NCBI GenBank assembly: GCA_917880885.1
Contig: OU862913.1
Location: 22,515,286 to 22,579,285, forward strand
Length of the DNA stretch: 64,000 nt
DNA from: Limnephilus marmoratus
Taxonomy: Eukaryota; Arthropoda; Insecta; Trichoptera; Limnephilidae
Reading direction: 5' to 3'
Part shown: positions 1 through 64,000 of the stretch, one piece after another
Layout: each line of letters begins with the position of its first letter
Numbering within the stretch: position 1 is the stretch's first letter
Made by a program: the position numbers and the translations under genes
The notes under the pieces: model-generated
What the model saw: the letters and a program-made list of their open reading frames with translations, nothing else
Told to the model about the DNA's origin: nothing
Databases searched by the model: none

Positions 1-371
1 TTCAATCATTGTTTTTTATTTCATTTAACACGAATAATAAGAATGCTGTGTAAACGCAATTAAAATTAAAATACTCAATTAATGAGGTCCTTCCTTTATA
101 ATGTAAGTGTTGATTTTATTAACAAATTTTTGTTCCAAGAAGTAGTTAACAAGTTTTATAGCAATGATACATAAAAAAATTAATTCACATACTTCAATTA
201 TTGTTTTTATTTCATTTAACACGTATTTACTGTCTGTATAAGTGTGAAAAATAAGCTGAATTTCAGTAAACAACAGATTTTTAACTTGTCTAAAAAAGTT
301 TCGGTTTCGGCCAAAACTGAGGCAGATACCGAAGATTCGGTTTCGGTCGGAAGTCCTGTTTCGGTCGGACA
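1..371 (-). mobile_element. hAT-like element end (left part outside window)
   Basis: The segment ends in a run of CGGTTTCGGTCGG-type motifs (about 300-371), a style of terminal repeat seen in some hAT elements. Bases 60-215 reappear inverted at about 13985-14190, and a similar CGGTCGGTCAC terminus lies near 15285. So this is one end of a dispersed element whose other end is outside the window. No transposase is visible and the hAT label is inference. Confidence 0.4.
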
Positions 372-1348
372 CTAATGGCACTATTTAAAATATCTCTGAT
401 TGCTTTGACGCCAATTTTGGCAAATATTCCCTCGATTCTTAAAAAAAAAAATTGAAATATTTTTGAATATTCCCGCAGTATAAATTTGACGTTTTATGGA
501 AGCCAGAAGAGCCTACTTCTACTCATACTCAATAGATGTTAGTGTCCTCTAGTTTTTTACGTATTATTCATGTTTACAAAAAACGGATCATGCAAAAATG
601 TCGAAAGCGGTTAGCAGGGTCAGCTGTCAAAATGCCTGCGTGTAAAATGCCATTTTTTATCGTGTTTAGTGGTTTTTTCTAACATATTTGTATACCAGTA
701 CCATAATAATTGAATTCAACATGTTTAAATATTTTTTTTTTGTTTAAATCGTAGAACTCCATTTTAATTTTTAAAAATTTAATTAAAATTAAATTTGATA
801 ATAATATTATTATCGAGTTCTGCAAGTATTTTAGTATGTATTTTTGTTACAGCTGTTTCGGTTTATAAGCCAATTATTTAAAGGAAACATTAAACACTTG
901 ACAACATATCAAAATTCAGTTTTCTTATACATATTTGGAGATTGTGATCTTCAATTAGACCAAAGAAACTTCATAGAAAATATTTAATGTGGATGCAAAA
1001 TTCAACTTGCGAGTTTATAGCTAGAGAATCCTGAGATTATTTCTGTTTAACATGTTTATGATTTTTTAATATTTTTTTTATAAATCCTAAAAATAGGGCA
1101 TGATTATTTAAATAAGGTGAAATCATTGGCTATATAGCACTTTATTCGGTTATTGTGTCTCCGTATTAAAATTCGGAGGCATGATTTTTTTTTGTGGGCA
1201 GAAAATATTCAAAATGAGCTCCAAAAAATCGCAAGCAATACGACGAAAATGTTTTTATTTGGTCTGTCGTTTTACTGGCTAGAAAGATGTACTGCATAGC
1301 ACGTAAAGGCCCCTTGAACATTTAAAATAAGATCCTTTTCAATTCTAG
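372..1348. other. AT-rich DNA with no recognised gene
   Basis: I see no convincing coding exon, RNA gene or named repeat here. Reading frames are short and interrupted on both strands. Confidence 0.5.
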
Positions 1349-1377
1349 TGATCCATGGCTAAAGTGTCCCAAGAAGA

Positions 1378-1470
1378 GTGTTCAAAGATGATTCCAGCAG
1401 AATCCTGGACCTGAACGGAGTAAAGGAATCAGCTCGAACCAAAGTGAAAAGCAATGGAGGTTCTAGTGGG
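1378..1470 (+). CDS. possible internal exon of an unidentified gene
   Basis: A frame open from 1363 runs to a good donor (GGG|GTAAGTT, intron from 1471). It encodes about 31 residues rich in polar side chains, ending NGGSSG, and finishes in phase 0. The next plausible acceptor (TTTTATTGCAG, ending 2551) opens a phase-0 exon, so the two can be joined in frame. The acceptor for this exon is unclear; AAG or TAG dinucleotide contexts near 1348-1374 are candidates. The product is not recognised. An open frame on the opposite strand is about as long, so the exon call is tentative. Confidence 0.25.
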
Positions 1471-1867
1471 GTAAGTTTTCCTCTTCTTCTTCCATTCTTT
1501 TGGCATCCAGTTTTGGACGTGTGTCTCCCTCCAATTTTCCAGATTTGCCTTTCCCTGTCGACTCTCATTCATTAAAAGTCAGCAGTTCTCTTCAAAACGT
1601 TAGCTCTTTCATGATTGGGTGACTTTGCGTGTCCATTCCAATGTTTTGTTGATGATTCTAACGGTCATCTGTGAGTCGGGCACATGTTTAGAGTTTGCAT
1701 TGATCCAAATGATTGAATAGGACTAAGTAAATATGAAATATTCAAGGAACGACAAAGACACGCAGTAGAGATAGCCAAATAGCTAAAAAAAAAACTACAC
1801 AACAAATCTTTTTCTTGAAGATATAATAAATTTGATAGGTCTGTTTAGGAAAGGTCTTATGTAGTTT

Positions 1868-2512
1868 TTGTGTATTTACAAGGTACGTAGTTCAAAATTA
1901 TACGAAAACGTGCGATTTTCGTCATGTAATTTTTGCATGTGTAAGTATAGCGTATGTAATTTTAGCGATGCATTTTAAGACATGTAATTTTCACATTAGT
2001 TTCAATAATAATATTTGATATTTGGCTAGTTTATATAGCATCTTTTTTGTGAAAAATCGCTTCAAGTAAGTCATATATTTAATAACACATTGTGTAATTT
2101 TAATGTGTAATTTTAGTATGTGTAATTTTAGTTTGTGTAATTTTAGTATGTGTAATATTAGCTAGTGTAATTTTAGGACATGTAATTTTAATACATTAAT
2201 TTTACACGTGTAACTTTATCACAAGTAATTTTAACAAATATAATTTTGTCATGTGTAATTTTAACACATGAAATTTTCACATGAGTAATTTTAACTCATG
2301 TAATTATAACAAATATAATTTTAATGTGTAATTTTAACACATGTTATGTGTGTAATTTTAACATGTGTAATTATAAATAGTGTAACTTTAAGATGTGTAA
2401 TTTTAACAAATATAATATTAACCTGTGTAATTTTAACACATGTAATTTTAACTCTGTAATTTTAGAACATGTAATTTTAACATGTGTAATTTAAGCATGG
2501 GTAATTATAGGA
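1868..2512. repeat. AT-rich minisatellite (TGTAATTTTA units)
   Basis: Dozens of degenerate copies of TGTGTAATTTTAACACA-like units, 10-17 bp long, run head to tail with spacing changes. They contain many short palindromes of the ACATGT type. The array lies in the intron proposed between 1470 and 2552. Confidence 0.85.
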
Positions 2513-2551
2513 CTGATTATATGTAATCTTTTGATCGATATTTTATTGCAG

Positions 2552-2734
2552 TTCACTAGCGGTTCTGCCTTGCAGCAGTACGGGTCCATCAGGGTGGCCT
2601 GCACCTACCTGCTGAGCGGATTGTATGCCTTCTCCAGTAAGGACTGCAAGACGCACATGTTCACCAGGGTGGCCTCCCATGTGGCGTTGATCGAGAGTGT
2701 TGTTTTTAACTCATTCGACTTTAACAGTGTTTAA
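2552..2734 (+). CDS. possible terminal exon of an unidentified gene
   Basis: A clean acceptor (TTTTATTGCAG ending at 2551) is followed by a frame with higher GC and balanced codon use, unlike the AT-rich DNA around it. It codes for about 50 structured-looking residues, including SGSALQQYGSIRVACTYLL, then an AT-rich tail and a stop at 2732-2734. A poly(A) signal AATAAA lies at 3076-3081. The exon starts in phase 0, matching the donor at 1470. I do not recognise the protein; the hydrophobic, helix-like composition could fit part of a repeat-helix or membrane protein. It could also be an internal exon with a missed donor near 2696. Confidence 0.4.
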   Translation, partial: FTSGSALQQYGSIRVACTYLLSGLYAFSSKDCKTHMFTRVASHVALIESVVFNSFDFNSV

Positions 2735-3240
2735 CTCATTCGCAGATGCTTGTGATCATTTTTGGTCGATACGGTTTGTCTGCATACGCGGACATAATAT
2801 TAAAATTTATTTCAAATTGTTAAAATTTTTTTTTATTATTTCAAATTATAAATTAGGTTTAAAAAAACCAATCCTTGTTTTTCAGCTCAAAGCATAAAAT
2901 TTGAAAAAAATTACTACATTTATGTATGTATTTCCTCCAAGTACAATATATAATGCATAATATGTTATTTCATTCAGAGGTTCTCAATCTTTTTTCTCTA
3001 TCCAGAAATGTTTGATAATCTGTGTTCTTTTTGTTGTTGTTGTTATTTTATATTCTCATGTATGTTATAAATATAAATAAAATGTTTTCAAAGAAGAATG
3101 TTTAAATACTGAACTCTGGTAAGGTGATGGAGAGAGGTTGGTTATATTATCAGATTGTGCTGTAAATAATTTTCTGTTTTTTAATAAAATTTTATTTTAT
3201 ATTCGCTGACTTCTTTGTTCTTGATATACAAAAATGAATG
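2735..3240. other. AT-rich DNA, possible 3' UTR of the preceding exon
   Basis: No gene is seen. AATAAA signals occur at 3076-3081 and near 3185, so the part just after the stop at 2734 may be transcribed. Confidence 0.35.
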
Positions 3241-3690
3241 TTCCTCTACCAATTATCCGATTGCGATGAAACTTTGGTGAGTAGTTGTGCGCGAGCCCGC
3301 CATGGTTTCTGCATATAATGATAAGCTCTGGCACCATGAAATATGTAAGAAATTTTGATAAGGGGCTCGAGAGTTGGTTTAAGAATGTGTGTGCATATCA
3401 TATAGTTGAGCGACAGGAATGGAAGGCAAGGGGATCCGGAGAGGAAAGGGATGCGGGAGTGGAACAGGGACACTTGGGAAAAGACAAGCAAAGGAGGGGT
3501 CGGGGACGAGGGAGGGGCAGAGGGAGGTATTTCAAAGGAGACATAGTAGCGATAGGGGTATCAGGGGTAAATTTGGAAAACCCATACTTCTCACAAGGAC
3601 AGATAAGCGTTGTCTGGAAAATGCCGAAAAATGTCCTGATTTATTAGTATACGCACCAGACAGAAAAACAAAAAAAATATTGTGTGTTTA
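3241..3690. repeat. dispersed repeat carrying CCGATTGCGATGAAACTTTGG-like motif
   Basis: It begins with a motif (CGATTGCGATGAAACTTTGG) that recurs near 29330 and, more loosely, near 57690, followed each time by a GAGCTCTGGCATYATGAAAT-like stretch and then a purine-rich GGGAGGGG segment. Similar G-rich segments lie at 25384-25530 (same strand) and 21740-21890 (inverted). This is a multi-copy element of uncertain class; Helitron-like or LINE-tail origin are both possible. Frames through the G-rich part are low-complexity artefacts. Confidence 0.5.
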
Positions 3691-3692
3691 TG

Positions 3693-3950
3693 TAGGAATC
3701 TGGGGTCAGTGTGTCCAGGAGTGACGGATGTATGAATCCACCCCTTAAACCGTGGTGAAAGACGATGGGTCGTAGGATTTCGATCACGCAACAGTGGGCA
3801 GACATCGGCTGTCAAAACTTTGACAAACCTCACCCCATGAACCCGGACACCCCTGCTAGTTCATCAAATGAAGCGAAACACTTGGGGGACCTATGGCAGA
3901 AGTGTTGGTTATCTAATAAATGGGGTACCCATAACCGCCTACAAAAATAT
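3693..3950 (-). mobile_element. SINE-like repeat, family S, copy 1
   Basis: One of more than ten copies of a ~330-400-bp repeat (family S). On the sense strand, family S starts near a GGAGGCGGGTATGGGTACCG motif and ends in a GGCCCTGAGG hairpin and A-run. This copy is antisense and lacks the hairpin end. It shares the segments CCCATGAACCCGGACACCCC and TTGGTTATC(C/T)AATAAATGG with the copy at 4975. Confidence 0.75.
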
Positions 3951-3956
3951 TAAAAA

Positions 3957-4970
3957 CATAAAAAAAGAAACATTGGCTAAAGAAGGAGGTAGCACAACGT
4001 GGCATAAAACCCCAAGAATAAATCACAATAATAATTTTATTCGTGAAAATCTCAAATCAAGAAATGAAATAATCGGGTAATCGAGCTGCGCTCGCTCCTT
4101 GGCTTTATCTATTTATGTCTTGAGACAGATAAGATTAAGCATGTACTATTGATAGCAATTGATAAGCTGGTAGCAGACTACTGATACTGCAAATTTCTGA
4201 ACACTTTTCGTTTTATCAAGTCCATCCTTGTTAAAACACCTCACACCTTGTGACTTACTGATCTTTTCTTTTACTTAACGACAAATTTAACATCCTTTTC
4301 AATATTTATTGGATAAATTAGTTGCCTTTGTCAAACCGAGAGTTGTCTTGTTGTGTGCAAAACTAATTTCAACCAAAACCTCACAATTAGTTAATAGTTT
4401 GTCTGTAATCTCAGTGTTCAGTCATAATAATATTCAAGTATTCAAAATTGCAATAAATTAAAGTTATAGACTTTGCTCCGTATCAAGCAAGAATCATCCA
4501 CGTCATCTGGTGAGTAATTCTTTAAGTAAACTACTTTCTTATATTGAAATACTTTTTATTTCTTTATTTGGATACATTTACATTGATTACGAAGTTGAAA
4601 TTGTTACAATTTTTAAACAGATTTTGGTGATGATCTATGGTTGATACAATAATTTACTTGCAATGGTTTACAAATTCATATATATTTTTTTAAATTATCA
4701 GAAATAATGTTTTAAGACCCAAACCAGCGGCCGATAATTCAAATTTCATCGAAAGATTATATCGCGAACATACCCTTACAGCATTTGTAAGGGGGCGTTC
4801 AAGTATTATGTAACGCGCCGTAACGTTTTTCCCTGCCCTCCCCCGCCTAAAGGTTACGTAACGCCCAAGTGACAATTTTTACCTGAAAGTCACAATTAAG
4901 TTGCGCAAAGTACTAGAAAATACCTTTTTTCTTGTTTTAATCGCGTTTGCGGTGATAAATAAAACTTCTC
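3957..4970. repeat. composite repeat, copy A
   Basis: About 1 kb that recurs at 5803-6495 plus 9487-9775 in the same order. The blocks are a GAAGGAGGTAGCACAA start, an AATAAA-bearing LTR-like stretch (4080-4560), a TTAA-element end (AACCAGCGGCCGATAATTC, about 4715) and a Harbinger-like terminus (GGGGGCGTTCAAGTATTATG, about 4790). The shared order shows that a pre-assembled nest was duplicated. This copy lacks the LINE found in copy B and so shows the empty insertion site at about 4668-4676. Confidence 0.75.
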
Positions 4971-4974
4971 TTCA

Positions 4975-5162
4975 ACCAGTCACTCTCGATCTGGCCCGCC
5001 ACGCAGCAGTGGGCAAAGACATCGGCCGTCAAGACTTTTACAAACCTCACCCCATGAACCCGGACACCCCTGCTAGATTATCAAATGAAGCAAACCACTC
5101 GGTGGGACATATGGCAGAAGTGTTGGTTATCCAATAAATGGGGTACCCACAACCGCCTCCCG
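4975..5162 (-). mobile_element. SINE-like repeat, family S, copy 2
   Basis: Antisense 5' part of family S, closely similar to the copy at 3771-3950, ending with the ACCGCCTCCC motif. The hairpin end is absent, so it is truncated. Confidence 0.75.
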
Positions 5163-5264
5163 AAATATTCAAAACAGTATTATCATTAACAATAGAAAGA
5201 CCAGGTACTGCTCCATACATATAAAGACCACGACCGTCATTTTGACGGCTGATCACTTTTTTCA

Positions 5265-5530
5265 AATTGGGAGGCGGATATGGGAACCGCTGCCCCGGGA
5301 ACCATTTATTGGATAACCAACACCTCTGCCAGAGGACACTCCAAGTGGTTCGCTGCGTTTAGTGACTTAGCAGGGGGGTCCGAGTTCGGTGGGTGAGGTT
5401 TGTCTGGGTCTAGGTGGTGAATACGTTTGGCCACCTACTGCGTAGCTGACCCGATCGGGAGACACTTGTTGAGGAAGACCTTATCTAGTCCTCTCCAGCA
5501 GGATCTTTCACTGTCATAAACGAGGAGGAA
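5265..5530 (+). mobile_element. SINE-like repeat, family S, copy 3
   Basis: Sense copy starting GGGAGGCGGATATGGGAACC and running through the TTATTGGATAACCAACACC and CTCTCCAGCAGGA blocks. It stops before the 3' hairpin, so it is 3' truncated or interrupted. Confidence 0.75.
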
Positions 5531-5802
5531 TGGGTATGTTGTTAACCTGGGTAAATAAAGTTGTAAACAAACTAGGCATTATGGCCCAAACCGTCACATC
5601 GACGGCTGCGGTCTTTGTAGGTATAAGTCAGTATATCTCGAAAAGTAATTTAGACATGTAACTGTTTTTTTCACCATAGTTGTTAAACCATAAATCATGA
5701 AATGTAAAAAAAAAAAACACCAATACAATAAGTATTAAGCATTATGTCGTCAATTTACTTCGGGCTGCCGTCAAAATGAAGGCTCCAGTCTTTTTAGTGT
5801 TA
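5531..5802. other. unassigned DNA between repeats
   Basis: Moderately AT-rich. It contains two related stretches (CCGTCACATCGACGGCTGCGG near 5595 and a GCCGTCAAAATGAAGGCTCC variant near 5767) that suggest a small decayed repeat. No gene seen. Confidence 0.4.
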
Positions 5803-6495
5803 AAAAAAAAATATGGTCTAGAGAAGGAGGTAGCACAATGTGGCATAAAACCCCAAAAATAAATAAAGAAATACTTTTGGCCTTGAAAATCTCATATCAG
5901 AAATTATGAAATATTCAAGTGATGGAGCAGCTTGCGACTCGGGCGTTTATCTACCGAGTCTTGAAACAGATAAGATTAAGTATGTGCTATTTATTGATAA
6001 GCTGGTAACAGACTACTGATACTGCAAAAACCTGAACTCTTTACTTATTATCAAGTCCATCCTTGTTAAAACACCTCACTTTTCTTTTGCTTAACGACAA
6101 ATTTATCATCCTTTTCAATATTTATTGGATAAATTAGTTGCCTTTGTCAAACCGAGAGTTGTCTTGTTGTGCGCAAAACTAATTTCAACCAAAACCTCAC
6201 AATTAGTTAAAGTCTGTCTGTAATCTCAGTGTTCAGTCATAATAATTATTCAAGTATTCAAAGTTGCAATAAATTAAAGTTATAGACTTTGCTCCGTGTC
6301 AAGCAAGAATCATCCACGTCATTTGGTGAGTAATTTTTTAAGTAAACTACTTTCTTATATTGAAATCCTTTTTTATTTCTATATTTGGATACATTTACCT
6401 TGATTACGAAGTTGAAATTGTTACAATTTTTAAACAGATTTTAGTGATGATCTATGGTTGATACAATAATTTACTTGCATTGGTTTACAAATTCA
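5803..6495. repeat. composite repeat copy B, left part
   Basis: Matches copy A (3957-4676) along its length. It is interrupted after 6495 by the LINE insertion and resumes at 9487. It includes the AATAAA-bearing block near 6270 and the TGGTGAGTAAT block near 6322. Confidence 0.75.
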
Positions 6496-6519
6496 ACTAA
6501 CTAACTAACTAACTAACCA

Positions 6520-8775
6520 TCACGCCGTTTCCCCGCAGGGGTAGGCAGAGAGGACGGACCGCCAAACAACTCGGTCTTGGCACACACTCTTTGCCTCACT
6601 CACATTCATACATCGTCTCATACATTCTCTTCTATTGTTCTGACTTTTGACATGGCCCGATTCAAGTATTTGATTCACTTGATCGTGCCACGTCTTCCTC
6701 GGGCGTCCCCGACTTCTTCTACCATTCACATTCGCGTCGTATATTCTTCTTACACTACTTTCTTCGTTCATTCGTTCTACATGCCCAAACCATCTGAGGG
6801 TCCCTTTCTTAATCTTACTCATTATGCTTATATCAGCCTTACATTCTTTGCGGATATCCACATTTCTCACACGATCATACATTGTTTTACCACACTTACG
6901 TCTCAGGGATCTCATTTCAACAGCATTCAGCTTACTTTCATCCTTCCTCTGCCAGTTCCATGCCTCACTGCCATACATCAGGGTAGGTACCAGGACTCCA
7001 TTGTGGACTGCTAGCTTTGCTTCTTTTGACAGTTTTTTATTAGCGCCAACGGCATTCAGTCCACCATTAATGGAGTTACCGGCATTCACCCTTCTTTCAA
7101 TATCTCTATCAGCCTTCCCATCTCTCGTAAACACACTACCCAGATACACAAACTCATCCACCTGCTCCAAGTATTCATCATTCACAACTATGTTGCATAC
7201 TGTTTTCGTACTCTCTCTTTCAAACACCATGACTTTAGACTTACTTACATTCATCATTAACTCATTCTTCATACATACTTCATTCATCCTTGATACGAGA
7301 GACTGTAGATCTTCCATAGTATTAGAAATCAGCACCGCATCATCAGCATACAACAGGCAACATACTTTCAGATTACCCAATTTCGCGCCCAATCCCACCT
7401 CTTTCAATTCTTGCATACAATTATCCATGTATAGATTGAATAACCATGGTGACATTACGCAGCCTTGCTTGACACCTTTTGTGATGTCAAACCACCCCGT
7501 AAAACCACCGTTCACCCTAACACACGCAACGCTTCCCTCGTACAGAGATGCAATTGCCTGTATGAGATTTGTATTCACTCCATACTTGGACAACACCTTC
7601 CATAACTTTTTCCTGTCGACTCGGTCGTATGCTTTTTGTAGATCTACAAAAGCGCAGAAAAGTTTCTGGTTTTTCGCCAGAAACTTCTCAGTGAGCATAC
7701 GCAAGGAGAAAATCTGGTCCATGCATCCCCTTCCACTCATAAAGGCACCTTGCACATCCCATATTTTATCCTTTGTTTCCATTCTTACCCTTTCAATCAA
7801 TATTCTTCCGTACAGCTTGCCGACTGAACTTAGCAGGCTTATAGCCCTATGATTCCCACAATCCATACGTGACCCTTTACCTTTGTATAACGGCATGATT
7901 ACAGCCCTTCTCCAATCTAATGGCGTGTAACCCTCCTCTAAACACTGGTTAAAAAGTTTGCACAACCATGTGAGAATAATATGACTATCTCCTTTAAAGT
8001 ATTCGGCAGCAATATTGTCGAAACCAACAGCCTTACCATTCTTCATGCATTTTATCGATTTTTTTATTTCATCCACGCTGATTTTGGTAACATTCACTCC
8101 GTCATCGTTCATACCCGATTCACCATTGGCCTCACTATCATCCGGGTTGCTTTCGAAAACCTCCTCAAAATATTTCATCCATCTCTCTTTTATTTCTTCC
8201 TCATTCGTCAACATTCTTCCATCTTTCGATTTTATGACTTTCAGGCTTCCGTTCTCTGAACCACTCCGGGGCCTTTTGACCTCCTTCCAAAACAGTTTAA
8301 TGTTTTCTTGGAAGTGTTTTGTCATTTTTATTCCCTCTTCCTCTTCCAGGCGTTTCTTTCGTTCTTTCACTCCAACACTTACTCTTTTCTTACATCCCTT
8401 ATAAACTTCTTTCGCTCTATCTCTCTCTTCGCTAGAAGCAGTGCCAGCCGCTATCAGATGTAACCATGCTTTCTTCTTCTCTGAGACCAGTGCTTTGATC
8501 TCGTCATCCCACCATGCGTCACCTTTCTTCCTACCTTGCGTACTTATTCCACATACATCCCTAGCAGATTCACAAAGACTCACCTTTATGTGGTTCCATG
8601 TTTCATCAATGCTTAGACCATCCATTTCCTTCTCATTCAATCTTATCTCCGCACAATTCTCATACTCACTTCTGACATTAATGTTTTGCAGTTTTTCTAC
8701 TTTGACTCTTGTTGGAGTTGATATCGTTTTCACTTTAGAGCGCCAGCCGCGAAAGAGGTTTACTCTCGACACCAC
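6520..8775 (-). CDS. LINE reverse transcriptase (RTE-like), after in-frame stop
   Basis: A 751-residue frame. It contains a reverse-transcriptase core with the finger motif AVIMPLYKGKG, an AFVDLQKAYDRVDR palm motif, GVKQGCVMSPWLFNLYMD, the catalytic YADD (about residue 476, bases 7339-7350) and the YLGS thumb motif. The C-terminal part has LRWFGHVERM and RGRPRKTWHDQV, typical of RTE-like elements. It reads in the same frame as the upstream endonuclease and is separated from it by a single TAG (8797-8799), so ancestrally one polyprotein. Its function would be target-primed reverse transcription of the element RNA. The frame is otherwise open, implying a fairly recent insertion. Long frames on the opposite strand here are shadows. 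Confidence 0.9.
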   Translation of the reverse strand: MVSRVNLFRGWRSKVKTISTPTRVKVEKLQNINVRSEYENCAEIRLNEKEMDGLSIDETWNHIKVSLCESARDVCGISTQGRKKGDAWWDDEIKALVSEKKKAWLHLIAAGTASSEERDRAKEVYKGCKKRVSVGVKERKKRLEEEEGIKMTKHFQENIKLFWKEVKRPRSGSENGSLKVIKSKDGRMLTNEEEIKERWMKYFEEVFESNPDDSEANGESGMNDDGVNVTKISVDEIKKSIKCMKNGKAVGFDNIAAEYFKGDSHIILTWLCKLFNQCLEEGYTPLDWRRAVIMPLYKGKGSRMDCGNHRAISLLSSVGKLYGRILIERVRMETKDKIWDVQGAFMSGRGCMDQIFSLRMLTEKFLAKNQKLFCAFVDLQKAYDRVDRKKLWKVLSKYGVNTNLIQAIASLYEGSVACVRVNGGFTGWFDITKGVKQGCVMSPWLFNLYMDNCMQELKEVGLGAKLGNLKVCCLLYADDAVLISNTMEDLQSLVSRMNEVCMKNELMMNVSKSKVMVFERESTKTVCNIVVNDEYLEQVDEFVYLGSVFTRDGKADRDIERRVNAGNSINGGLNAVGANKKLSKEAKLAVHNGVLVPTLMYGSEAWNWQRKDESKLNAVEMRSLRRKCGKTMYDRVRNVDIRKECKADISIMSKIKKGTLRWFGHVERMNEESSVRRIYDANVNGRRSRGRPRKTWHDQVNQILESGHVKSQNNRRECMRRCMNVSEAKSVCQDRVVWRSVLSAYPCGETA

Positions 8776-8796
8776 CAGAAAGTGGTCAGTTTCAAC

Positions 8797-9471
8797 CTAC
8801 GCCCCCCTGAACACTCTTGTGTCTTCGGTAACGGCTCTCAACCTAGAGTCAATCACCACAAAGTCAATTATTGATCTTTCATTTCCTCTTTCCCACGTAT
8901 ATTGGTGGACACATTTGTGATCGAAAAAAGTATTCGATACAAACAGGTTCCACTCTAAACATACTTCAAGTATTCTATTCCCATTATCATTCGTTCTTTC
9001 ATCCCCGAACTTACCTAAAGCTGAATCAAATCCGTCACGTCTAATTCCCACCCACCCATTCAAATCGCCCGCCATTATGATCCTTTCATTCTCATTTTTT
9101 AATCTCATTACATCGTTCACACCAGTCCAAAAATCATCTTTCACTTCGTCGCTTTCAGAATTAACAGGAGCATAGCAAATAACCAGAAACACCCTTGTCA
9201 AACCAATTTTGAATCGGATCCACATTATTCTCGGACTTACACATTCATATTGCGACATGCATTCAATCATTCTGGGAGACAGTAACGCTGCAACACCCTG
9301 ACAAGCCCTCTCCGTATCTGGTCTCCCAGACCAGATGACAAGTTTATCGTTGTGCTGCATCGTACCGCTCTCTTTTTTCATACTCTCTGTCACACAAAGT
9401 ACGTCCAAACATTTACTATCCATTGTTTCGCATAATTCATTCATCTTTCTTTCCATCCCTCCTCTGATATT
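8797..9471 (-). CDS. LINE endonuclease domain (APE type), ends at TAG
   Basis: Encodes an apurinic-endonuclease-like domain. Reading starts with IGTWNIRGG just inside the element boundary, without an ATG; the first ATG is at 9456. Visible motifs are CVTES (metal-binding Glu), IMAGDLNGWVG and SIIDFVVID. The catalytic SDH-type motif appears as TDHFLVV just beyond the TAG at 8797-8799. That stop therefore cuts the domain from its last catalytic His. The enzyme nicks target DNA to prime reverse transcription. As it stands the element cannot make the full protein without readthrough. Confidence 0.85.
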   Translation of the reverse strand, partial: NIRGGMERKMNELCETMDSKCLDVLCVTESMKKESGTMQHNDKLVIWSGRPDTERACQGVAALLSPRMIECMSQYECVSPRIMWIRFKIGLTRVFLVICYAPVNSESDEVKDDFWTGVNDVMRLKNENERIIMAGDLNGWVGIRRDGFDSALGKFGDERTNDNGNRILEVCLEWNLFVSNTFFDHKCVHQYTWERGNERSIIDFVVIDSRLRAVTEDTRVFRGA

Positions 9472-9486
9472 CCACGTACCAATTCG

Positions 9487-9608
9487 ACAAATTCATAATT
9501 TTTTATTTAAATTATCAGAAATAATGTTTTAAGAACCAAACCAGCGGCCGATAATTCAAATTTCGTCGAAAGATTATATCGCGAACATACCCTTACAGCA
9601 TATGTAAG
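9487..9608. repeat. composite repeat copy B, right part
   Basis: Continues copy B after the LINE, matching copy A from about 4668. It includes the TTAA-element end AACCAGCGGCCGATAATTC. Similarity to copy A goes on into the Harbinger-like element. Confidence 0.7.
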
Positions 9609-9951
9609 GGGGCGTTCAAGTATTATGTAACGCGCCGTAACGTTTTTCCGTACCCTCCCCCCCTAAACGTTACGTGACAATTTTTACCTGAAAGTCACAA
9701 TTAAGTTGCGCAAAGTACTAGAAAATATCTTTTTTCTTGTTTTAATCGCGTTTGCGGTAATAAATAAAACAAGAGATTTCGAGAGCGAGAAGGGTCGCCA
9801 ACTTGGAAAATTTTAAATCCCTAGTTTTTTAATCTAAATAAAGAAAAACATGTTACGTAACGCGTTGTTCGAACCCCCCCTCGTAACGCACAGTAACGTT
9901 TCATAAGACCCCCCCCCCCCCCCAAGTGCGTTGCGTAATACTTGAACGGCC
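9609..9951. mobile_element. Harbinger-like short inverted-repeat element (343 bp)
   Basis: Its ends are inverted repeats, GGGGGCGTTCAAGTATTATG on the left and the complement of GGGGCCGTTCAAGTATTACG on the right. TAA flanks both ends (9606-9608 and 9952-9954), fitting the 3-bp TWA duplication of PIF/Harbinger elements. There is no coding capacity, so it is a MITE. A partner end lies at about 4790. A C-run of 16 or so near 9907 may be of uncertain length. Confidence 0.65.
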
Positions 9952-9954
9952 CCT

Positions 9955-11254
9955 AAACACTCCTGTGAGAAACTTATCGAAATCTTACGAGGTCGTAAAT
10001 TTTACTTATCGAGTGTAAAGGCAGCATAATAATAAAAAAATAATTGAAAAAGACAAAAATATTGTTAAATCTCTAGTAATTTTTTAATAAAATATGGACT
10101 TTTGAATGATTAAAATATCTAATAATAATATTTTCCAGAATATCGATGAGCAAAACGCAATTATCAATTGGATCGCCAATTTTATCTTATCTCGGCCTAA
10201 CTTGATAACATTTTTAAAAATTCTATAATATTATAAGATAACAAAATTAACTTGTTGAATACTTCAATTTTAGTACATTGACATAGGCCACTTGCATCAC
10301 ATTTTTTAATTTTTTTTCCGGTTTAAGAAAATATCCTAAGACATTCTGTATCGATTTTTTTTTTTTAATCGTATTTTTGAAACCCTGGTGATTTTTTGAA
10401 AAGTTCAATCCGAAAAATCAGACCATTTTTTATAAACCGGAAAGACAGGACATAATTTTATAGGTGAGAAAAAACAATAATTACATAGCCGAAAATCATT
10501 TAAAAAAAAATAACGTTTTCCACACGAATGGCACAGGAGAATAACGAGGCATACCAAAAATATTATATCTCAAAAATATTTTTTTCCTTGATCCATCTTA
10601 TTGTTCATAAATCATTATAATGTACAACGTCTATATTAATAAATCCAATGTAATATACTTGTACTTGTAAATTATAATAATAATAAGAATATTATAAAAG
10701 TTGATTTTGATAAAATCAGCACCATAACCATTATACCTCTAAAACACGTACCGACATCTAAATTGTACGGGGTTCTCTTCACAACATCTGTCAAAAATTC
10801 AAACCAAATGATAAGTTCGCAGAGAACAAACAATAAATCTAGTGAACGAATTCAAAAATTCGCCTGAAATCAAAGTGATGCCATATAAAAAAATTAAATC
10901 AGTGTGGAATTTTACAAAATTAATAGGAACATTTTCGGAGACGGGACATTTTCATGTAGTGACGTCACGAGCCCAAATAATGGATTTATTTATTTAAAAA
11001 TAAAAAAAAACTACATTTCTACAAAATTTTACTAACATTTTCGTAATCTTAGTAAAAAGATCTATCCACACGATTTTTTCCAAGTCGTTATGAAATCCAT
11101 GCAAGTGGCCTGTTATGTAAGGTTTGCAAATCCCGCGGAATTGCAGGATATAGTTTGTAGTAATCCTGCGGGACTTGCGGGATATTAAATTGAAATATTG
11201 CCAATGCCAATGCCTGTATTCATATTTTTTTTAAATTATTTAGTATAAATTATC
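9955..11254. other. AT-rich DNA without recognised gene
   Basis: No coding signal, RNA gene or clear repeat border was found. Frames are short on both strands. Confidence 0.5.
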
Positions 11255-11372
11255 TTTTACACGACGAACTTTGTACCACCCCAGAATCGATAACTGTTGT
11301 GTTAACTTATTAGCTTAATTAAATTCTTTTTTATTTATTAAGTTAAAAATTACACAATGAAGCAATTATTAA
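11255..11372 (+). repeat. dispersed repeat R, 5' part (split by piggyBac)
   Basis: Matches 25798-25893 (CGAACTTTGTACC, then TTAAGTTAAAAATTACACAATG). The second half of the repeat lies at 13772-13985. The piggyBac element is inserted between the halves at TTAA. In the copy at 25790 the family starts with CTAGCTGACCCG, a motif also seen at 25588 and 28644. Its class is unknown. Confidence 0.65.
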
Positions 11373-13771
11373 CCCATTACCTCCATGACGATGTCTACAG
11401 GCATCAAAAAAATTGATGAAAAGTATGATTTTTTTTCACTATGAATAAAGCCAAATCCCACCAAGTTGTTATGCAGCATTTACAGATTGGTATGTTAGCT
11501 TTCAATAATTAACATAATTTGAAAAATTTTATGAATTATCCTATTTTTAATTATTTTTTTACTAAAGCCCTGAAACTAGACCCATTTTGAAAAAAAGAAA
11601 AAAAATTTATATCGGAAAAAAATAAAACATGTGTGAATCACATATTGTTATCAAAAGATTAAATGGTCGGAAACACCGTTTCAACATAGTATTATATGCA
11701 TAAGATGACAGCTAGATGTCACTGAAATCAGGTGATGCCTGCGCGCAACCTTTGGAGGTTAGCTGTGACGGTGTTTACATACGTTTTTGGTTAGCTTGCC
11801 TTCAAATAATACGGTTTTGAAGTGTTTTTATGAGTGATTTTTATTGAAATCAATAGTTTGTTTGCAGTTTTCATATATTTTTAATCATGTCGAAAATACC
11901 TACTTCTCCTATACCTACCTAATTCGTCGTTATAAAACGAAATCGTTGAATCACGATGAAATGATGGCAGAATTGGAGCGCTCTTTTAGCGTTAAGTGAA
12001 AGTGATGACAATAATGTTGTTAATAACGCGCTATTGTTGTGATTCCTCCAGAGAACGTTGATAAACAGATGAACGAAGAGCATATTGACGATAATTTGAT
12101 GACATATAACGAAGGTGCGGAGGTGGATAACTTTCGAGATACTGCCGGCACATTTGTAATCGAGCGCAACATCGAAATTGAGAAAATTGATGAGTCATGC
12201 CTTGACGAGCATGATGACTTGAACCAGATGAATTCGCTAATGATCTTCACTGAAGTCAGCCTTCGAAATCGTCCTGTATGAGTCGTAATACCTTGCGAAT
12301 ATCTATTTCAAATGCACCACCGGCCAAAAAATCAAAACTACAGTACAAAAAGAAGTCTCACTATAAACAAAAGTGGTCTAAGGCTACCTGTTCCAAGCAA
12401 TGCCATATTCCGGAGCATCTGATACATATAACCCCGAATTAGATCAGGGATTATCCGTCCTACTTCTACGATAGAATATATAGAGTTCCCCACACGCCAT
12501 GAGCTATTTATGGACAATTTCTTCACATCTCACCATTTGATGTGTATCCTGAAGGATAAGAGAATGCGCGCTACGGGCATATGTAGCTTCTTAACCTTGA
12601 AGCTTCAGGCAAGTTGAAGACAGGAAAGCAATTGCCTAAAGGTATCATTTTCTTTTATATATTCCCTTGAGCTTAGCGTTCATTTACCTAGCTAAAGTGT
12701 AACTCTCATCGCTCTTATAATTATAGGTAAATTTGATGCGGTGGTAGACGTAGAAAACCAAATCCTCGTATGCCGTTAGTAGGACAGCCGTGTAGTAACA
12801 GTGGCCATGAACTATGATCGAATGGAGCCAATACGTCAAGTGCAGCGTTGGCAGATGTCGAATAAAGACAAAAAAGGCAACAATTTGGAGAAAGCATGCA
12901 AAAAAATCGATTGCCCGGCGCCAATACACAATTATAATTTGGGAATGGGTGGACCTCCATGATAATAGTATACAAAATTATCGGGTCAACGTTGGGTCAA
13001 AGAAGTGGTACTGGCCTTTATTTGTATCTTACCTCAGCAGCGCTCTTGTCTCTTGTAAATGGATGGAAGTTGCAATGCTTCTTGAGGAAGTACGAGCATG
13101 ATATGGGAAACCAGAAGACGACTAGGCAACAGAGAGACCTTTCCCAGAAGGCATTCCATGTGGAGTTTACCCGTACTCTTTTATTGTCTTTTCAAAATCA
13201 GGTCAATGATGAACCTCCTGTGAAGGAAGGCCATGACGCAGAAGATGGGAATTGTGTGCGTCGAATGCAAGAATTTCATTTGCAATATCGTGGCAAATCT
13301 CATATTCTTTATGCTCTGTGTAAAAACAGGCTATCGGTGCCGGGCCTGCAACCGAGCCCTTCATTTTGACAACTTCGAACAGTATCACTTAAAGAATAAT
13401 TTGCTTAGATTTGGTTAGTTTCCTCATTCTTGAATGTTTTTTTTTTTAATATTAATTTTTTAATTATTTTGCGTATTTTCCTTTAATATTTTTTTTCATT
13501 GAATTATAAACAAAGACAATCATTTATTTTATATTATCAATATAAATCACACAGTAGACTGCACTTAACCCATAGTTGACATAAATTTTGCTTAGAGGGG
13601 TTACCTCCAAGAGTTGCGTTTAGGCATCAATTTTCTAAACGCTCTGGTGAGAGGGTGGGCGGGCGGAAAATTCTAAAACTGATTTTGGACTCTTCTTTAA
13701 GTCTATACTATCGGGTTATAATGATGATTCAAGTTTATAAAAATAAAAAAAAATTCATGGAGGTAATGGGT
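11373..13771 (+). mobile_element. piggyBac-family element, 2.4 kb, decayed
   Basis: Both flanks carry the TTAA target (11369-11372 and 13772-13775). The termini are perfect inverted repeats CCCATTACCTCCATGA, and the length of 2399 bp is normal for the family. Inside lies a broken transposase whose C-terminal part is easily recognised. The element sits inside dispersed repeat R, and a piggyBac-free copy of the same site is found near 25890. Confidence 0.92.
11890..13418 (+). pseudogene. broken piggyBac transposase
   Basis: Pieces in different frames can be followed. An acidic N-terminal part lies at 12039-12281. A middle part with RHELFMDNFFTSHHL is near 12490-12540. At about 12940-13080 comes GVDLHDNSIQNYRV-like then KKWYWPLFVSYL sequence, the RNase-H-like C-terminal segment. 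A Cys-rich finger with a C-x2-C spacing and a final FxxYHL lies at 13250-13400. Several frameshifts and stops separate the pieces, so no active enzyme can be made. The family catalyses precise cut-and-paste at TTAA. Confidence 0.85.
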
Positions 13772-13985
13772 TAATGCGCATCTGTGCGTGTTTTGTTTTT
13801 GTCAGTATCAGAGATGGAGTTGTGTACGGATTTATATTTTTTATGATTTTCTTACTTTCTCACTTACTTACGGGAATGGCGTTTCATTTTCTTTATACGT
13901 GTGAGGGAGATTTATTATAATTATTGTATTTTTCCTTTGGAGGAGTGCCGACTCATTCACCGTTTGTCTCATTTTCTACTATTGA
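13772..13985 (+). repeat. dispersed repeat R, 3' part
   Basis: Matches 25893-26003 and 26438-26535, including GTGTTTTGTTTTTGTCAGTATC and TTTGTCTCATTTT. The copy at 25790 has a SINE-like insertion after CACTTACTTAC, which is absent here. Confidence 0.65.
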
Positions 13986-14214
13986 CATTTAGTGTGTAAG
14001 AAAGAGAAAAATGAAATAAAAAAAACAATAATTGAAGTATGCGAATTTTTTTTCGTATTACTGCTTTATAGCAAACAAAAATTATGATAATTAACAAACA
14101 TATTACCTACTTCTTGGAACAAAAATTTGTCAATAATCAACACTTACAATATAATAGAAGGCCTTCGTTAATTGAGTATTTTAACATTCTTAAGAGGGCA
14201 TTACCAGAGAAAGC
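13986..14214 (+). repeat. inverted counterpart of the window's first 215 bases
   Basis: Inverted match to 60-215, including CTTCTTGGAACAAAAATTTG. It belongs to the same hAT-like family as the segment at 1-371. Confidence 0.5.
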
Positions 14215-14910
14215 CGGAAATACGTCATTTTCAAAAAAGTTTTTAGACGTATTGACTCTTTTCCACAAAAAATTATAAATGGATTTCGAAAGATTGTTCT
14301 TTTATCTAGCATAGTTATGTAATAAATTTTTAGATTTTTTTTTAATTTTTAGTATAATAAGGTTATTCCATAGGTCGTTGGCAGATTTGTTAAATTTTCA
14401 AAAAAGTTTTTGTATTATACCACACCCATATCAAATAATGTAATCATGCAGTAAAATAAATCAATACATTATCTAGCAAAGTTATGTATTAGAATTTTAA
14501 TTTTAGTTTCAATAAAATCATTAAAAAATATGTACGTACATGTGTTTCTTGACGAAAATTGGTCCATTTGTGTATTTATTTGCGCACTTACAAACTAATA
14601 TATTTCAGATTTTTTTAACATTCTTATTAAATTTAGACATTATTGAAAAATGATAAATACTTATAATCAAAAAATAACTACAAAAAGTACACTATTTTAA
14701 TAGTTTTATCATCACGCCTTTCAGCATTTTTGGATGAAGGTATAAATTAAAGCTAATTTGGATTGAAATAAATTCGATATTGAGTTATAATTTAAAAAAG
14801 CTGGTACGGAGAATAATCAATCTTTCTCATTGTAACCGCCCTGCACGATCGGAAGAACAACTTCCGACGAAATGTGGATTTTCGTCCGCTGGCTGGTTAA
14901 ACGCTCTTAA
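14215..14910 (+). mobile_element. TTAA-type inverted-repeat element, right fragment
   Basis: Similar along its length to 54607-55292 of the complete element at 53501-55288. Shared blocks include AGCTGGTACGGAGAATAAT and GCTGGCTGGTTAA, ending at TTAA (14907-14910). The left half is missing. No coding capacity. Confidence 0.65.
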
Positions 14911-15345
14911 GACTAAATTTAACATTTATTGAGATCTTTTAATTGCAGTTAGTAATGTATAATTACCTAATAAATAACTGGTCATTAGTAATCAGTCACA
15001 ACAAAGAAATAAAAGAAACGGAAACACCGTTCTTATGGTAAATTAATCAGTCTCAATAAAGGTTACTATAATTAGTTTGTACAACAATTAAGCACTTTAA
15101 AAATCAGTTCTGAAATAAAAATAAATAAATATTATTATTAGATTAATAATTAACTTTAGTATTCGTAATTAAAAAGTCTAATATTGTACGCTAAAAAAGC
15201 AGTTTTACTACATTTTCACGGTTTCTGTGCGGGCGAAGGTTCAGCAGATTTTCTGCCGAAACCGAACCTTCGGTCGGTCACTTAATATCGTCATTTAAAA
15301 CAAAATAAATAAAATAGCACATATCCGTATTGGATATTTAATAGT
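14911..15345. other. AT-rich DNA with an hAT-like terminus
   Basis: Mostly featureless. Bases 15218-15285 carry a GAAACCGAACCTTCGGTCGGTCAC stretch like that ending at 371, so it probably marks the end of an hAT-like element. No gene. Confidence 0.4.
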
Positions 15346-15840
15346 TGGTTGTCCAATAAATGGTTCCCGGAGCGGTGGTACCCTTGCCTAACTGCTTTAG
15401 TGAATGACTACCCCCCTGCCTAGTTGCCTTAGTGAAAACCTTTCAGAATGGGAACTATGCTTGCAACAGCTTTAGCCGTGTTTGGTGACATGGTCTGAAT
15501 TGCCAGGTACTTCCCCAGCTCCATCCTTCTGCCTCACAACAACAATTGCAGTCTTCAATGGAAATAATCTTACTGTTTGGACTATAACACTTTTTCTACT
15601 TAAATACCGCGCGAGAGTCCCAACTGTATGGAGCTAGTGAGACTGTGGCATCCCCGTAGCGTTCGAGGTATGTTGAGAGATTGAAGGTATTGGGGAGGGA
15701 AAGGAAATGGGGAAGACGAAGGTTGGGTAATAACCTAGCTAATTATACCTGGTCACCAAACACAGCTAAAGCCATTTCAAGCAACATCTCAATTATGAAT
15801 GGTAGTCTTTCACTGGGGCAATGATGAGAGCGTCTCTACT
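15346..15840. repeat. SINE-like fragment followed by an inverted-repeat pair
   Basis: Bases 15346-15400 are an antisense 5' fragment of family S (CCAATAAATGGTTCCCGG). A motif TTTAGC(C/T)GTGTTTGGTGAC at about 15470 returns inverted at about 15755-15775, giving arms of roughly 100 bp. A third copy lies at about 56110-56215. It is probably a small transposon; family unknown. Confidence 0.45.
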
Positions 15841-16048
15841 CTGGAACTTGCGCACTTGTATTAGGTATACATTATTTGTAATGAAATAAAATGGGATTTG
15901 AACACACGACCTCGGGATTCGTAGTTGACAGCCTTACCCCTCGAATATGAAGAAGGTCAATACTTGGACATGTACCTGCGCGGAATAATAATATTCTATA
16001 CAATGACACTGTTGGACAATTTATAAAATAGCTTGTTCTTTGTTGCAG

Positions 16049-19000
16049 ATTTCTCACAGGACTACACCTCCCATCTCAACATGCAGGTCGACCAAGGCTT
16101 GATTTACAGTTCTACTGATTTGAAGAAAGTCCTCAAAGATTTCGTTCCTATTGAAGATAACAAAAGTAAATTGACCTTGGAGGCATACCCCTCTCTGAAA
16201 GTCTTAGCGGCCTTCGCCAAACTGGCGTACAATGATTGTCTGGAGGAATTGGTCGTTCCTGAAGGATGGAAGCTGCTCACCACGGCACAGAACGATTCTA
16301 ACGGGTACTTCGGGTGTGCCTTTTGGAGCCCTACAGAGCAGCAAATCGTCGTAGCCCACCGAGGGACGGAACTAAAGAATTTAGGAGCAGTCTGGATTGA
16401 CGGAAAAGGCGTTGTCTGTAACAAATACACCGCACACATGAGCTCCGCTGTGTCGTTTACAGATGACGTCAAGAAGGTTATTCAAGAAACTAATGAACAA
16501 TACGGGAGTCGATTGGTTCTATCCATAACAGGTCACTCCTTGGGTGCCTGGTTGGCCAGCGTCACTACCATGACCGTCAAATACCTTAAACAGCATGGAA
16601 GTGGATTCATCATCTGCCCCGGTGAAGGTATCCATGCGCATACTGTGGCCTTGGACAGCCCTGGTGCTAAGGATATGCTGGATAAGATACGCAACGACTA
16701 TGATTCACGTTACGACCGTTCCTTGAGTATCAAATACTTGGACATCACAACCTTCTTCGCTGCAGTTAATCCGGTGAACAGCACAAGAAAACACGTGGGA
16801 GGTTTATATCAATTGCACATCTCCCGTGACTCCAAGAAATCCAATTTGAAGTACAATTTAGACACCCACAGCTTAGAGATCTTTATTAATGCTTTTGAGA
16901 AAGAGACTAAAATGTATGCAGTACAGGATTGGCCTCAAGGGGTTGCTGAGTGCAAACATCAATGCATCCTAGAAAGTCAGTGTAATTCTCACATCTTACA
17001 ACCAGATGCAGAAAAAGTAGTTGAACCAGTTGGGCTAGAGATATTCTTAGATAAAGAGAGTACAGAATCCGTTAGAATTGCTGGCAGTACCACAGATCGA
17101 CGAAAAAGTGAACTTGACTTGAAAAAACAGGGAGAAACCCCAACATTACACTACGAATCCAAATTATCGAAGGGAAACACCTGTCATCTGGGGGTCTTCT
17201 CCGCAGAAGAGCAAAATTTTTTACAAAATTGGAGCTTTTTTCAAAGTAATGCTATATTTAAATTGGCCGAAATCGATAAGTTAGTATTTCGGCAAAATCT
17301 TACAAAAATAGACCTCCCTGAATTTCAGATGAATACTAGAAGAATCACTTGTGAAACAAAGGAACAGTTGGTAACATTGATCAGACTAACCAAACAACTG
17401 ATGCGCTGGTTACCTGAAGAGATTATGGAAGCTCTGGCTAAACAGAAGGAGAGTATAAAGTCAGCCCCCTTATACAGGGCTGGCCAGGCATACCTCAGCC
17501 ACTTACCCAAAATCATGGACTGCGAAGATACCCTGGAGATAGAGTCATTTTTAAAATCAAATCAACGTGTTCTACAATTTCAAACACGCTATGGATATTT
17601 CGAAACTGCCAGAGTGTGTAATATATTGTCTAGGATACGAAACATTGATTTGGAAAGAATGTATTTGAATAAAAACTGTAAAACCGTTTTAGGTTGGAAC
17701 CAAATGGCTGATACGGCGAAGGATGTAGATTTCGAAGGATTAAACCGGACCAATGTTACCAATAATAATCTGCTCATTATTAATTTTGGATCAACATCAA
17801 ATAATTTAAATTCAAATGATCGTGATTTATTGAAAATAATATTGAATAATTTATTACTGTTCAACCACAAGAAGCTTGTAATTATTCAATCATATCCAGT
17901 TGATGCAAATATTTTTTCGGAATGCAATCTTCCCTTTGAAATAAAGGTTTTGAAAAAATTTGAATTAAATGACCTAACTCTTTCATCTAGAACTGAGATA
18001 TTTGCAAGAGACGCAATTATAATAGGCGAAGAAACGCTAAGCCTTGCTGTTTTACTGGGCGATGACTGTTATTCAAATGATGAAACGATTCGAAACAGAA
18101 TTAATCGAATAATTTCTCCAATTTTGAGAGAGCTCACGACGGACCACCAGTTTCGGGCCAAAATACAAAATACTCTTCTTAAAATTTGTGAATCAGATGC
18201 TTTCTATTCAAAAGTAAATACACAAGTGAGCAAAGCGAAGCTCATGTCACTGCTGGAGAGGAGTGGGGCCGATGGATCACTGCTGGTTATCATTAGCGAT
18301 CCAGAGCGGCTCAGCCGGGACTACTGGGGGGAGGTGGCGGAGGCTGTGCGGGAGAGGATTTTAACCAGTAGGATAGAAGGACGGGAACTCTTTTTGAAAA
18401 AGTGTTGCGAGGAACCAGATAAACTAATCTACTGGCTGAAATTATCGGCGCAATGCCTAACACTGAGCGAGGTTTATAATAGCGGCGTTTATCTTCCTAG
18501 AATGTTCCACTGTTGCATAATTATTAAATCCATAGACGAACTCGTCCGTTACACGGGATCTCATGATTTATTTATATTCGAAAATGCAGATGATAAGAAT
18601 TCGTTTATTACTCCATTTAATTTATCCATGGAAGGTAAGGATTTGTTTGTCTCAAGCGAACACTTCATTACGCATATTGCTTCTCAGGAATCAAGTATGG
18701 AAAACAAGATGAAAGATGAAACGTTAAACAAACATTACTTTCGAAATCTAGAAATTGAGGGAATCCCGCGTTTGGTCTGGCAATACTCCCACGGCTCTCT
18801 GGATGGCCTGCGCCCCTTCATTACCAGGGACTACAGCAACGCCATTGCGGAAGGTGACTTTTGCAACATGAAAAAGAGGGTGACCATCATTGCTGATGAT
18901 CCTGGAGTGGGAAAGACCACCAGCCTGACGCGTATGTCTGCGCTTATCCGAAACTCTTGGGTGTTGAGAATTGACAGCAAGCATTTGGCTATTGCAGAAC

Positions 19001-21159
19001 TGCCTCAAATATTAGACCTGCAATCGGTTGTCAAATGTTTGATACACTCGTCAGGTTTATCTACCGATGATGAATTGGCGCATAATCTACTTAAACATTG
19101 CATGAAATCGACGAGCTCGATACAGGTTTATATTTTAGTCGACGCATTCGATGAGATAACTCAGGAAAAAAACAAGAAAAAAGTTATTGATCTCCTGATG
19201 TATTTAAAAAATTCCACTACTTGTAATACGATCGTCACAACACGGGTGTATGCTAAAAAAGAGCTCGAAAATTATTTGTTTGAATTTTCCACAGAAATTA
19301 AAAGCATGACAGAAGAAGAACAAGATGATTTTTTGGTGAATTCCTGGCTTCCGCATCTAGCCTTGGAGCTTCCAGAACACGGAGAGCCGGAGAAGCGGAG
19401 GCTGTGCAAGTTTTCCCGAGAGCTGCGAAAGGAGATGGTGGGAGTGCTGGGGGTAGACGTTGCGCGCTTTATGGGCATTCCACTTCAGATCCGTATGTTG
19501 TCCGAGGTGTTCCTTCGGCAGGCCATTAAGTTTGTCCAGTCCCATGAAGAAGTGAACGAACACTTAAAAGTAAAAAATTTGTTTGACTTGTACACACGGT
19601 TCATCAATGTTAAGAATGCAATACATACGGAGCAGAAAACTACGATTAATATGCTACCAACTACCAATCGGGATACGGTGTGCAAAGGCACCAAGGACAA
19701 TCATTATTTCCTGGCGTTCCAAACCATCGATGCACCTTTTACCGAAAAATATTTCAAAAAGAAAATACTATCCAACGAAGTTTTGGTGGATCTTAGCAGA
19801 GCAGGTCTTATAAAAGTTAATATTGATGGAACTTTTAATTTCATACATCTCACATTCGCGGAATACTTTTGCGCTGACTTCTGCTTACAATGGCTCAGAC
19901 GCGAAGAGCAAATCGAAGAAAATAATAATCTTATTAATATATTTCGTGAATTTTTACTCTGGCCATGCTATAAAATAATAAGGAAATTCATGGAGGATCA
20001 GCTTGATATATCACTAATACGCAGTTTACAAAAAGTACCAATAATGTACCGACGTTCGTTTGATTTTACCTATCAAGTGGTTTTTCATCAGCACGACAAA
20101 ACTCCATTACATATAGCAGCCGAAGAACGGAATAGGAACACCCTTGCATTTCTTTTAAGTAGCCCGGACAACAGGAAAACTAAGAGAGACTACATCAACT
20201 TCATATCGGCCAAAGACAGTGCTGGAAAGACCGCTCTGAACATCGCATTGGAGAATGGCTGTCTCGAAATTGTAATCGAAATAACAAAAATCGCAGAAAG
20301 CTGCTCGCACGAGGCGTCGCTAGAAATTATGCTCTCTGCTTTCTTAGGCCAGAGAGGTGACAGAGATGATGAATTGTTTAGAGAATATTATTTAAAAACA
20401 CACCTTTCATCTAATATACACAAAGTTTTAAGAAGAACTGATGAGTTAAGAAAACAAATCACACCATTAGTTGCAGCAGTTAGAGACGATGACTTTTGGA
20501 AAGTTATAGTGTTATTTCATGCTACGGAATCCGAAATTGAAAGGCAATACCTGTACATTGCGATTGACAAGCAGGGTGACTCACTTTACCTTCTCTCAAA
20601 AAGTGAGCAAAAATGGCAAAATTGGATATGGTATATTATAATATCAATGTCCGGAGTCCTTGCTTTTCAAAGTTGTATGAATACGTATAAACCTCGACTG
20701 ATTCCTTGGCCCCCTGTTATGGCGGGAGTGCGCAGCGACAACACAAATTATGCAAATCATAAGATATATCCAGATAAATTCAGCCAGTTTGTCGAAACGT
20801 TCTATGGACCTATATTTTATATCTTTTACGATTTCGCTAAGGCTAATCGTATGTGTACATTAATTATGTTTCATTTATTAGGTTGGTTAGTTAATTCATT
20901 TACTCCCGCTTTTGTTTTAGTTTATATGAGTTGTATATATATAATAGTCGTGTCTATAGATGTGTGGATAAACTCTTATAGTCCTGATCCGACTGTTTTA
21001 TCAGATGTAACTCCTGCATGGGATTGGAGGGATAGTTTAGATAGCATTTATTTGTTACTTTTTTTTATACTTTTTTTAATGTGGTACACTTTTCTTTTAC
21101 ATTTCTTTTGGTCGAGTATTTTTGGAATTTTCCAAATGATGAAAGAAATTATAATATAG
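16049..21159 (+). CDS. lipase-NACHT-ankyrin membrane protein, main exon (gene 1)
   Basis: The exon follows acceptor TTGTTCTTTGTTGCAG (ends 16048) and stays open for about 1700 codons to TAG at 21157. The first in-frame ATG is at 16081, but homology to gene 2 shows a phase-1 exon continuing an upstream exon not found here. Domains in order: class-3-lipase-like alpha/beta hydrolase with nucleophile elbow GHSLG (16531-16545); a long helical linker; NACHT NTPase with Walker A DPGVGKTT (18898-18921), Walker B YILVDAFDEI (19129-19158) and FIHLTFAEYF (19840-19869); two ankyrin-like repeats (KTPLHIAAE near 20098, GKTALNIALE near 20224); and about four hydrophobic segments (20620-21130). This is the layout of an NLR/STAND sensor with a putative lipase effector, likely membrane bound. 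Immune role is inference. The usual lipase acid is not obvious: the region reads NPVNSTRKHVG. Confidence 0.85.
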
Positions 21160-21665
21160 TAATAACATTTTTCAGTAATTTCAAATTCACTTTGTGGCGC
21201 CATTTTAATTAAATCAAAATAACAGAACTTTGTTTGCTCCACTATATCAAAAAATATTATCAGCATGTTTTAAAACCAATGCTTTCTTCCTCAGGATACA
21301 AAGATTTGTATTGAATATTCAGATATTTAAGAATAGACAAATAAGCATAAAAAAAAATGGTACCTGAAGACACTAATTACTAATATTATAGTAAGCAGTT
21401 GGAGAAGTTATAATTTGGAAACTTAGTAGAGGTTTTAACAATGACGTTACAATATTTAAAGAAGCGCTGTGGATATTCTTTAAACAGAAGTTTTGATGAT
21501 ATAATTGGTTTAAATAGAATAATTTTGAATATTAATTTAAGTGCTATGTTAAGCGGTTGTAGGTATGTGTTTTAATTCTAAATTTGCTCTCTTATATTTA
21601 TATTTTACACTTGTAAATTATGTATTAAGAATCCACATCATGTAATAAATGTATATTATATTTTT
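21160..21665 (+). other. probable 3' UTR of gene 1
   Basis: AT-rich sequence after the stop at 21159. The poly(A) signal AATAAA at 21644-21649 is the best candidate for the transcript end. No other gene seen. Confidence 0.45.
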
Positions 21666-21699
21666 TGCAATCTGCAATTTAAATAAGGTTTTTCATTCT

Positions 21700-21900
21700 C
21701 TTTTTTTTTATACTAGTGGGTACCCGGTATGCGTTGCAATGCCATTCAAAGAAAAATTGGTTTCTCCCTGCGTGTCCTTTCTCATGCGTCCCCTTCCCCT
21801 CCCGCGTTTCCCTTCCACCTTCCCCGCCATCCCCCTACCTTGTTATCTCGTTACCCTCCCCCTCCTGTCTTTCTTCCCTGTCCTTATATGAAATACACGT
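21700..21900 (-). repeat. C-rich dispersed repeat copy
   Basis: Inverted relative of 25400-25570. It shares the ACTAGTGGGTACCCGG(C/T)-type end, the GGTTTCTCCCTGCGTGTCC block and a long CCCCTTCCCCTCCC tract. It belongs with the repeats near 3440 and 29600. Overlapping frames are low complexity. Confidence 0.5.
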
Positions 21901-22444
21901 ATTTTCAAACCACTCGCACCACCTGTAGTAAATTTTTTAAACAAATTTCGTAACGCCATTGTATGTATATCTATATAAAACTTTCCTGGCGTGCGTGCAA
22001 CAAATCACCAAAGTTTCTTCACAATCTGATAAACGGTATAACAGCGCATAAAATATGAAAAAAACTAATATAAATTTGTATATATTTTAAATGAAATACA
22101 CAATTTTCAAATCACTCTCGCACCAATGTAGTAAATTTTTTATACAAATTTCATAACGCTAGAGCTTACAATTATATATAAAAACGTTGTTTCAAAATTT
22201 GGTGATTTGTTGTACCAACAAAAAAACAAATATTAATTTTTATATATAAAATAATAAAAATATACATATAAATGTTCCTTTATACCTACCATAACGTGTT
22301 ATACCCATTTTTGCTTTTTTGTTAGATATCTAAACTTCTAAAACTGTTTTTTGGTACTTGTATACACTAAATCGTATAAACTGTGAAAATGGTCGTTGGT
22401 AATGAATAAAATAAAATAAAAATAATAAATTTTAAAAATAATCA
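21901..22444. other. AT-rich DNA, two related ~170-bp segments
   Basis: Bases 21890-22020 and 22085-22215 resemble each other (GAAATACAC, then TTTTCAAACCACTCGCACC and AACTTTCCTGGCGTG-like versus AAAAACGTTG). This suggests a local duplication. No gene. Confidence 0.4.
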
Positions 22445-23720
22445 TTTTGTTTTTGAGGAGTTTTACTTTCCATGTTAAAAAAATAATAATTTTGATTTTG
22501 AAGAGGTTTACTTTCTATGTTAAAAATTATTATTTTATTTTTGAAGAGTTTTACTTTCCATGTTAAAAAATAATAATTTGGATTTTGAAGAGTTTTACTT
22601 TCTATGTTAAAAAAAAAAATATTTTGAAGAGATTTACTTTCTATGTAAAAAATAATAATTTTATTTTTGAAGAGTTTTACTTTCTATGTCAAATAAAGTT
22701 TAATTTTGTTTTAGATGAGTTTACTTCCCATGTTAAGAAAACAATAATTTTGTTTTTGAAAAACAATTTTTTCGTGTTAAAAGAATTATAAGAGTATTAC
22801 TTTCCATGTTGAAAAAACAATAATTTTGTTTTTGAAGAGTTTTACTTTCCATTTTGAAAAAAATAATAATTTTGTTTTTGAAGAGTATTACTTTCCACGT
22901 TGAAAAAATAATAATTTCGTCTTTGAAGAGTATTACTTTCCACGTTGAAAAAATAATAATTTTGTCTTTGAAGAGTATTACTTTCCACGTTGAAAAAATA
23001 ATAATTTTGTCTTTGAAGAGTATTACTTTCCACGTTGAAAAAATAATAATTTTGTTTTTGAAGAGTTTTACTTTCCATTTTGAAAAAAATAATAATTTTG
23101 TTTTTGAAGAGTATTACTTTCCACGTTGAAAAAATAATAATTTCGTCTTTGAAGAGTATTACTTTCCACGTTGAAAAAATAATAATTTTGTCTTTGAAGA
23201 GTATTACTTTCCACGTTGAAAAAATAATAATTTTGTCTTTGAAGAGTATTACTTTCCACGTTGAAAAAATAATAATTTTGTTTTTGAAGAGTTTTACTTT
23301 CCATTTTGAAAAAAATAATAATTTTGTCTTTGAAGAGTATTACTTTCCACGTTGAAAAAATAATAATTTTGTCTTTGAAGAGTATTACTTTCCACGTTGA
23401 AAAAATAATAATTTTGTCTTTGAAGAGTATTACTTTCCACGTTGAAAAAATAATAATTTTGTCTTTGAAGAGTATTACTTTCCACGTTGAAAAAATAATA
23501 ATTTTGTTTTTGAAGAGTATTACTTTCCACGTTGAAAAAATAATAATTTTGTTTTTGAAGAGTTTTACTTTCCATTTTGAAAAAATAATTATTTTGTTTT
23601 GAAGTGTTTTACTTTCCACGTTAAAAACATAATAATATTGTTTTTGAAGAGTTTTACTTTCTATGTAAAAAAAAATGTTTTGGAAGAGTTTTATTTTCAA
23701 TATTAAAAAACAATAATTTT
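22445..23720. repeat. 45-bp minisatellite with 226-bp higher-order repeat
   Basis: The array has units of 45 bp such as TTTGAAGAGTATTACTTTCC plus AATAATAATTTTGTC, spaced exactly 45 bp apart at 22919, 22964 and 23009. The central part also has higher-order units of 226 bp (five 45-mers plus one base), with starts near 22854, 23080 and 23306. Because 45 is a multiple of three, frames stay open on both strands and look like proteins (repeating SITFHVEKIIILSLK). They are artefacts. The outer units (22445-22800, 23580-23720) are degenerate, as expected of an array that expands in the middle. Confidence 0.93.
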
Positions 23721-23858
23721 TTTAGAACAGTAATCATGAAGGAAAATATGTTAATTAAATTATATACAACTACTCATGATGAAGAATAGTAGGTACCATG
23801 CTAGCATTGATTATAATTTTACTATTGAGGTATGTTATTATAGCCCTTTTGTTATTAT

Positions 23859-24734
23859 TAGAGACACTGATTCATCGCATTAACGATATATTCGCGAATT
23901 AAAGCGATAAATGGTGTTTTTAGCGATAAAAACGTTAAAACGCGAAATGGCAGCGATTTTTACAACAAAACTTTCAAAAATTGAGTGATGGTGTTTTCCC
24001 TGCCAAAACCTTAAAGGCTGTGCAGGAGGTAAAGAACCGGGTTGTCTTAACCCAAATAAAAACTCAAATAAAAGAGAGTTGTCAGAAGAGTTCTGTGAAA
24101 CTGGCATCTCATGTGCTGAACCGTCAAGACAACAGCACTAATCTATTTCTTGAGTACGCAGGTAAAATGTTCAATCCTGCAATTGTAGGTCAGAATGTCC
24201 AGCGATCAGACGCTATTCTTTTAGCAAGTAAAAGTAGGCTTGCTCCAACGTTTAAATCTATTGATGACAGTAAATTCCTAGAAGGTAACAGGTATTTTCA
24301 AAGACAGCTTGTAGAGCAAGTGAGGGATGGAGTCACTGTAGACATACATAATTCAGCTACTCTTAGCTGTAAAAATTGTTCACAGAGAATTTGTTGAGGC
24401 AGCTCTGATGACTGCGTGGGCCCCTGTGAATAGTGTTGACGCAGAAAGATTTTTTAGTTGCTATAATCTTGAATTGATAGATCGTAGAACGAACATGACA
24501 CACTCTACTGTAGAAACATGTGCCATGTTGAGTTTCAACCAATAATAAAATAAACATGTTTCAAGTGATTTTGCCAATTTAATTGTTTTTCCCCTCTTGC
24601 CGACTCCCATTCCTTGACGTTATCCTATTTAGCTATAAACGCTATGAAAACGCAAAATTAAAGCTAAAAAAGCTATTTTTTCAATAATTAATGCTACATT
24701 TCTTAAAAATTAAAGCTATGAATCAGTGTCTCTA
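23859..24734 (+). mobile_element. hAT-superfamily element, 876 bp
   Basis: Perfect 8-bp target duplication GTTATTAT (23851-23858 and 24735-24742). The inverted termini are TAGAGACACTGATTCAT on both ends. Inside is an internally deleted transposase fragment with the C-terminal dimerisation motif. The superfamily call rests on 8-bp TSD, terminus and protein remnant together. Confidence 0.92.
23981..24543 (+). pseudogene. hAT transposase fragment
   Basis: A 138-codon frame (23981-24397) starting near LSDGVFPAKTLKAVQEVKNR shifts by one frame into a second piece (about 24393-24543). That piece has SVDAERFFSCYNLE, DRRTNM and CAMLSFNQ, the hAT C-terminal dimerisation region, where ERxFS is the hallmark. 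The central catalytic part is deleted, so this is a non-autonomous derivative. Confidence 0.75.
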
Positions 24735-24742
24735 GTTATTAT

Positions 24743-25161
24743 ATTCCGTGAAGTTGAACACATCTACTACTTCTGCGAAAGTATTGCCAACTACATGCAA
24801 TCTTGGTACAAGCGAGTGTATAAATGACTCATTCCTGATATTATTGCAAAAGAGCTTTAGATCGAGAAATTCTTATTATATGTAAAGTAATTCAGCTTCA
24901 TAAATGATGGCTGTATAAAAATAAAAGTCAAGTCGGAAATAAGTCTTCCATATGAGATTTTATTACAAAAAACGCTTGAGTTTTGCCGAAAATTATTGCA
25001 GAAATAAATACGACCACCTTTGTTTTTTTAATTTTGTATTGTTTGTACTTTGTTTATTTCTAAATAAAAACTTGTCAATTTCATCAAACAATTGTTTTCT
25101 TTACATTTCACTAATTATTTATCTACTAGTCACATATCAATGCTTGGAAGATTGATTTTTT
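24743..25161. other. AT-rich DNA without recognised gene
   Basis: Nothing recognised. A 67-codon frame at 24952-25155 is hydrophobic by AT content only. Confidence 0.5.
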
Positions 25162-25312
25162 TTTAATTAACTCCACACAGAAAGCCCTGAGGAAAATAAT
25201 TTCCTTCAGGGTCTGTCATGTTTGAAGATGCTGTGATTTGAGGAGAGGATGGAGTGAACATGGATCTTGAAGAGACCCATATTGTAGGAGGCCGCAAATC
25301 GTTCCACAGCCG
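25162..25312 (-). mobile_element. Jockey/CR1-like LINE 3' end, truncated
   Basis: On the minus strand it encodes the C-terminal LINE segment (W-N-D-L-type motif, then YNMGLFKIHVHSILSS), the stop, and the family hairpin (25182-25212), then an A/T run. It matches the LINE tail at 52440-52615. It is severely 5' truncated. Confidence 0.7.
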
Positions 25313-25650
25313 AAATTATGAAATTTGTATAAAAAATTGAAATAAGTGGCACGCGAGCTGTTTGAAAACTGAATGTACTGGGAATGAATGTACGGAATGC
25401 GGGAGGGGGGGGGAACTCTGGAGAGGGATTCGCGGGACGGGGGGAGGGCGAGGGGAGTGGGGAGAGGAAGGGGAGGCGTAAGGGTAACGGGACGATTGGG
25501 AAAGGACACGCAGGGAGAAACAATTTCTTTATTAAGTGGCATAGCGACGCATGCCAGGAACTCACTAGAAACATATAAAAATACTAGCTGACCCGGCCAC
25601 GCGTTGCTGTGGCTCAATAGTTATAGTACGTTGGATCATCTAAACTTCCT
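25313..25650. repeat. G-rich dispersed repeat plus CTAGCTGACCCG start
   Basis: Shares TTATGAAATTTGTATAAAAAATTG and GGCACGCGAGCTGT with 29550-29600, then a GGGGAGGG tract like that at 3440-3530. It ends at ACTAGCTGACCCGGCCACGCG (25587), which recurs at 28643. The two short frames through the G-rich tract are not genes. Confidence 0.55.
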
Positions 25651-25789
25651 AATGTAGACAAATTAATATTTAAAAACAAAGATAAAAACGTTTTAGTCGA
25701 TTTGAAAATTCAAAAGTAATTGGTAAAGAATTTCGGAGAAATTGAGGATAAACGAACAACATTTTTTTAATATACATTTTATTACAAAC

Positions 25790-26002
25790 TAGCTGACCCG
25801 ACGAACTTTGTACCGCCTCAAAATTAATAAACTAATAGGTGTTGAATTAAATGCAGTTTTTTTTATTAAGTTAAAAATTACACAATGGAGCAATTATTAT
25901 CGATGCGCAACTGTCCGTGTTTTGTTTTTGTCAGTATCAGAGATGGCGTTGTGTCCGGATTTATATTTTTAGTGATTTTCTTACTTTTCCACTTACTTAC
26001 AG
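25790..26002 (+). repeat. dispersed repeat R, second copy, 5' part
   Basis: Starts CTAGCTGACCCGACGAACTT and follows repeat R as seen at 11260-11372 and 13776-13860. It is interrupted after CACTTACTTACAGG by a SINE-like insertion and resumes near 26438. Confidence 0.7.
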
Positions 26003-26437
26003 GTGCCGCCGCCCCGGGAACCACTTATTGGATAAACAATACCTCTGCCATAAATCACCCCAAGTGGTTCGCTACGCTTATTGATTTAACAGGGTTGCCC
26101 GGCTTCATGGGGTGACGTTTGTCTGGGTCTTGGCGGCGGATGCGTCTACCCACCTGCTGCGTGACGGGCCGGATCGAGAGAGACTGGTTGAGGGAGGCTT
26201 TTTTACTTTTCCAGCCGGACTCTCTCGACCCATTGCCTCGCACCGTGGTCCGTCACTCCCGGACACACTGACCCCCAGATTCCTACCCACCCCTCATATC
26301 TTTTCCTTCCCAGAACTTCATATCCTCCCCTTCCTTAAAAAGACCCTCCACGCAGCTTCCCCTAAGATGACATAGGTCCTGAGATAAATTATTTTCCTCA
26401 GGGCCTCCTGTGTGGACCTTATGTAAAAAAAATGCGT
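26003..26437 (+). mobile_element. SINE-like repeat, family S, near full length
   Basis: Contains all blocks of family S: CCGCCCCGGGAACC, TTATTGGATAAAC, GGTTCATGGGG-type, CTGCTGCGTGACGGGCCGG, CTCTCTCGACCCATTGCC, CACTGACCCCCAGATTCC, CCTTAAAAAGACCCTCC, hairpin (26375-26405) and a 3' A-run. It lies inside repeat R; the copy at 13850 lacks it. The first bases of the family are missing, so it is slightly 5' truncated. Confidence 0.85.
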
Positions 26438-26540
26438 TTCATTATAGAGATTTATTATAATTATTGTATTTTTCTTTGGAGGGGTGCAGATATAAGTTCA
26501 CAGTTTGTCTCATTTTTTACTATTGACATTTAGTCATAGA
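26438..26540 (+). repeat. dispersed repeat R, second copy, 3' part
   Basis: Resumes repeat R after the SINE-like insertion (TGCGTTTCATT, then GATTTATTATAATTATTGTA), matching 13875-13985. Confidence 0.65.
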
Positions 26541-26979
26541 GATATACAATAGAGGCGCCATGCCTTACAAATATATTCGAAATTCGTGTTCATCTCAGGC
26601 CTGCGGGAGGGGTAGTTCGACACTTTCCGTTATCTACCGAACTGGCACGAATGCGATTGCAAAGCAGGGGTTTACAGACTTTTCAAGTAGAGGGCCGCAT
26701 ACAACGACATCAAAGTTCATCAATTATATTAATCAACCTAGTTATTTTTTACTGTTGCAGCGCCTATTTTTGGTAAACTTTCGAAATCACTGGTTACGCT
26801 TAATACAAATATTTTTTAGAAAAATCTTTATATTCACCTAAATTACTATAAAAGAAAAAAAAATGCGATGGAAAATATTGCATTCAAAGTTTCAATTACG
26901 AGTATATGACATCGCGCCATTCGCGGTCGCGAGTTCTGGAACGAGTTTCAGCACATAAATAACCCTTTATATATAAACA
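26541..26979. other. unassigned DNA
   Basis: A 93-codon frame (26560-26841) starting MPYKYIRNSCSSQACG has no recognisable domain and its second half is AT-driven. I do not call a gene. Confidence 0.4.
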
Positions 26980-27190
26980 GGCTGGAACACAACCATAATA
27001 CTCGTTTTAACTTTAATGAAAGACTAATTGTACCTAAACATACAAATAAATATGGACAAAGAACGTTAAATTACATGATTCCCAGTTGTTTAAATATGCT
27101 TCCAGCTGAAATTAAAAACTGTACCCAAAACAAACAATTGGTGAACTTACTGAAGACTTGGCTTACGGAAAGAACTAATTTGTATTAGCT
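26980..27190 (+). pseudogene. LINE reverse transcriptase C-terminal remnant
   Basis: The frame reads RLEHNHNTRFNFNERLIVP, then YGQRTLNYMIPSCLNMLPAEIKN and FVNLLKTWL-like sequence, ending in a stop near 27188. This is the characteristic C-terminal tail of Jockey/CR1-type LINEs. The rest of the element is missing. It is followed by two related ~65-bp AT-rich segments (27235-27365), probably its 3' tail. Confidence 0.6.
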
Positions 27191-28640
27191 TACAATAACT
27201 AAAGACTTTAAAATTGTTATTCATGTTTTCATAATTTTTCTTTTATCTAAGTATATTTCTGTAAAAAAATTATTTTATTTTATATCTATAATTGTAAAAA
27301 TGTATCTAAGTATATTTCTGTAAATTTTTTTATTTAATTTTATATCTTAAATTGTAAAAATGTAACTATTAAATCACTATAATAAGATCTTTAATGTAAA
27401 GAACCCGTTAGACAAACTACTAAAAAGTAGTTTATCGGGACTATTTGTCTTATATTTGTAAAATGTATAAAATATAATGCTCTGAAGCCGAGTATTGAAA
27501 CATTTAAGGGACTTACAATAGACTCCACACCGAGCGCGAGCCGCCATGTAAATATACCTGCAAAAATGTACAAGAATGCAGGTGTCCTTAGACTGAGGGC
27601 ACAGCGTAGTAAGGACTTGAGCGTTCAACAGTCTGAATAGTCCGTTCCATACATTGCACGAACGCCTTTTACACATACGCTTACCAGATGTATTTCAAAT
27701 GACCAACACGACACGATGGTTTTTGGTCTACTAAATGGGTGAAATAGAGAATTGGAGGTACCACCTTCAAATCCGTCGAACCAATTTATTCGCTTAATGT
27801 CTCATCTATTTATATATATCAATGCATTTAGTGTGTAAGAAAGAGGGGCAGCATTATATGATTAAGAACAAATGCAAAACAATCAGCGTATTGACATTTT
27901 TGACGTTTTTGAATTATATTTATTAAAATATTGCTGCACCTCTTTCAAAAGATGAAAGTTTGTTGCATACAAAATGTATGAAAAATGAATTTTCTTCATA
28001 ACTTTTTTTTTCGTGAATTTTTCCGATGTTTTAATAGCTATTTGCTATTCGGGGCGGAGACAAATCCAACAAGTCAAAGATCATAAAAATCGGTCCAGAC
28101 ATTCTTTAGTTATAAATGGTGTAACTAACCCGACTTTGTTTTATGTATTAAGATTATTTAAATAAACCTATAAATTATTTAAATGAAGTTGATGGTTTAA
28201 AAATTTTTAACAAGCTTATCCGATCTTTTGTTAATGCAAAAAGATTTGCTAATAATATATGTACATATAGATTTGATGGTTTCCCCACACGTGAGCAGGC
28301 GACCAATAGCTGCCTATGGGAGAAAACAAGTATTTTTCAAGTCCAAGCCGTAAAATTTACGGCGTAAATGGACATTTAAATGTTATTTTTATTTAAATCA
28401 CCAGACATAAGCCTTGAGACTTATTTTATTGTCATTGCGAAAGCCAAACGGCTCGGAAATTGAAGTCTTTTAACCCATTGAACTCATTGCATGGCAAGAG
28501 ACTATATTTGTCCTAGCTCATATAGGTCTCATATAAATCGCGGTAATTCCCTTACTATCAGAGTTAGAAATATGTTCTAAACATTTAAATGGTGTTAGAA
28601 GGCAAATCTAAAAAATAACCACCAAAAAGTAAAATATACA
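27191..28640. other. no gene recognised; scattered repeat fragments
   Basis: A stretch near 28030-28130 (AAAAATCGGTCCAGACATTC) resembles a common insect transposon tail. CATTTAGTGTGTAAGAAAGAG (27827) is the end of repeat R as at 13987. A 99-codon minus frame (27377-27676) has no recognised domain. Confidence 0.45.
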
Positions 28641-29640
28641 TCACTAGCTGACCCGTACACGCGTCGCTGTGGCTAACTAAATACAACGCCATCTACTGTA
28701 TGGTTATCCAATCATTATAACCACCGCCATTCTTGAGTTCATCGCGAAGAGACAGATAGACAGACAGATGCCGCGGAAGACTGTAATTTATAAGACGTAG
28801 AGATGGTGCGAAATATTATAACTATGTGCATGAAATGCTTGAGGTAACTAACATATTTAAGTTGATAAGGATTAATACTGTAGGTATCTGTCTAAATAAC
28901 TTTCCAATTATCGCGTTGTACGTGAACATTTTTTAGAAGTTAGAATGGGTATAGTAAGCTATCCGTAAAAGATAGATATATGCCATCGCGAACCTTTTTG
29001 TAGATCTATAAAAGAGGAATATCCCACCATGCATTGTTTTGTTATATCTCAAAGGGATTAGGCAGTGTTTTCGATGAAAACTCACAGGCGGCTTGACTTT
29101 TTCCGACACTTCTAACAATTACACAGGTCTGCAACAAAAATGCTGTCTGGATGTTTTCAACTGATTTCTATGTATTTAGGTGTTTTGAAAACTAGAAAAA
29201 TACTCAAAAAACTCCAGGACGTCAGGTTATTTTGCAAAACGGTATTACATATATATACAGATATAGATTGTACTTATATACAATAGTGAGCTCAGACAAT
29301 AAACTTTTCATTGCTAAACCATTCATCCGATTGCGATGAAACTTTGGGGATTTGATGTGTGCATGCCCGCGATGGTTTTTGTATTCAATAGTGAGCTCTG
29401 GCATCATTAAATTACATACAGAATTACAGAAATGTATGTACGCGCATAACTTTTGAACGACTGCACATAATTGGATAATTCTTTTTTTTGTGTTCGTTAT
29501 TGTCAAGACAAGATTTGTAAAAAACTACTGGTGAGCTCTGGCATTATGAAATTTGTATAAAAAATTGCAATAGATGGCACGCGAGCTGTGAAGACTGAAT
29601 GTACCGGGACCGGGAGGAGAACTCGGGTAGGGGGATAATT
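28641..29640. repeat. dispersed repeat fragments
   Basis: CTAGCTGACCCGTACACGCG starts a repeat at 28644. A second block at 29320-29635 has CCGATTGCGATGAAACTTTGG, GAGCTCTGGCAT and GGCACGCGAGCTGTGAAG like 3250-3420 and 25320-25370. Between them no gene is seen. Confidence 0.5.
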
Positions 29641-30089
29641 ATCGTTATGTTTCTACCAATTTACATAAATCCTTGACAAATTATATAGGAACCTAAAATT
29701 CACTTAAAAGTGAGGTGATGATAACGTTTATAATACATTTGTATAAAAAAAATATGTATCTGTTTTTATATTTTCTCATCATCAGTAATTTTTCTTAGAA
29801 AAAACGTACGGTGAGCCATTTTTAAGACTTTTTCATATTTGCATGCAAATTTTTATATTTAAAAAATTATACGTTTATTACGAAATATAAAATTTTAAAG
29901 CATATTTCATCTCTTTCAAAAAAAGTTTTTAGATTTAAGATATGTTCAAAAATGGTTAATTTATTTCTTTATTTGCATTTTATTGTAAAACTAAATTATT
30001 TTGACTTTCTGAAAAATAATTATTATAAGCAGTAATTATCAGCCTGAAACACTCGTCTACGTTGAAAAAATCTTCCGAGAAAAGATACA

Positions 30090-30162
30090 TGCCGCCGACG
30101 GGACTTGAACTCGTGTTCTTCTGATTTCCGGTCAAATGCTCTGACCACTGAGCTACATCGGC
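30090..30162 (-). tRNA. tRNA-Phe-like pseudogene (anticodon position GGA)
   Basis: Minus-strand sequence starting GCCGATGTAGCTCAGTGG folds as a cloverleaf with normal spacing. It has a perfect A box (TAGCTCAGTGG) and a recognisable B box (AGTTCAAGTCC). The D and anticodon stems pair. The acceptor stem has one mismatch (5-68) and the T stem one. Overall it looks like tRNA-Phe. The anticodon position reads GGA, not GAA, and base 33 is C instead of the invariant T. GGA would be a Ser anticodon, but the long Ser variable arm is absent. It is most likely a tRNA pseudogene or tRNA-derived sequence. Confidence 0.55.
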
Positions 30163-31364
30163 TAATCTCCTGCCCGCCAAATAATTCAATACATACTAGT
30201 GTTTCATTCAACAATCATTGCTTATTACATTTTTTCACCTGGAAAAAACCAATTTATTTTTAATCAATTAAAAATAATAATTTGAAAAATACGCAAAATT
30301 TCTGAAGGGTTAAATGGTATCGAATATTCTTACGGTGCCATAGGAATACGAGGCAACAGAAGGATTTCTCCTTTAAACTTTCCAGTCAAAATAGTTACAT
30401 ATTTCAAGAACATTTCCAATGATCCTTTTGATGACCAAACGTGTACCGTTGCCTAATCTAGGTGGATTTAAATTACGAAGAAGAATAACCGGTGAACCAA
30501 TCTTTAACCGAAGACCGTTTGGTGGCATTCTTGGTAGGTATATCAAAAGAATTTAAAAACTCAGTTGGAAAATGTACAGTTCATTTTCATCGGCTAAGGG
30601 GCGCGGAAGCTGAGTGTGGTTCACGACTAGACCGAACGTCATGCGCATTCTTGCTGGGACTGCCAATCGATTGTAGAGGACACCCAACCGTTTTGCCATG
30701 CCCTTATTACTTATCTACTGTGTCTTCCTCCCAAACAGGTGCTTGTAGGATACGCTGCGCTGGATACAATCACCCAGCGCTTGTCACCTCGTGGACTTTC
30801 ACCAACCTGTCTTATCGTCTTGTCTATATTTTGTCATACTAACACATATTGTATCTGTATTTCCCGCTAAGCACTTGCATACTGCTTGCTAACAATGTAT
30901 TCAGGGACATTGGAGGTCTAGTTTCGTTATCAAATGTAGAGTCGTTTTTACCAAAAAATTAGAGTCCTTGCAAGAGCCTTGAAGGGGTAGCCATCTGTTA
31001 CTTATACCAGGGCGGGTAAGTGGTGGGTCCTCCAAAGTTCATTTTCATCTACGATAGTGTTACCTAATTGATTTAAAAGTCATCAGATCACCCGGCAACA
31101 ACAACTGTTACATCTGGAAGTTTATTTCGTCGACATCAACATTTTTTGCTGTTAAAATAGCACGATTACTGAGCCAATTATGATATACCTAAGTAATAAC
31201 ACTGGTCTGCAAACAAAAAAAAAATTTCGCCCCTTTTTGTTTTCATACATGATAACATTACATTTGGTGCTCTAAATACGAATTTAACATGTAAATGATT
31301 ACAGCACATGGATTTTAAATATTATGTCCATTTATTAAAAAAAAACAATAGTCATCACTATTGG
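30163..31364. other. no gene recognised
   Basis: A 116-codon frame (30492-30842) starting MNQSLTEDRLVAFLVGISKE has no visible domain and could be chance or decayed transposon. Nothing else supported. Confidence 0.4.
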
Positions 31365-31805
31365 CTCTGTAACCCCTGGTGGGTCTTGGCCTCCTCAAGA
31401 GTCTTCCTCCACTCATGTGGGTTTAGTGCCAGCTCTCTCCAGTTTAGAAGCTCCGAGATAGATATGTCTTTGAGGACGTTGTCGCTCCATCTTAGTCTTG
31501 TGGTGGGTTTCTTCATTTACCGAGAATGCTAAATGCAATGCTAATTGTAAAAGTAAACGGTCAAATGCATAGAGATTTCGTTTAAATTTTAAATTTCGAT
31601 CGTTTATTTTTACAATTAGCATTGCATTTAGCATTCTCGGTAAATGAAGAAACCCACCCTAAGTCTTGAGTTCAGCAGGGACTTTGGTGCTTGATGCTCG
31701 GTCATTCTCTCCACATGACCCAGCTACCGAAGTCTTCCCAATTTTATAAATTTTGCGACGTTTAGCTCCTTAAACAAAGTACAGAGCTCATTGTTATAAC
31801 GTCGA
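31365..31805 (-). pseudogene. LINE C-terminal remnant, interrupted by palindrome
   Basis: The minus strand reads ELCTLFKELNVAKFIKLGRL, RWLGHVERMTEHQ and then, after a 157-bp palindromic insertion, RWSDNVLKDISISELLNWRE and HEWRKTLEEAKTHQGL. The RWLGHVERM and WSDNV motifs mark the C-terminal region of RTE-like LINEs. It is a fragment of a different lineage from the copy at 6496. Confidence 0.65.
31502..31658. repeat. 157-bp palindromic insertion
   Basis: The arms (GGTGGGTTTCTTCATTTACC and onwards, about 52 bp) match as inverted repeats with about one mismatch around a ~40-bp AT-rich loop. It splits the LINE remnant, with AGTCTTG present on both sides. It is probably a tiny MITE. Confidence 0.8.
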
Positions 31806-31879
31806 ACAAATACCCCGGTTTAAGTTTTACACCGAAAAATGCTATTTTTACAGTCACATGTTATAAAATATTAGTAAAT

Positions 31880-32285
31880 TTATCTCATTATGGTGATAAA
31901 ATTCAAGTTATATTGTTTTTTTTTACTGTTAACCGTTTCCATAGGTGTTTCTCGGTGAATCGGCCAACAGAAATCAGCACGCTTTGCTGCTGACCATTTT
32001 CCATTGTAGCGTCTTTCAATGAGCATAATATACTGATGAAATCTTTTACCATGCTCATCTGATACGGCACCAAGATTTCCAGGAAAGAAATCTATGTGCA
32101 ATGTGCGTGTCCAAATAATGAATTTTGAGAAATATATTCCATCCTAAAGCTTTATAATCAGAAAGAAGTTCTCGATTTTTGAAGAAATTTCGTTTTGAGA
32201 TATTGAAAGCCTGCGCAATCCTTGTTCATAGCCTTAACAAAGTATTTTATGAGTCCCAACTTTATGTGAAGAGTGGTGACGGAAA
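31880..32285 (-). pseudogene. degenerate transposon-associated arthropod ORF
   Basis: The minus strand reads LHIKLGLIKYFVKAMNKD, then after stops FPGNLGAVSDEHGKRFHQY and ERRYNGKWSAAKRADFCW. I know this as a protein family repeated in many arthropod genomes (consensus like GAVSDEHGERFHQDI), presumably of mobile origin; its function is not established. Stops and a shift around 32110-32190 break this copy. Confidence 0.6.
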
Positions 32286-32770
32286 ATTTTAGTAAAAAAA
32301 ATAAAATAATTAAACTTAATAAATATTTAAAAAAAAAAAAAAATCATATCACAAAATCTAGACGTGATAGAAAAAATCGGCAAATGCAGTTTAAAAAACT
32401 TAATTTATGTACCTATATAAAAATCCCTAATATCGGACTATTGGACACATTTAGCTGATTATTTAGGATTTGGGTTTTTGTTTTAACAGCTTTCTTTATT
32501 TCGAGTGCTTATAAATTATTTAGTCTGTTACCATGACCATTTCTATGTCGGTTAGGTTAGGTTGTGGTGCCATATATTTCATAAATAAATAAATATCTTT
32601 GTATTATGACCTCCATGTCTGTTCAATAAATTTTTGTCCTCGTAAATAGCAAAAGATGTAAAATTATGCAAAAACTTCATGTACGTACTTTAAACGTTTA
32701 AGCCTTTACGTAATTAGTAATTACGTAATTGAAGTAATTTATGCTATTCTGTACAACTTCTTGCTCAGCT
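32286..32770. other. AT-rich DNA without recognised gene
   Basis: No supported feature. A-rich frames only. Confidence 0.45.
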
Positions 32771-33779
32771 GCCCTCTGTAGATATTAGTCCAACCTACGC
32801 TTGTTACATAAAAATTTCTGTAACAAGGTGTGTGCACCCTCTTACACACACTTTATTTATGGTTTCGGTGTGTGGCACCTCTAGTGCTTGCCCATTGACA
32901 TTTGGGCATTGGTAATATTGCGAGCCTTGCAATATTTTTAATGCAACAGTTGCTGATCCTGGACAAATTCAAATCAGGATATTTGAAAAAGAGAACTCTT
33001 CATTCTTTGAGCAGCCATAGGTGACCACGGCCACCGTCCCTGTGGCGGCTCGACGTAATCAAATTGTCATAGTTCGCCATAATTTAACAACATGTGAAAA
33101 CTGATAAATCCGCGCCCATCAGCGGCATCCATCATGGAAGACCATCAGGACAATCATAGAAACCTGTATCAGTAGCGGAGTAACATGGGAGTCCATTATT
33201 TCTGCTGGATCAAAACTACATCCAGCATCTGCAGACGCAGACAACAAGACCTTCCGACTACACCTGGATCCAGAGGTGCTCGCAGAGATGCGGCCGAAGA
33301 TCGCCCACCTTGGCCGTCATCAACATAGTCGGCTGGCTAGCAACCGCCCTTGGACGGGACGTCGCTGAAAAACCGCGGGACTGGAGGCCTGATTCGTCGC
33401 TCCAGCCTGCCGTTCAGCACATGTCAGCAGCGGAGGGAGCTGACCGCAAATCTCCGAAGGCAGCAAGCAGCATCATGGATCGCCTACGTATGGCATCACC
33501 CATTCATCAACTTTAAACGGTACTAACGCTCCATAACATTGCCCATTCAGATTTACCTGCCAGATTTACCATTCAGATTTAATTTTTATTGTAAATGTAA
33601 ATAAACTAATTTAACTGTCTCAAAGCAATAATCTCTTTTTATTAAATAACCTATCATACAAAGTATACACAGCCGCCTGTTTAAGGTCCACGCCTGAGAT
33701 AAAAATTCTCCAGAAACTTTCTAACTTGTCTCTTGCTCTCCATCTTACATTGGAAGCTGTATATTCACTAACATTTAGT
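32771..33779. other. unassigned block next to LTR
   Basis: It starts with a CTGTAGATATTAGTCC motif that is repeated at 34345-34510, so the whole interval to 34342 looks like an insertion into that short-repeat tract. A segment 32805-33670 has TGTTAC and GTAACA motifs and an AATAAA near 33600, and could be a second LTR-like unit. Bases 33660-33779 read on the minus strand like an LTR-element leader (short frame MESKRQVRKFLENFYLRRGP). Uncertain. Confidence 0.35.
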
Positions 33780-33797
33780 GCCCCACGTTGGGCGCCA
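33780..33797 (-). promoter_or_regulatory. retrotransposon primer-binding site, tRNA-Lys type
   Basis: On the minus strand it reads TGGCGCCCAACGTGGGGC, the classic 18-base site complementary to the 3' end of tRNA-Lys (the Lys1,2 type). It starts three bases after the LTR end at 33801, where a primer site is expected. Confidence 0.8.
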
Positions 33798-33800
33798 AAA

Positions 33801-34342
33801 TGTTACCTGGGATGAGGTGGCAACAATGAAGATTATTATGAGCAATGAGGACTCAACATGCCAATTACAAGGATTGGGTTCTAGTACGAAAACAAGGTAT
33901 TCGAAAATAAAAAAAGAGTATATTGTGAATTAAAAAGGACATCCTAAGTCTAAAACTGTCTGGCATAAAGGGCTTGCTTAGATAATAGGTTGATGGTGAT
34001 ACCGTGATAAGTCGTAGTGTGGCTGAAGCGTGGCTTGTCGAAAACTCCTCGTTTTATATAAAGAATCTCACATCGAGAGAATGGCAGGGCTGCAAATCCT
34101 TGGCTATAAGCCAAAAAAAAGTCCATCCAGAAGCAGGACAGGCTGATGTCTTCAGAGGCCAATCATCCTCCCAGGATGATTTAAAGTCGGCTTCCAAGAT
34201 GGCGAGAGTGACTTCCCACATGTATGATCTTGTATGATAACGATTTATACTCCATTCGTCGTCTTACGGTCCAGAGGATCGCCCAATGCTCTGGGCTGTA
34301 GTACAAATAATCTTCATTGTTGCCACCTCATCCCAGGTAACA
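33801..34342 (-). mobile_element. LTR of an LTR retrotransposon (542 bp)
   Basis: Runs TG...CA, with unusually long inverted ends (TGTTACCTGGGATGAGGTGG at one end, its complement at the other, about 36 bp). It is followed on the minus strand by a tRNA-Lys primer site. A TATATAAA box lies near 34055 (minus strand) within it. No gag or pol follows and no partner LTR was recognised, so the element is largely deleted. Confidence 0.7.
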
Positions 34343-34344
34343 CG

Positions 34345-34510
34345 CTCCCTAGATATTAGTCACCATTGGGACCGTCGTAGATATTCGTCCGACCTTAGCT
34401 CTGTACCTAGATATTAGTCCTCACTCTGAAGTTCATACATATAAGTCCAACATATGAGCTGTAGATATTCGTCCGACATACCTACAGGCTGTAGATATTA
34501 GCATCTGGAG
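34345..34510. repeat. short repeats of GTAGATATTAGTCC type
   Basis: At least six copies of TAGATATT(A/C)GTCC(G/A) spaced 25-45 bp. One more lies at 32777, beyond the LTR block, consistent with insertion into the array. Confidence 0.7.
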
Positions 34511-34757
34511 TCGAAATTTCTCGCAGTGCGTAGTACAAAACCCAGCATTTACTACACGTCATTACGATATGAACCTGAAATCATCAAAAAGTTTTTTTAT
34601 TTGTATGTAAGAACGACTAGGTGCCTTTGTGACAAATTAACTTTTGCACACGTTCTAATAATTGGTGTTTTGTAAATACTAAGAGACAGAATTTTACTAT
34701 CAGGGAACTTTACTAAATTGATTGAGCATGCTCAAGGCCAACAATTTAACATACACG

Positions 34758-35702
34758 CAGGGTGTCCCAAAAGAAAGTTGATATTTGTTTTGCTTTCTGT
34801 GTCAACGCAACTTTTCCGAGAGGCGCGGGGGGTATGTCAATCAGTAGTCTGGCTCTTGGGATTTTAGTCGCTATGAAGCATGTCTCGGGAGCGACTGCGA
34901 GTTGTGCGTGCGTGAGTTTTACAAAAATGGTGATTCGGCCACTGTAGCGTGTAGAAGATTTTGCAATATTTGAGGTTTTCGTCAATCGAATGATGCGCCA
35001 AGCATTCCTCTCATTCGAAAAAGGGCAAAAAATTTTGAAGAGATCGGTACAACGCTGGCAAAATCAAAATCCGGGCAACCAAGGTGATCGAGAACGGTAG
35101 AAAACGTAGAGAGTGTTTATCAGTATTTTCGTGACGACTCAAACTTTTCGATTCGGAAGCGCGCAAATGTCCATAGATTATCGTTACACAGCATTTTGCA
35201 CAAATACCTAATGCTGCACCCCTACAAACTTATTGGCTATAACCAAAGAACATGGTTCCAGCAAGACGGAGCAACATTACATACGTCTCTGCCATGAGTT
35301 CGTGAATTTTTCCCTGGCAAATTGATTTCCAAGAGAGGTGACATAAATTGGCCTCCCCGTGGTCCTGACCTAACTAACACCTATGGACTTTTTCCTGTGG
35401 GGTTATCTCAAATTTAAAGCGTACGCCAAAAGTCCGACTTCCCTGATGAAATTAAAAGAAAATATCCGTCACGAAATGGCAGCCATCACGTAGCCTACCT
35501 GGCGAGCCGTCATAAGAAATTTTACTCTTCGATTAAATGAATGCCGCGAACGTGAGGGTTTGCATTTGGACGATATTATTTTTAAGAAATAAATTCCCAA
35601 ATTGTGTTTTTTGGTATTTAATAAACATTTTTTCGATAGAACCCTTACTTTTTTTTTAAATCGATCAACTACATATTATCAACTTTCTTTTGGGACACCC
35701 TG
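34758..35702 (+). mobile_element. Tc1/mariner-superfamily element, 945 bp, decayed
   Basis: Terminal inverted repeats CAGGGTGTCCCAAAAGAAAG (26 bp matched) lie at both ends, with TA next to the right end. Inside, a broken transposase shows a helix-turn-helix remnant (RSVQRWQNQNPG near 35050) and, near 35265-35440, WFQQDGATLHTS, GDINWPPRGPDLT and FFLWGYLKFKAYAKSP, the catalytic DDE/D region. Stops and shifts make it inactive. Confidence 0.88.
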
Positions 35703-36220
35703 TATATCGAAGGGAAACTAATGGGAAATATACGATATTGTATAGAAGAAAGATTAACTTTTTTATTTTTATCTTTCATTTCTGCCAACGATTTTTTTTT
35801 CTTTATCTGTTAACATATTATCATTTTACTTTTGTATACTTTGTCAGTATTCTCAGTAGTTTTTTACTGCTAATTCTATATTTAATTACTTTACTGCTTT
35901 TATAACCATGTACTTGACTGTGAAATCTAATAATTAAAATTGTAAACGGCACTGTGCCCTCATTAATTTAGTATTAAGTTCTACAAATAACAGTATGTAC
36001 CTACCTAATGAGTTAATGAGAACTATACCGGGCAATATGACAGTCCTAAAACGGGAAATCTCCTATTTGGATAGTCAAAGGTTTATTATGATGTATGTGT
36101 AGTTTTTTTGTTAAAATAAATAAACATGCTTTTTACGAGCAACAAATATTTGCCAGAAACTAAAGACAATGTTGAAGTTGTACCTACATTATAACTCTTA
36201 ATATAAAATATTCCCTGGGA
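35703..36220. other. AT-rich DNA without recognised gene
   Basis: No supported feature. The hydrophobic frame at 35690-35905 reflects T-rich sequence. Confidence 0.45.
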
Positions 36221-36257
36221 CAGTGGCGGATACAGAAAAAACTCAAGGGGGGGGGCG

Positions 36258-37483
36258 CAAGGGCGTAGCTAGGATTTTGTTAAGGGGGGGGCAGGTGTAG
36301 ACAAACCAAGAATATATCTAATGTAAATGCAACAAAATAATACCTACTGGGGGGGGGGGGGGGGGGTGGCTAGAGAATTTCAGAAATAGGCTATTTTCGT
36401 CTATAAAAAAACCGTCCGGCACAAAATTCTCGGGACATTCCATGGGGAGCCATAGAGCTACGAAAATATAAATAACACCGTATTCAATGTCACCTCTCCG
36501 GCGTTCAAACGGTTTTTAGTCATCGTTGATCTCAGCCATGTTTTAACACGACGCAGTGTAGAAAAGGACCTCTCTATATTACTTGTAGTGCAAGGTTGTG
36601 CCAAGGAAATAAGTATTGCTTTTTTTGTTGCGGGAAAGAAAATGTTCGCCTCCTTAAACAATTCAGTACAATCCATTTTTTTGAGATCTTTTCTGGTCAT
36701 ACCCTTGTTCTGTTATTTTTTATATCATAGTTCGGCTTCTTGATTAAAATTAAGTAAATCGTAGTATAGGCAAAAACTTTGTGCTTTTTCTTTAAAATCA
36801 ATTAATGACGTATTCAACAATGCATTGTACAGGGATGTAGCGACATTAATCCGAAAGCAGGCAAATTTTGGTCACCAAAACGCTGCTCCAATGCAGATAT
36901 TAAGGAATCTAAATAAGGAATGATAATCGATCGCTTCCAAAAATCGCATTAAGTCTCAGCAAGGTAACAATTTAACAATTAAAAATAATAATTCTCAGCA
37001 AGGTAATTGGACCGATGTTGTTGGCAAGATGCAATGCGTGGGACTTGTATATCAGTTCCAAAGGCAGCCGCAGTTCTGATTGAAATATCTAAAATATTTT
37101 GGCTCTCTATGTCTACGTTGCTTCCATGATCATTTATAACTATAACAGAAATTAAACCATTAATATGACTCATACATGCGTACATATTGATAGTTTTCGA
37201 TTGTAAAGCATTGGCAATAGATTCCAATATGCCCGAGCACTTGGTTATCAGTTGAACACATATAATGAAAACTGATTTAATAACAGCGCAATGTAACTGA
37301 TAGGCACGTTTTCTTGATGCTGCATTAATCATGACAAACTAAAAAGGTAATAATAAAAATTAAATTGATTCTCACAAACAATAGGCTACCGACGTAAACT
37401 TTACGGTTTGTGAGCATTTCTGCACCTTCTAGGGGAGGGCAGCTGCCCCCCCCCCCCCCTGCCCGTACCTCGATACGCCCTTG
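36258..37483 (-). mobile_element. inner hAT element, 1.23 kb
   Basis: Termini CAAGGGCGTA and TACGCCCTTG are inverted, flanked by an 8-bp duplication GGGGGGCG (36250-36257 and 37484-37491). It carries hAT transposase remnants on the minus strand. The duplication lies in a G-run, so the exact border could shift by a base or two. Confidence 0.75.
36440..37335 (-). pseudogene. hAT transposase remnant (zinc-finger-MYM/ repressor-like type)
   Basis: The C-terminal dimerisation motif is clear at 36458-36700: FPATKKAILISLAQPCTTSN, IERSFSTLRRVKTWLRSTMT. Upstream (36979-37332) is a piece with KTINMYACMSHINGLISVI, matching the central part of the same class. Stops separate the two pieces. No active product is expected. 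Confidence 0.75.
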
Positions 37484-37499
37484 GGGGGGCGCTAAAGAT

Positions 37500-38066
37500 A
37501 TAAGAAAACTAAAAAGTAGACAACGGGGAGAATACGACGAACCGCACAAAGAGGAGACCGACTATATGATTTTGGCAGCCACCTCTGGTCTGGAGCTCCA
37601 AAATACCTAAAAAATACCCTCGAATCTGTGCAGAAACGGGCGGTCCGCTTTTGATTCTCCCGTCTTAACAGACGGATTGCAATCTTTAGAGCACAGGCGT
37701 CGGGTGGGAATGCTATCCTTGTTCTACCGGTATTACAATGGAAGATCCTCCGATTAACTAGCGTCATTGATCCCTTCGGCACCGGTGCATAGTCGGGTAA
37801 CACGCCAAACGCGTGCCCAACATTTGTACACGGTAATATTTGTCACATGAGAACGGGTCGTTTCTTCGACTCGTTCTTGTGTTCAACAGCTCGGCTGTGG
37901 AACGACTTTACGGCCTCTGTGTTTCCTCCTTCCTACAACATGGACACTCTTCAAGTCCAATTTCATCTCTTCCTCTCCTCAAAAAGACCCTCCACACAGC
38001 ATCCCAGATGACATAGGCCCCGAGGGAAATTATTTTCCTCAGGGCCTCCTGTGGAGTTAATGTAAA
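37500..38066 (+). mobile_element. Jockey/CR1-like LINE 3' fragment
   Basis: Parallel to 52120-52615. It encodes broken C-terminal reverse-transcriptase sequence (LWSGAPKYL-like, then HRRRVGMLSLFYRYYNGR-type and FFDSFLCSTARLWND), followed by the family hairpin at 38016-38046 and an A-run. 5' truncated, with frameshifts. Confidence 0.75.
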
Positions 38067-38319
38067 AAAATACTATCTCATTCTCTCGCAGGCTAAAACA
38101 TACAGATGCATGTGTTTGTCAAATCACAACGGTGCTAAAGAAGTTTCCACTTCAATAAATAAATAAAAGATTGACGGACCGCACATTTAAAACTTGGCTG
38201 GCCACAGGGAGCAGTAGGGCTGCATTACACGATCAAGGGAATCAAATACTTGAGTCGCGCCGTGTTAAGGGTACCTTTACATGAAACGACGTATGAATGT
38301 GAATGAAGCAAAATTTCAA

Positions 38320-38680
38320 TTTAGGAGGCGAGTGTGGGTACCGCTGCCACGGGAATTATTTATTGGATAAACAACACCTTTGCTATAAGTCATCCCAAGT
38401 GGGTCGCTACGTTTGGTGACTTAGCAGGGATGCCTGAGTTCTTGGGATGTGATTTTTCAAAGTAGTGGCGGAAGTAGTAGGACTGGTTGAGGGAGACAAT
38501 TTAACCTCTCCAGCAGGAATCCCTCGACCCATTCCCTCGCATCGCAGTGGGAGGGAAAATTTCATCCGTCCATCTCTCCTGGACACACTAACCCAGAGAG
38601 TCCTGGCCACCTATCATACATACCTTTTTCCTTCCACTAAATGACTAAAATGACCCTTCACATAGCATCTTCAAAAACAT
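38320..38680 (+). mobile_element. SINE-like repeat, family S
   Basis: Sense copy from GGAGGCGAGTGTGGGTACCG to the CCTTCACATAGCATC block. It lacks the last hairpin. Moderately diverged. Confidence 0.75.
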
Positions 38681-38724
38681 TTATTTTTAATAAAAAGATA
38701 ATAATATATTTTGTAATAGTTACC

Positions 38725-39020
38725 CAAAAATGACAGTGGATAAGTTTATGTATTCGGGAAGTATGTTTACGAGATATGGGGAGTCTGATAGAGATATTGA
38801 AAGGAGGGTAAATGCGGGTAACTCCGCATTTATGGAGGACTGAACGCCGTTGGCGCTAACAAAAAACTGTCGAAAGAAGCGAAAGCGAGGAAGGACTAAA
38901 TGCTATAGAAAGCCATGATAGTGAGAAAAATATGAAAAGAATGCAAGGTTGATACAAGCGTAATAAGTAAGATTAAGAAAGGAACGCTCAGATGGTTTAG
39001 ACATGTAGAGCGAATGATTG
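38725..39020 (+). pseudogene. RTE-like LINE fragment
   Basis: Reads FMYSGSMFTR, RDIERRVNAGNS, then in another frame GLNAVGANKKLSKEAK and later RWFRHVERM-like sequence. It is the same protein region as the LINE at 6496-9486, with deletions and shifts. Confidence 0.8.
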
Positions 39021-39279
39021 AAGAAAGATTTTCTTGTATTTAGGGTGGCCAAGGGGGGGGGCGCGCGCCCCCTGCGCCCCCCCCTGTATCCGCCACTGCC
39101 CCGGGAACATAATATGTAGCATCTCTGATTCTGTCCAATTTAAGCCTTTCTTCTCGTTTCTCGTAACGTGTTCAACATAGCGCCCGCGCCGTTTGTCTTT
39201 GCCGAGCGATTTAGTCTCTCTGTTAGCACAAGAACTGTCGTCGAATACTCACGTAAGCATCGATGTCATGTACCTACAA

Positions 39280-40064
39280 ATAGGCTTGTTGAAAAAGTAT
39301 CGATATTTTTAATTCGATATATCGATATTTTTAGCCGATATATTTTGATCCGATATATCGATACAAAATATCCAATATCGAAAATTGTATCAAAAACGAT
39401 ATTTTTTTAAATTTATGTAGGTATTTAAAGTCATAAGAATCCAAAACCGTATAGGAACGAGCGGAAAAAAGTAACTGTATTGGGTCATGACATCTGGTGG
39501 TTGAAATTTTAACTATTAAAAGCTTACAAATCGATTGTCTTTGCATTCGTATTTGTGATCACCAATACTATCTCATGTGTGTAGGTACATACATAGAAAT
39601 ATATGCTATTTTCGCCATTTTTTTCTAAGCCACTCCTATGTGTTGGTTCCCAATTGTCTATGATTATTGACTATACCTTGTCCCAAACACAAAGTTCTTT
39701 TTGACAGATTAATACGCCAATAGAATGTTACAAGACGCATACAAACTTTGTATGCGTCTCAGTTTACATTAAGTTAGAAGACAGCTTTTTAGTTTTCGAT
39801 ATTTTTGTAATTATTACGCAATGAAAATGAATAGTGATAAAAATACCTTCATTTTTATTGAGATTTTTGTACATTAAAAAAAGCAAATTGTGTACAAAAA
39901 TTACTATCGATAATATTAAGCTGAATACACTATTATTTTAAAAACGGAAAATCTCTTGAAAATTTGACCGATATATCGATATTTCTTCCTCGATATATTA
40001 ACGTCGATATTGATATTTTAATAAATATCGATACATCGATATTTTTTTCACTTTTGACATCCCT
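39280..40064. mobile_element. hAT-like short element rich in ATCGATA motifs
   Basis: Flanked by ACCTACAA on both sides (39272-39279, 40065-40072), an 8-bp duplication. Its ends are imperfect inverted repeats (AGGCTTGTTGAAAAAG versus AGGGATGTCAAAAGTG), each followed by many TATCGATA motifs. No coding capacity. Confidence 0.6.
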
Positions 40065-40112
40065 ACCTACAACCTACAGTCTACATACGCACGTAAGCCG
40101 TAAGCCAGGGGG

Positions 40113-40294
40113 CCAAGTCTCTATTTTTATTGTTTACTAAACAGCCTGTTACTTAACATTGATTACGTCACAAAATTCCGCATTACGAATTAATAGAGAC
40201 TACAAAAAATAGCGCTAAGGTCAAAATACGTGTTTGTGACGTATTAATGTTAAGTAACAGGCTGTTTAGTAAACAATAAAAGATAGAGACTTGG
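40113..40294. mobile_element. 182-bp palindromic MITE
   Basis: Arms CCAAGTCTCTATTTTTATTG and onwards match as inverted repeats for about 47 bp. G-rich GGGGCC flanks lie on both sides and may hide the target duplication. Non-coding. Confidence 0.85.
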
Positions 40295-40514
40295 GGGCCA
40301 GGTGCCATATTCTTCAATAGCAGTCTCACCCCCTATTGCTCGCTTGCGTTGCCGAAAAAACATATCGATGTCTGCGCATTATCTATTAACGGCGCTACAG
40401 CTTCTTCTTATAAATATTTTTTCAAGATAATTAGTATTGGATATAAATGAATTATATCATGTGTCTGGACTTAGGTAAGACCACTCTCTGGGACTAACAT
40501 AAGTACAATTTTTT

Positions 40515-41310
40515 TTTAAATTAGCTCCACACAGGAGGCCTCGAGGAAAATAATTTCCTTCAGGGCCTATGTAATTTTAGAGGATACTGTGTGGAGGGTC
40601 TTTTTAAGAAAGGGAAGGATATGAAGTTCTGGGAAGGAAAAGGTATGAGGGGTGGGGGTCAGTGCGTCCAGAAGTGACGGACGTACGAATCCGTCCCTTC
40701 AACGGCGGTGCAAGGCGATGAGGATAGAAGACCTCCCTTCATCAGTCTCACTTGATCCTGACCATCACTTTCAATTTGGGAGGCGGATTTGGGTACCGCC
40801 GCCCCGGGAACCTTTATTGGATAACCAACACCTCTGCCATAGGTCACCCCAAGTGGTTCGCTACGTTTGGTGATTTAGCAGGGGTGCCCGGGTTCATGGG
40901 GTGAGGTTTGTCTAGGTCTCGAAGGCGGATGACCAGGACACACTGAACCCCAGATTCCTACCCACCCCTTAAACCTTTTTCCTTCCCAGAACTCTCCTCT
41001 CCTTCCTTTCCTTAAACAAACCCCTCCACACAGCATCCCTAAAGATAACATAGGCCCTGAAGGAAATTATTTTTCTCAGGGCCTCCTGTGTGGAGCTTAT
41101 GTAAAAAAAATAAAAAAAATCATGCAGCAGGTGGGCAGCGCACCAGCCGTCAAGACCAGGACAAACCTCACCCCATGAACCCGGGCACCCCTGATAAGTC
41201 TCCAAACGATGCGAACCATTTGGGATGACATACGGCAGAGGTGTTAGTTATCCAATAAATTGTTACCGGGGCGGCGGTACCCACACCCGCCTCCTAAATT
41301 GATGCACGCA
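40515..41310. mobile_element. cluster of three family S copies in alternating orientation
   Basis: An antisense 3' half lies at 40515-40765 (hairpin 40537-40567). A near-complete sense copy follows at 40768-41110 (hairpin 41053-41082) with an internal deletion. An antisense 5' half lies at 41122-41310. They abut within a few bases. Frames through them are not genes. Confidence 0.85.
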
Positions 41311-42356
41311 CGATGCAATACAAGAATGGATGAAGATCTCAACTAATAATTTTACGTTAATAGTTATTCGAAACAAAATTGTTATGTAACTTTTTTCGTC
41401 TATTTTGATAGACATAAGCATCGATTGTATTAATAGTGCGAAATTAAATTATCTCCACTGAATTACGATAAATTAGGAACTCCAGTGAAAAATATTATGG
41501 ATTTAAAAAATATATTCATATATGTAGACCAATAACGCTGATTCTGAATATATAAGTTTTATTAAGGTAATAAAAATAATATTAAACGCAGAGTTTTTAA
41601 AAAATATATTAAAAAGTCCATTTTTAATCGGGTCGTAAAAATACGCCATAATATACATAATATACAATACGTCACGTAAAGTCATTGTATGGGATTGTAT
41701 GATATGACACAAGCCATCGTATTAATTTATTCGTTTATTTACATACTGTTTATAGAGATTTAGTTGTTATGTTTATTGAAACATTATTTAGGCCTAAATA
41801 ATGTTTCAAAAATAAAGGTTTCTCTTATTAGTTTATCTCTATTATTGAAAATATTCAAAAACTACTGCACAAAAAAAAATATTTCGAACAACGGAATTCA
41901 AAATGGCGGTAGTTGATCAGCTGATTGTACGATTCTATAGTAATTTTTCAGGAGTGATGACGTCACACGATTCACCGTACATACGGTAGTTTTCGGGGGG
42001 TTTTGAAAAATTAAAACTTTGACAATTATTTTAACTATTAAAACTAAGTCTAAGAATAAAAAAAAATGCAGTTATTTAAGTTAGAAGGTCATTCATTATT
42101 CATAAAAAAATAAAACAAATTGGACTGGAGTTATCTATTCTGTCTTATACGTTTGCACAATAATTTATTATCTTTACAAGATGTCTGTTTTATTTTGGTC
42201 CCAATTCAACAGTATAAAATGTTATCAAAGTATCGTCAGTGGTGGCTGGTCTGGTGGTAACATAAATATACAAACCACCCACGGTGGTAATGACTAATAC
42301 ATTTCACCAAATTCTAGGACCGGCCGCGGCCGGCGCTAACTAGTTAGTACTGGTTA
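41311..42356. other. AT-rich DNA without recognised gene
   Basis: Nothing convincing. A short GGTGG-rich segment at 42240-42300 has local inverted similarity only. Confidence 0.45.
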
Positions 42357-45300
42357 TAGACCGGGAGGGGAGATAGGTAAACCCTACGTCATCGACTACA
42401 CGGATGAAACTACTTTTAAGTGATAATGGGCATTTAGAAAATCTTAAAAAAGCTGGTCTGCCGGTGCGCCTCTTGGCAGGAGCCGCGCAGTCATGGAAAT
42501 AGTCAGCGATTTTTTTTTATCAAAATTATGTCACCGACTACACGAACGGAAATGGTCTCTTAGAAAATGAGAAAAAAGCAGGTCTGCCAACCGGCAGCCT
42601 GGCAAGTTTGGAGGCAGCCGGCGTCAAAGTGGGGGAAAAAATTGGTCGATTTTACGTCATCGACTACACGAATGAAACCAATGAATAACTATAGTCCAGA
42701 TCATTCCATATAAGAATTTTGCAGTCTGCCGACCAGCAGCCTGGCAAATTTTTGTGTACGATTTTTTAAAGTTTTTTTTTTTTTTTTAATTTTTCGTTTA
42801 TCTTTATTATTATTTTTATTTCACTATATTTTAAAAACTTCGAATGCCATATTTTAAAAAAATAAGCGAAAAATATAAAAAAAAATAATTTAAGAGTTCC
42901 CAGTGTACCCATACGTCAGGCGAGCCTTTAGACGCCAAACCACTTACGAAACCTGCCGCGGTGCCCCTCACCGCTGTTGCGTATTAATATTTGTGTAAAA
43001 ATTTATAATAATAATAGTCCTTTTAAGTTTGCCTTATAGTCCATAGTAGTTGGAAGTTCGAACAACCAACCCACCGTCACCGTAAGAGCTGCGTTCGTCC
43101 GAAAAACGACGGAAATTTCCGAACCCCGTCCGTTTCATATCGGTTTCGCTTGACCTGCTGCATCGATTACATCAAATACAAGATCGAAACTAACGAAAAC
43201 CTGTAGTCTAGATCATCCCATTTATGACTTCCTTCATCTGCTGACCAGCAGCCTGGCAGTTTTTTGTGTACGATCTTTTAAAGTTTAAAATTTATTTTTA
43301 ATTAAAAAAAATATTTTCAATATCTTTATTATTATTATTATTATTTGAATATGGTTTTCAAAACTTAAAATGAAAGATTTTAAATAAAATAAGTTGTAAT
43401 CATAAAAAAATAAATTTTGAGTGTTCCGAGTGTACCCATCGGACGGGAGAGCCTTTCGACGTGAAACAACTTACTGGAAACTGGCCGCGGAGCCCTTCGC
43501 CGTCAACGCGTGCCCCTATTATTAAACAAATTTATAATAATATAAGTCTTTCTAAGATAACCTAATAGTCCACAGTGGTTGGAAGTTCGAATAACCACCG
43601 CACCGTCGCCATAAGAGCTGCGTTCGTCCGAAAAACGACGGAAATTTCCGAACCCCGTCCGTATCATATCGGTTTCGCTTGCCCTGTTGCACCGATTACT
43701 TCGAATTCAAGATCGAAACTAACGAAAAACTGTAGTCTAGACAATTACATTCATGACTTCATTGGTCTGCCGACCAGCAGCAGCCTGGCAGTTTTTTACG
43801 TACGATTTGTAAAGTTTTTTAATTTTATTAAAATTATTTTCAATTTATTTTTTATTATTTTTATTTCAATATTGTTTTAAAAAATTGGAATGCCAGATTA
43901 AAAAAAAGTGGCAAAGATAAAAAAATTAATTTAAGTGTTTCGAGTGTACCAACCAAGCTATAATATGGGCGCGCAATGGCAGCGAAGGGCTCCGCGGCCA
44001 ATTTCCAGTAAGTTGTTTCGCGTCGAAAGGCTCTCCCGTCCGATGGGTACAATCGGAACACTCAAAATTTATTTTTTTATGATTACAACTTATTTTATTT
44101 AAAATCTTGCATTCTAAGTTTTTAAAATCATATTCAAATAAAAATAATAATAAAGATATTAAAAATATTTTTTTTTTAATTCAAAAAAATTTAAAACTTT
44201 TAAAGGTCGTACACAAAAAACTGACAGGTTGCTGGTCAGCAGACCAAGAAAGTCATAAATGGAATAATCTGGACTACAGGTTTTTGTTAGTTTCGATCTT
44301 GTAATCGATGTAATCGATGCAGCAGGGCAAGCGAAACCGATATGAAACGGAAGGGGTTCGGAAATTTCCGTCGTTTTTCGGACGAACGCAGCTCTTATGG
44401 CGACGGTGCGGTGATTGTTCGAACTTCCAACCACCATAGACTATAGGTTATCTTAAAAAGACTATTATTATGATAAATTTGTTTAATAATATGGGCACGC
44501 GTTTGCGGCGAAGGACTCCGTGGCCAGTTTCCAGTAAGTTCTTTCGCGTCGAAAGGATCTCCCGTCCGATGGATACACTCGGAACACTCAAAATTTATTT
44601 TTTTATGATAACAACTTATTTCATTTAAAATCTTGCTTTCTAAGGTTTTAAGACCATATTCAAATAAAAATGATAATAAAGATATTGAAAATATATATTT
44701 TTTTAATTATTATTTTTTTTTAATTTTAAGAGATCCTACACAAAAACAGCCAGGCTGCTGGTCGGCAGACCAAGGAAGTCATAAATGGGATGATCTAGAC
44801 TACAGGTTTTCATTAGTTTCGATCTTGTATTCGATATAATCGATGCAGCAGGGCAAGCGAAACCGATATGAAACGGACGGGGTTCGGAAATTTCCGTCGT
44901 TTTTCGTACGAACGCAGCTCGTATGGCGACGGTGCGGTGGTTGTTCGAACTTCCAACCACTGTGGACTATTAGGTTATCTTAAAAAGACGTATATTATTA
45001 TAAATTCGTTTAATAATACTGGCACGCGTTGACGGCGAAGGGCTCCGCGGCCAGTTTCCAGTAAGTTGTTTCACGTCGAAAGGCTCTCCCGTCCGATGGG
45101 TATACTCGGAACACTCAAAATTTATTTTTTTATGATTACAACTTATTTTATTTAAAATCTTGCATTCTAAGTTTTGAAAACCATATTCAAATATCAATAA
45201 TAATAAAGATATTGAATTTTTTTTTTTTAATTAAAAAAAAATTTTAAACTTTAAAAGATCGTACACAAAAACTGCCAGGCTGCTGGTCGGCAGACGAAGG

Positions 45301-46632
45301 AAGTCATAATGGGATGATCGAGACTACAGGTTTTCGTTAGTTTCGATCTTGTATTCGATGTAATCGATGCAGCAGGGCAAGCGAAACCGATATGAAACGG
45401 ACGGGGTTCGGAAATTTCCGTCGTTTTTCGGACGAACGCAGTTCTTACGGCGACGGTGGGTTGGTTTAACTTCCAACTACTATAGACTATTAGGCAATCT
45501 TAAAAGGACTATTATTATTATAAACTTTTACACAAATATTAACACGCGACAGCGGTGAGGGGCACCGCGGCAGGTTTCGTAAGTGGTTTGGCGTCTAAAG
45601 GCTCGGCTGACGGATGGGTACACTGGAAACTCTTAAAATTTTTTTCAAAATTTTTTTCGCTCATTTTTTTAAAATATGGCATTCAAAGTTTTTTAAAATA
45701 TAGTGAAATAAAAATGATAATAAAGATAAACGAAAAATTAAAAAAAAAAAAAAAACTTTAAAAAATCGTACATAAAAAATTGCCAGGCTGCTGGTCGGCA
45801 GACCGCGAAATTCTTATATGGAATGATCTGGACTATAGTTATTCATTGGTTTCATTTGTGTAGTCGATGACGTAAAATCGACCAATTTTTTCCCCACTTT
45901 GACGCCGGCTGCCTCCGAACTTGCCAGGCTGCCGGTTGGCAGACCTGCTTTTTTCTCATTTTCTAATCGACCTTTATCATATGAGACCATTTCCGTTCGT
46001 GTAGTCGATGACGTAATTTTGATAAAAAAAAATCGCTGACTATTTCCATGACTGCGCGGCTCCTGCCAAGAGGCGCACCGGCAGACCAGCATTTTTTAGG
46101 TTTTCTAAATGCCCATTATCACTTAAAAGTAGTTTCATCCGTGTAGTCGATGACGTAGGGTTTACCTATCTCCCCTCCCGGTCTCGTATTTCCAATCCCT
46201 AACGCGGTTGAGTCACTCTAGCGACTGAGCCGCGTTAGGGATTGGAAGGCGTAAATCGCCTTACAAACACTACCGCATTTCAGTCGCGTTAATGACTGAA
46301 CCGTGTTAGGGATTGTTATGCATAAATCACCTTACAAAAGTTATACCGATTCAGTCACCTACACGCTTCGTTGCTCTATCAGTTTCTGTGAGGGCGACGA
46401 CCGTAATTATAGAGAGGTTAGCAGAGAGGATGGACAGCGTTTTTTTAGTTAGCATTTTTTTTACATTGAAAATTTATTTTAAGTTATAACAATCCCTAAC
46501 GCGGTTCAGTCACTAGCGCGACTGAAATGCGGTAGTGTTTGTAAGGCGATTTACGCCTTCCAATCCCTAACGCGGCTCAGTCGCTAGAGTGACTCAACCG
46601 CGTTAGGGATTGGAAATACGCCTCCCGGTCTA
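42357..46632. repeat. 4.3-kb palindrome of ~530-bp satellite-like units
   Basis: Both outer ends carry TAGACCGGGAGGGGAGATAG in inverted orientation, followed by GTAGTCGATGACGTA-type blocks. Inside, units marked by CCGACCAGCAGCCTGGCA recur at about 42728, 43240 and 43772 forward and, inverted, at about 44222, 44750, 45278 and 45780, a spacing close to 530 bp. Each unit also has a block GCTGCGTTCGTCCGAAAAAC and an AT-rich spacer. Orientation switches near 43950. It resembles a foldback-type transposon or satellite palindrome. Short frames repeated in each unit are not genes. A MITE is inserted in the right end. Confidence 0.88.
46184..46621. mobile_element. Mutator-like MITE, copy 1 (438 bp)
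   Basis: Ends CGTATTTCCAATCCCTAACG and its complement, arms about 60 bp, and each arm folds on itself (AATCCCTAACGCGG with CCGCGTTAGGGATT). The target duplication is CTCCCGGTC, 9 bp (46175-46183, 46622-46630). The uninserted sequence exists in the other palindrome arm (about 42357-42372, inverted). The first base is T where copy 2 has G. Confidence 0.9.
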
Positions 46633-47129
46633 TTATAAGGACAGGGCCGGATCGCACGGACACTAAATAATTGCTTCTTTGTGCATCTATGTATCGACCG
46701 TCTAGTTGATTACTCAGACATCTTCAAATACTTACTTTTAAGATAATGAGGAAAGCAATATTCGAATGCTCGCCATATTAAATCAAATATTATTGAAGTA
46801 AAACTTCTTTACGCACGCTCGACTTGGGGGGTAAGCTGGTGAATGCGTTACGAAAAAGTGTGATACGAACGGTAATCGACGCGAACGGTGATCGATGCGA
46901 ACGGTGATCGGGCGAGGCGAACGGTCGGGCCTTTACGCACGCTTGACTTAGGGAGTAAGTTGGGGCAAGAGAGAGAGGTGCGAGCACAAGGAATCGTTTA
47001 TTGAATAACCATGCCATAAATACCATATGGATTTTATTGCAAAACGGAAATATTTTTATCATCTGACAAAATACGATCGATTTTTTAATAAAAACTGGAT
47101 TTTCCAAAAATATAAGGGTATGGGTATTG
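46633..47129. other. unassigned DNA with local GC-rich repeats
   Basis: Bases 46805-46980 hold two copies of TTTACGCACGCT(C/T)GACTT(A/G)GG around three short GCGAACGGTGATCG repeats. The minus frame at 46790-47137 passes through these and is not supported as a gene. Confidence 0.5.
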
Positions 47130-47333
47130 GGTTCCACGTCAACTCATAATGAAACCAACTCAGAAACACCTCAAAAAGGTCATTAAAAGCTATGAAAAAA
47201 TAATTTTAAAATAGCCGGTAACCCTAACCTAACTTAACCTATTTGACCAATTTTTTTATTTTTTTTATCATCACTCCTAATGACCTTTTTGAGATGCTTC
47301 TGAGTTGGTTTCATTATGAGTTGTCTGGTCACC
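47130..47333. mobile_element. palindromic MITE with CCTAA-rich core, copy 1
   Basis: Ends as CAACTCATAATGAAACCAAC inverted repeats. The core has ACCCTAACCTAACTTAACC. Flanked by GGGTATTG on both sides. Copies 2 and 3 are at 48749 and 49636. Confidence 0.85.
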
Positions 47334-47700
47334 GGGTATTGGTATCAGTTCGCTGTGTTTGTTGACTTAGCAGAGGTGCCCGGGTTCATAGGTGAGATTT
47401 GTCCGATCTTGGCGGCGGATGCGTCTACCCACCTACTACGTGGCAGGCCGGATCGGGAGATACTGGTTAAGGAAGGCCTTTTTTCCTCTCCTGCCGGACT
47501 CTCTCAGTCCATCGCCTTGCAGCGCAGTGGCAGGAAAGAATTCATAAGTCCTGGAGACACTGACCCCCAGAATCCTTCTCACCCTTCATACTTTTTCCTT
47601 CCCAGAATTTCATCTCCTTCCTTTTCTCAAAAGACTCCCCCTAAGATGACTGAGGGAAATTATTTTCCTTAGAGCCTCCTACGTTGAACCAATGTATTAT
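47334..47700 (+). mobile_element. SINE-like repeat, family S
   Basis: Sense copy from the GTTGACTTAGCAGAGGTGCC block through GCGGATGCGTCTACCCACC to the hairpin (about 47650-47676). 5' truncated at the MITE. Confidence 0.8.
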
Positions 47701-48344
47701 TTTTTTAAATTGGGTGAAGCTCATGCAGGGCCTAGCAGCAAAAAACCACGTGAAAGTATCGAATAGTAGATATTAATAGGTTACCGTATGCGTGGTTGAA
47801 TTTCAGAACCCGGCATCGAGTGCATGTCTGACGCCACGCCATAGGCGCCGCGCCACAAATAACACATTTGTACGTGATTTAAACAAAACTATCATTGTAA
47901 TTCGGTTTCGAATTCAAGAATTCGTCAAAAGATGTCGCCACTTCCGTTAGCAGGACGCTCGTGCCCCCCCCTAGGTATGAGTAGGTACTACGAATTTGTG
48001 AATTAGTAGTATCTCTCTGGACATGGAAAGATTGACGTTAATACGGTTGTATCAAGTGTCTATATATTAGATATGACGTTATTGCCTGTCCCGGTGACTA
48101 ACTATCACTGGATGACAGTGGATCCGAGGAACGGACTATTTTTGAAACCAGTTTCTATTGGATTTATAAAATGGTCACCAACACTAACTGCCCAGCAGCA
48201 AAAACCTGCGGAGCGGGTTTTTAACTGCTAGTATATATTGTTGTCCCATTATAACTGTCTGCCAGAACACACAATAAACTTTTCTTCCCTGGAATACACC
48301 CCTGTCCTGAATGTTTAGAATATGTGAATATATTTATAATTTTT
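47701..48344. other. unassigned DNA upstream of proposed exon 1
   Basis: No repeat or gene recognised. If the exon at 48571 is right, part of this is promoter-proximal DNA of gene 2. Confidence 0.4.
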
Positions 48345-48352
48345 TGACGTCA
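48345..48352 (+). promoter_or_regulatory. CRE-type palindrome TGACGTCA
   Basis: A full cAMP-response-element consensus TGACGTCA lies about 220 bases before the proposed start codon of gene 2, with a TATTTATAA stretch just upstream (48331-48339). A chance match is possible in this much sequence. Confidence 0.25.
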
Positions 48353-48570
48353 TTACATTATTCGCATTGCGATTTTCGATTCGCAATCCACGGCCAGGAG
48401 TCTAAGGAGTCAGTCCACAGTTCAACACCGTCCTCAGTCGCTCGCTCTTAAACCATCAGCAAACCAAGACACGTTTATCTGAATTATTGAATCTAGCTTG
48501 CCGTGGTCGTTCGTTTATTAGATTTTTAATTTAGAAGCAGTTCTCGAACAGAGTGCCAAGAGTTCACATA

Positions 48571-48580
48571 ATGTCCAGCG
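48571..48580 (+). CDS. proposed first coding exon of lipase-NACHT gene 2
   Basis: ATGTCCAGCG followed by the strong donor GTAAGT (48581). It codes M-S-S plus one base, ending in phase 1. The next exon (57433) fits this phase, giving an uninterrupted frame into the lipase domain. The preceding ~200 bases look like a 5' UTR: not obviously repetitive and GC higher than surroundings. The exon is very short, so the call depends on the phase chain and should be tested with RNA data. The intron to 57432 would be 8.9 kb. Confidence 0.4.
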
Positions 48581-48748
48581 GTAAGTTGATTTTATAATTT
48601 TATTCATAATTAGGTACTCTTCTGACGGACCGTTTCTGGAATGGGCGCGCCCGGGTGGTGTCTCTGTGGGGCGTCATCAATGATGTGTCAGACTTTGGTT
48701 TGGACTTTGGGCGTGGTGGCGTGGGACGTGGCGTGCGGCGCATGGAAC

Positions 48749-48941
48749 GGTTATGCCAACTGAGAATGAAACCAACTCAGAACCACCTCAGAAAGGTCAT
48801 TAAAAGCTATGAAAATACAATTTTAAAATAGCCGGTAACCCTAACCTAACTTAACCTATTTAATAATTTTTTTAATATTTTTTTTATCATCACTGTTAAT
48901 GACCTTTCTGAGTTGGTTTCATTCTGAGTTGGCCGGTCACC
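48749..48941. mobile_element. palindromic MITE with CCTAA-rich core, copy 2
   Basis: Same ends and core as copy 1. It is flanked by GCATGGAAC and GCGTGGAAC, a 9-bp duplication with one change. It lies just inside intron 1 of gene 2. Confidence 0.85.
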
Positions 48942-49229
48942 GCGTGGAACATAGGGCGTGATGCGTGTAGAACATATCTGACTTTAAGAGGAACAGTTGC
49001 GCGGCTCTTTACAAAACTTAAATTTAGATTTGAAACAAAAATACTTTTACGTTTTTGAATTGAAATTTTTTAGCCCCGTTGTGATTTGAAAATCGGATGA
49101 AACGGAAATGACGCATTATATTACTTACGAATTGGCCGCTTTGATTACGACCTCACTTTTGAAGGCTCCTATTGGTTGAGAATATGTTGGCGAAGGTTTC
49201 ACTTCAAACGCGTGTGAACTGCACTGGAT
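48942..49229. other. unassigned intronic DNA
   Basis: No feature recognised. Confidence 0.4.
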
Positions 49230-49572
49230 TTTTTTAAAATTAACCCCACACAAGAGGCCCTGTAGAAAATTTTATCCCTCAGGGCCTATGTCATGTTTGA
49301 GAATGCTGTGTGGTTGGTATTTTTAAGGAAAGGAAGGAGAGGATGTTCTGGGAAGGGACAAATTATGAAGGATGGGTAGGAATCTGAGGGTCAAGAGAGT
49401 CGTGCTGGAGAGGTCTAGGTTAAATCTCCCTCAACCAGACAAACCTCACCCAATGAACACGGGAACCCCTGCTAAGTCGCAAAACGTAGCATGCCGCTTG
49501 GGGTATGGCAAAGGTGTTGGTTATTCAATGAATGGTTCCCATGGCGGCGGTACCCATACCCGCCTCTCAATT
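49230..49572 (-). mobile_element. SINE-like repeat, family S
   Basis: Antisense copy with hairpin at 49256-49286, purine-rich middle and the ACCCATACCCGCCTC end. It has an internal deletion around 49440. The 69-codon frame at 49372 lies within it and is not a gene. Confidence 0.85.
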
Positions 49573-49635
49573 TTTTTATAATATGTGAATATAATTTGTT
49601 TATAGTATATATTAGGCAGAGTTTATAATATATTT

Positions 49636-49847
49636 GGTTCCATGCCAACTCAGAATCAAGTCAACTCAACACATTATTGAAAAGTCATTAAAAGCTATGA
49701 AAAAAATTAAAAATATTCCATTACCTAATCCCTAACCTAACGTAACCTATTTAACAATTTATATATACATATATTATTTTTTTTTCATTGCTTTTAATAT
49801 CTTTTCAGATGTGTTGAGTTTAGTTGATTCTGAGTTGTCCGGTCACC
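49636..49847. mobile_element. palindromic MITE with CCTAA-rich core, copy 3
   Basis: More diverged copy, with the same GGTCACC end and a CCTAACCTAACGTAACC core. Flanks AATATATTT and GATGTATTT are a decayed 9-bp duplication. Confidence 0.75.
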
Positions 49848-50453
49848 GATGTATTTAAATAAACAGGGTGTTTTGGGTCGTACTTGACTTACTTGAACAA
49901 TTGATTCCTGATATTAGTTGGGAGTATAAAATGCTAATGAAGTTTAGGTCTCCAGTGACATTTTTTTCAACTTAAGGCGATCCATTAGTTCACTACTGTG
50001 CCGTGGACAGTAGTTCTTCGGTGGACGCCATAGGGTTCATTTTGAATCGTCGACTAGCGGCCGTATTGTAAAATATCAGCGCGAAAATGCATATTTTATT
50101 TTGGGAAGATTGGGTGTAAATATCAACTTTTTTTGCGATTATTATAAAATAAACTGAATTTGCCACATTACACAATAAAACCATATCCGAAAAGGGGTTT
50201 ATAAATAGGAGAGTTTGGACTTGAAAGAGTGTTTTTTAGACCTTATACTTTATTTTTTTATAGGCTTATTAAAAGACTTATATGAAAATGACCGATATTT
50301 TTAAGGGCCAAGGTATGTTCTACACGCAGTATTTAATTTAAGCTTCTACAATACTTCTAAGCGATCAAATTTTCAAAACAAAAACATATGATTTTGCATT
50401 ATTTACTATGGCTTCATCTTAAAACATAACGACTAATTATTAGATATTGGACG
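49848..50453. other. unassigned intronic DNA
   Basis: AT-rich, no gene or repeat recognised. Confidence 0.4.
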
Positions 50454-50462
50454 GTACGGGTC

Positions 50463-50701
50463 GCGTATTTCCAAAACCTACACCGCTTCAGTTATACACC
50501 GGTAGCGACAATTTACATCTTCAATTTAAAAATTAAAATATTTAGAAATAAAATTATTAATTTCTAATATACACATTGGAAAGATTATTTTATTTAGATC
50601 TTAAATTTTTGTTTTTGCAAAGTGATAACCAATATAGAGGTGTATTTAAAATGTAAATTGTCGCTACCACGACTGAACCAGTAAAGGTTTTGGAAATACG
50701 C
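50463..50701. mobile_element. Mutator-like MITE, copy 2 (239 bp)
   Basis: Ends GCGTATTTCCAAAACCT and the inverted GGTTTTGGAAATACGC. The target duplication GTACGGGTC is perfect, 9 bp (50454-50462, 50702-50710). It also has subterminal inverted GTAGCGACAATTTACAT blocks. It shares the terminal CGTATTTCCAA with the element at 46184. Confidence 0.9.
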
Positions 50702-50839
50702 GTACGGGTCGGGGTGAGTGATTTGGCGGTTACTCGGCTGAGTGACCAGTGTTGACGTGTGGAAGAAAAATAATTATTTGGTTTCGAAGAAAAAAAAATC
50801 GAAAAAAAATATCTGATATTATTTTATAAATATATTATA

Positions 50840-50985
50840 ATTTGGGAGGCGGGTATGGGTACCGCCGCCTCGGGAATCATTTATTGGATAACCAACACCC
50901 CTGCCACAGTTCCCCCTAAGCGGTTCGCTTCGTTTGGTGACTTAGCAGGGGTGCCCGGCTTCAGTGGGTTGATGTTTGTATAATC
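50840..50985 (+). mobile_element. SINE-like repeat, family S, 5' fragment
   Basis: TTTGGGAGGCGGGTATGGGTACCG start through the GGTGACTTAGCAGGGGTGCCC block, then lost. Confidence 0.8.
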
Positions 50986-51390
50986 GATTTTTGTGGGAGT
51001 AAAATAGATTTTTCATCGATATTATATAATATAACGTAATACTAATACTAAGTATAAAATGAAGTCACTCACGCTGTATGTGCGCTTAGATCTTTTAAAC
51101 TATACATCGGATTTTCATGTGGTTTTCACCAATACATACAGTGATTCACAACGAAGGTTTAGGCATATAATTTGTCAAGGTTCTGTGTAAATTGGTTGAA
51201 ATATATAATATATAAAAGTAGCGGGATAGCAAGCGGGTATGGATTTGATATGTATGCAAATTAACAGATGGCGTTGTCGGTAGATGGCGTTGTGTTTCGT
51301 TAGTCACAGCTACGTGTTACCGGGTCTGATAGTAGTAGGTATATATTTGTCAACTTGGCCTTTATTTTTGTTTATTCGGATTTTTTTCAA
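50986..51390. other. unassigned intronic DNA
   Basis: No gene seen. A CACGTGTTACCGGGTCTGA-like stretch near 51310 may be a repeat end. Confidence 0.35.
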
Positions 51391-51394
51391 TTTG

Positions 51395-51700
51395 AGAGGG
51401 AGGTATGGGTACCATGTATTGGGTAATCAACACCTCTGACATAGGTCACCCTAAGGTTCGCTACGATTGGTGACTTGGCAGGGGTGCCTGTGTTCACGGG
51501 GTCCCTGTGTTTGAGGTTTGTCTAGGTCTAGAGGAAGAAAGGAAAGAGAGAAAGTACTGAGAAAGAAAAAGGTTCGAGAGTAGGTAATGACGGAATCCAC
51601 TCCTCCCACTGCGGTGCAAGTCGAGAGAGGTCAAATGATCCCATTCAACCAGTCTCTCCGAATATTGGTGGCATCTCTAGAGATAACCATCGGGAACATA
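51395..51700 (+). mobile_element. SINE-like repeat, family S, diverged 5' portion
   Basis: GAGAGGGAGGTATGGGTACC, TCAACACCTCTGACATAGG and CAGTCTCTCCG blocks. It is directly followed by the LINE fragment, so either two insertions abut or the short repeat was derived by joining to a LINE 3' part. Confidence 0.65.
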
Positions 51701-52620
51701 GAAATGAATGCTATCCATGACAGCCTGACATAATTTTGAAGCCATCCACCAATCAGTTTGAAGAAATGTGCACATCCCCACGTCATCTGCTTTGAAGCAA
51801 AGAATGGACGGTTACCTCGAGAGTGTTTTCTCTTGGGGTAAAAATTATCTCGTTGAATTTAATGTTTCAAAGACCCAATCTTGTCTGATTACGTCTAAAA
51901 GGGATCGAACTGAAAATCTAGTATCTTTCAACGGTAGCAATCTTCCGAACAGGCCCTCCATTGATATGCTTGGTGTAACCCTAAGTGACCAGCTCAGGTA
52001 TGGGGGGTCCATCGAAGCCAGATTAAAGCTAGCCTCCCAAATACTGGGCGTAATGTACTTTAATAGTACACAACTGCTAACTCTGTACAAATCACAAGTG
52101 CGCCCCACGGTTGAATTTGGCAGACATCTCTGGTCTGGAGCTCCAAAATACCTGATATACCCTCGACTCTGAGAAGAAACGGACGGTCTGTTTGATAGAT
52201 TCTCCCATCTTAACAGACGGATTGCAATCTTTAGAGCACAGGCGTCGGGTGGGAATGCTATCCTTGTTCTACCGGTATTACAATGGAAGACGCTCCGAGG
52301 AACTAGCGTCATTGATCCCTTCGGCACTGGTGCATACTCGGGAAACACGCCAAATGCGTGCCCAACATTTGTACATGGTTGACATTTGTCACATTATGAG
52401 AACGGGCCGTTTCTTCGACTCGTTCTTGTGTTCAACAGCTCGGCTGTGGAATGATTTGCCGGCCTCTGTGTTTCCTCTTTCCTACAACATGGGTCTCTTC
52501 AAGACCAATATTCATTCCTTCCTCTACTCAAAAAGACCCTCCATACAGCATTCCTGATGACATAGGCCCTGAGGGAAATTATTTTCCTCAGGGCCTCCTG
52601 TGTGGAGTTAATCTTCGCCA
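51701..52620 (+). pseudogene. Jockey/CR1-like LINE, C-terminal reverse-transcriptase part
   Basis: First piece (51768-52172): WGKNYLVEFNVSKTQSC, LGVTLSDQLRYGGSIEARLK and TLYKSQVRPTVEFGRHLWSG, the late palm and thumb part of a reverse transcriptase. Then a frameshift near 52175 and second piece (52192-52557): HRRRVGMLSLFYRYYNGR, RMRAQHLYM, FFDSFLCSTARLWNDLPASV, YNMGLFKTNIHSFL and a stop. The 3' end has the hairpin GGCCCTGAGGGAAA/TTTTCCTCAGGGCC (52565-52595) and TGTGTGGAG. The 5' two thirds are missing. This is the best visible source for the tail shared with family S. Confidence 0.85.
52565..52595 (+). other. LINE/SINE 3' hairpin
   Basis: Perfect 14-bp stem, with one G-T pair, around a TTA loop: GGCCCTGAGGGAAA then TTTTCCTCAGGGCC. 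The same hairpin closes at least nine copies of family S or LINE tails in this window. Such a structure is the expected recognition site for the LINE's own reverse transcriptase. Confidence 0.8.
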
Positions 52621-53496
52621 GACGCTCTACAACATTATATTTCATTTTGTTATTAAAACAGACCGTTTTAAGTCAACAATTTCAATAATATAACACAGCA
52701 TGAGTCAATACGTCCAAAATAGCATCTGCCGGCATTCTGCGCGGGAGCGAGATGAGCAAGAAATTGCTATTATTTATTTTAAGTGATTCATTTATACGGT
52801 GACCTCATCCAATATGTTGCTACTATCGGTTGAGGACGCAGAAAAATAATACGCAGCCAGCTGTGTTCAAGAAATTCTCTCCGGTTGTCGATGGATTACT
52901 ATTGAGGTGCAATATCTGTAATTTTGAAGTTGATGAATGCAGATGTAGGTGATGTCTTAATAGGTAATGTTGAAAGTAGTTTCGTGTAGGAATGATAACT
53001 TGGAGATTTAGATAGAATAACTTTATTTAAGATTTAAGTGTAATCAAACTTATAATTTAGAGAATGTCAATTAGCGAACAAGTGAACAGAAGTGCAGCGT
53101 GTAGACTGTAATAAGAAATAAAAGTGAACCTGGAGGAACGCTAAATCCTCGTTTAAATAGCATTTTCAGTATTCCCGAATCGTGGGAGACTTCATAGTTT
53201 TTATTACTAAACACACAAAAAATGCTTATGCAGGAAAATCAGTTATGGGTTTAGTTAATCCTTAAATTTTGGTTAACGGTTTTCAATTAAATAATGTACC
53301 GATTTGTTCGAAAAAGAGTGCGTAAAAGGTTGACATTAATGCGTGTGATTTATAGCAAAGGGCTGGTGAATATAACAATGTCTTGCAGTGAAAATAAAAA
53401 AAAATTGGACCCCGTGTTAATAATATGGTTATTTGGGACGATCCCAAATTTTTGGCGCAGCACCGCATGTCGAAAGAATCCTGCTGTTGAACAGGC
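52621..53496. other. unassigned intronic DNA
   Basis: No gene or repeat recognised. A minus-strand/plus-strand pair of short frames near 53283-53507 has no domain. DPVLIIWLFGT is too little to call. Confidence 0.4.
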
Positions 53497-53500
53497 TTAA

Positions 53501-55288
53501 GAGCCATTAACCAGCGGCCGAGAATTTAAATTTCGTCGAACGATGATCTTGCGGTCGTGCCTTTGCAACTGTGCAGGGCGGTTCCGATGAGAAAGATTAG
53601 TTATTTTCCATACCAGCATTTTAAAATAATAACTCAATATCGATTTTATTTCATTCACAATTTGCTTTGACCTACATTCAAAAGCGCATAAATTCGTGAT
53701 GATAAAACTGTTAAAATTATGTGATTATATGATTTGAAATGTCGTATAATACAATGTTTTGTCTGAAAATTTAACAAATCTGCCAACGACCTACGGTAAA
53801 ACCTTATTGTACTAAAAATAAACATATTTTCTAAAATTTAAAATATAGCTTCAATAGAAAGAAGAACAGTATTTCTATATCAATTTATATATTTTTTCTG
53901 GAAAAGGGCAATACGTCTTAAATTTGACTTAGAAATGACGTATTTCCGATTTTGTCTGGTTATTCATTCTTCTAGAATTTTTTTTCTTCGATTTTCGATA
54001 ATTTAGATATTCGAGAATATCTCATAAAAAGGATTTTTCAAAATTCGAATTATTTTAAAAGTTAAAGCAAATTTAGTTCCACCGGTTTTACGAAATCTAA
54101 ATAGAGCAAAACTTTATCCTCGTTTTTCTCAAAACTACTTTTTTCGAAACGTTTGTCACGAAATCTCAAGTTCTAATTGACCGATTTTTTTGAAATTTTC
54201 AGGATTTTTTAAAATATATCGTTCTTTGGTGGGAACCAACAAAAAAATAATTTTTACTATTTTAAAAACTCGGAAAGTTAAAAAATAACTTTTAGCAGCC
54301 GCGATTTTTCTCATTTTTCTTGGTTCCTACCATTGAGGTATATAATATCAATGATTCCTACCATAATGACATTTGTATTGATAAAGAATCTTTTTATTTT
54401 TCAAATTACTAGCTTAATTTTGCAAATTACTTAGCTCCTTTTTCCCCCTCTACTTCAACAGCGATTTTTTTTTTTATGAATTCTTAAAATATATGTAAAT
54501 AAATATAGGTACTATAAAAATATATGGCTATAATATTAATGTTCTTTTTAACGACCATAAAAAAACAACCGAAGTTTGGGCTTCTAGACTAGAATACCCA
54601 GACACAACGGGAAATACGTCATTTTTAAATCAAATTTTAGACGTATTGACTCTTTTCCACAAAAAATTATAAATTGATTTCGAAAGACTTTTCTTTTATC
54701 TAGTAAAGCTATGTTTTAATTTTTGAGAAAATATGTTTATTTTTAGTACAATAAGGTTTTACCGTAGGTCGTTGACAGATTGTTAAATTTTCAAACAAAA
54801 TTTTGTATTACACAACAAACATTTGAAATCATATAATCATGCAGTAAAATAAGTTATCTGGGAAAGCTATGTTTTAGAATTTTATTTTAATAAAATCATT
54901 TAAAAACGATCCGCGCACGTGTTTTTTTGATGAAAATACTTCAGTTTGTCTATTTATTTACGGTCTTACAAACTAATGTATTTCAGATTTTTTTTTACAT
55001 TTTTATTTTGTTTAGACATTATTGAAAAATTATAAATACCTACTTATGATAAAAAATAATAAGAATAATTACATAATTTTAATAGTTTTATCAGCACGCC
55101 TTTCGGCATTTTTGAATGTAGGTATACATTAAAGCAAAATTTTAATGAAATAAAATCGATATTGAGTTATTATTTTAAAAAGCTGGTACGGAGAATAATT
55201 CATCTTTCTCACTGGAACCGCCCTGTACGATCGTAAGAACATCTTTCGACGAAATATGAATTCTCGGCCGCTGGTTGGTTAATGGCCC
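53501..55288. mobile_element. TTAA-flanked inverted-repeat element, 1.8 kb
   Basis: TTAA lies on both sides (53497-53500, 55289-55292). The ends are GAGCCATTAACC and the inverse of GGGCCATTAACC, then AGCGGCCGAGAATT. Inverted similarity continues for well over 100 bp (GCACAGTTGC... to the CCGCCCTG and AGCTGGTACGGAG blocks). Target and termini suggest a piggyBac-type non-autonomous element. No coding frame. A right-hand fragment is at 14215 and end pieces are in the composite repeats at 4715 and 9535. Confidence 0.8.
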
Positions 55289-55606
55289 TTAAAGACAAGC
55301 TTTAATGCTAATATAGTTTGTATAACTTATACTTATGTTTAATGTATAATTTTTATTTTAATTTTCTGTAAAATATAATTTTTTATAATGTTTTTGATAC
55401 AATAAATAAATAGAATAGAATTGAAAATCTCGTAAAAATTTCTTTCGGCTTTTGATTCGCAATCCGACGGACGGGGGATCGAATCCCGGCGTTTGCAAAT
55501 ACATTTTATTTGATTAATTTGTTCTATTTCGCAATTAATTCATTTAAAATAATATGTAGTATATTTGCGGCAAGTTCCAGAGTGGTGGAAGATACTCTCT
55601 TTGATG

Positions 55607-55678
55607 GCCAACGTAGTCCAGCGGTAAGGCTTTTGATTCGCAATCCGAAGGACGCGGTATTTAATCCCGGCGTTTGCA
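55607..55678 (+). tRNA. tRNA-like unit 2 (CGC in anticodon position), damaged B box
   Basis: Starts GCCAACGTAGTCCAGCGG. A box TAGTCCAGCGG is perfect, but the B box reads GGTATTTAATCC and not GGATCGAATCC, so Pol III transcription is doubtful. It lacks a strong D stem. Confidence 0.45.
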
Positions 55679-55787
55679 AATACATTTTATTTGATTAATT
55701 TGTTCTATTTCGCAATTAATTCATTTAAAATAATATGTAGTGTATTTGCGGCACGTTCCAGAGTGGTGGAAGATACTCTTTTTGATG

Positions 55788-55859
55788 GCCAACGTAGTCC
55801 AGCGGTAAGGCTTTTGATTCGCAATCCGAAGGTCGCGGGATCGAATCCCGGCGTTTGCA
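55788..55859 (+). tRNA. tRNA-like unit 3 (CGC in anticodon position)
   Basis: A box TAGTCCAGCGG and B box GGATCGAATCC both match consensus. The acceptor stem (GCCAACG with CGTTTGC) pairs except one position. The anticodon stem has one mismatch and a loop TTCGCAA, giving CGC, an Ala anticodon. The D stem is weak. T-rich DNA follows as a possible Pol III terminator. Could be a real tRNA-Ala, a pseudogene, or a tRNA-derived repeat. Confidence 0.5.
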
Positions 55860-55965
55860 AATAAATTTTATTTGATTAATTTGTGTTATTTCACAATTAC
55901 TTCATTTAGAATAATATGTAGTATATTTGCGGCACGTTCCAGAGTGGAAGATACTCTCTTTGACA

Positions 55966-56037
55966 GCCAGCGTAGTCCAGCGGTAAAGTTTTTGATTCGC
56001 AATCCGAAGGTCGCGGGATCGAATCCCGGCGTTTGCA
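55966..56037 (+). tRNA. tRNA-like unit 4 (CGC in anticodon position)
   Basis: Same as unit 3 with GCCAGCG at the start, which pairs less well with CGTTTGC, and AAAG for AAGG after the D loop. Both internal promoter boxes are intact. Confidence 0.5.
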
Positions 56038-56045
56038 AATAAATT

Positions 56046-57432
56046 TTATTTGATTAATTTGTGTTATTTCACAATTAATTCATTTAAAATAATATTTGTA
56101 GGCACGTTCCAGAGTGGAAGACATTGCCTTGGTGTAAGACCACCATTCAGAAATGAAACGATGCTTGAAATGGCTTTATCCATGTTTTGTGACCAGATCT
56201 GAATAGCCAGGTATTTCCTCACCTTCCACTTGCCCACCTCCTTCCCCTCCTCTGTAAGTTCAGCCTCACCACATACCCCAATTGGGGATGCCATAGTCTC
56301 ACTGGCTCATAGTCTTACTGGCATAGTTTAAGTTAGTGCGATATAATGATGTGTAGAGAAGTCTAACACCAAATTTCAAGTAAATTGGTTTAGTAGAACT
56401 TGAGATATCGATAACACGCTATTTAGAGCAAAACTTTAAACGCTTCTATCAATGACATGTGTACATTTATGTATTTGAGCTTAAAAAGAAAAAAAAACGA
56501 TCTGAATAAGTGAAACCATTTGCATTCTAGATTGCGTCTTGAGATCAACATACAACAGTTGGCATTCCATACAAAACTGTTTCTTCAGGCTTATAAATAT
56601 TTTTTTCTGTAAAAATTCTACTTTCCTGCATTCTTGGCTATAAAGACTTTCTAGTTGAAGTCATAAGATGTTCGTTTTTTTCCATTTAAATTAAACCATG
56701 TGCCGTGATTTCGATAAATGGCATTCTATAACATTCTTCCACAAACAAACTTTAAAAGGCTGCCACAGGCTTAAAACATTTTCATTATCATAATCTCCAC
56801 CTTAAAAGATGCATATTAATATGACCAAAATTATTCCATCAATCGTCTACCTGAAGAAATCAGAAGCATTAATGATAAAACCCGAATACTGCTCTCTGTC
56901 AAGAGACATTTTAAAAATATTCATAAGAAAAAAAACTACCGTCACTTATTTAATCTTACAAATATCCTTAGTTTTCCATAACATTCATTCTTTTTTAAAA
57001 TACACACTATTATCAAAATAAATACAGCAGCACACATAATATATTTATGTACAATGAATTATTTAAGTAGGTACTAACTAATAACGTTTATGTATACTCC
57101 TCTTCCATACACAAGCAAATGCTTTCAATGGAAGGGTAGTAAAAACCTGAGATATAGAATTATCATGTAAATACCATGTAAAACATATTATTAAAAAAAA
57201 AATAATAACTCAACATTGATAGTTTTGTTGAATGCAACATTATTCCGGATTTAGTTAACAATCTCAACATTTTAAAGCATGTCTTTCAAAAAGTGTTTCT
57301 TCTAAAATAATAAAACTCGCACCGTCTACGAAAGAGCATATTATGAATTCTTTTAAGTATTATCTAAACGACTATAAAACATTTCAAATAAAAATGTCTT
57401 CTATAATTTATTTCCTTTTAATCTGACCCAAG
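56046..57432. other. intronic DNA with one repeat fragment
   Basis: Bases 56110-56310 match the inverted-repeat element at 15440-15830 (TGTTTTGTGACCAGATCTGAAT). The rest is AT-rich with no gene recognised. Confidence 0.45.
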
Positions 57433-57528
57433 GCCGGAACTCGGAGTCGGACTCGGAGCAGGAACCCGAACGCTTCCACCGCACCATGGAACGGCCCGCA
57501 GCAGGACCGTCTCAAGAATCGAAAAAAG
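57433..57528 (+). CDS. second coding exon of lipase-NACHT gene 2
   Basis: Acceptor ...TGACCCAAG (ends 57432) and donor AAAAAAG|GTATTT (57529). The 96 bases are strikingly GC-rich for the region. With the base carried from exon 1 they code an acidic, serine-rich linker (GRNSESDSEQEPERFHR) and end in phase 1. The base left over joins AT at 60611 to make Asp, the first residue before ISSGFC, exactly as gene 1's exon requires. No homologue was recognised upstream of gene 1. It may be a disordered N-terminal tail before the lipase domain. Confidence 0.6.
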
Positions 57529-57564
57529 GTATTTTTTTTCAGATATACCTATTGCGGTTTTAAT

Positions 57565-57576
57565 GAGATAAACGAA

Positions 57577-57611
<35 letters not shown>

Positions 57612-57640
57612 GTATATATATATATATGTATGTATGTAAA
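57565..57640. repeat. (TA)n and (TATG)n microsatellite
   Basis: Long ATATAT run interrupted by TGTA units. Confidence 0.95.
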
Positions 57641-57659
57641 AATCAATATTTGTTTTTTT

Positions 57660-57794
57660 GTTTGTTCGTACTTTATGCACTGCCATATCGTTCATCCGAT
57701 TATGGCGAAACTTTGGGGATTTGTTATTGCTTGATTGATTATAGGCTATATATAATGGTAAGCTCTGGCGTTATGAAATTTGTATAAATAAAAA
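57660..57794. repeat. dispersed repeat with ATTATGGCGAAACTTTGGGG
   Basis: Relative of the blocks at 3250 and 29330, including AAGCTCTGGCGTTATGAAATT. Confidence 0.55.
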
Positions 57795-58030
57795 CGTGTG
57801 AATTTGCAGGGGTGCCCGGGTTCATGGGGGGGAGGTTTGTCTAGGTCTTGGAGGCAGATGACCAGGACACACTGAACCCCAGATTCCTACCCACCCCTTA
57901 AACCCTTTTCCTTTCCAGAACTCTCCTCTCCTTCCTTTCCTTTAAAAAACCTCCACACAGCATCCCCAAAGATGACATAGGCCCTGAGAGAAATTATTTT
58001 CCTGAGGGCCTCCTGTGTGGATCACATGGA
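57795..58030 (+). mobile_element. SINE-like repeat, family S, internally deleted
   Basis: Sense copy with the same internal deletion as 40768-41110 (GGCGGATGACCAGGACACAC-type junction), hairpin 57980-58010. The shared deletion shows the two copies belong to one subfamily. Confidence 0.85.
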
Positions 58031-58244
58031 AAAAAAATTACCGCAAATTTTGTTTTTTAAGCTTTAATAATATGTGTTTTTAATATTTTATTTTCAAATA
58101 ATAGTGATTTATAAGCTCCCTTTAAGCAAATAATAGCTAAACCAGACTTTGTCAACGTTCCAGCAAACTTTCAACTGGTCGCAGGGTTTGCCTGGTCAAG
58201 AACTGTAGCGGGGTTTTGTTGTTTTGTTTGTGACGTCATAAAGG

Positions 58245-59000
58245 AGCGGTGCGGTGATGCGGGGTATGGACAGCGTCGAGCACTACTTCGTAGCAATGGA
58301 GTTGTACCGGGGGACGCACGGTGGTTTTTGTATGCGAGCCTTTTACCGAAACAGTGATTCTCTAGTCAGCGTTGAGCATTTTTATCGTGCAGAATATCAT
58401 TCTCGCAATGCTCTAAGTGACGAGAGCATTAGAAAATGGATTTGCATATTCAAAAATACCTGATCAACTGTGCGAAATCCAAACTCGGATCACCTGCGGT
58501 ATATTAGGGGTGAAGAAACGATCGAAGAAGTAAGGGCTTCGGTTGGCAAAAATCCATCGTTATCCATTTGCAAACAAAGTCTAGTTCTCAACATCAAAAA
58601 ATCGTCTTTGCAGTAAATTTTGAAGAAAGACTTACATCTTAAAGCCTATAAATCCAGGTGGTTCAAGAACTGAAGACATCGATTACGCTAATCGACTAAG
58701 ATTTGATAATAAAATGCTAGGGAGGTTCTCTAACTTTGAAAATATTCTGTTGTGACGAAGCCATTTTTCATTTAAACGGACACGTTAATGAGCAGAATTA
58801 TCGCTACTCGACTGAGGAGAATCCAAGACAGAAACATCAGCGACCACTCCAAAGCCCAACAGTTCATAATCTGTCCAATGTCTACTAAAGGCATCATCGG
58901 TCAGTATTTCCACGAAGACCAACGCGGGCGAGCTCTCACACCATTACTTTTTCAAAATAATTTCCGCGTTTTTACTAATCTCCGCTCAGGGTTAAAGTAG
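58245..59000 (+). pseudogene. Tc1/mariner-type transposase remnant
   Basis: N-terminal helix-turn-helix region FCMRAFYRNSDSL and SDESIRKWI (58254-58463). Then, after stops, EETIEEVRASVGKNPSLS and, at about 58750-58930, HLNGHVNEQNYRY, EENPRQKHQRPLQ and STKGIIGQYFHED, the first part of the catalytic domain. The C-terminal DDE part is missing. It is a different lineage from the element at 34758. Confidence 0.75.
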
Positions 59001-59714
59001 TGCCGTTACCGGGGGGCGTTATCTAGACACCATTATTTTTTCAAAATAATTTACAGTTCAGTATCTGTAAATAAAACATAAACAACCTATTTGATTATTT
59101 AAATATTTTATTTCATTCAACAATCAAACATCCAATACCCTTTTGGACACCTCGAAAGAATTAAAAAAATATATATATACCTATGCATAACATTAACATT
59201 TTTAAATGTGGTCATTAAAAAAAGTCTGCGGCTTTTTTGCGCAATTACGTCAAAAATTGTTTTTTCCCCTGCTCTTTTTCATCAGAAAATTAGCTTGTCG
59301 CAGTACTAAAAAGCATAAATTGTTTTTGAAATGATGTGTTTAATATCAAAATAATAACAATTCACTTAAAAGATAAATGTAATAAAAAGATTATTTGGTT
59401 TTTAATCAACCACTGTGCACCGGCGCGCTTTCCCGTGTTAGCAATCTTTTCGTCTCTTCTCGGCTCTTCCTGATTTTAGTTGAATTTTCTGGGAACTTAT
59501 CGTCTATTCTTGGCTCTTCTTGCTTATAACTGGATCTTTTCGCCTCTCTTTGGGTCGTCTTGCCTCTTCTTGCCTCTCCTTAAATCTTCTCGTCACTTCT
59601 TGAATCTTCTTGTCTCTTGTCTCTCCTGGGGCATTTTCATGTCTTATTGGTTCTTCTTGCTCCTTTTTGGATCTTCCTGCCTCTACATAAACCGTTCTGT
59701 TATTGACTCTTGAC
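59001..59714. other. unassigned intronic DNA
   Basis: No gene recognised. The TCTTG/CCTCTTCT-rich tract 59450-59690 is low complexity, and frames on both strands there are artefacts. Confidence 0.45.
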
Positions 59715-60345
59715 ATGGCCTACTACTAGTATTTATTATTGTTACTTAATGTGCACGCAGTTTTCCTTGGGCATCCCCGACTTAAAATTCGCAACAATTA
59801 TTCTCCTTACATTCCTTCTGCGTTCATTCGCTCTACATGTCCAAGCCGTATGAACGACCCTATCTTCATCTTATTCATTACGCTTACATCAGACTCACAT
59901 TCTACAGGGATCTCCCACATTTCTCGACCGATGTTACATAATATATTACCACACATATGCCTCAGGGTTTTCATTTCTACAGCATTCAGTATACTTTCAT
60001 CCTTCCTCTACCAGTTCCATGCCTCACTACTAGATATGAGGGTAGGTACCAACACTCTATTGTGGACTGCTGCTTCGCTTCTGTGGACAAATTTTTGTTA
60101 GCGCCAACCGCGCTAAGTCCCCTATTAATGGAGTTATCTGCATTTATCCTGCTTTCAATAACTCATTCAGCCTTCCCATCTCTTGTTAGCATACTTCCCA
60201 AATACTTGCTCCAAGTATTCATCATTCACAATTCACAACTACATATATTGCACACTTTTTCTTACTCTTTTGAACTTAGACTTTTAGACTTACATACATT
60301 CATCATTTATTTAGGTTTTAGGGTTTTAGACACACCTGAAAACTT
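59715..60345 (-). pseudogene. RTE-like LINE fragment, diverged
   Basis: Antisense to the C-terminal part of the LINE at 6496-9486 (compare 6655-7260): VGANK-, WNW-like and LRHMC-type segments with many shifts. About 630 bp, clearly older than the intact copy. Lies in the last intron of gene 2. Confidence 0.75.
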
Positions 60346-60610
60346 TTACAAGAGACTATATTGGGTATGAGGATTCTCTTCGCGTGCCTTTGGGGTGATA
60401 GGTCGCAGTGCGCTTCTTTCTTCCAACTGAGTCCATGTTTCGGACATCTTTACATGTCCATATGCCCTGAAGATGGTCACTTGCAGTCCGACACTTTGGC
60501 TCAAGAAGTAGATATTGTAATTGGTTAATTGCCCCAACAGTCCACAAAATTAAAAGTTCTTAATCTTTTTGAATCGGCAAATTAATAAAATAGCTTTTTC
60601 TGTGTTTCAG
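60346..60610. other. end of intron 2 of gene 2
   Basis: Shares ATAAAATAGCTT plus a T-rich tract and acceptor with the DNA before gene 1's exon (16025-16048), so the paralogy extends into the intron end. Confidence 0.6.
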
Positions 60611-63600
60611 ATATCTCCAGCGGCTTCTGTCTCAACATAAAGGTCGATCAAGAATTGATTTACAGCTCTACTGATTTGGAGGAAATCCTCAAATCATTCA
60701 CACCCATTGAAAATAATATCAAACTGACTTTGGAGCCGTATCCTTCTCCAAAAGTATTAGCTGCTTTTGCTAAACTGGCGTACGGTGATTGTCTGGGGAA
60801 ATTGGACCTACCAGTAGGATGGAAGCTGCTCGCTACGGCACAGAATAAATCCTCGACTAATGGATACTTCGGAAGTGCATTTTGGAACCCTACAGAACAG
60901 CAAGTTGTCTTAGCCCACCGAGGGACGAAACTTGATAATTTAGGAGCACTCTGGATTGACGGAAAAGGCATTTACTGTAACAAATATACCAGGCACATGA
61001 GTTCAGCTGTGACGTTTACGGATTACATCAAGAAGGTTATTCAAGAAACTAATAAACGACACGGGAGTCGATTCGTTCTATCCATAACAGGGCACTCCCT
61101 GGGAGGCTGGTTGGCCAGCGTCACCACTATGACCGTCAAATACCTTAAGCGATATGAAAATGGATTCATCATCTGCCCCATTGAAGGTATCCATGCGCAC
61201 ACTGTGACTTTTGACAGCCCGGGTGTCAAGAAAATGCTTGATAAGATACTCGATGATTACGATTTACGTTATGATTGTACCATGTACATCAAGGACTTGA
61301 ACATTACAACCTTCTTCGTCGCTGCAAATATGGTGAATTCCACAGGACATCAAGTGGGAGATGTATATCAGATATGTACTAAACGTGTTCCCAAAGTCTC
61401 TAGGGGGCCTAAGTTCAAGACCAATATAGATACACATAAGATAGACATTTTAATCAAAGCTTTAGAAGATGGGAAGGGTTTACGTAAAGTACGGGACTGG
61501 CCCGTGATAAAAAAGGAGCGCATAGATTACCACAAACAAATGAAATCCTCCAACTCTTATACATTGGATCATCAAAATCGGCAGAACACAGAGCAAGGTG
61601 AAATAAATGCTGGCAGTAGAACTCAGCACTCACCAAAAATACCATTATTACGATATAAAACAGAACCATGGCTGGGAGACACCTGTGACCTAGGGGTATT
61701 TTCCACAGAAGAGCTAAACTTTTTACAAAATTGGAGCTTTTTTCAATGCAATGCAATATTTAAAATGGCAGAAATCGATGAGTTCGTAAATCTGCATAAT
61801 CTTACAAAAATAGACATCCCTGAATTTCAGATAAATACTAGAATTACTTGTAAAACAAAGGAACAGCTGGAAACCTTAATCAGACTAACCAAACAACTGA
61901 TGCGCTGGTTTTCTGACAAGATTATGGAAGCTCTGGATAAACAGAACGAGAGTATAAAGTCAGCCCCCTTATACAGGGCTGGCCAGGCATACCTCAGCCA
62001 CTTATCCAAAATCATGGACTGCGAAGATACCCTGGGGATAGAGTCATTTTTAAAATCAAATCAACGTGTTCTACAATTTCAAACACGCTATGGATATTTC
62101 GAAACTGCCAGAGTGTGTAATATATTGTCTAGGATACGAAACATTGATTTGGATACAATGTATTTGAATCAAAACTGTAAAACCGTTTTAGGTTGGAACC
62201 AAATGGCTGATACGGCGAAGGATGTAGATTTCGAAGGATTAAACCGGACCAATGTTACCAATAATAATCTGCTCATTATTAATTTTGAATCGACATCAAA
62301 TAACTTAAATTCAAACGATCGTCGTCTATTGAAAATAATATTGAATAATTTATTACAGTTCAGCCACAAGAAGCTTGTAATTATTCAATCACATCCAGTT
62401 GATGCAAACATTTTTTCGGAATGCAAACTTCCCTTTGAAACAAAGGTTTTGGAAAAATTTGAATTAAATGACCTAACTCTTTCATCTAGAACTGAGATAT
62501 TTGCAAGAGACGCAATTATAATAGGCGAAGAAACGCTAAGCCTTGCTGTTTTACTGGGCGATGACTGTTATTCAAATGATGAAACGATTCGAAACAGAAT
62601 TAATCGAATAATTTCTCCAATTTTGAGAGAGCTCACGACGGATCACCAGTTTCAGGCCAAAATACAAAATACTCTTCTTAAAATTTGTGAATCAGATGCT
62701 TTGTATTCAAAAGTAAACACGCAAGTCAGCAAAGCGAAGCTCATGTCACTGCTGGAGAGGAGTGGGGCCGATGGACCACTGCTGGTCGTCATTAGCGATC
62801 CAGAAGAGCGGCTCAGCCGGGACTACTGGGGGGAGATGGCGGAGGCAGTGCAGGAGAGGATTTTAACCAGTAGGATAGATGGACGGGAACTCTTTCAGAA
62901 AAAGTGTTGCGAGAAACCAGATAAACTAATCTACTGGCTGAAATTATCGGCGGAAGGCCTCACACTGAGCGAGGTTTATAATAGCGGCGTTTATCTTCCT
63001 AGAATGTTCCACTGTTGCATAATTATTAAATCCATAGACGAACTCGTCCGTTACACGGGATCTCATGATTTATTTATATTCGAAAATGCAGATGATAAGA
63101 ATTCGTTTATAACTCCATTTAATTTATCCATGGAAGCTAAGGATTTGTTTGTATCAAGCGAACACTTCATTACGCATATTGCTTCTCAGGAATCAAGTAT
63201 GGAAAACAAGATGAAAGATGAAAAGTTAAACAAACATTACTTTCGAAATCTGGAAATTGAGGGAATCCCGCGTATGGTCTGGCAATACTCCCACGGCTCT
63301 CTGGATGGCCTGCGCCGCTTAATTACCAGGGACTACAGCAACGCCATTGCGGAAGGTGACTTTTGCAACTTGAAAAAGAGGGTGACCGTTATTGCTGATG
63401 ACCCTGGAGTGGGAAAGACCACCAGCCTGACGCGCATGTCTGAGTTTATCCGAGACTCTTGGGTGTTGAGAATCAACCTAAATCATTTGGCTATTGCAGA
63501 ACTGCCCCAAATACTAGACCTGCCATCGGTTGTCAAATGTTTGATACACTCGTCAGGTTTATCTACCGATGATGGATTGGCGCGTAATCTACTTCAACAT

Positions 63601-64000
63601 TGCATGAAATCGATGAGCTCGATACAGGTTTATGTATTAGTCGACGCATTCGACGAGATAACTCAGGAAAAAAACAAGAAAAAAGTTATTGATCTCATGA
63701 TGTATTTAAAAAATTCCACTACTTGTAATTCAATCGTCACAACACGGGTGTATGCGCAAAAAGATCTCGAGAATTATTTGGTTGAATTTTCCACAGAAAT
63801 TAAAAGCATGACAGAAGATGAACAAGATGATTATTTGGTGAATTCCTGGCTTCCGCATCTAGCCTTGGAGTTCCCAGAATACGGAGAGCCGGAGAAGCGG
63901 AGGCTGCACAAGTTTTCCCGAGAGCTGCGAAAGGAGATGGTGGGAGTGCTGGGGGTAGACGTTGCGCGCTTTATGGGCATTCCACTTCAGATCCGTATGT
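60611..64000 (+). CDS. lipase-NACHT protein, main exon (gene 2), runs off window
   Basis: Follows acceptor CTGTGTTTCAG (ends 60610) in phase 1. I translated it from ISSGFCLNIKVDQEL past Walker B and compared the rest with gene 1; no stop or frameshift was found. Nucleophile elbow GHSLGGW is at 61090-61110, Walker A DPGVGKTT at 63400-63423, Walker B YVLVDAFDEI at 63631-63660. The ankyrin and membrane parts expected from gene 1 lie beyond 64000. The lipase part is clearly diverged from gene 1 (for instance AANMVNSTGHQVG for AVNPVNSTRKHVG), the linker at 61440-61690 very much so, while from about 61830 onward it is nearly identical. Codon-sized differences such as an extra Glu near 62803 keep frame, which supports selection for function. 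Confidence 0.87.

What the first reader, a model, noticed from the sequence alone, without database searches (positions are those of the whole stretch)
16049..21159. Insect lipase-NACHT-ankyrin-membrane protein, an NLR-like architecture
The sequence shows a GHSLG hydrolase elbow, NACHT Walker A and B, the FIHLTFAEYF motif, ankyrin-like repeats and several membrane segments in one exon. NACHT proteins with alpha/beta-hydrolase or lipase effectors are known in fungi and bacteria as defence sensors, whereas classical NLRs are absent from well-studied insects such as Drosophila. A membrane-anchored lipase effector under NACHT control would be an unusual defence or cell-death module. Its immune role is inference.
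Basis: partly seen in the sequence, partly recalled or inferred. Interest (0 to 1): 0.88.

Follow-up and report, generated by a model that had tools for sequence, protein, structure and literature searches.

The report
Arthropod lipase-armed NLR-like gene family
A likely arthropod genome carries at least 128 related copies of a gene that, in nearly every copy examined closely, joins a predicted fat-cutting enzyme to an immune-type molecular switch, and in this branch of the family the tail changes unusually fast, so these proteins are likely infection sensors that would damage the cell's own membranes when triggered.

Summary

It is not a lone oddity: the genome holds at least 128 related loci. 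All 20 fetched NACHT loci keep lipase sequence, 18 inside one long frame. Relatives with the same domain order occur in a spider, a mite and unnamed sources. The lipase is shared with Rickettsia, Legionellales, Amoebophilaceae and Wolbachia; the Wolbachia copy nests among arthropods (AU p=0.003). NACHT-ankyrin kin in which no lipase was seen occur in beetles and a mosquito.

Lipase and NACHT are under purifying selection in most comparisons; the membrane C-terminus shows dN/dS 2.2-10 in three recent pairs. Best reading: an NLR-like switch with a lipase effector and a diversifying sensor. Immune function, lipase activity and membrane insertion are inferred. 'Insect' was not confirmed. Arthropod NACHT homologues were reported before (PMC5062602); I found no report of the lipase form.

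The parts
14204..14922 (.). conserved upstream block, candidate first exon and promoter region
   Evidence: 81% identical to 54598-55305, upstream of the second copy; exon or promoter role inferred
16018..16048 (+). 3' splice acceptor region (TTTGTTGCAG)
   Evidence: nucleotide homology between copies A and B starts at 16018; acceptor-like sequence also in copy C and, as far as fetched, D
16049..21159 (+). probable terminal coding exon; ATG at 16081, stop codon ends at 21159
16171..16959 (+). class-3 lipase domain, residues 31-293
16531..16545 (+). GHSLG nucleophile elbow; S153
   Evidence: S in 58 of 58 aligned domains that cover the site (59 rows)
16654..16656 (+). D192, candidate catalytic acid after strand beta6 (LDSPG here, mostly FDSPG in others)
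   Evidence: D in 57 and E in 2 of 59 rows; catalytic role inferred
16867..16869 (+). H263, candidate catalytic histidine
   Evidence: H in 57 of 58 rows that cover it, Y in one Rickettsia row; role inferred
17455..18168 (+). AAA+/STAND-like core, residues 459-696, without a GK[ST] P-loop
18763..20100 (+). NACHT NTPase with following helical domains, residues 895-1340
18895..18918 (+). Walker A, DDPGVGKT
   Evidence: sequence; G944, K945 and T946 invariant in A2 (12 rows) and A4 (21 rows)
19129..19155 (+). Walker B, YILVDAFDE
   Evidence: sequence; D1021, D1024 and E1025 invariant in A2
19840..19869 (+). FIHLTFAEYF motif
   Evidence: F1254, H1256, A1260, E1261 and Y1262 invariant in A2
20095..20277 (+). 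ankyrin stretch (about two repeats)
   Evidence: Pfam Ank_2 6.7e-7
20611..21156 (+). fast-evolving C-terminal region, residues 1511-1692
   Evidence: dN/dS 10, 2.2 and 2.7 in the three recent pairs; 0.85-1.03 against copy D
20887..20976 (+). predicted membrane segment, residues 1603-1632
   Evidence: hydropathy 2.32
21034..21114 (+). predicted membrane segment, residues 1652-1678
   Evidence: hydropathy 2.30
60640..64000 (+). second copy (B), running off the window end
   Evidence: 84% identical over residues 2-1692, 1,690-aa frame without stops; its residue matching the first ATG reads ATA

Best explanation
The locus encodes one copy of a large gene family that joins a predicted class-3 lipase domain, a NACHT domain and a short ankyrin stretch to a predicted membrane-spanning C-terminus, and it likely works as an NLR-like intracellular sensor whose NACHT switch would release the lipase against the cell's own membranes. 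Shown from sequence: the domain order in one exon, at least 128 related loci in the genome, conserved Ser and His of the lipase, conserved Walker A and B in the aligned own copies, purifying selection on the lipase and NACHT parts in most comparisons, and excess amino-acid change in the C-terminus of recent copies. Predicted: lipase fold, AAA+-like middle domain, NACHT fold, membrane segments. Inferred: an autoinhibited ADP-bound monomer; sensing by the variable C-terminus (ankyrin arrays in other copies, a membrane hairpin in this subfamily); NACHT-driven oligomerisation that clusters and opens the lipase; phospholipid or acylglycerol hydrolysis leading to cell death or to killing of an intracellular microbe.
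For: Lipase fold. S153 58/58, D192 57 D + 2 E of 59, H263 57/58. NACHT. Family size: 100 scored NACHT places of 178 candidates, median open frame 1,771 aa, 89 of 100 at least 1,400 aa; 28 loci at other places, the window gene included (33 matching rows; 28 of 474 candidates scored), 27 of the 28 reaching into the lipase. Lipase plus NACHT linkage in arthropods and unnamed sources: P0006 spider, P0008 and P0009 of one mite, P0007, P0011, P0040, P0041. NLR-like evolution: lipase, middle and NACHT dN/dS 0.31-0.44 in the three comparisons with copy D (p<=1.2e-5), C-terminus 10, 2.2 and 2.7 in A-B, A-C and B-C (p 0.0027, 0.0032, 0.0003). dS differs by domain within a pair (A-B: lipase 0.55, NACHT 0.053, C-terminus 0.009), as gene conversion between clustered genes would give. 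Bacterial lipase-STAND proteins show the same effector-switch-repeat order.
Against: No activity, expression or localisation data. The NACHT/C-terminal model is poor (mean pLDDT 55), and its best Z (8.7) is only a little above the level the tool warns about. The usual beta7 acid position appears to hold Asn (N230, 59 of 59 rows), so the triad needs D192 instead, or the enzyme is dead; no coordinates were available to check geometry. Against the most distant copy (D) the C-terminus is saturated at dN/dS 0.85-1.03, which also fits relaxed constraint. NACHT dN/dS in A-B, A-C and B-C (0.72, 1.28, 0.65) does not differ significantly from 1. The Fisher tests are pairwise, not independent, and uncorrected among 30 in that panel. 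In the other branch of the family no region exceeds 1 in 11 pairs. Copy B lacks the ATG and some copies carry stops, so part of the family may be decaying.
Confidence: 0.6

Rival explanations
1. Pseudo-lipase scaffold: the lipase fold is catalytically dead and signals by assembly, as the plant immune protein EDS1 does (recalled), so the protein is an immune receptor but not an enzyme.
Against: Ser, His and a possible beta6 Asp are kept in nearly all of 59 domains from bacteria and arthropods; lipases, esterases and phospholipases score above EDS1.
Confidence: 0.15
2. Selfish or conflict genes: the family descends from symbiont effectors and spreads as killer or anti-killer elements (gene drive, cytoplasmic incompatibility or its suppression) and is not an immune receptor.
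For: The lipase is shared with Rickettsia, Amoebophilaceae and Wolbachia; copies are clustered and mosaic.
Against: Lipase-NACHT-ankyrin proteins occur in a spider, a mite and unnamed sources, with their lipases in one clade, which suggests long retention; the lipase and NACHT parts are under purifying selection in most comparisons.
Confidence: 0.12
3. Lipid-metabolic or transport enzyme: a membrane-bound lipase regulated by a NACHT domain, with no role in defence.
For: Lipase fold and predicted membrane segments.
Against: A family of at least 128 loci, a fast-changing C-terminus in one branch, and NACHT-ankyrin relatives in which no lipase was seen are unlike a metabolic enzyme.
Confidence: 0.06
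4. The membrane C-terminus is a relaxed, non-functional remainder of a lost ankyrin array; only the ankyrin-bearing copies work.
For: A relative with 52.6% identity (L050) continues into a long ankyrin array; dN/dS against copy D is about 1; other copies carry stops there.
Against: Four frames stay open to the end with hydrophobic ends; dN/dS exceeds 1 in all three recent pairs, which relaxation alone would not give.
Confidence: 0.07

Closest known systems
Arthropod NACHT proteins and the phage WO NACHT-ankyrin protein (PMC5062602, passages read)
   Same: NACHT followed by ankyrin repeats in the WO protein; NACHT homologues in arthropods with a relative in an intracellular symbiont
   Different: 'Lipase' occurs 0 times in that paper's main text; the WO protein carries a latrotoxin C-terminal domain. 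Its sequence was not compared here.
Fungal NLRs with sesB-like or patatin lipase effectors (PMC4986451, passages read)
   Same: N-terminal lipase, central nucleotide-binding domain, C-terminal ankyrin, WD40 or TPR repeats
   Different: Here Pfam names the lipase Lipase_3, with relatives in bacteria; there is an additional AAA+-like middle domain; predicted membrane segments in one subfamily
Bacterial lipase-STAND-repeat proteins of Rickettsia, Legionellales and Amoebophilaceae
   Same: Same lipase subfamily, then a STAND NTPase (NB-ARC matched in 4 of 6 long ORFs scanned, NACHT in P0023), then TPR, HEAT or ankyrin repeats
   Different: NB-ARC rather than NACHT in most, TPR in 5 of 6; the Rickettsiales ORF L035 (764 aa) shows no STAND match; the own NACHT profile did not find their NACHTs
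Wolbachia protein P0010 (Wolbachia endosymbiont of Andrena nigroaenea)
   Same: Lipase and linker match this protein over residues 4-446 at 34%; sister to the spider lipase
   Different: OTU-ankyrin-lipase-STAND (GLRGVGKT)-ankyrin order
Avs4 and animal NLRPs
   Same: STAND fold; Avs4 is the first-ranked PDB match by Foldseek for the C-terminal model and the best VIA match for the middle domain
   Different: No PADLOC family matched P0001; no LRR family among the Pfam matches
EDS1 (plant)
   Different: No NACHT; EDS1 is non-catalytic (recalled)

Membership tests
NLR in the broad sense (effector - NACHT/NB-ARC - superstructure repeats) | central STAND NTPase of NACHT type with Walker A and B | tested here: met
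   Pfam NACHT 3e-5 but 2.4 bits under cut-off for this copy, over cut-off in the 100 listed other places; motifs invariant in 12 aligned rows; fold matches
NLR in the broad sense | N-terminal effector domain | tested here: met
   lipase domain before NACHT; that it acts as an effector is inferred
NLR in the broad sense | C-terminal superstructure repeats | tested here: met
   Ank_2 here, about two repeats; long ankyrin arrays in relatives
NLR in the broad sense | ligand-induced oligomerisation and immune output | not testable with these tools
   needs biochemistry and infection assays
Animal NLR in the strict sense (NACHT-LRR) | C-terminal leucine-rich repeats | tested here: not met
   no LRR family among 10 Pfam matches at E<=1
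Class-3 lipase (Lipase_3) | alpha/beta-hydrolase fold with GxSxG | tested here: met
Class-3 lipase (Lipase_3) | Ser-Asp-His triad with the acid after beta7 | tested here: inconclusive
   S153 and H263 conserved, but the assumed beta7 position is Asn230 in 59 of 59; D192 after beta6 is the candidate (position judged by eye, no coordinates to check)
Bacterial Avs defence systems | match to a curated defence model | tested here: not met
   PADLOC: 0 families at E<=1 for P0001
Arthropod NACHT-ankyrin family | nearest NACHT relatives are arthropod NACHT-ankyrin proteins | tested here: met
   of 17 proteins found with the NACHT region of a family member (L010), 16 carry ankyrin matches; 9 of the 17 are named as arthropods, 1 (P0052) as a rotifer, 7 are unnamed. 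Against this: at profile level the own NACHT also matches lipase-linked bacterial NB-ARC (probability 95) and NACHT (76), though the own NACHT profile found none of the bacterial rows at E<=10
Fungal sesB/patatin NLRs | sesB or patatin type lipase | not tested
   Pfam named Lipase_3; no direct comparison with sesB was run

The most novel reading that the evidence does not exclude
Arthropods hold an unrecognised, Avs-like modular innate immune system: a NACHT-ankyrin chassis onto which effectors are swapped, with a lipase exchanged with Rickettsia- and Wolbachia-type endosymbionts as one of them, amplified in this genome to well over a hundred receptors, with a subfamily that replaced the ankyrin array by a membrane-anchored, positively selected sensor.
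Probability: 0.35. Interest if true: 0.93.

Novelty: new variant of a known kind. Interest (0 to 1): 0.8.

Why it matters
Arthropods are often described as lacking NLRs (PMC4986451 repeats this, passage read). A family of at least 128 lipase-NACHT-ankyrin-type loci with conserved effector and switch, and a diversifying C-terminus in one branch, would be an intracellular receptor repertoire on the scale known from corals or fish (recalled), in a lineage thought to rely on Toll and IMD (recalled). It would link bacterial, fungal and animal STAND immunity through a shared lipase effector, and it would make gene traffic between arthropods and their endosymbionts part of how such receptors arise. 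It is directly testable in cultured cells.

Tried and rejected
Rejected: 'single odd gene'; 'C-terminus is read-through' (0 of 20,000 simulations; open frames in copies B, C and D); 'contaminating bacterial gene' (splice acceptor, copies on several large contigs, P0001 inside the arthropod clade); 'one recent transfer from Rickettsia to this host' (the lipase clade spans spider, mite and millipede; the Rickettsia rows lie outside).

Led nowhere: NCBIfam (best E 0.021) and PADLOC on P0001. hhalign of the middle region against the own NACHT, bacterial NB-ARC and bacterial NACHT profiles gave probabilities 0.2, 2.0 and 0.1, so its AAA+ likeness is fold-level only. I first read the N-termini of P0042, P0051 and P0055 as nuclease-like; Pfam gave no support for P0042 and P0055, and OTU in P0053 is only E 0.12: left as leads. 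PADLOC on five NACHT-ankyrin relatives gave ankyrin-driven matches and weak others. Phages and plasmids: no match for a family lipase and a Rickettsia lipase respectively. The sigma-70 scan is meaningless for an animal gene. Paper searches (listings seen) showed no report of an arthropod lipase-NACHT family; most subscription journals and bioRxiv are not covered. The host's identity stayed open: the insect marker search (PF02949) did not complete.
Full report
WHAT IS THERE. Window 16027-21159 (+) is open from stop to stop for 1,710 codons, with the first ATG at 16081 and 1,692 residues. Nucleotide homology to a second copy in the window begins at 16018, in the acceptor region, and acceptor-like sequence is present in copies B and C and, as far as fetched, D. 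So this is most likely the terminal exon of a gene with at least one upstream exon. A second block, 14204-14922, is 81% identical to 54598-55305 and may hold the first exon. In copy B the residue matching the first Met is Ile (ATA), so in that copy translation must start elsewhere or is impaired.

CATALYTIC RESIDUES. Over 59 lipase domains (own, other arthropods, Wolbachia, Hydra, bacteria) S153 is Ser in all 58 that cover it, D192 is Asp in 57 and Glu in 2, H263 is His in 57 of 58 (Tyr in the Rickettsia row L030), and N230 and N233 are invariant. As I align it by eye, the usual acid position of class-3 lipases, after beta7, is N230; D192, directly after beta6, is therefore the candidate acid, as in pancreatic lipase (recalled). 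No coordinates were available to test this.

A LARGE FAMILY. The NACHT search of the own genome (1.63 Gb, 67 contigs; six frames) scored 100 of 178 candidates; all 100 are listed as matches, 99 of them without stops inside the match, 80 on contig C2 by my count of the table. Their open frames have a median of 1,771 aa, and 89 of 100 are at least 1,400 aa. Of 20 loci fetched from this list, picked by me from the top of the list and to cover contigs, 18 align with P0001 over the lipase and NACHT parts at 27-30% identity (L015 from residue 31); L020 starts at residue 186 and L013 at 629 of P0001. tblastn finds a full-length lipase stretch reaching beyond the long frame in L020, so across a frame break, and a 61-residue remnant in L013. 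The other 80 places were not examined for the lipase. The exact GHSLG string is in 17 of the 20 long frames; L011 has GLSLG, and L013 and L020 do not cover the site. A search with P0001 itself scored 28 of 474 candidates and gave 33 rows, which I merge to 28 loci, the window gene included; 27 of the 28 reach into the lipase, and none is at a place listed. That makes at least 128 loci; counts are lower bounds and include broken copies. The P0001 branch includes membrane-type copies on C8 (84%; 81%; 85% with two stops; two more whose C-terminal match carries stops), one on C28 (75%) and a partial copy with stops; 20 further copies at about 52-56% match only to about residue 1510, in open frames of 1,541-3,320 aa. 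One of these, L050, continues into a long ankyrin array (27 repeat cores counted). None of the 20 ORFs from the other branch has a comparable hydrophobic C-terminus, though a few have single segments elsewhere.

HOW IT EVOLVES. In four membrane-type copies (A window, B window edge, C, D) the lipase, middle and NACHT regions show dN/dS 0.31-0.44 in all comparisons with D (p<=1.2e-5). In recent pairs the C-terminal region shows A-B 1 synonymous to 37 nonsynonymous changes (dN/dS 10, p 0.0027), A-C 16 to 116 (2.2, p 0.0032) and B-C 13 to 119 (2.7, p 0.0003); against D it is saturated at 0.85-1.03. These are 30 uncorrected, non-independent tests. Results that do not help: NACHT in A-B, A-C and B-C (0.72, 1.28, 0.65; none different from 1), the ankyrin stretch (0.62-0.94, none significant at 0.05), the B-C middle region (0.56, p 0.14) and the B-C lipase with only 4 changes. 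dS varies strongly between domains of one pair (A-B 0.55 in the lipase, 0.053 in NACHT, 0.009 in the C-terminus), which points to gene conversion. In 11 pairs of the other branch, chosen as close pairs on the lipase tree, dN/dS is 0.16-0.61 for the lipase, 0.28-0.73 for the middle, 0.19-0.51 for NACHT and 0.39-0.73 for the ankyrin part, which is the highest of the four in 7 of 11 pairs. In that branch I see no positive selection.

RELATIVES. The profile search (36 hits, several of them only ankyrin proteins) and the NACHT-region search (17 hits) found proteins with lipase and NACHT in the same order in the spider Parasteatoda (P0006), the mite Blomia (P0008, P0009) and unnamed contigs (P0007, P0011, P0040, P0041), a shorter one in the millipede Chamberlinius (P0012), and P0002, a 968-residue piece 54% identical to P0001. 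Only P0040, P0009 and P0008 align almost through from lipase to ankyrin; in P0006, P0007, P0011 and P0041 the middle region does not align. Of the 17 proteins only P0040 and P0041 match the lipase profile at E<=10. A scan of one genome per prokaryote species (84 pattern matches, 18 confirmed loci) found the lipase in Rickettsia, another Rickettsiales, Amoebophilaceae and proteobacterial MAGs, plus four weak Bacillota matches. Of six long bacterial ORFs scanned, five carry TPR and the sixth ankyrin, four match NB-ARC and five Lipase_3 at E<=0.001. P0023, named Legionellales, is lipase-NACHT-HEAT.

TREES. Lipase tree of 55 rows (L020, L036 and P0039 left out): all arthropod rows plus Wolbachia P0010 form one clade (100/100); P0010 is sister to the spider (100/98); P0001 and P0002 are sisters (100/100); the Legionellales row and two unnamed bacterial rows come next (85/81), and Rickettsia and the other bacteria lie apart; Hydra P0031 lies among bacteria. 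With P0040 and P0041 added and own copies thinned to P0001 and 10 others (49 rows), forcing arthropods together without Wolbachia is rejected (AU p 0.00306); the group was named after the first tree was seen. So the Wolbachia lipase most likely came from an arthropod, while the wider lipase family is bacterial in spread; a bacterial origin of the arthropod lipase is plausible but the root is unproven. NACHT tree of 43 rows (P0002 left out; P0012 and the bacterial rows were not found by the profile): own copies form one clade (98/90), and rows with and without a seen lipase are interspersed (4 changes), but several long branches and incomplete N-termini (for example P0043, P0050) weaken this as proof of effector swapping. 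The own NACHT profile matches lipase-linked bacterial NB-ARC (probability 95, E 2.7e-8) and NACHT (76) at profile level.

HOW IT LIKELY WORKS. By analogy with NLRs, the NACHT switch would hold the lipase inactive; a trigger seen by the ankyrin array, or in this branch by the membrane C-terminus, would lead to nucleotide exchange, oligomerisation and opening of the lipase against host or microbial membranes. Only the architecture, the conservation and the selection pattern are shown; everything about trigger, activity and outcome is inferred. The EDS1-like, non-catalytic version is the main rival.

PRIOR WORK. PMC5062602 (passages read) reports NACHT homologues throughout arthropods and one in prophage WO; the word lipase does not occur in its main text. 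[quoted passage not shown] Eight paper searches (listings seen) showed no description of this family. I therefore call it a new variant of a known kind. Whether the host is an insect was not established.

Noticed in passing
window 22432-23721: Minisatellite-like array with a unit of about 45 bases and variants, just downstream of the gene (unit length counted by eye).
   Followed up: no
window 6520-9492 (-): Reverse-transcriptase-like open frames of a LINE-type retroelement; the name is recalled, not searched.
   Followed up: no
window 24060-24500 (+): Stretch that reads like the end of an hAT-type transposase (recalled).
   Followed up: no
P0010 (Wolbachia endosymbiont of Andrena nigroaenea, 2,988 aa): OTU-ankyrin-lipase-STAND-ankyrin giant protein whose lipase is sister to a spider lipase: candidate arthropod-to-Wolbachia transfer.
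   Followed up: partly
P0031 (Hydra vulgaris LOC105846304): Lipase_3 plus NACHT/STAND protein whose lipase groups with bacterial ones: separate transfer or contamination.
   Followed up: no
P0042, P0051, P0052, P0053, P0055: NACHT proteins of a mosquito, an unnamed source, a rotifer and two beetles with a shared N-terminal pattern FDD(I/V/L)...Q(V/A/L)K, perhaps a nuclease-like effector; Pfam gives no such assignment for the three tested, P0042, P0053 and P0055.
   Followed up: partly
P0053 (Exocentrus adspersus): NACHT-ankyrin protein with a possible N-terminal OTU protease (Pfam E 0.12, below cut-off).
   Followed up: partly
L033, L037, L042: In Rickettsia tamurae, R. australis and R. rhipicephali the lipase reading is split over several short frames, which looks like gene decay; described only.
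   Followed up: no
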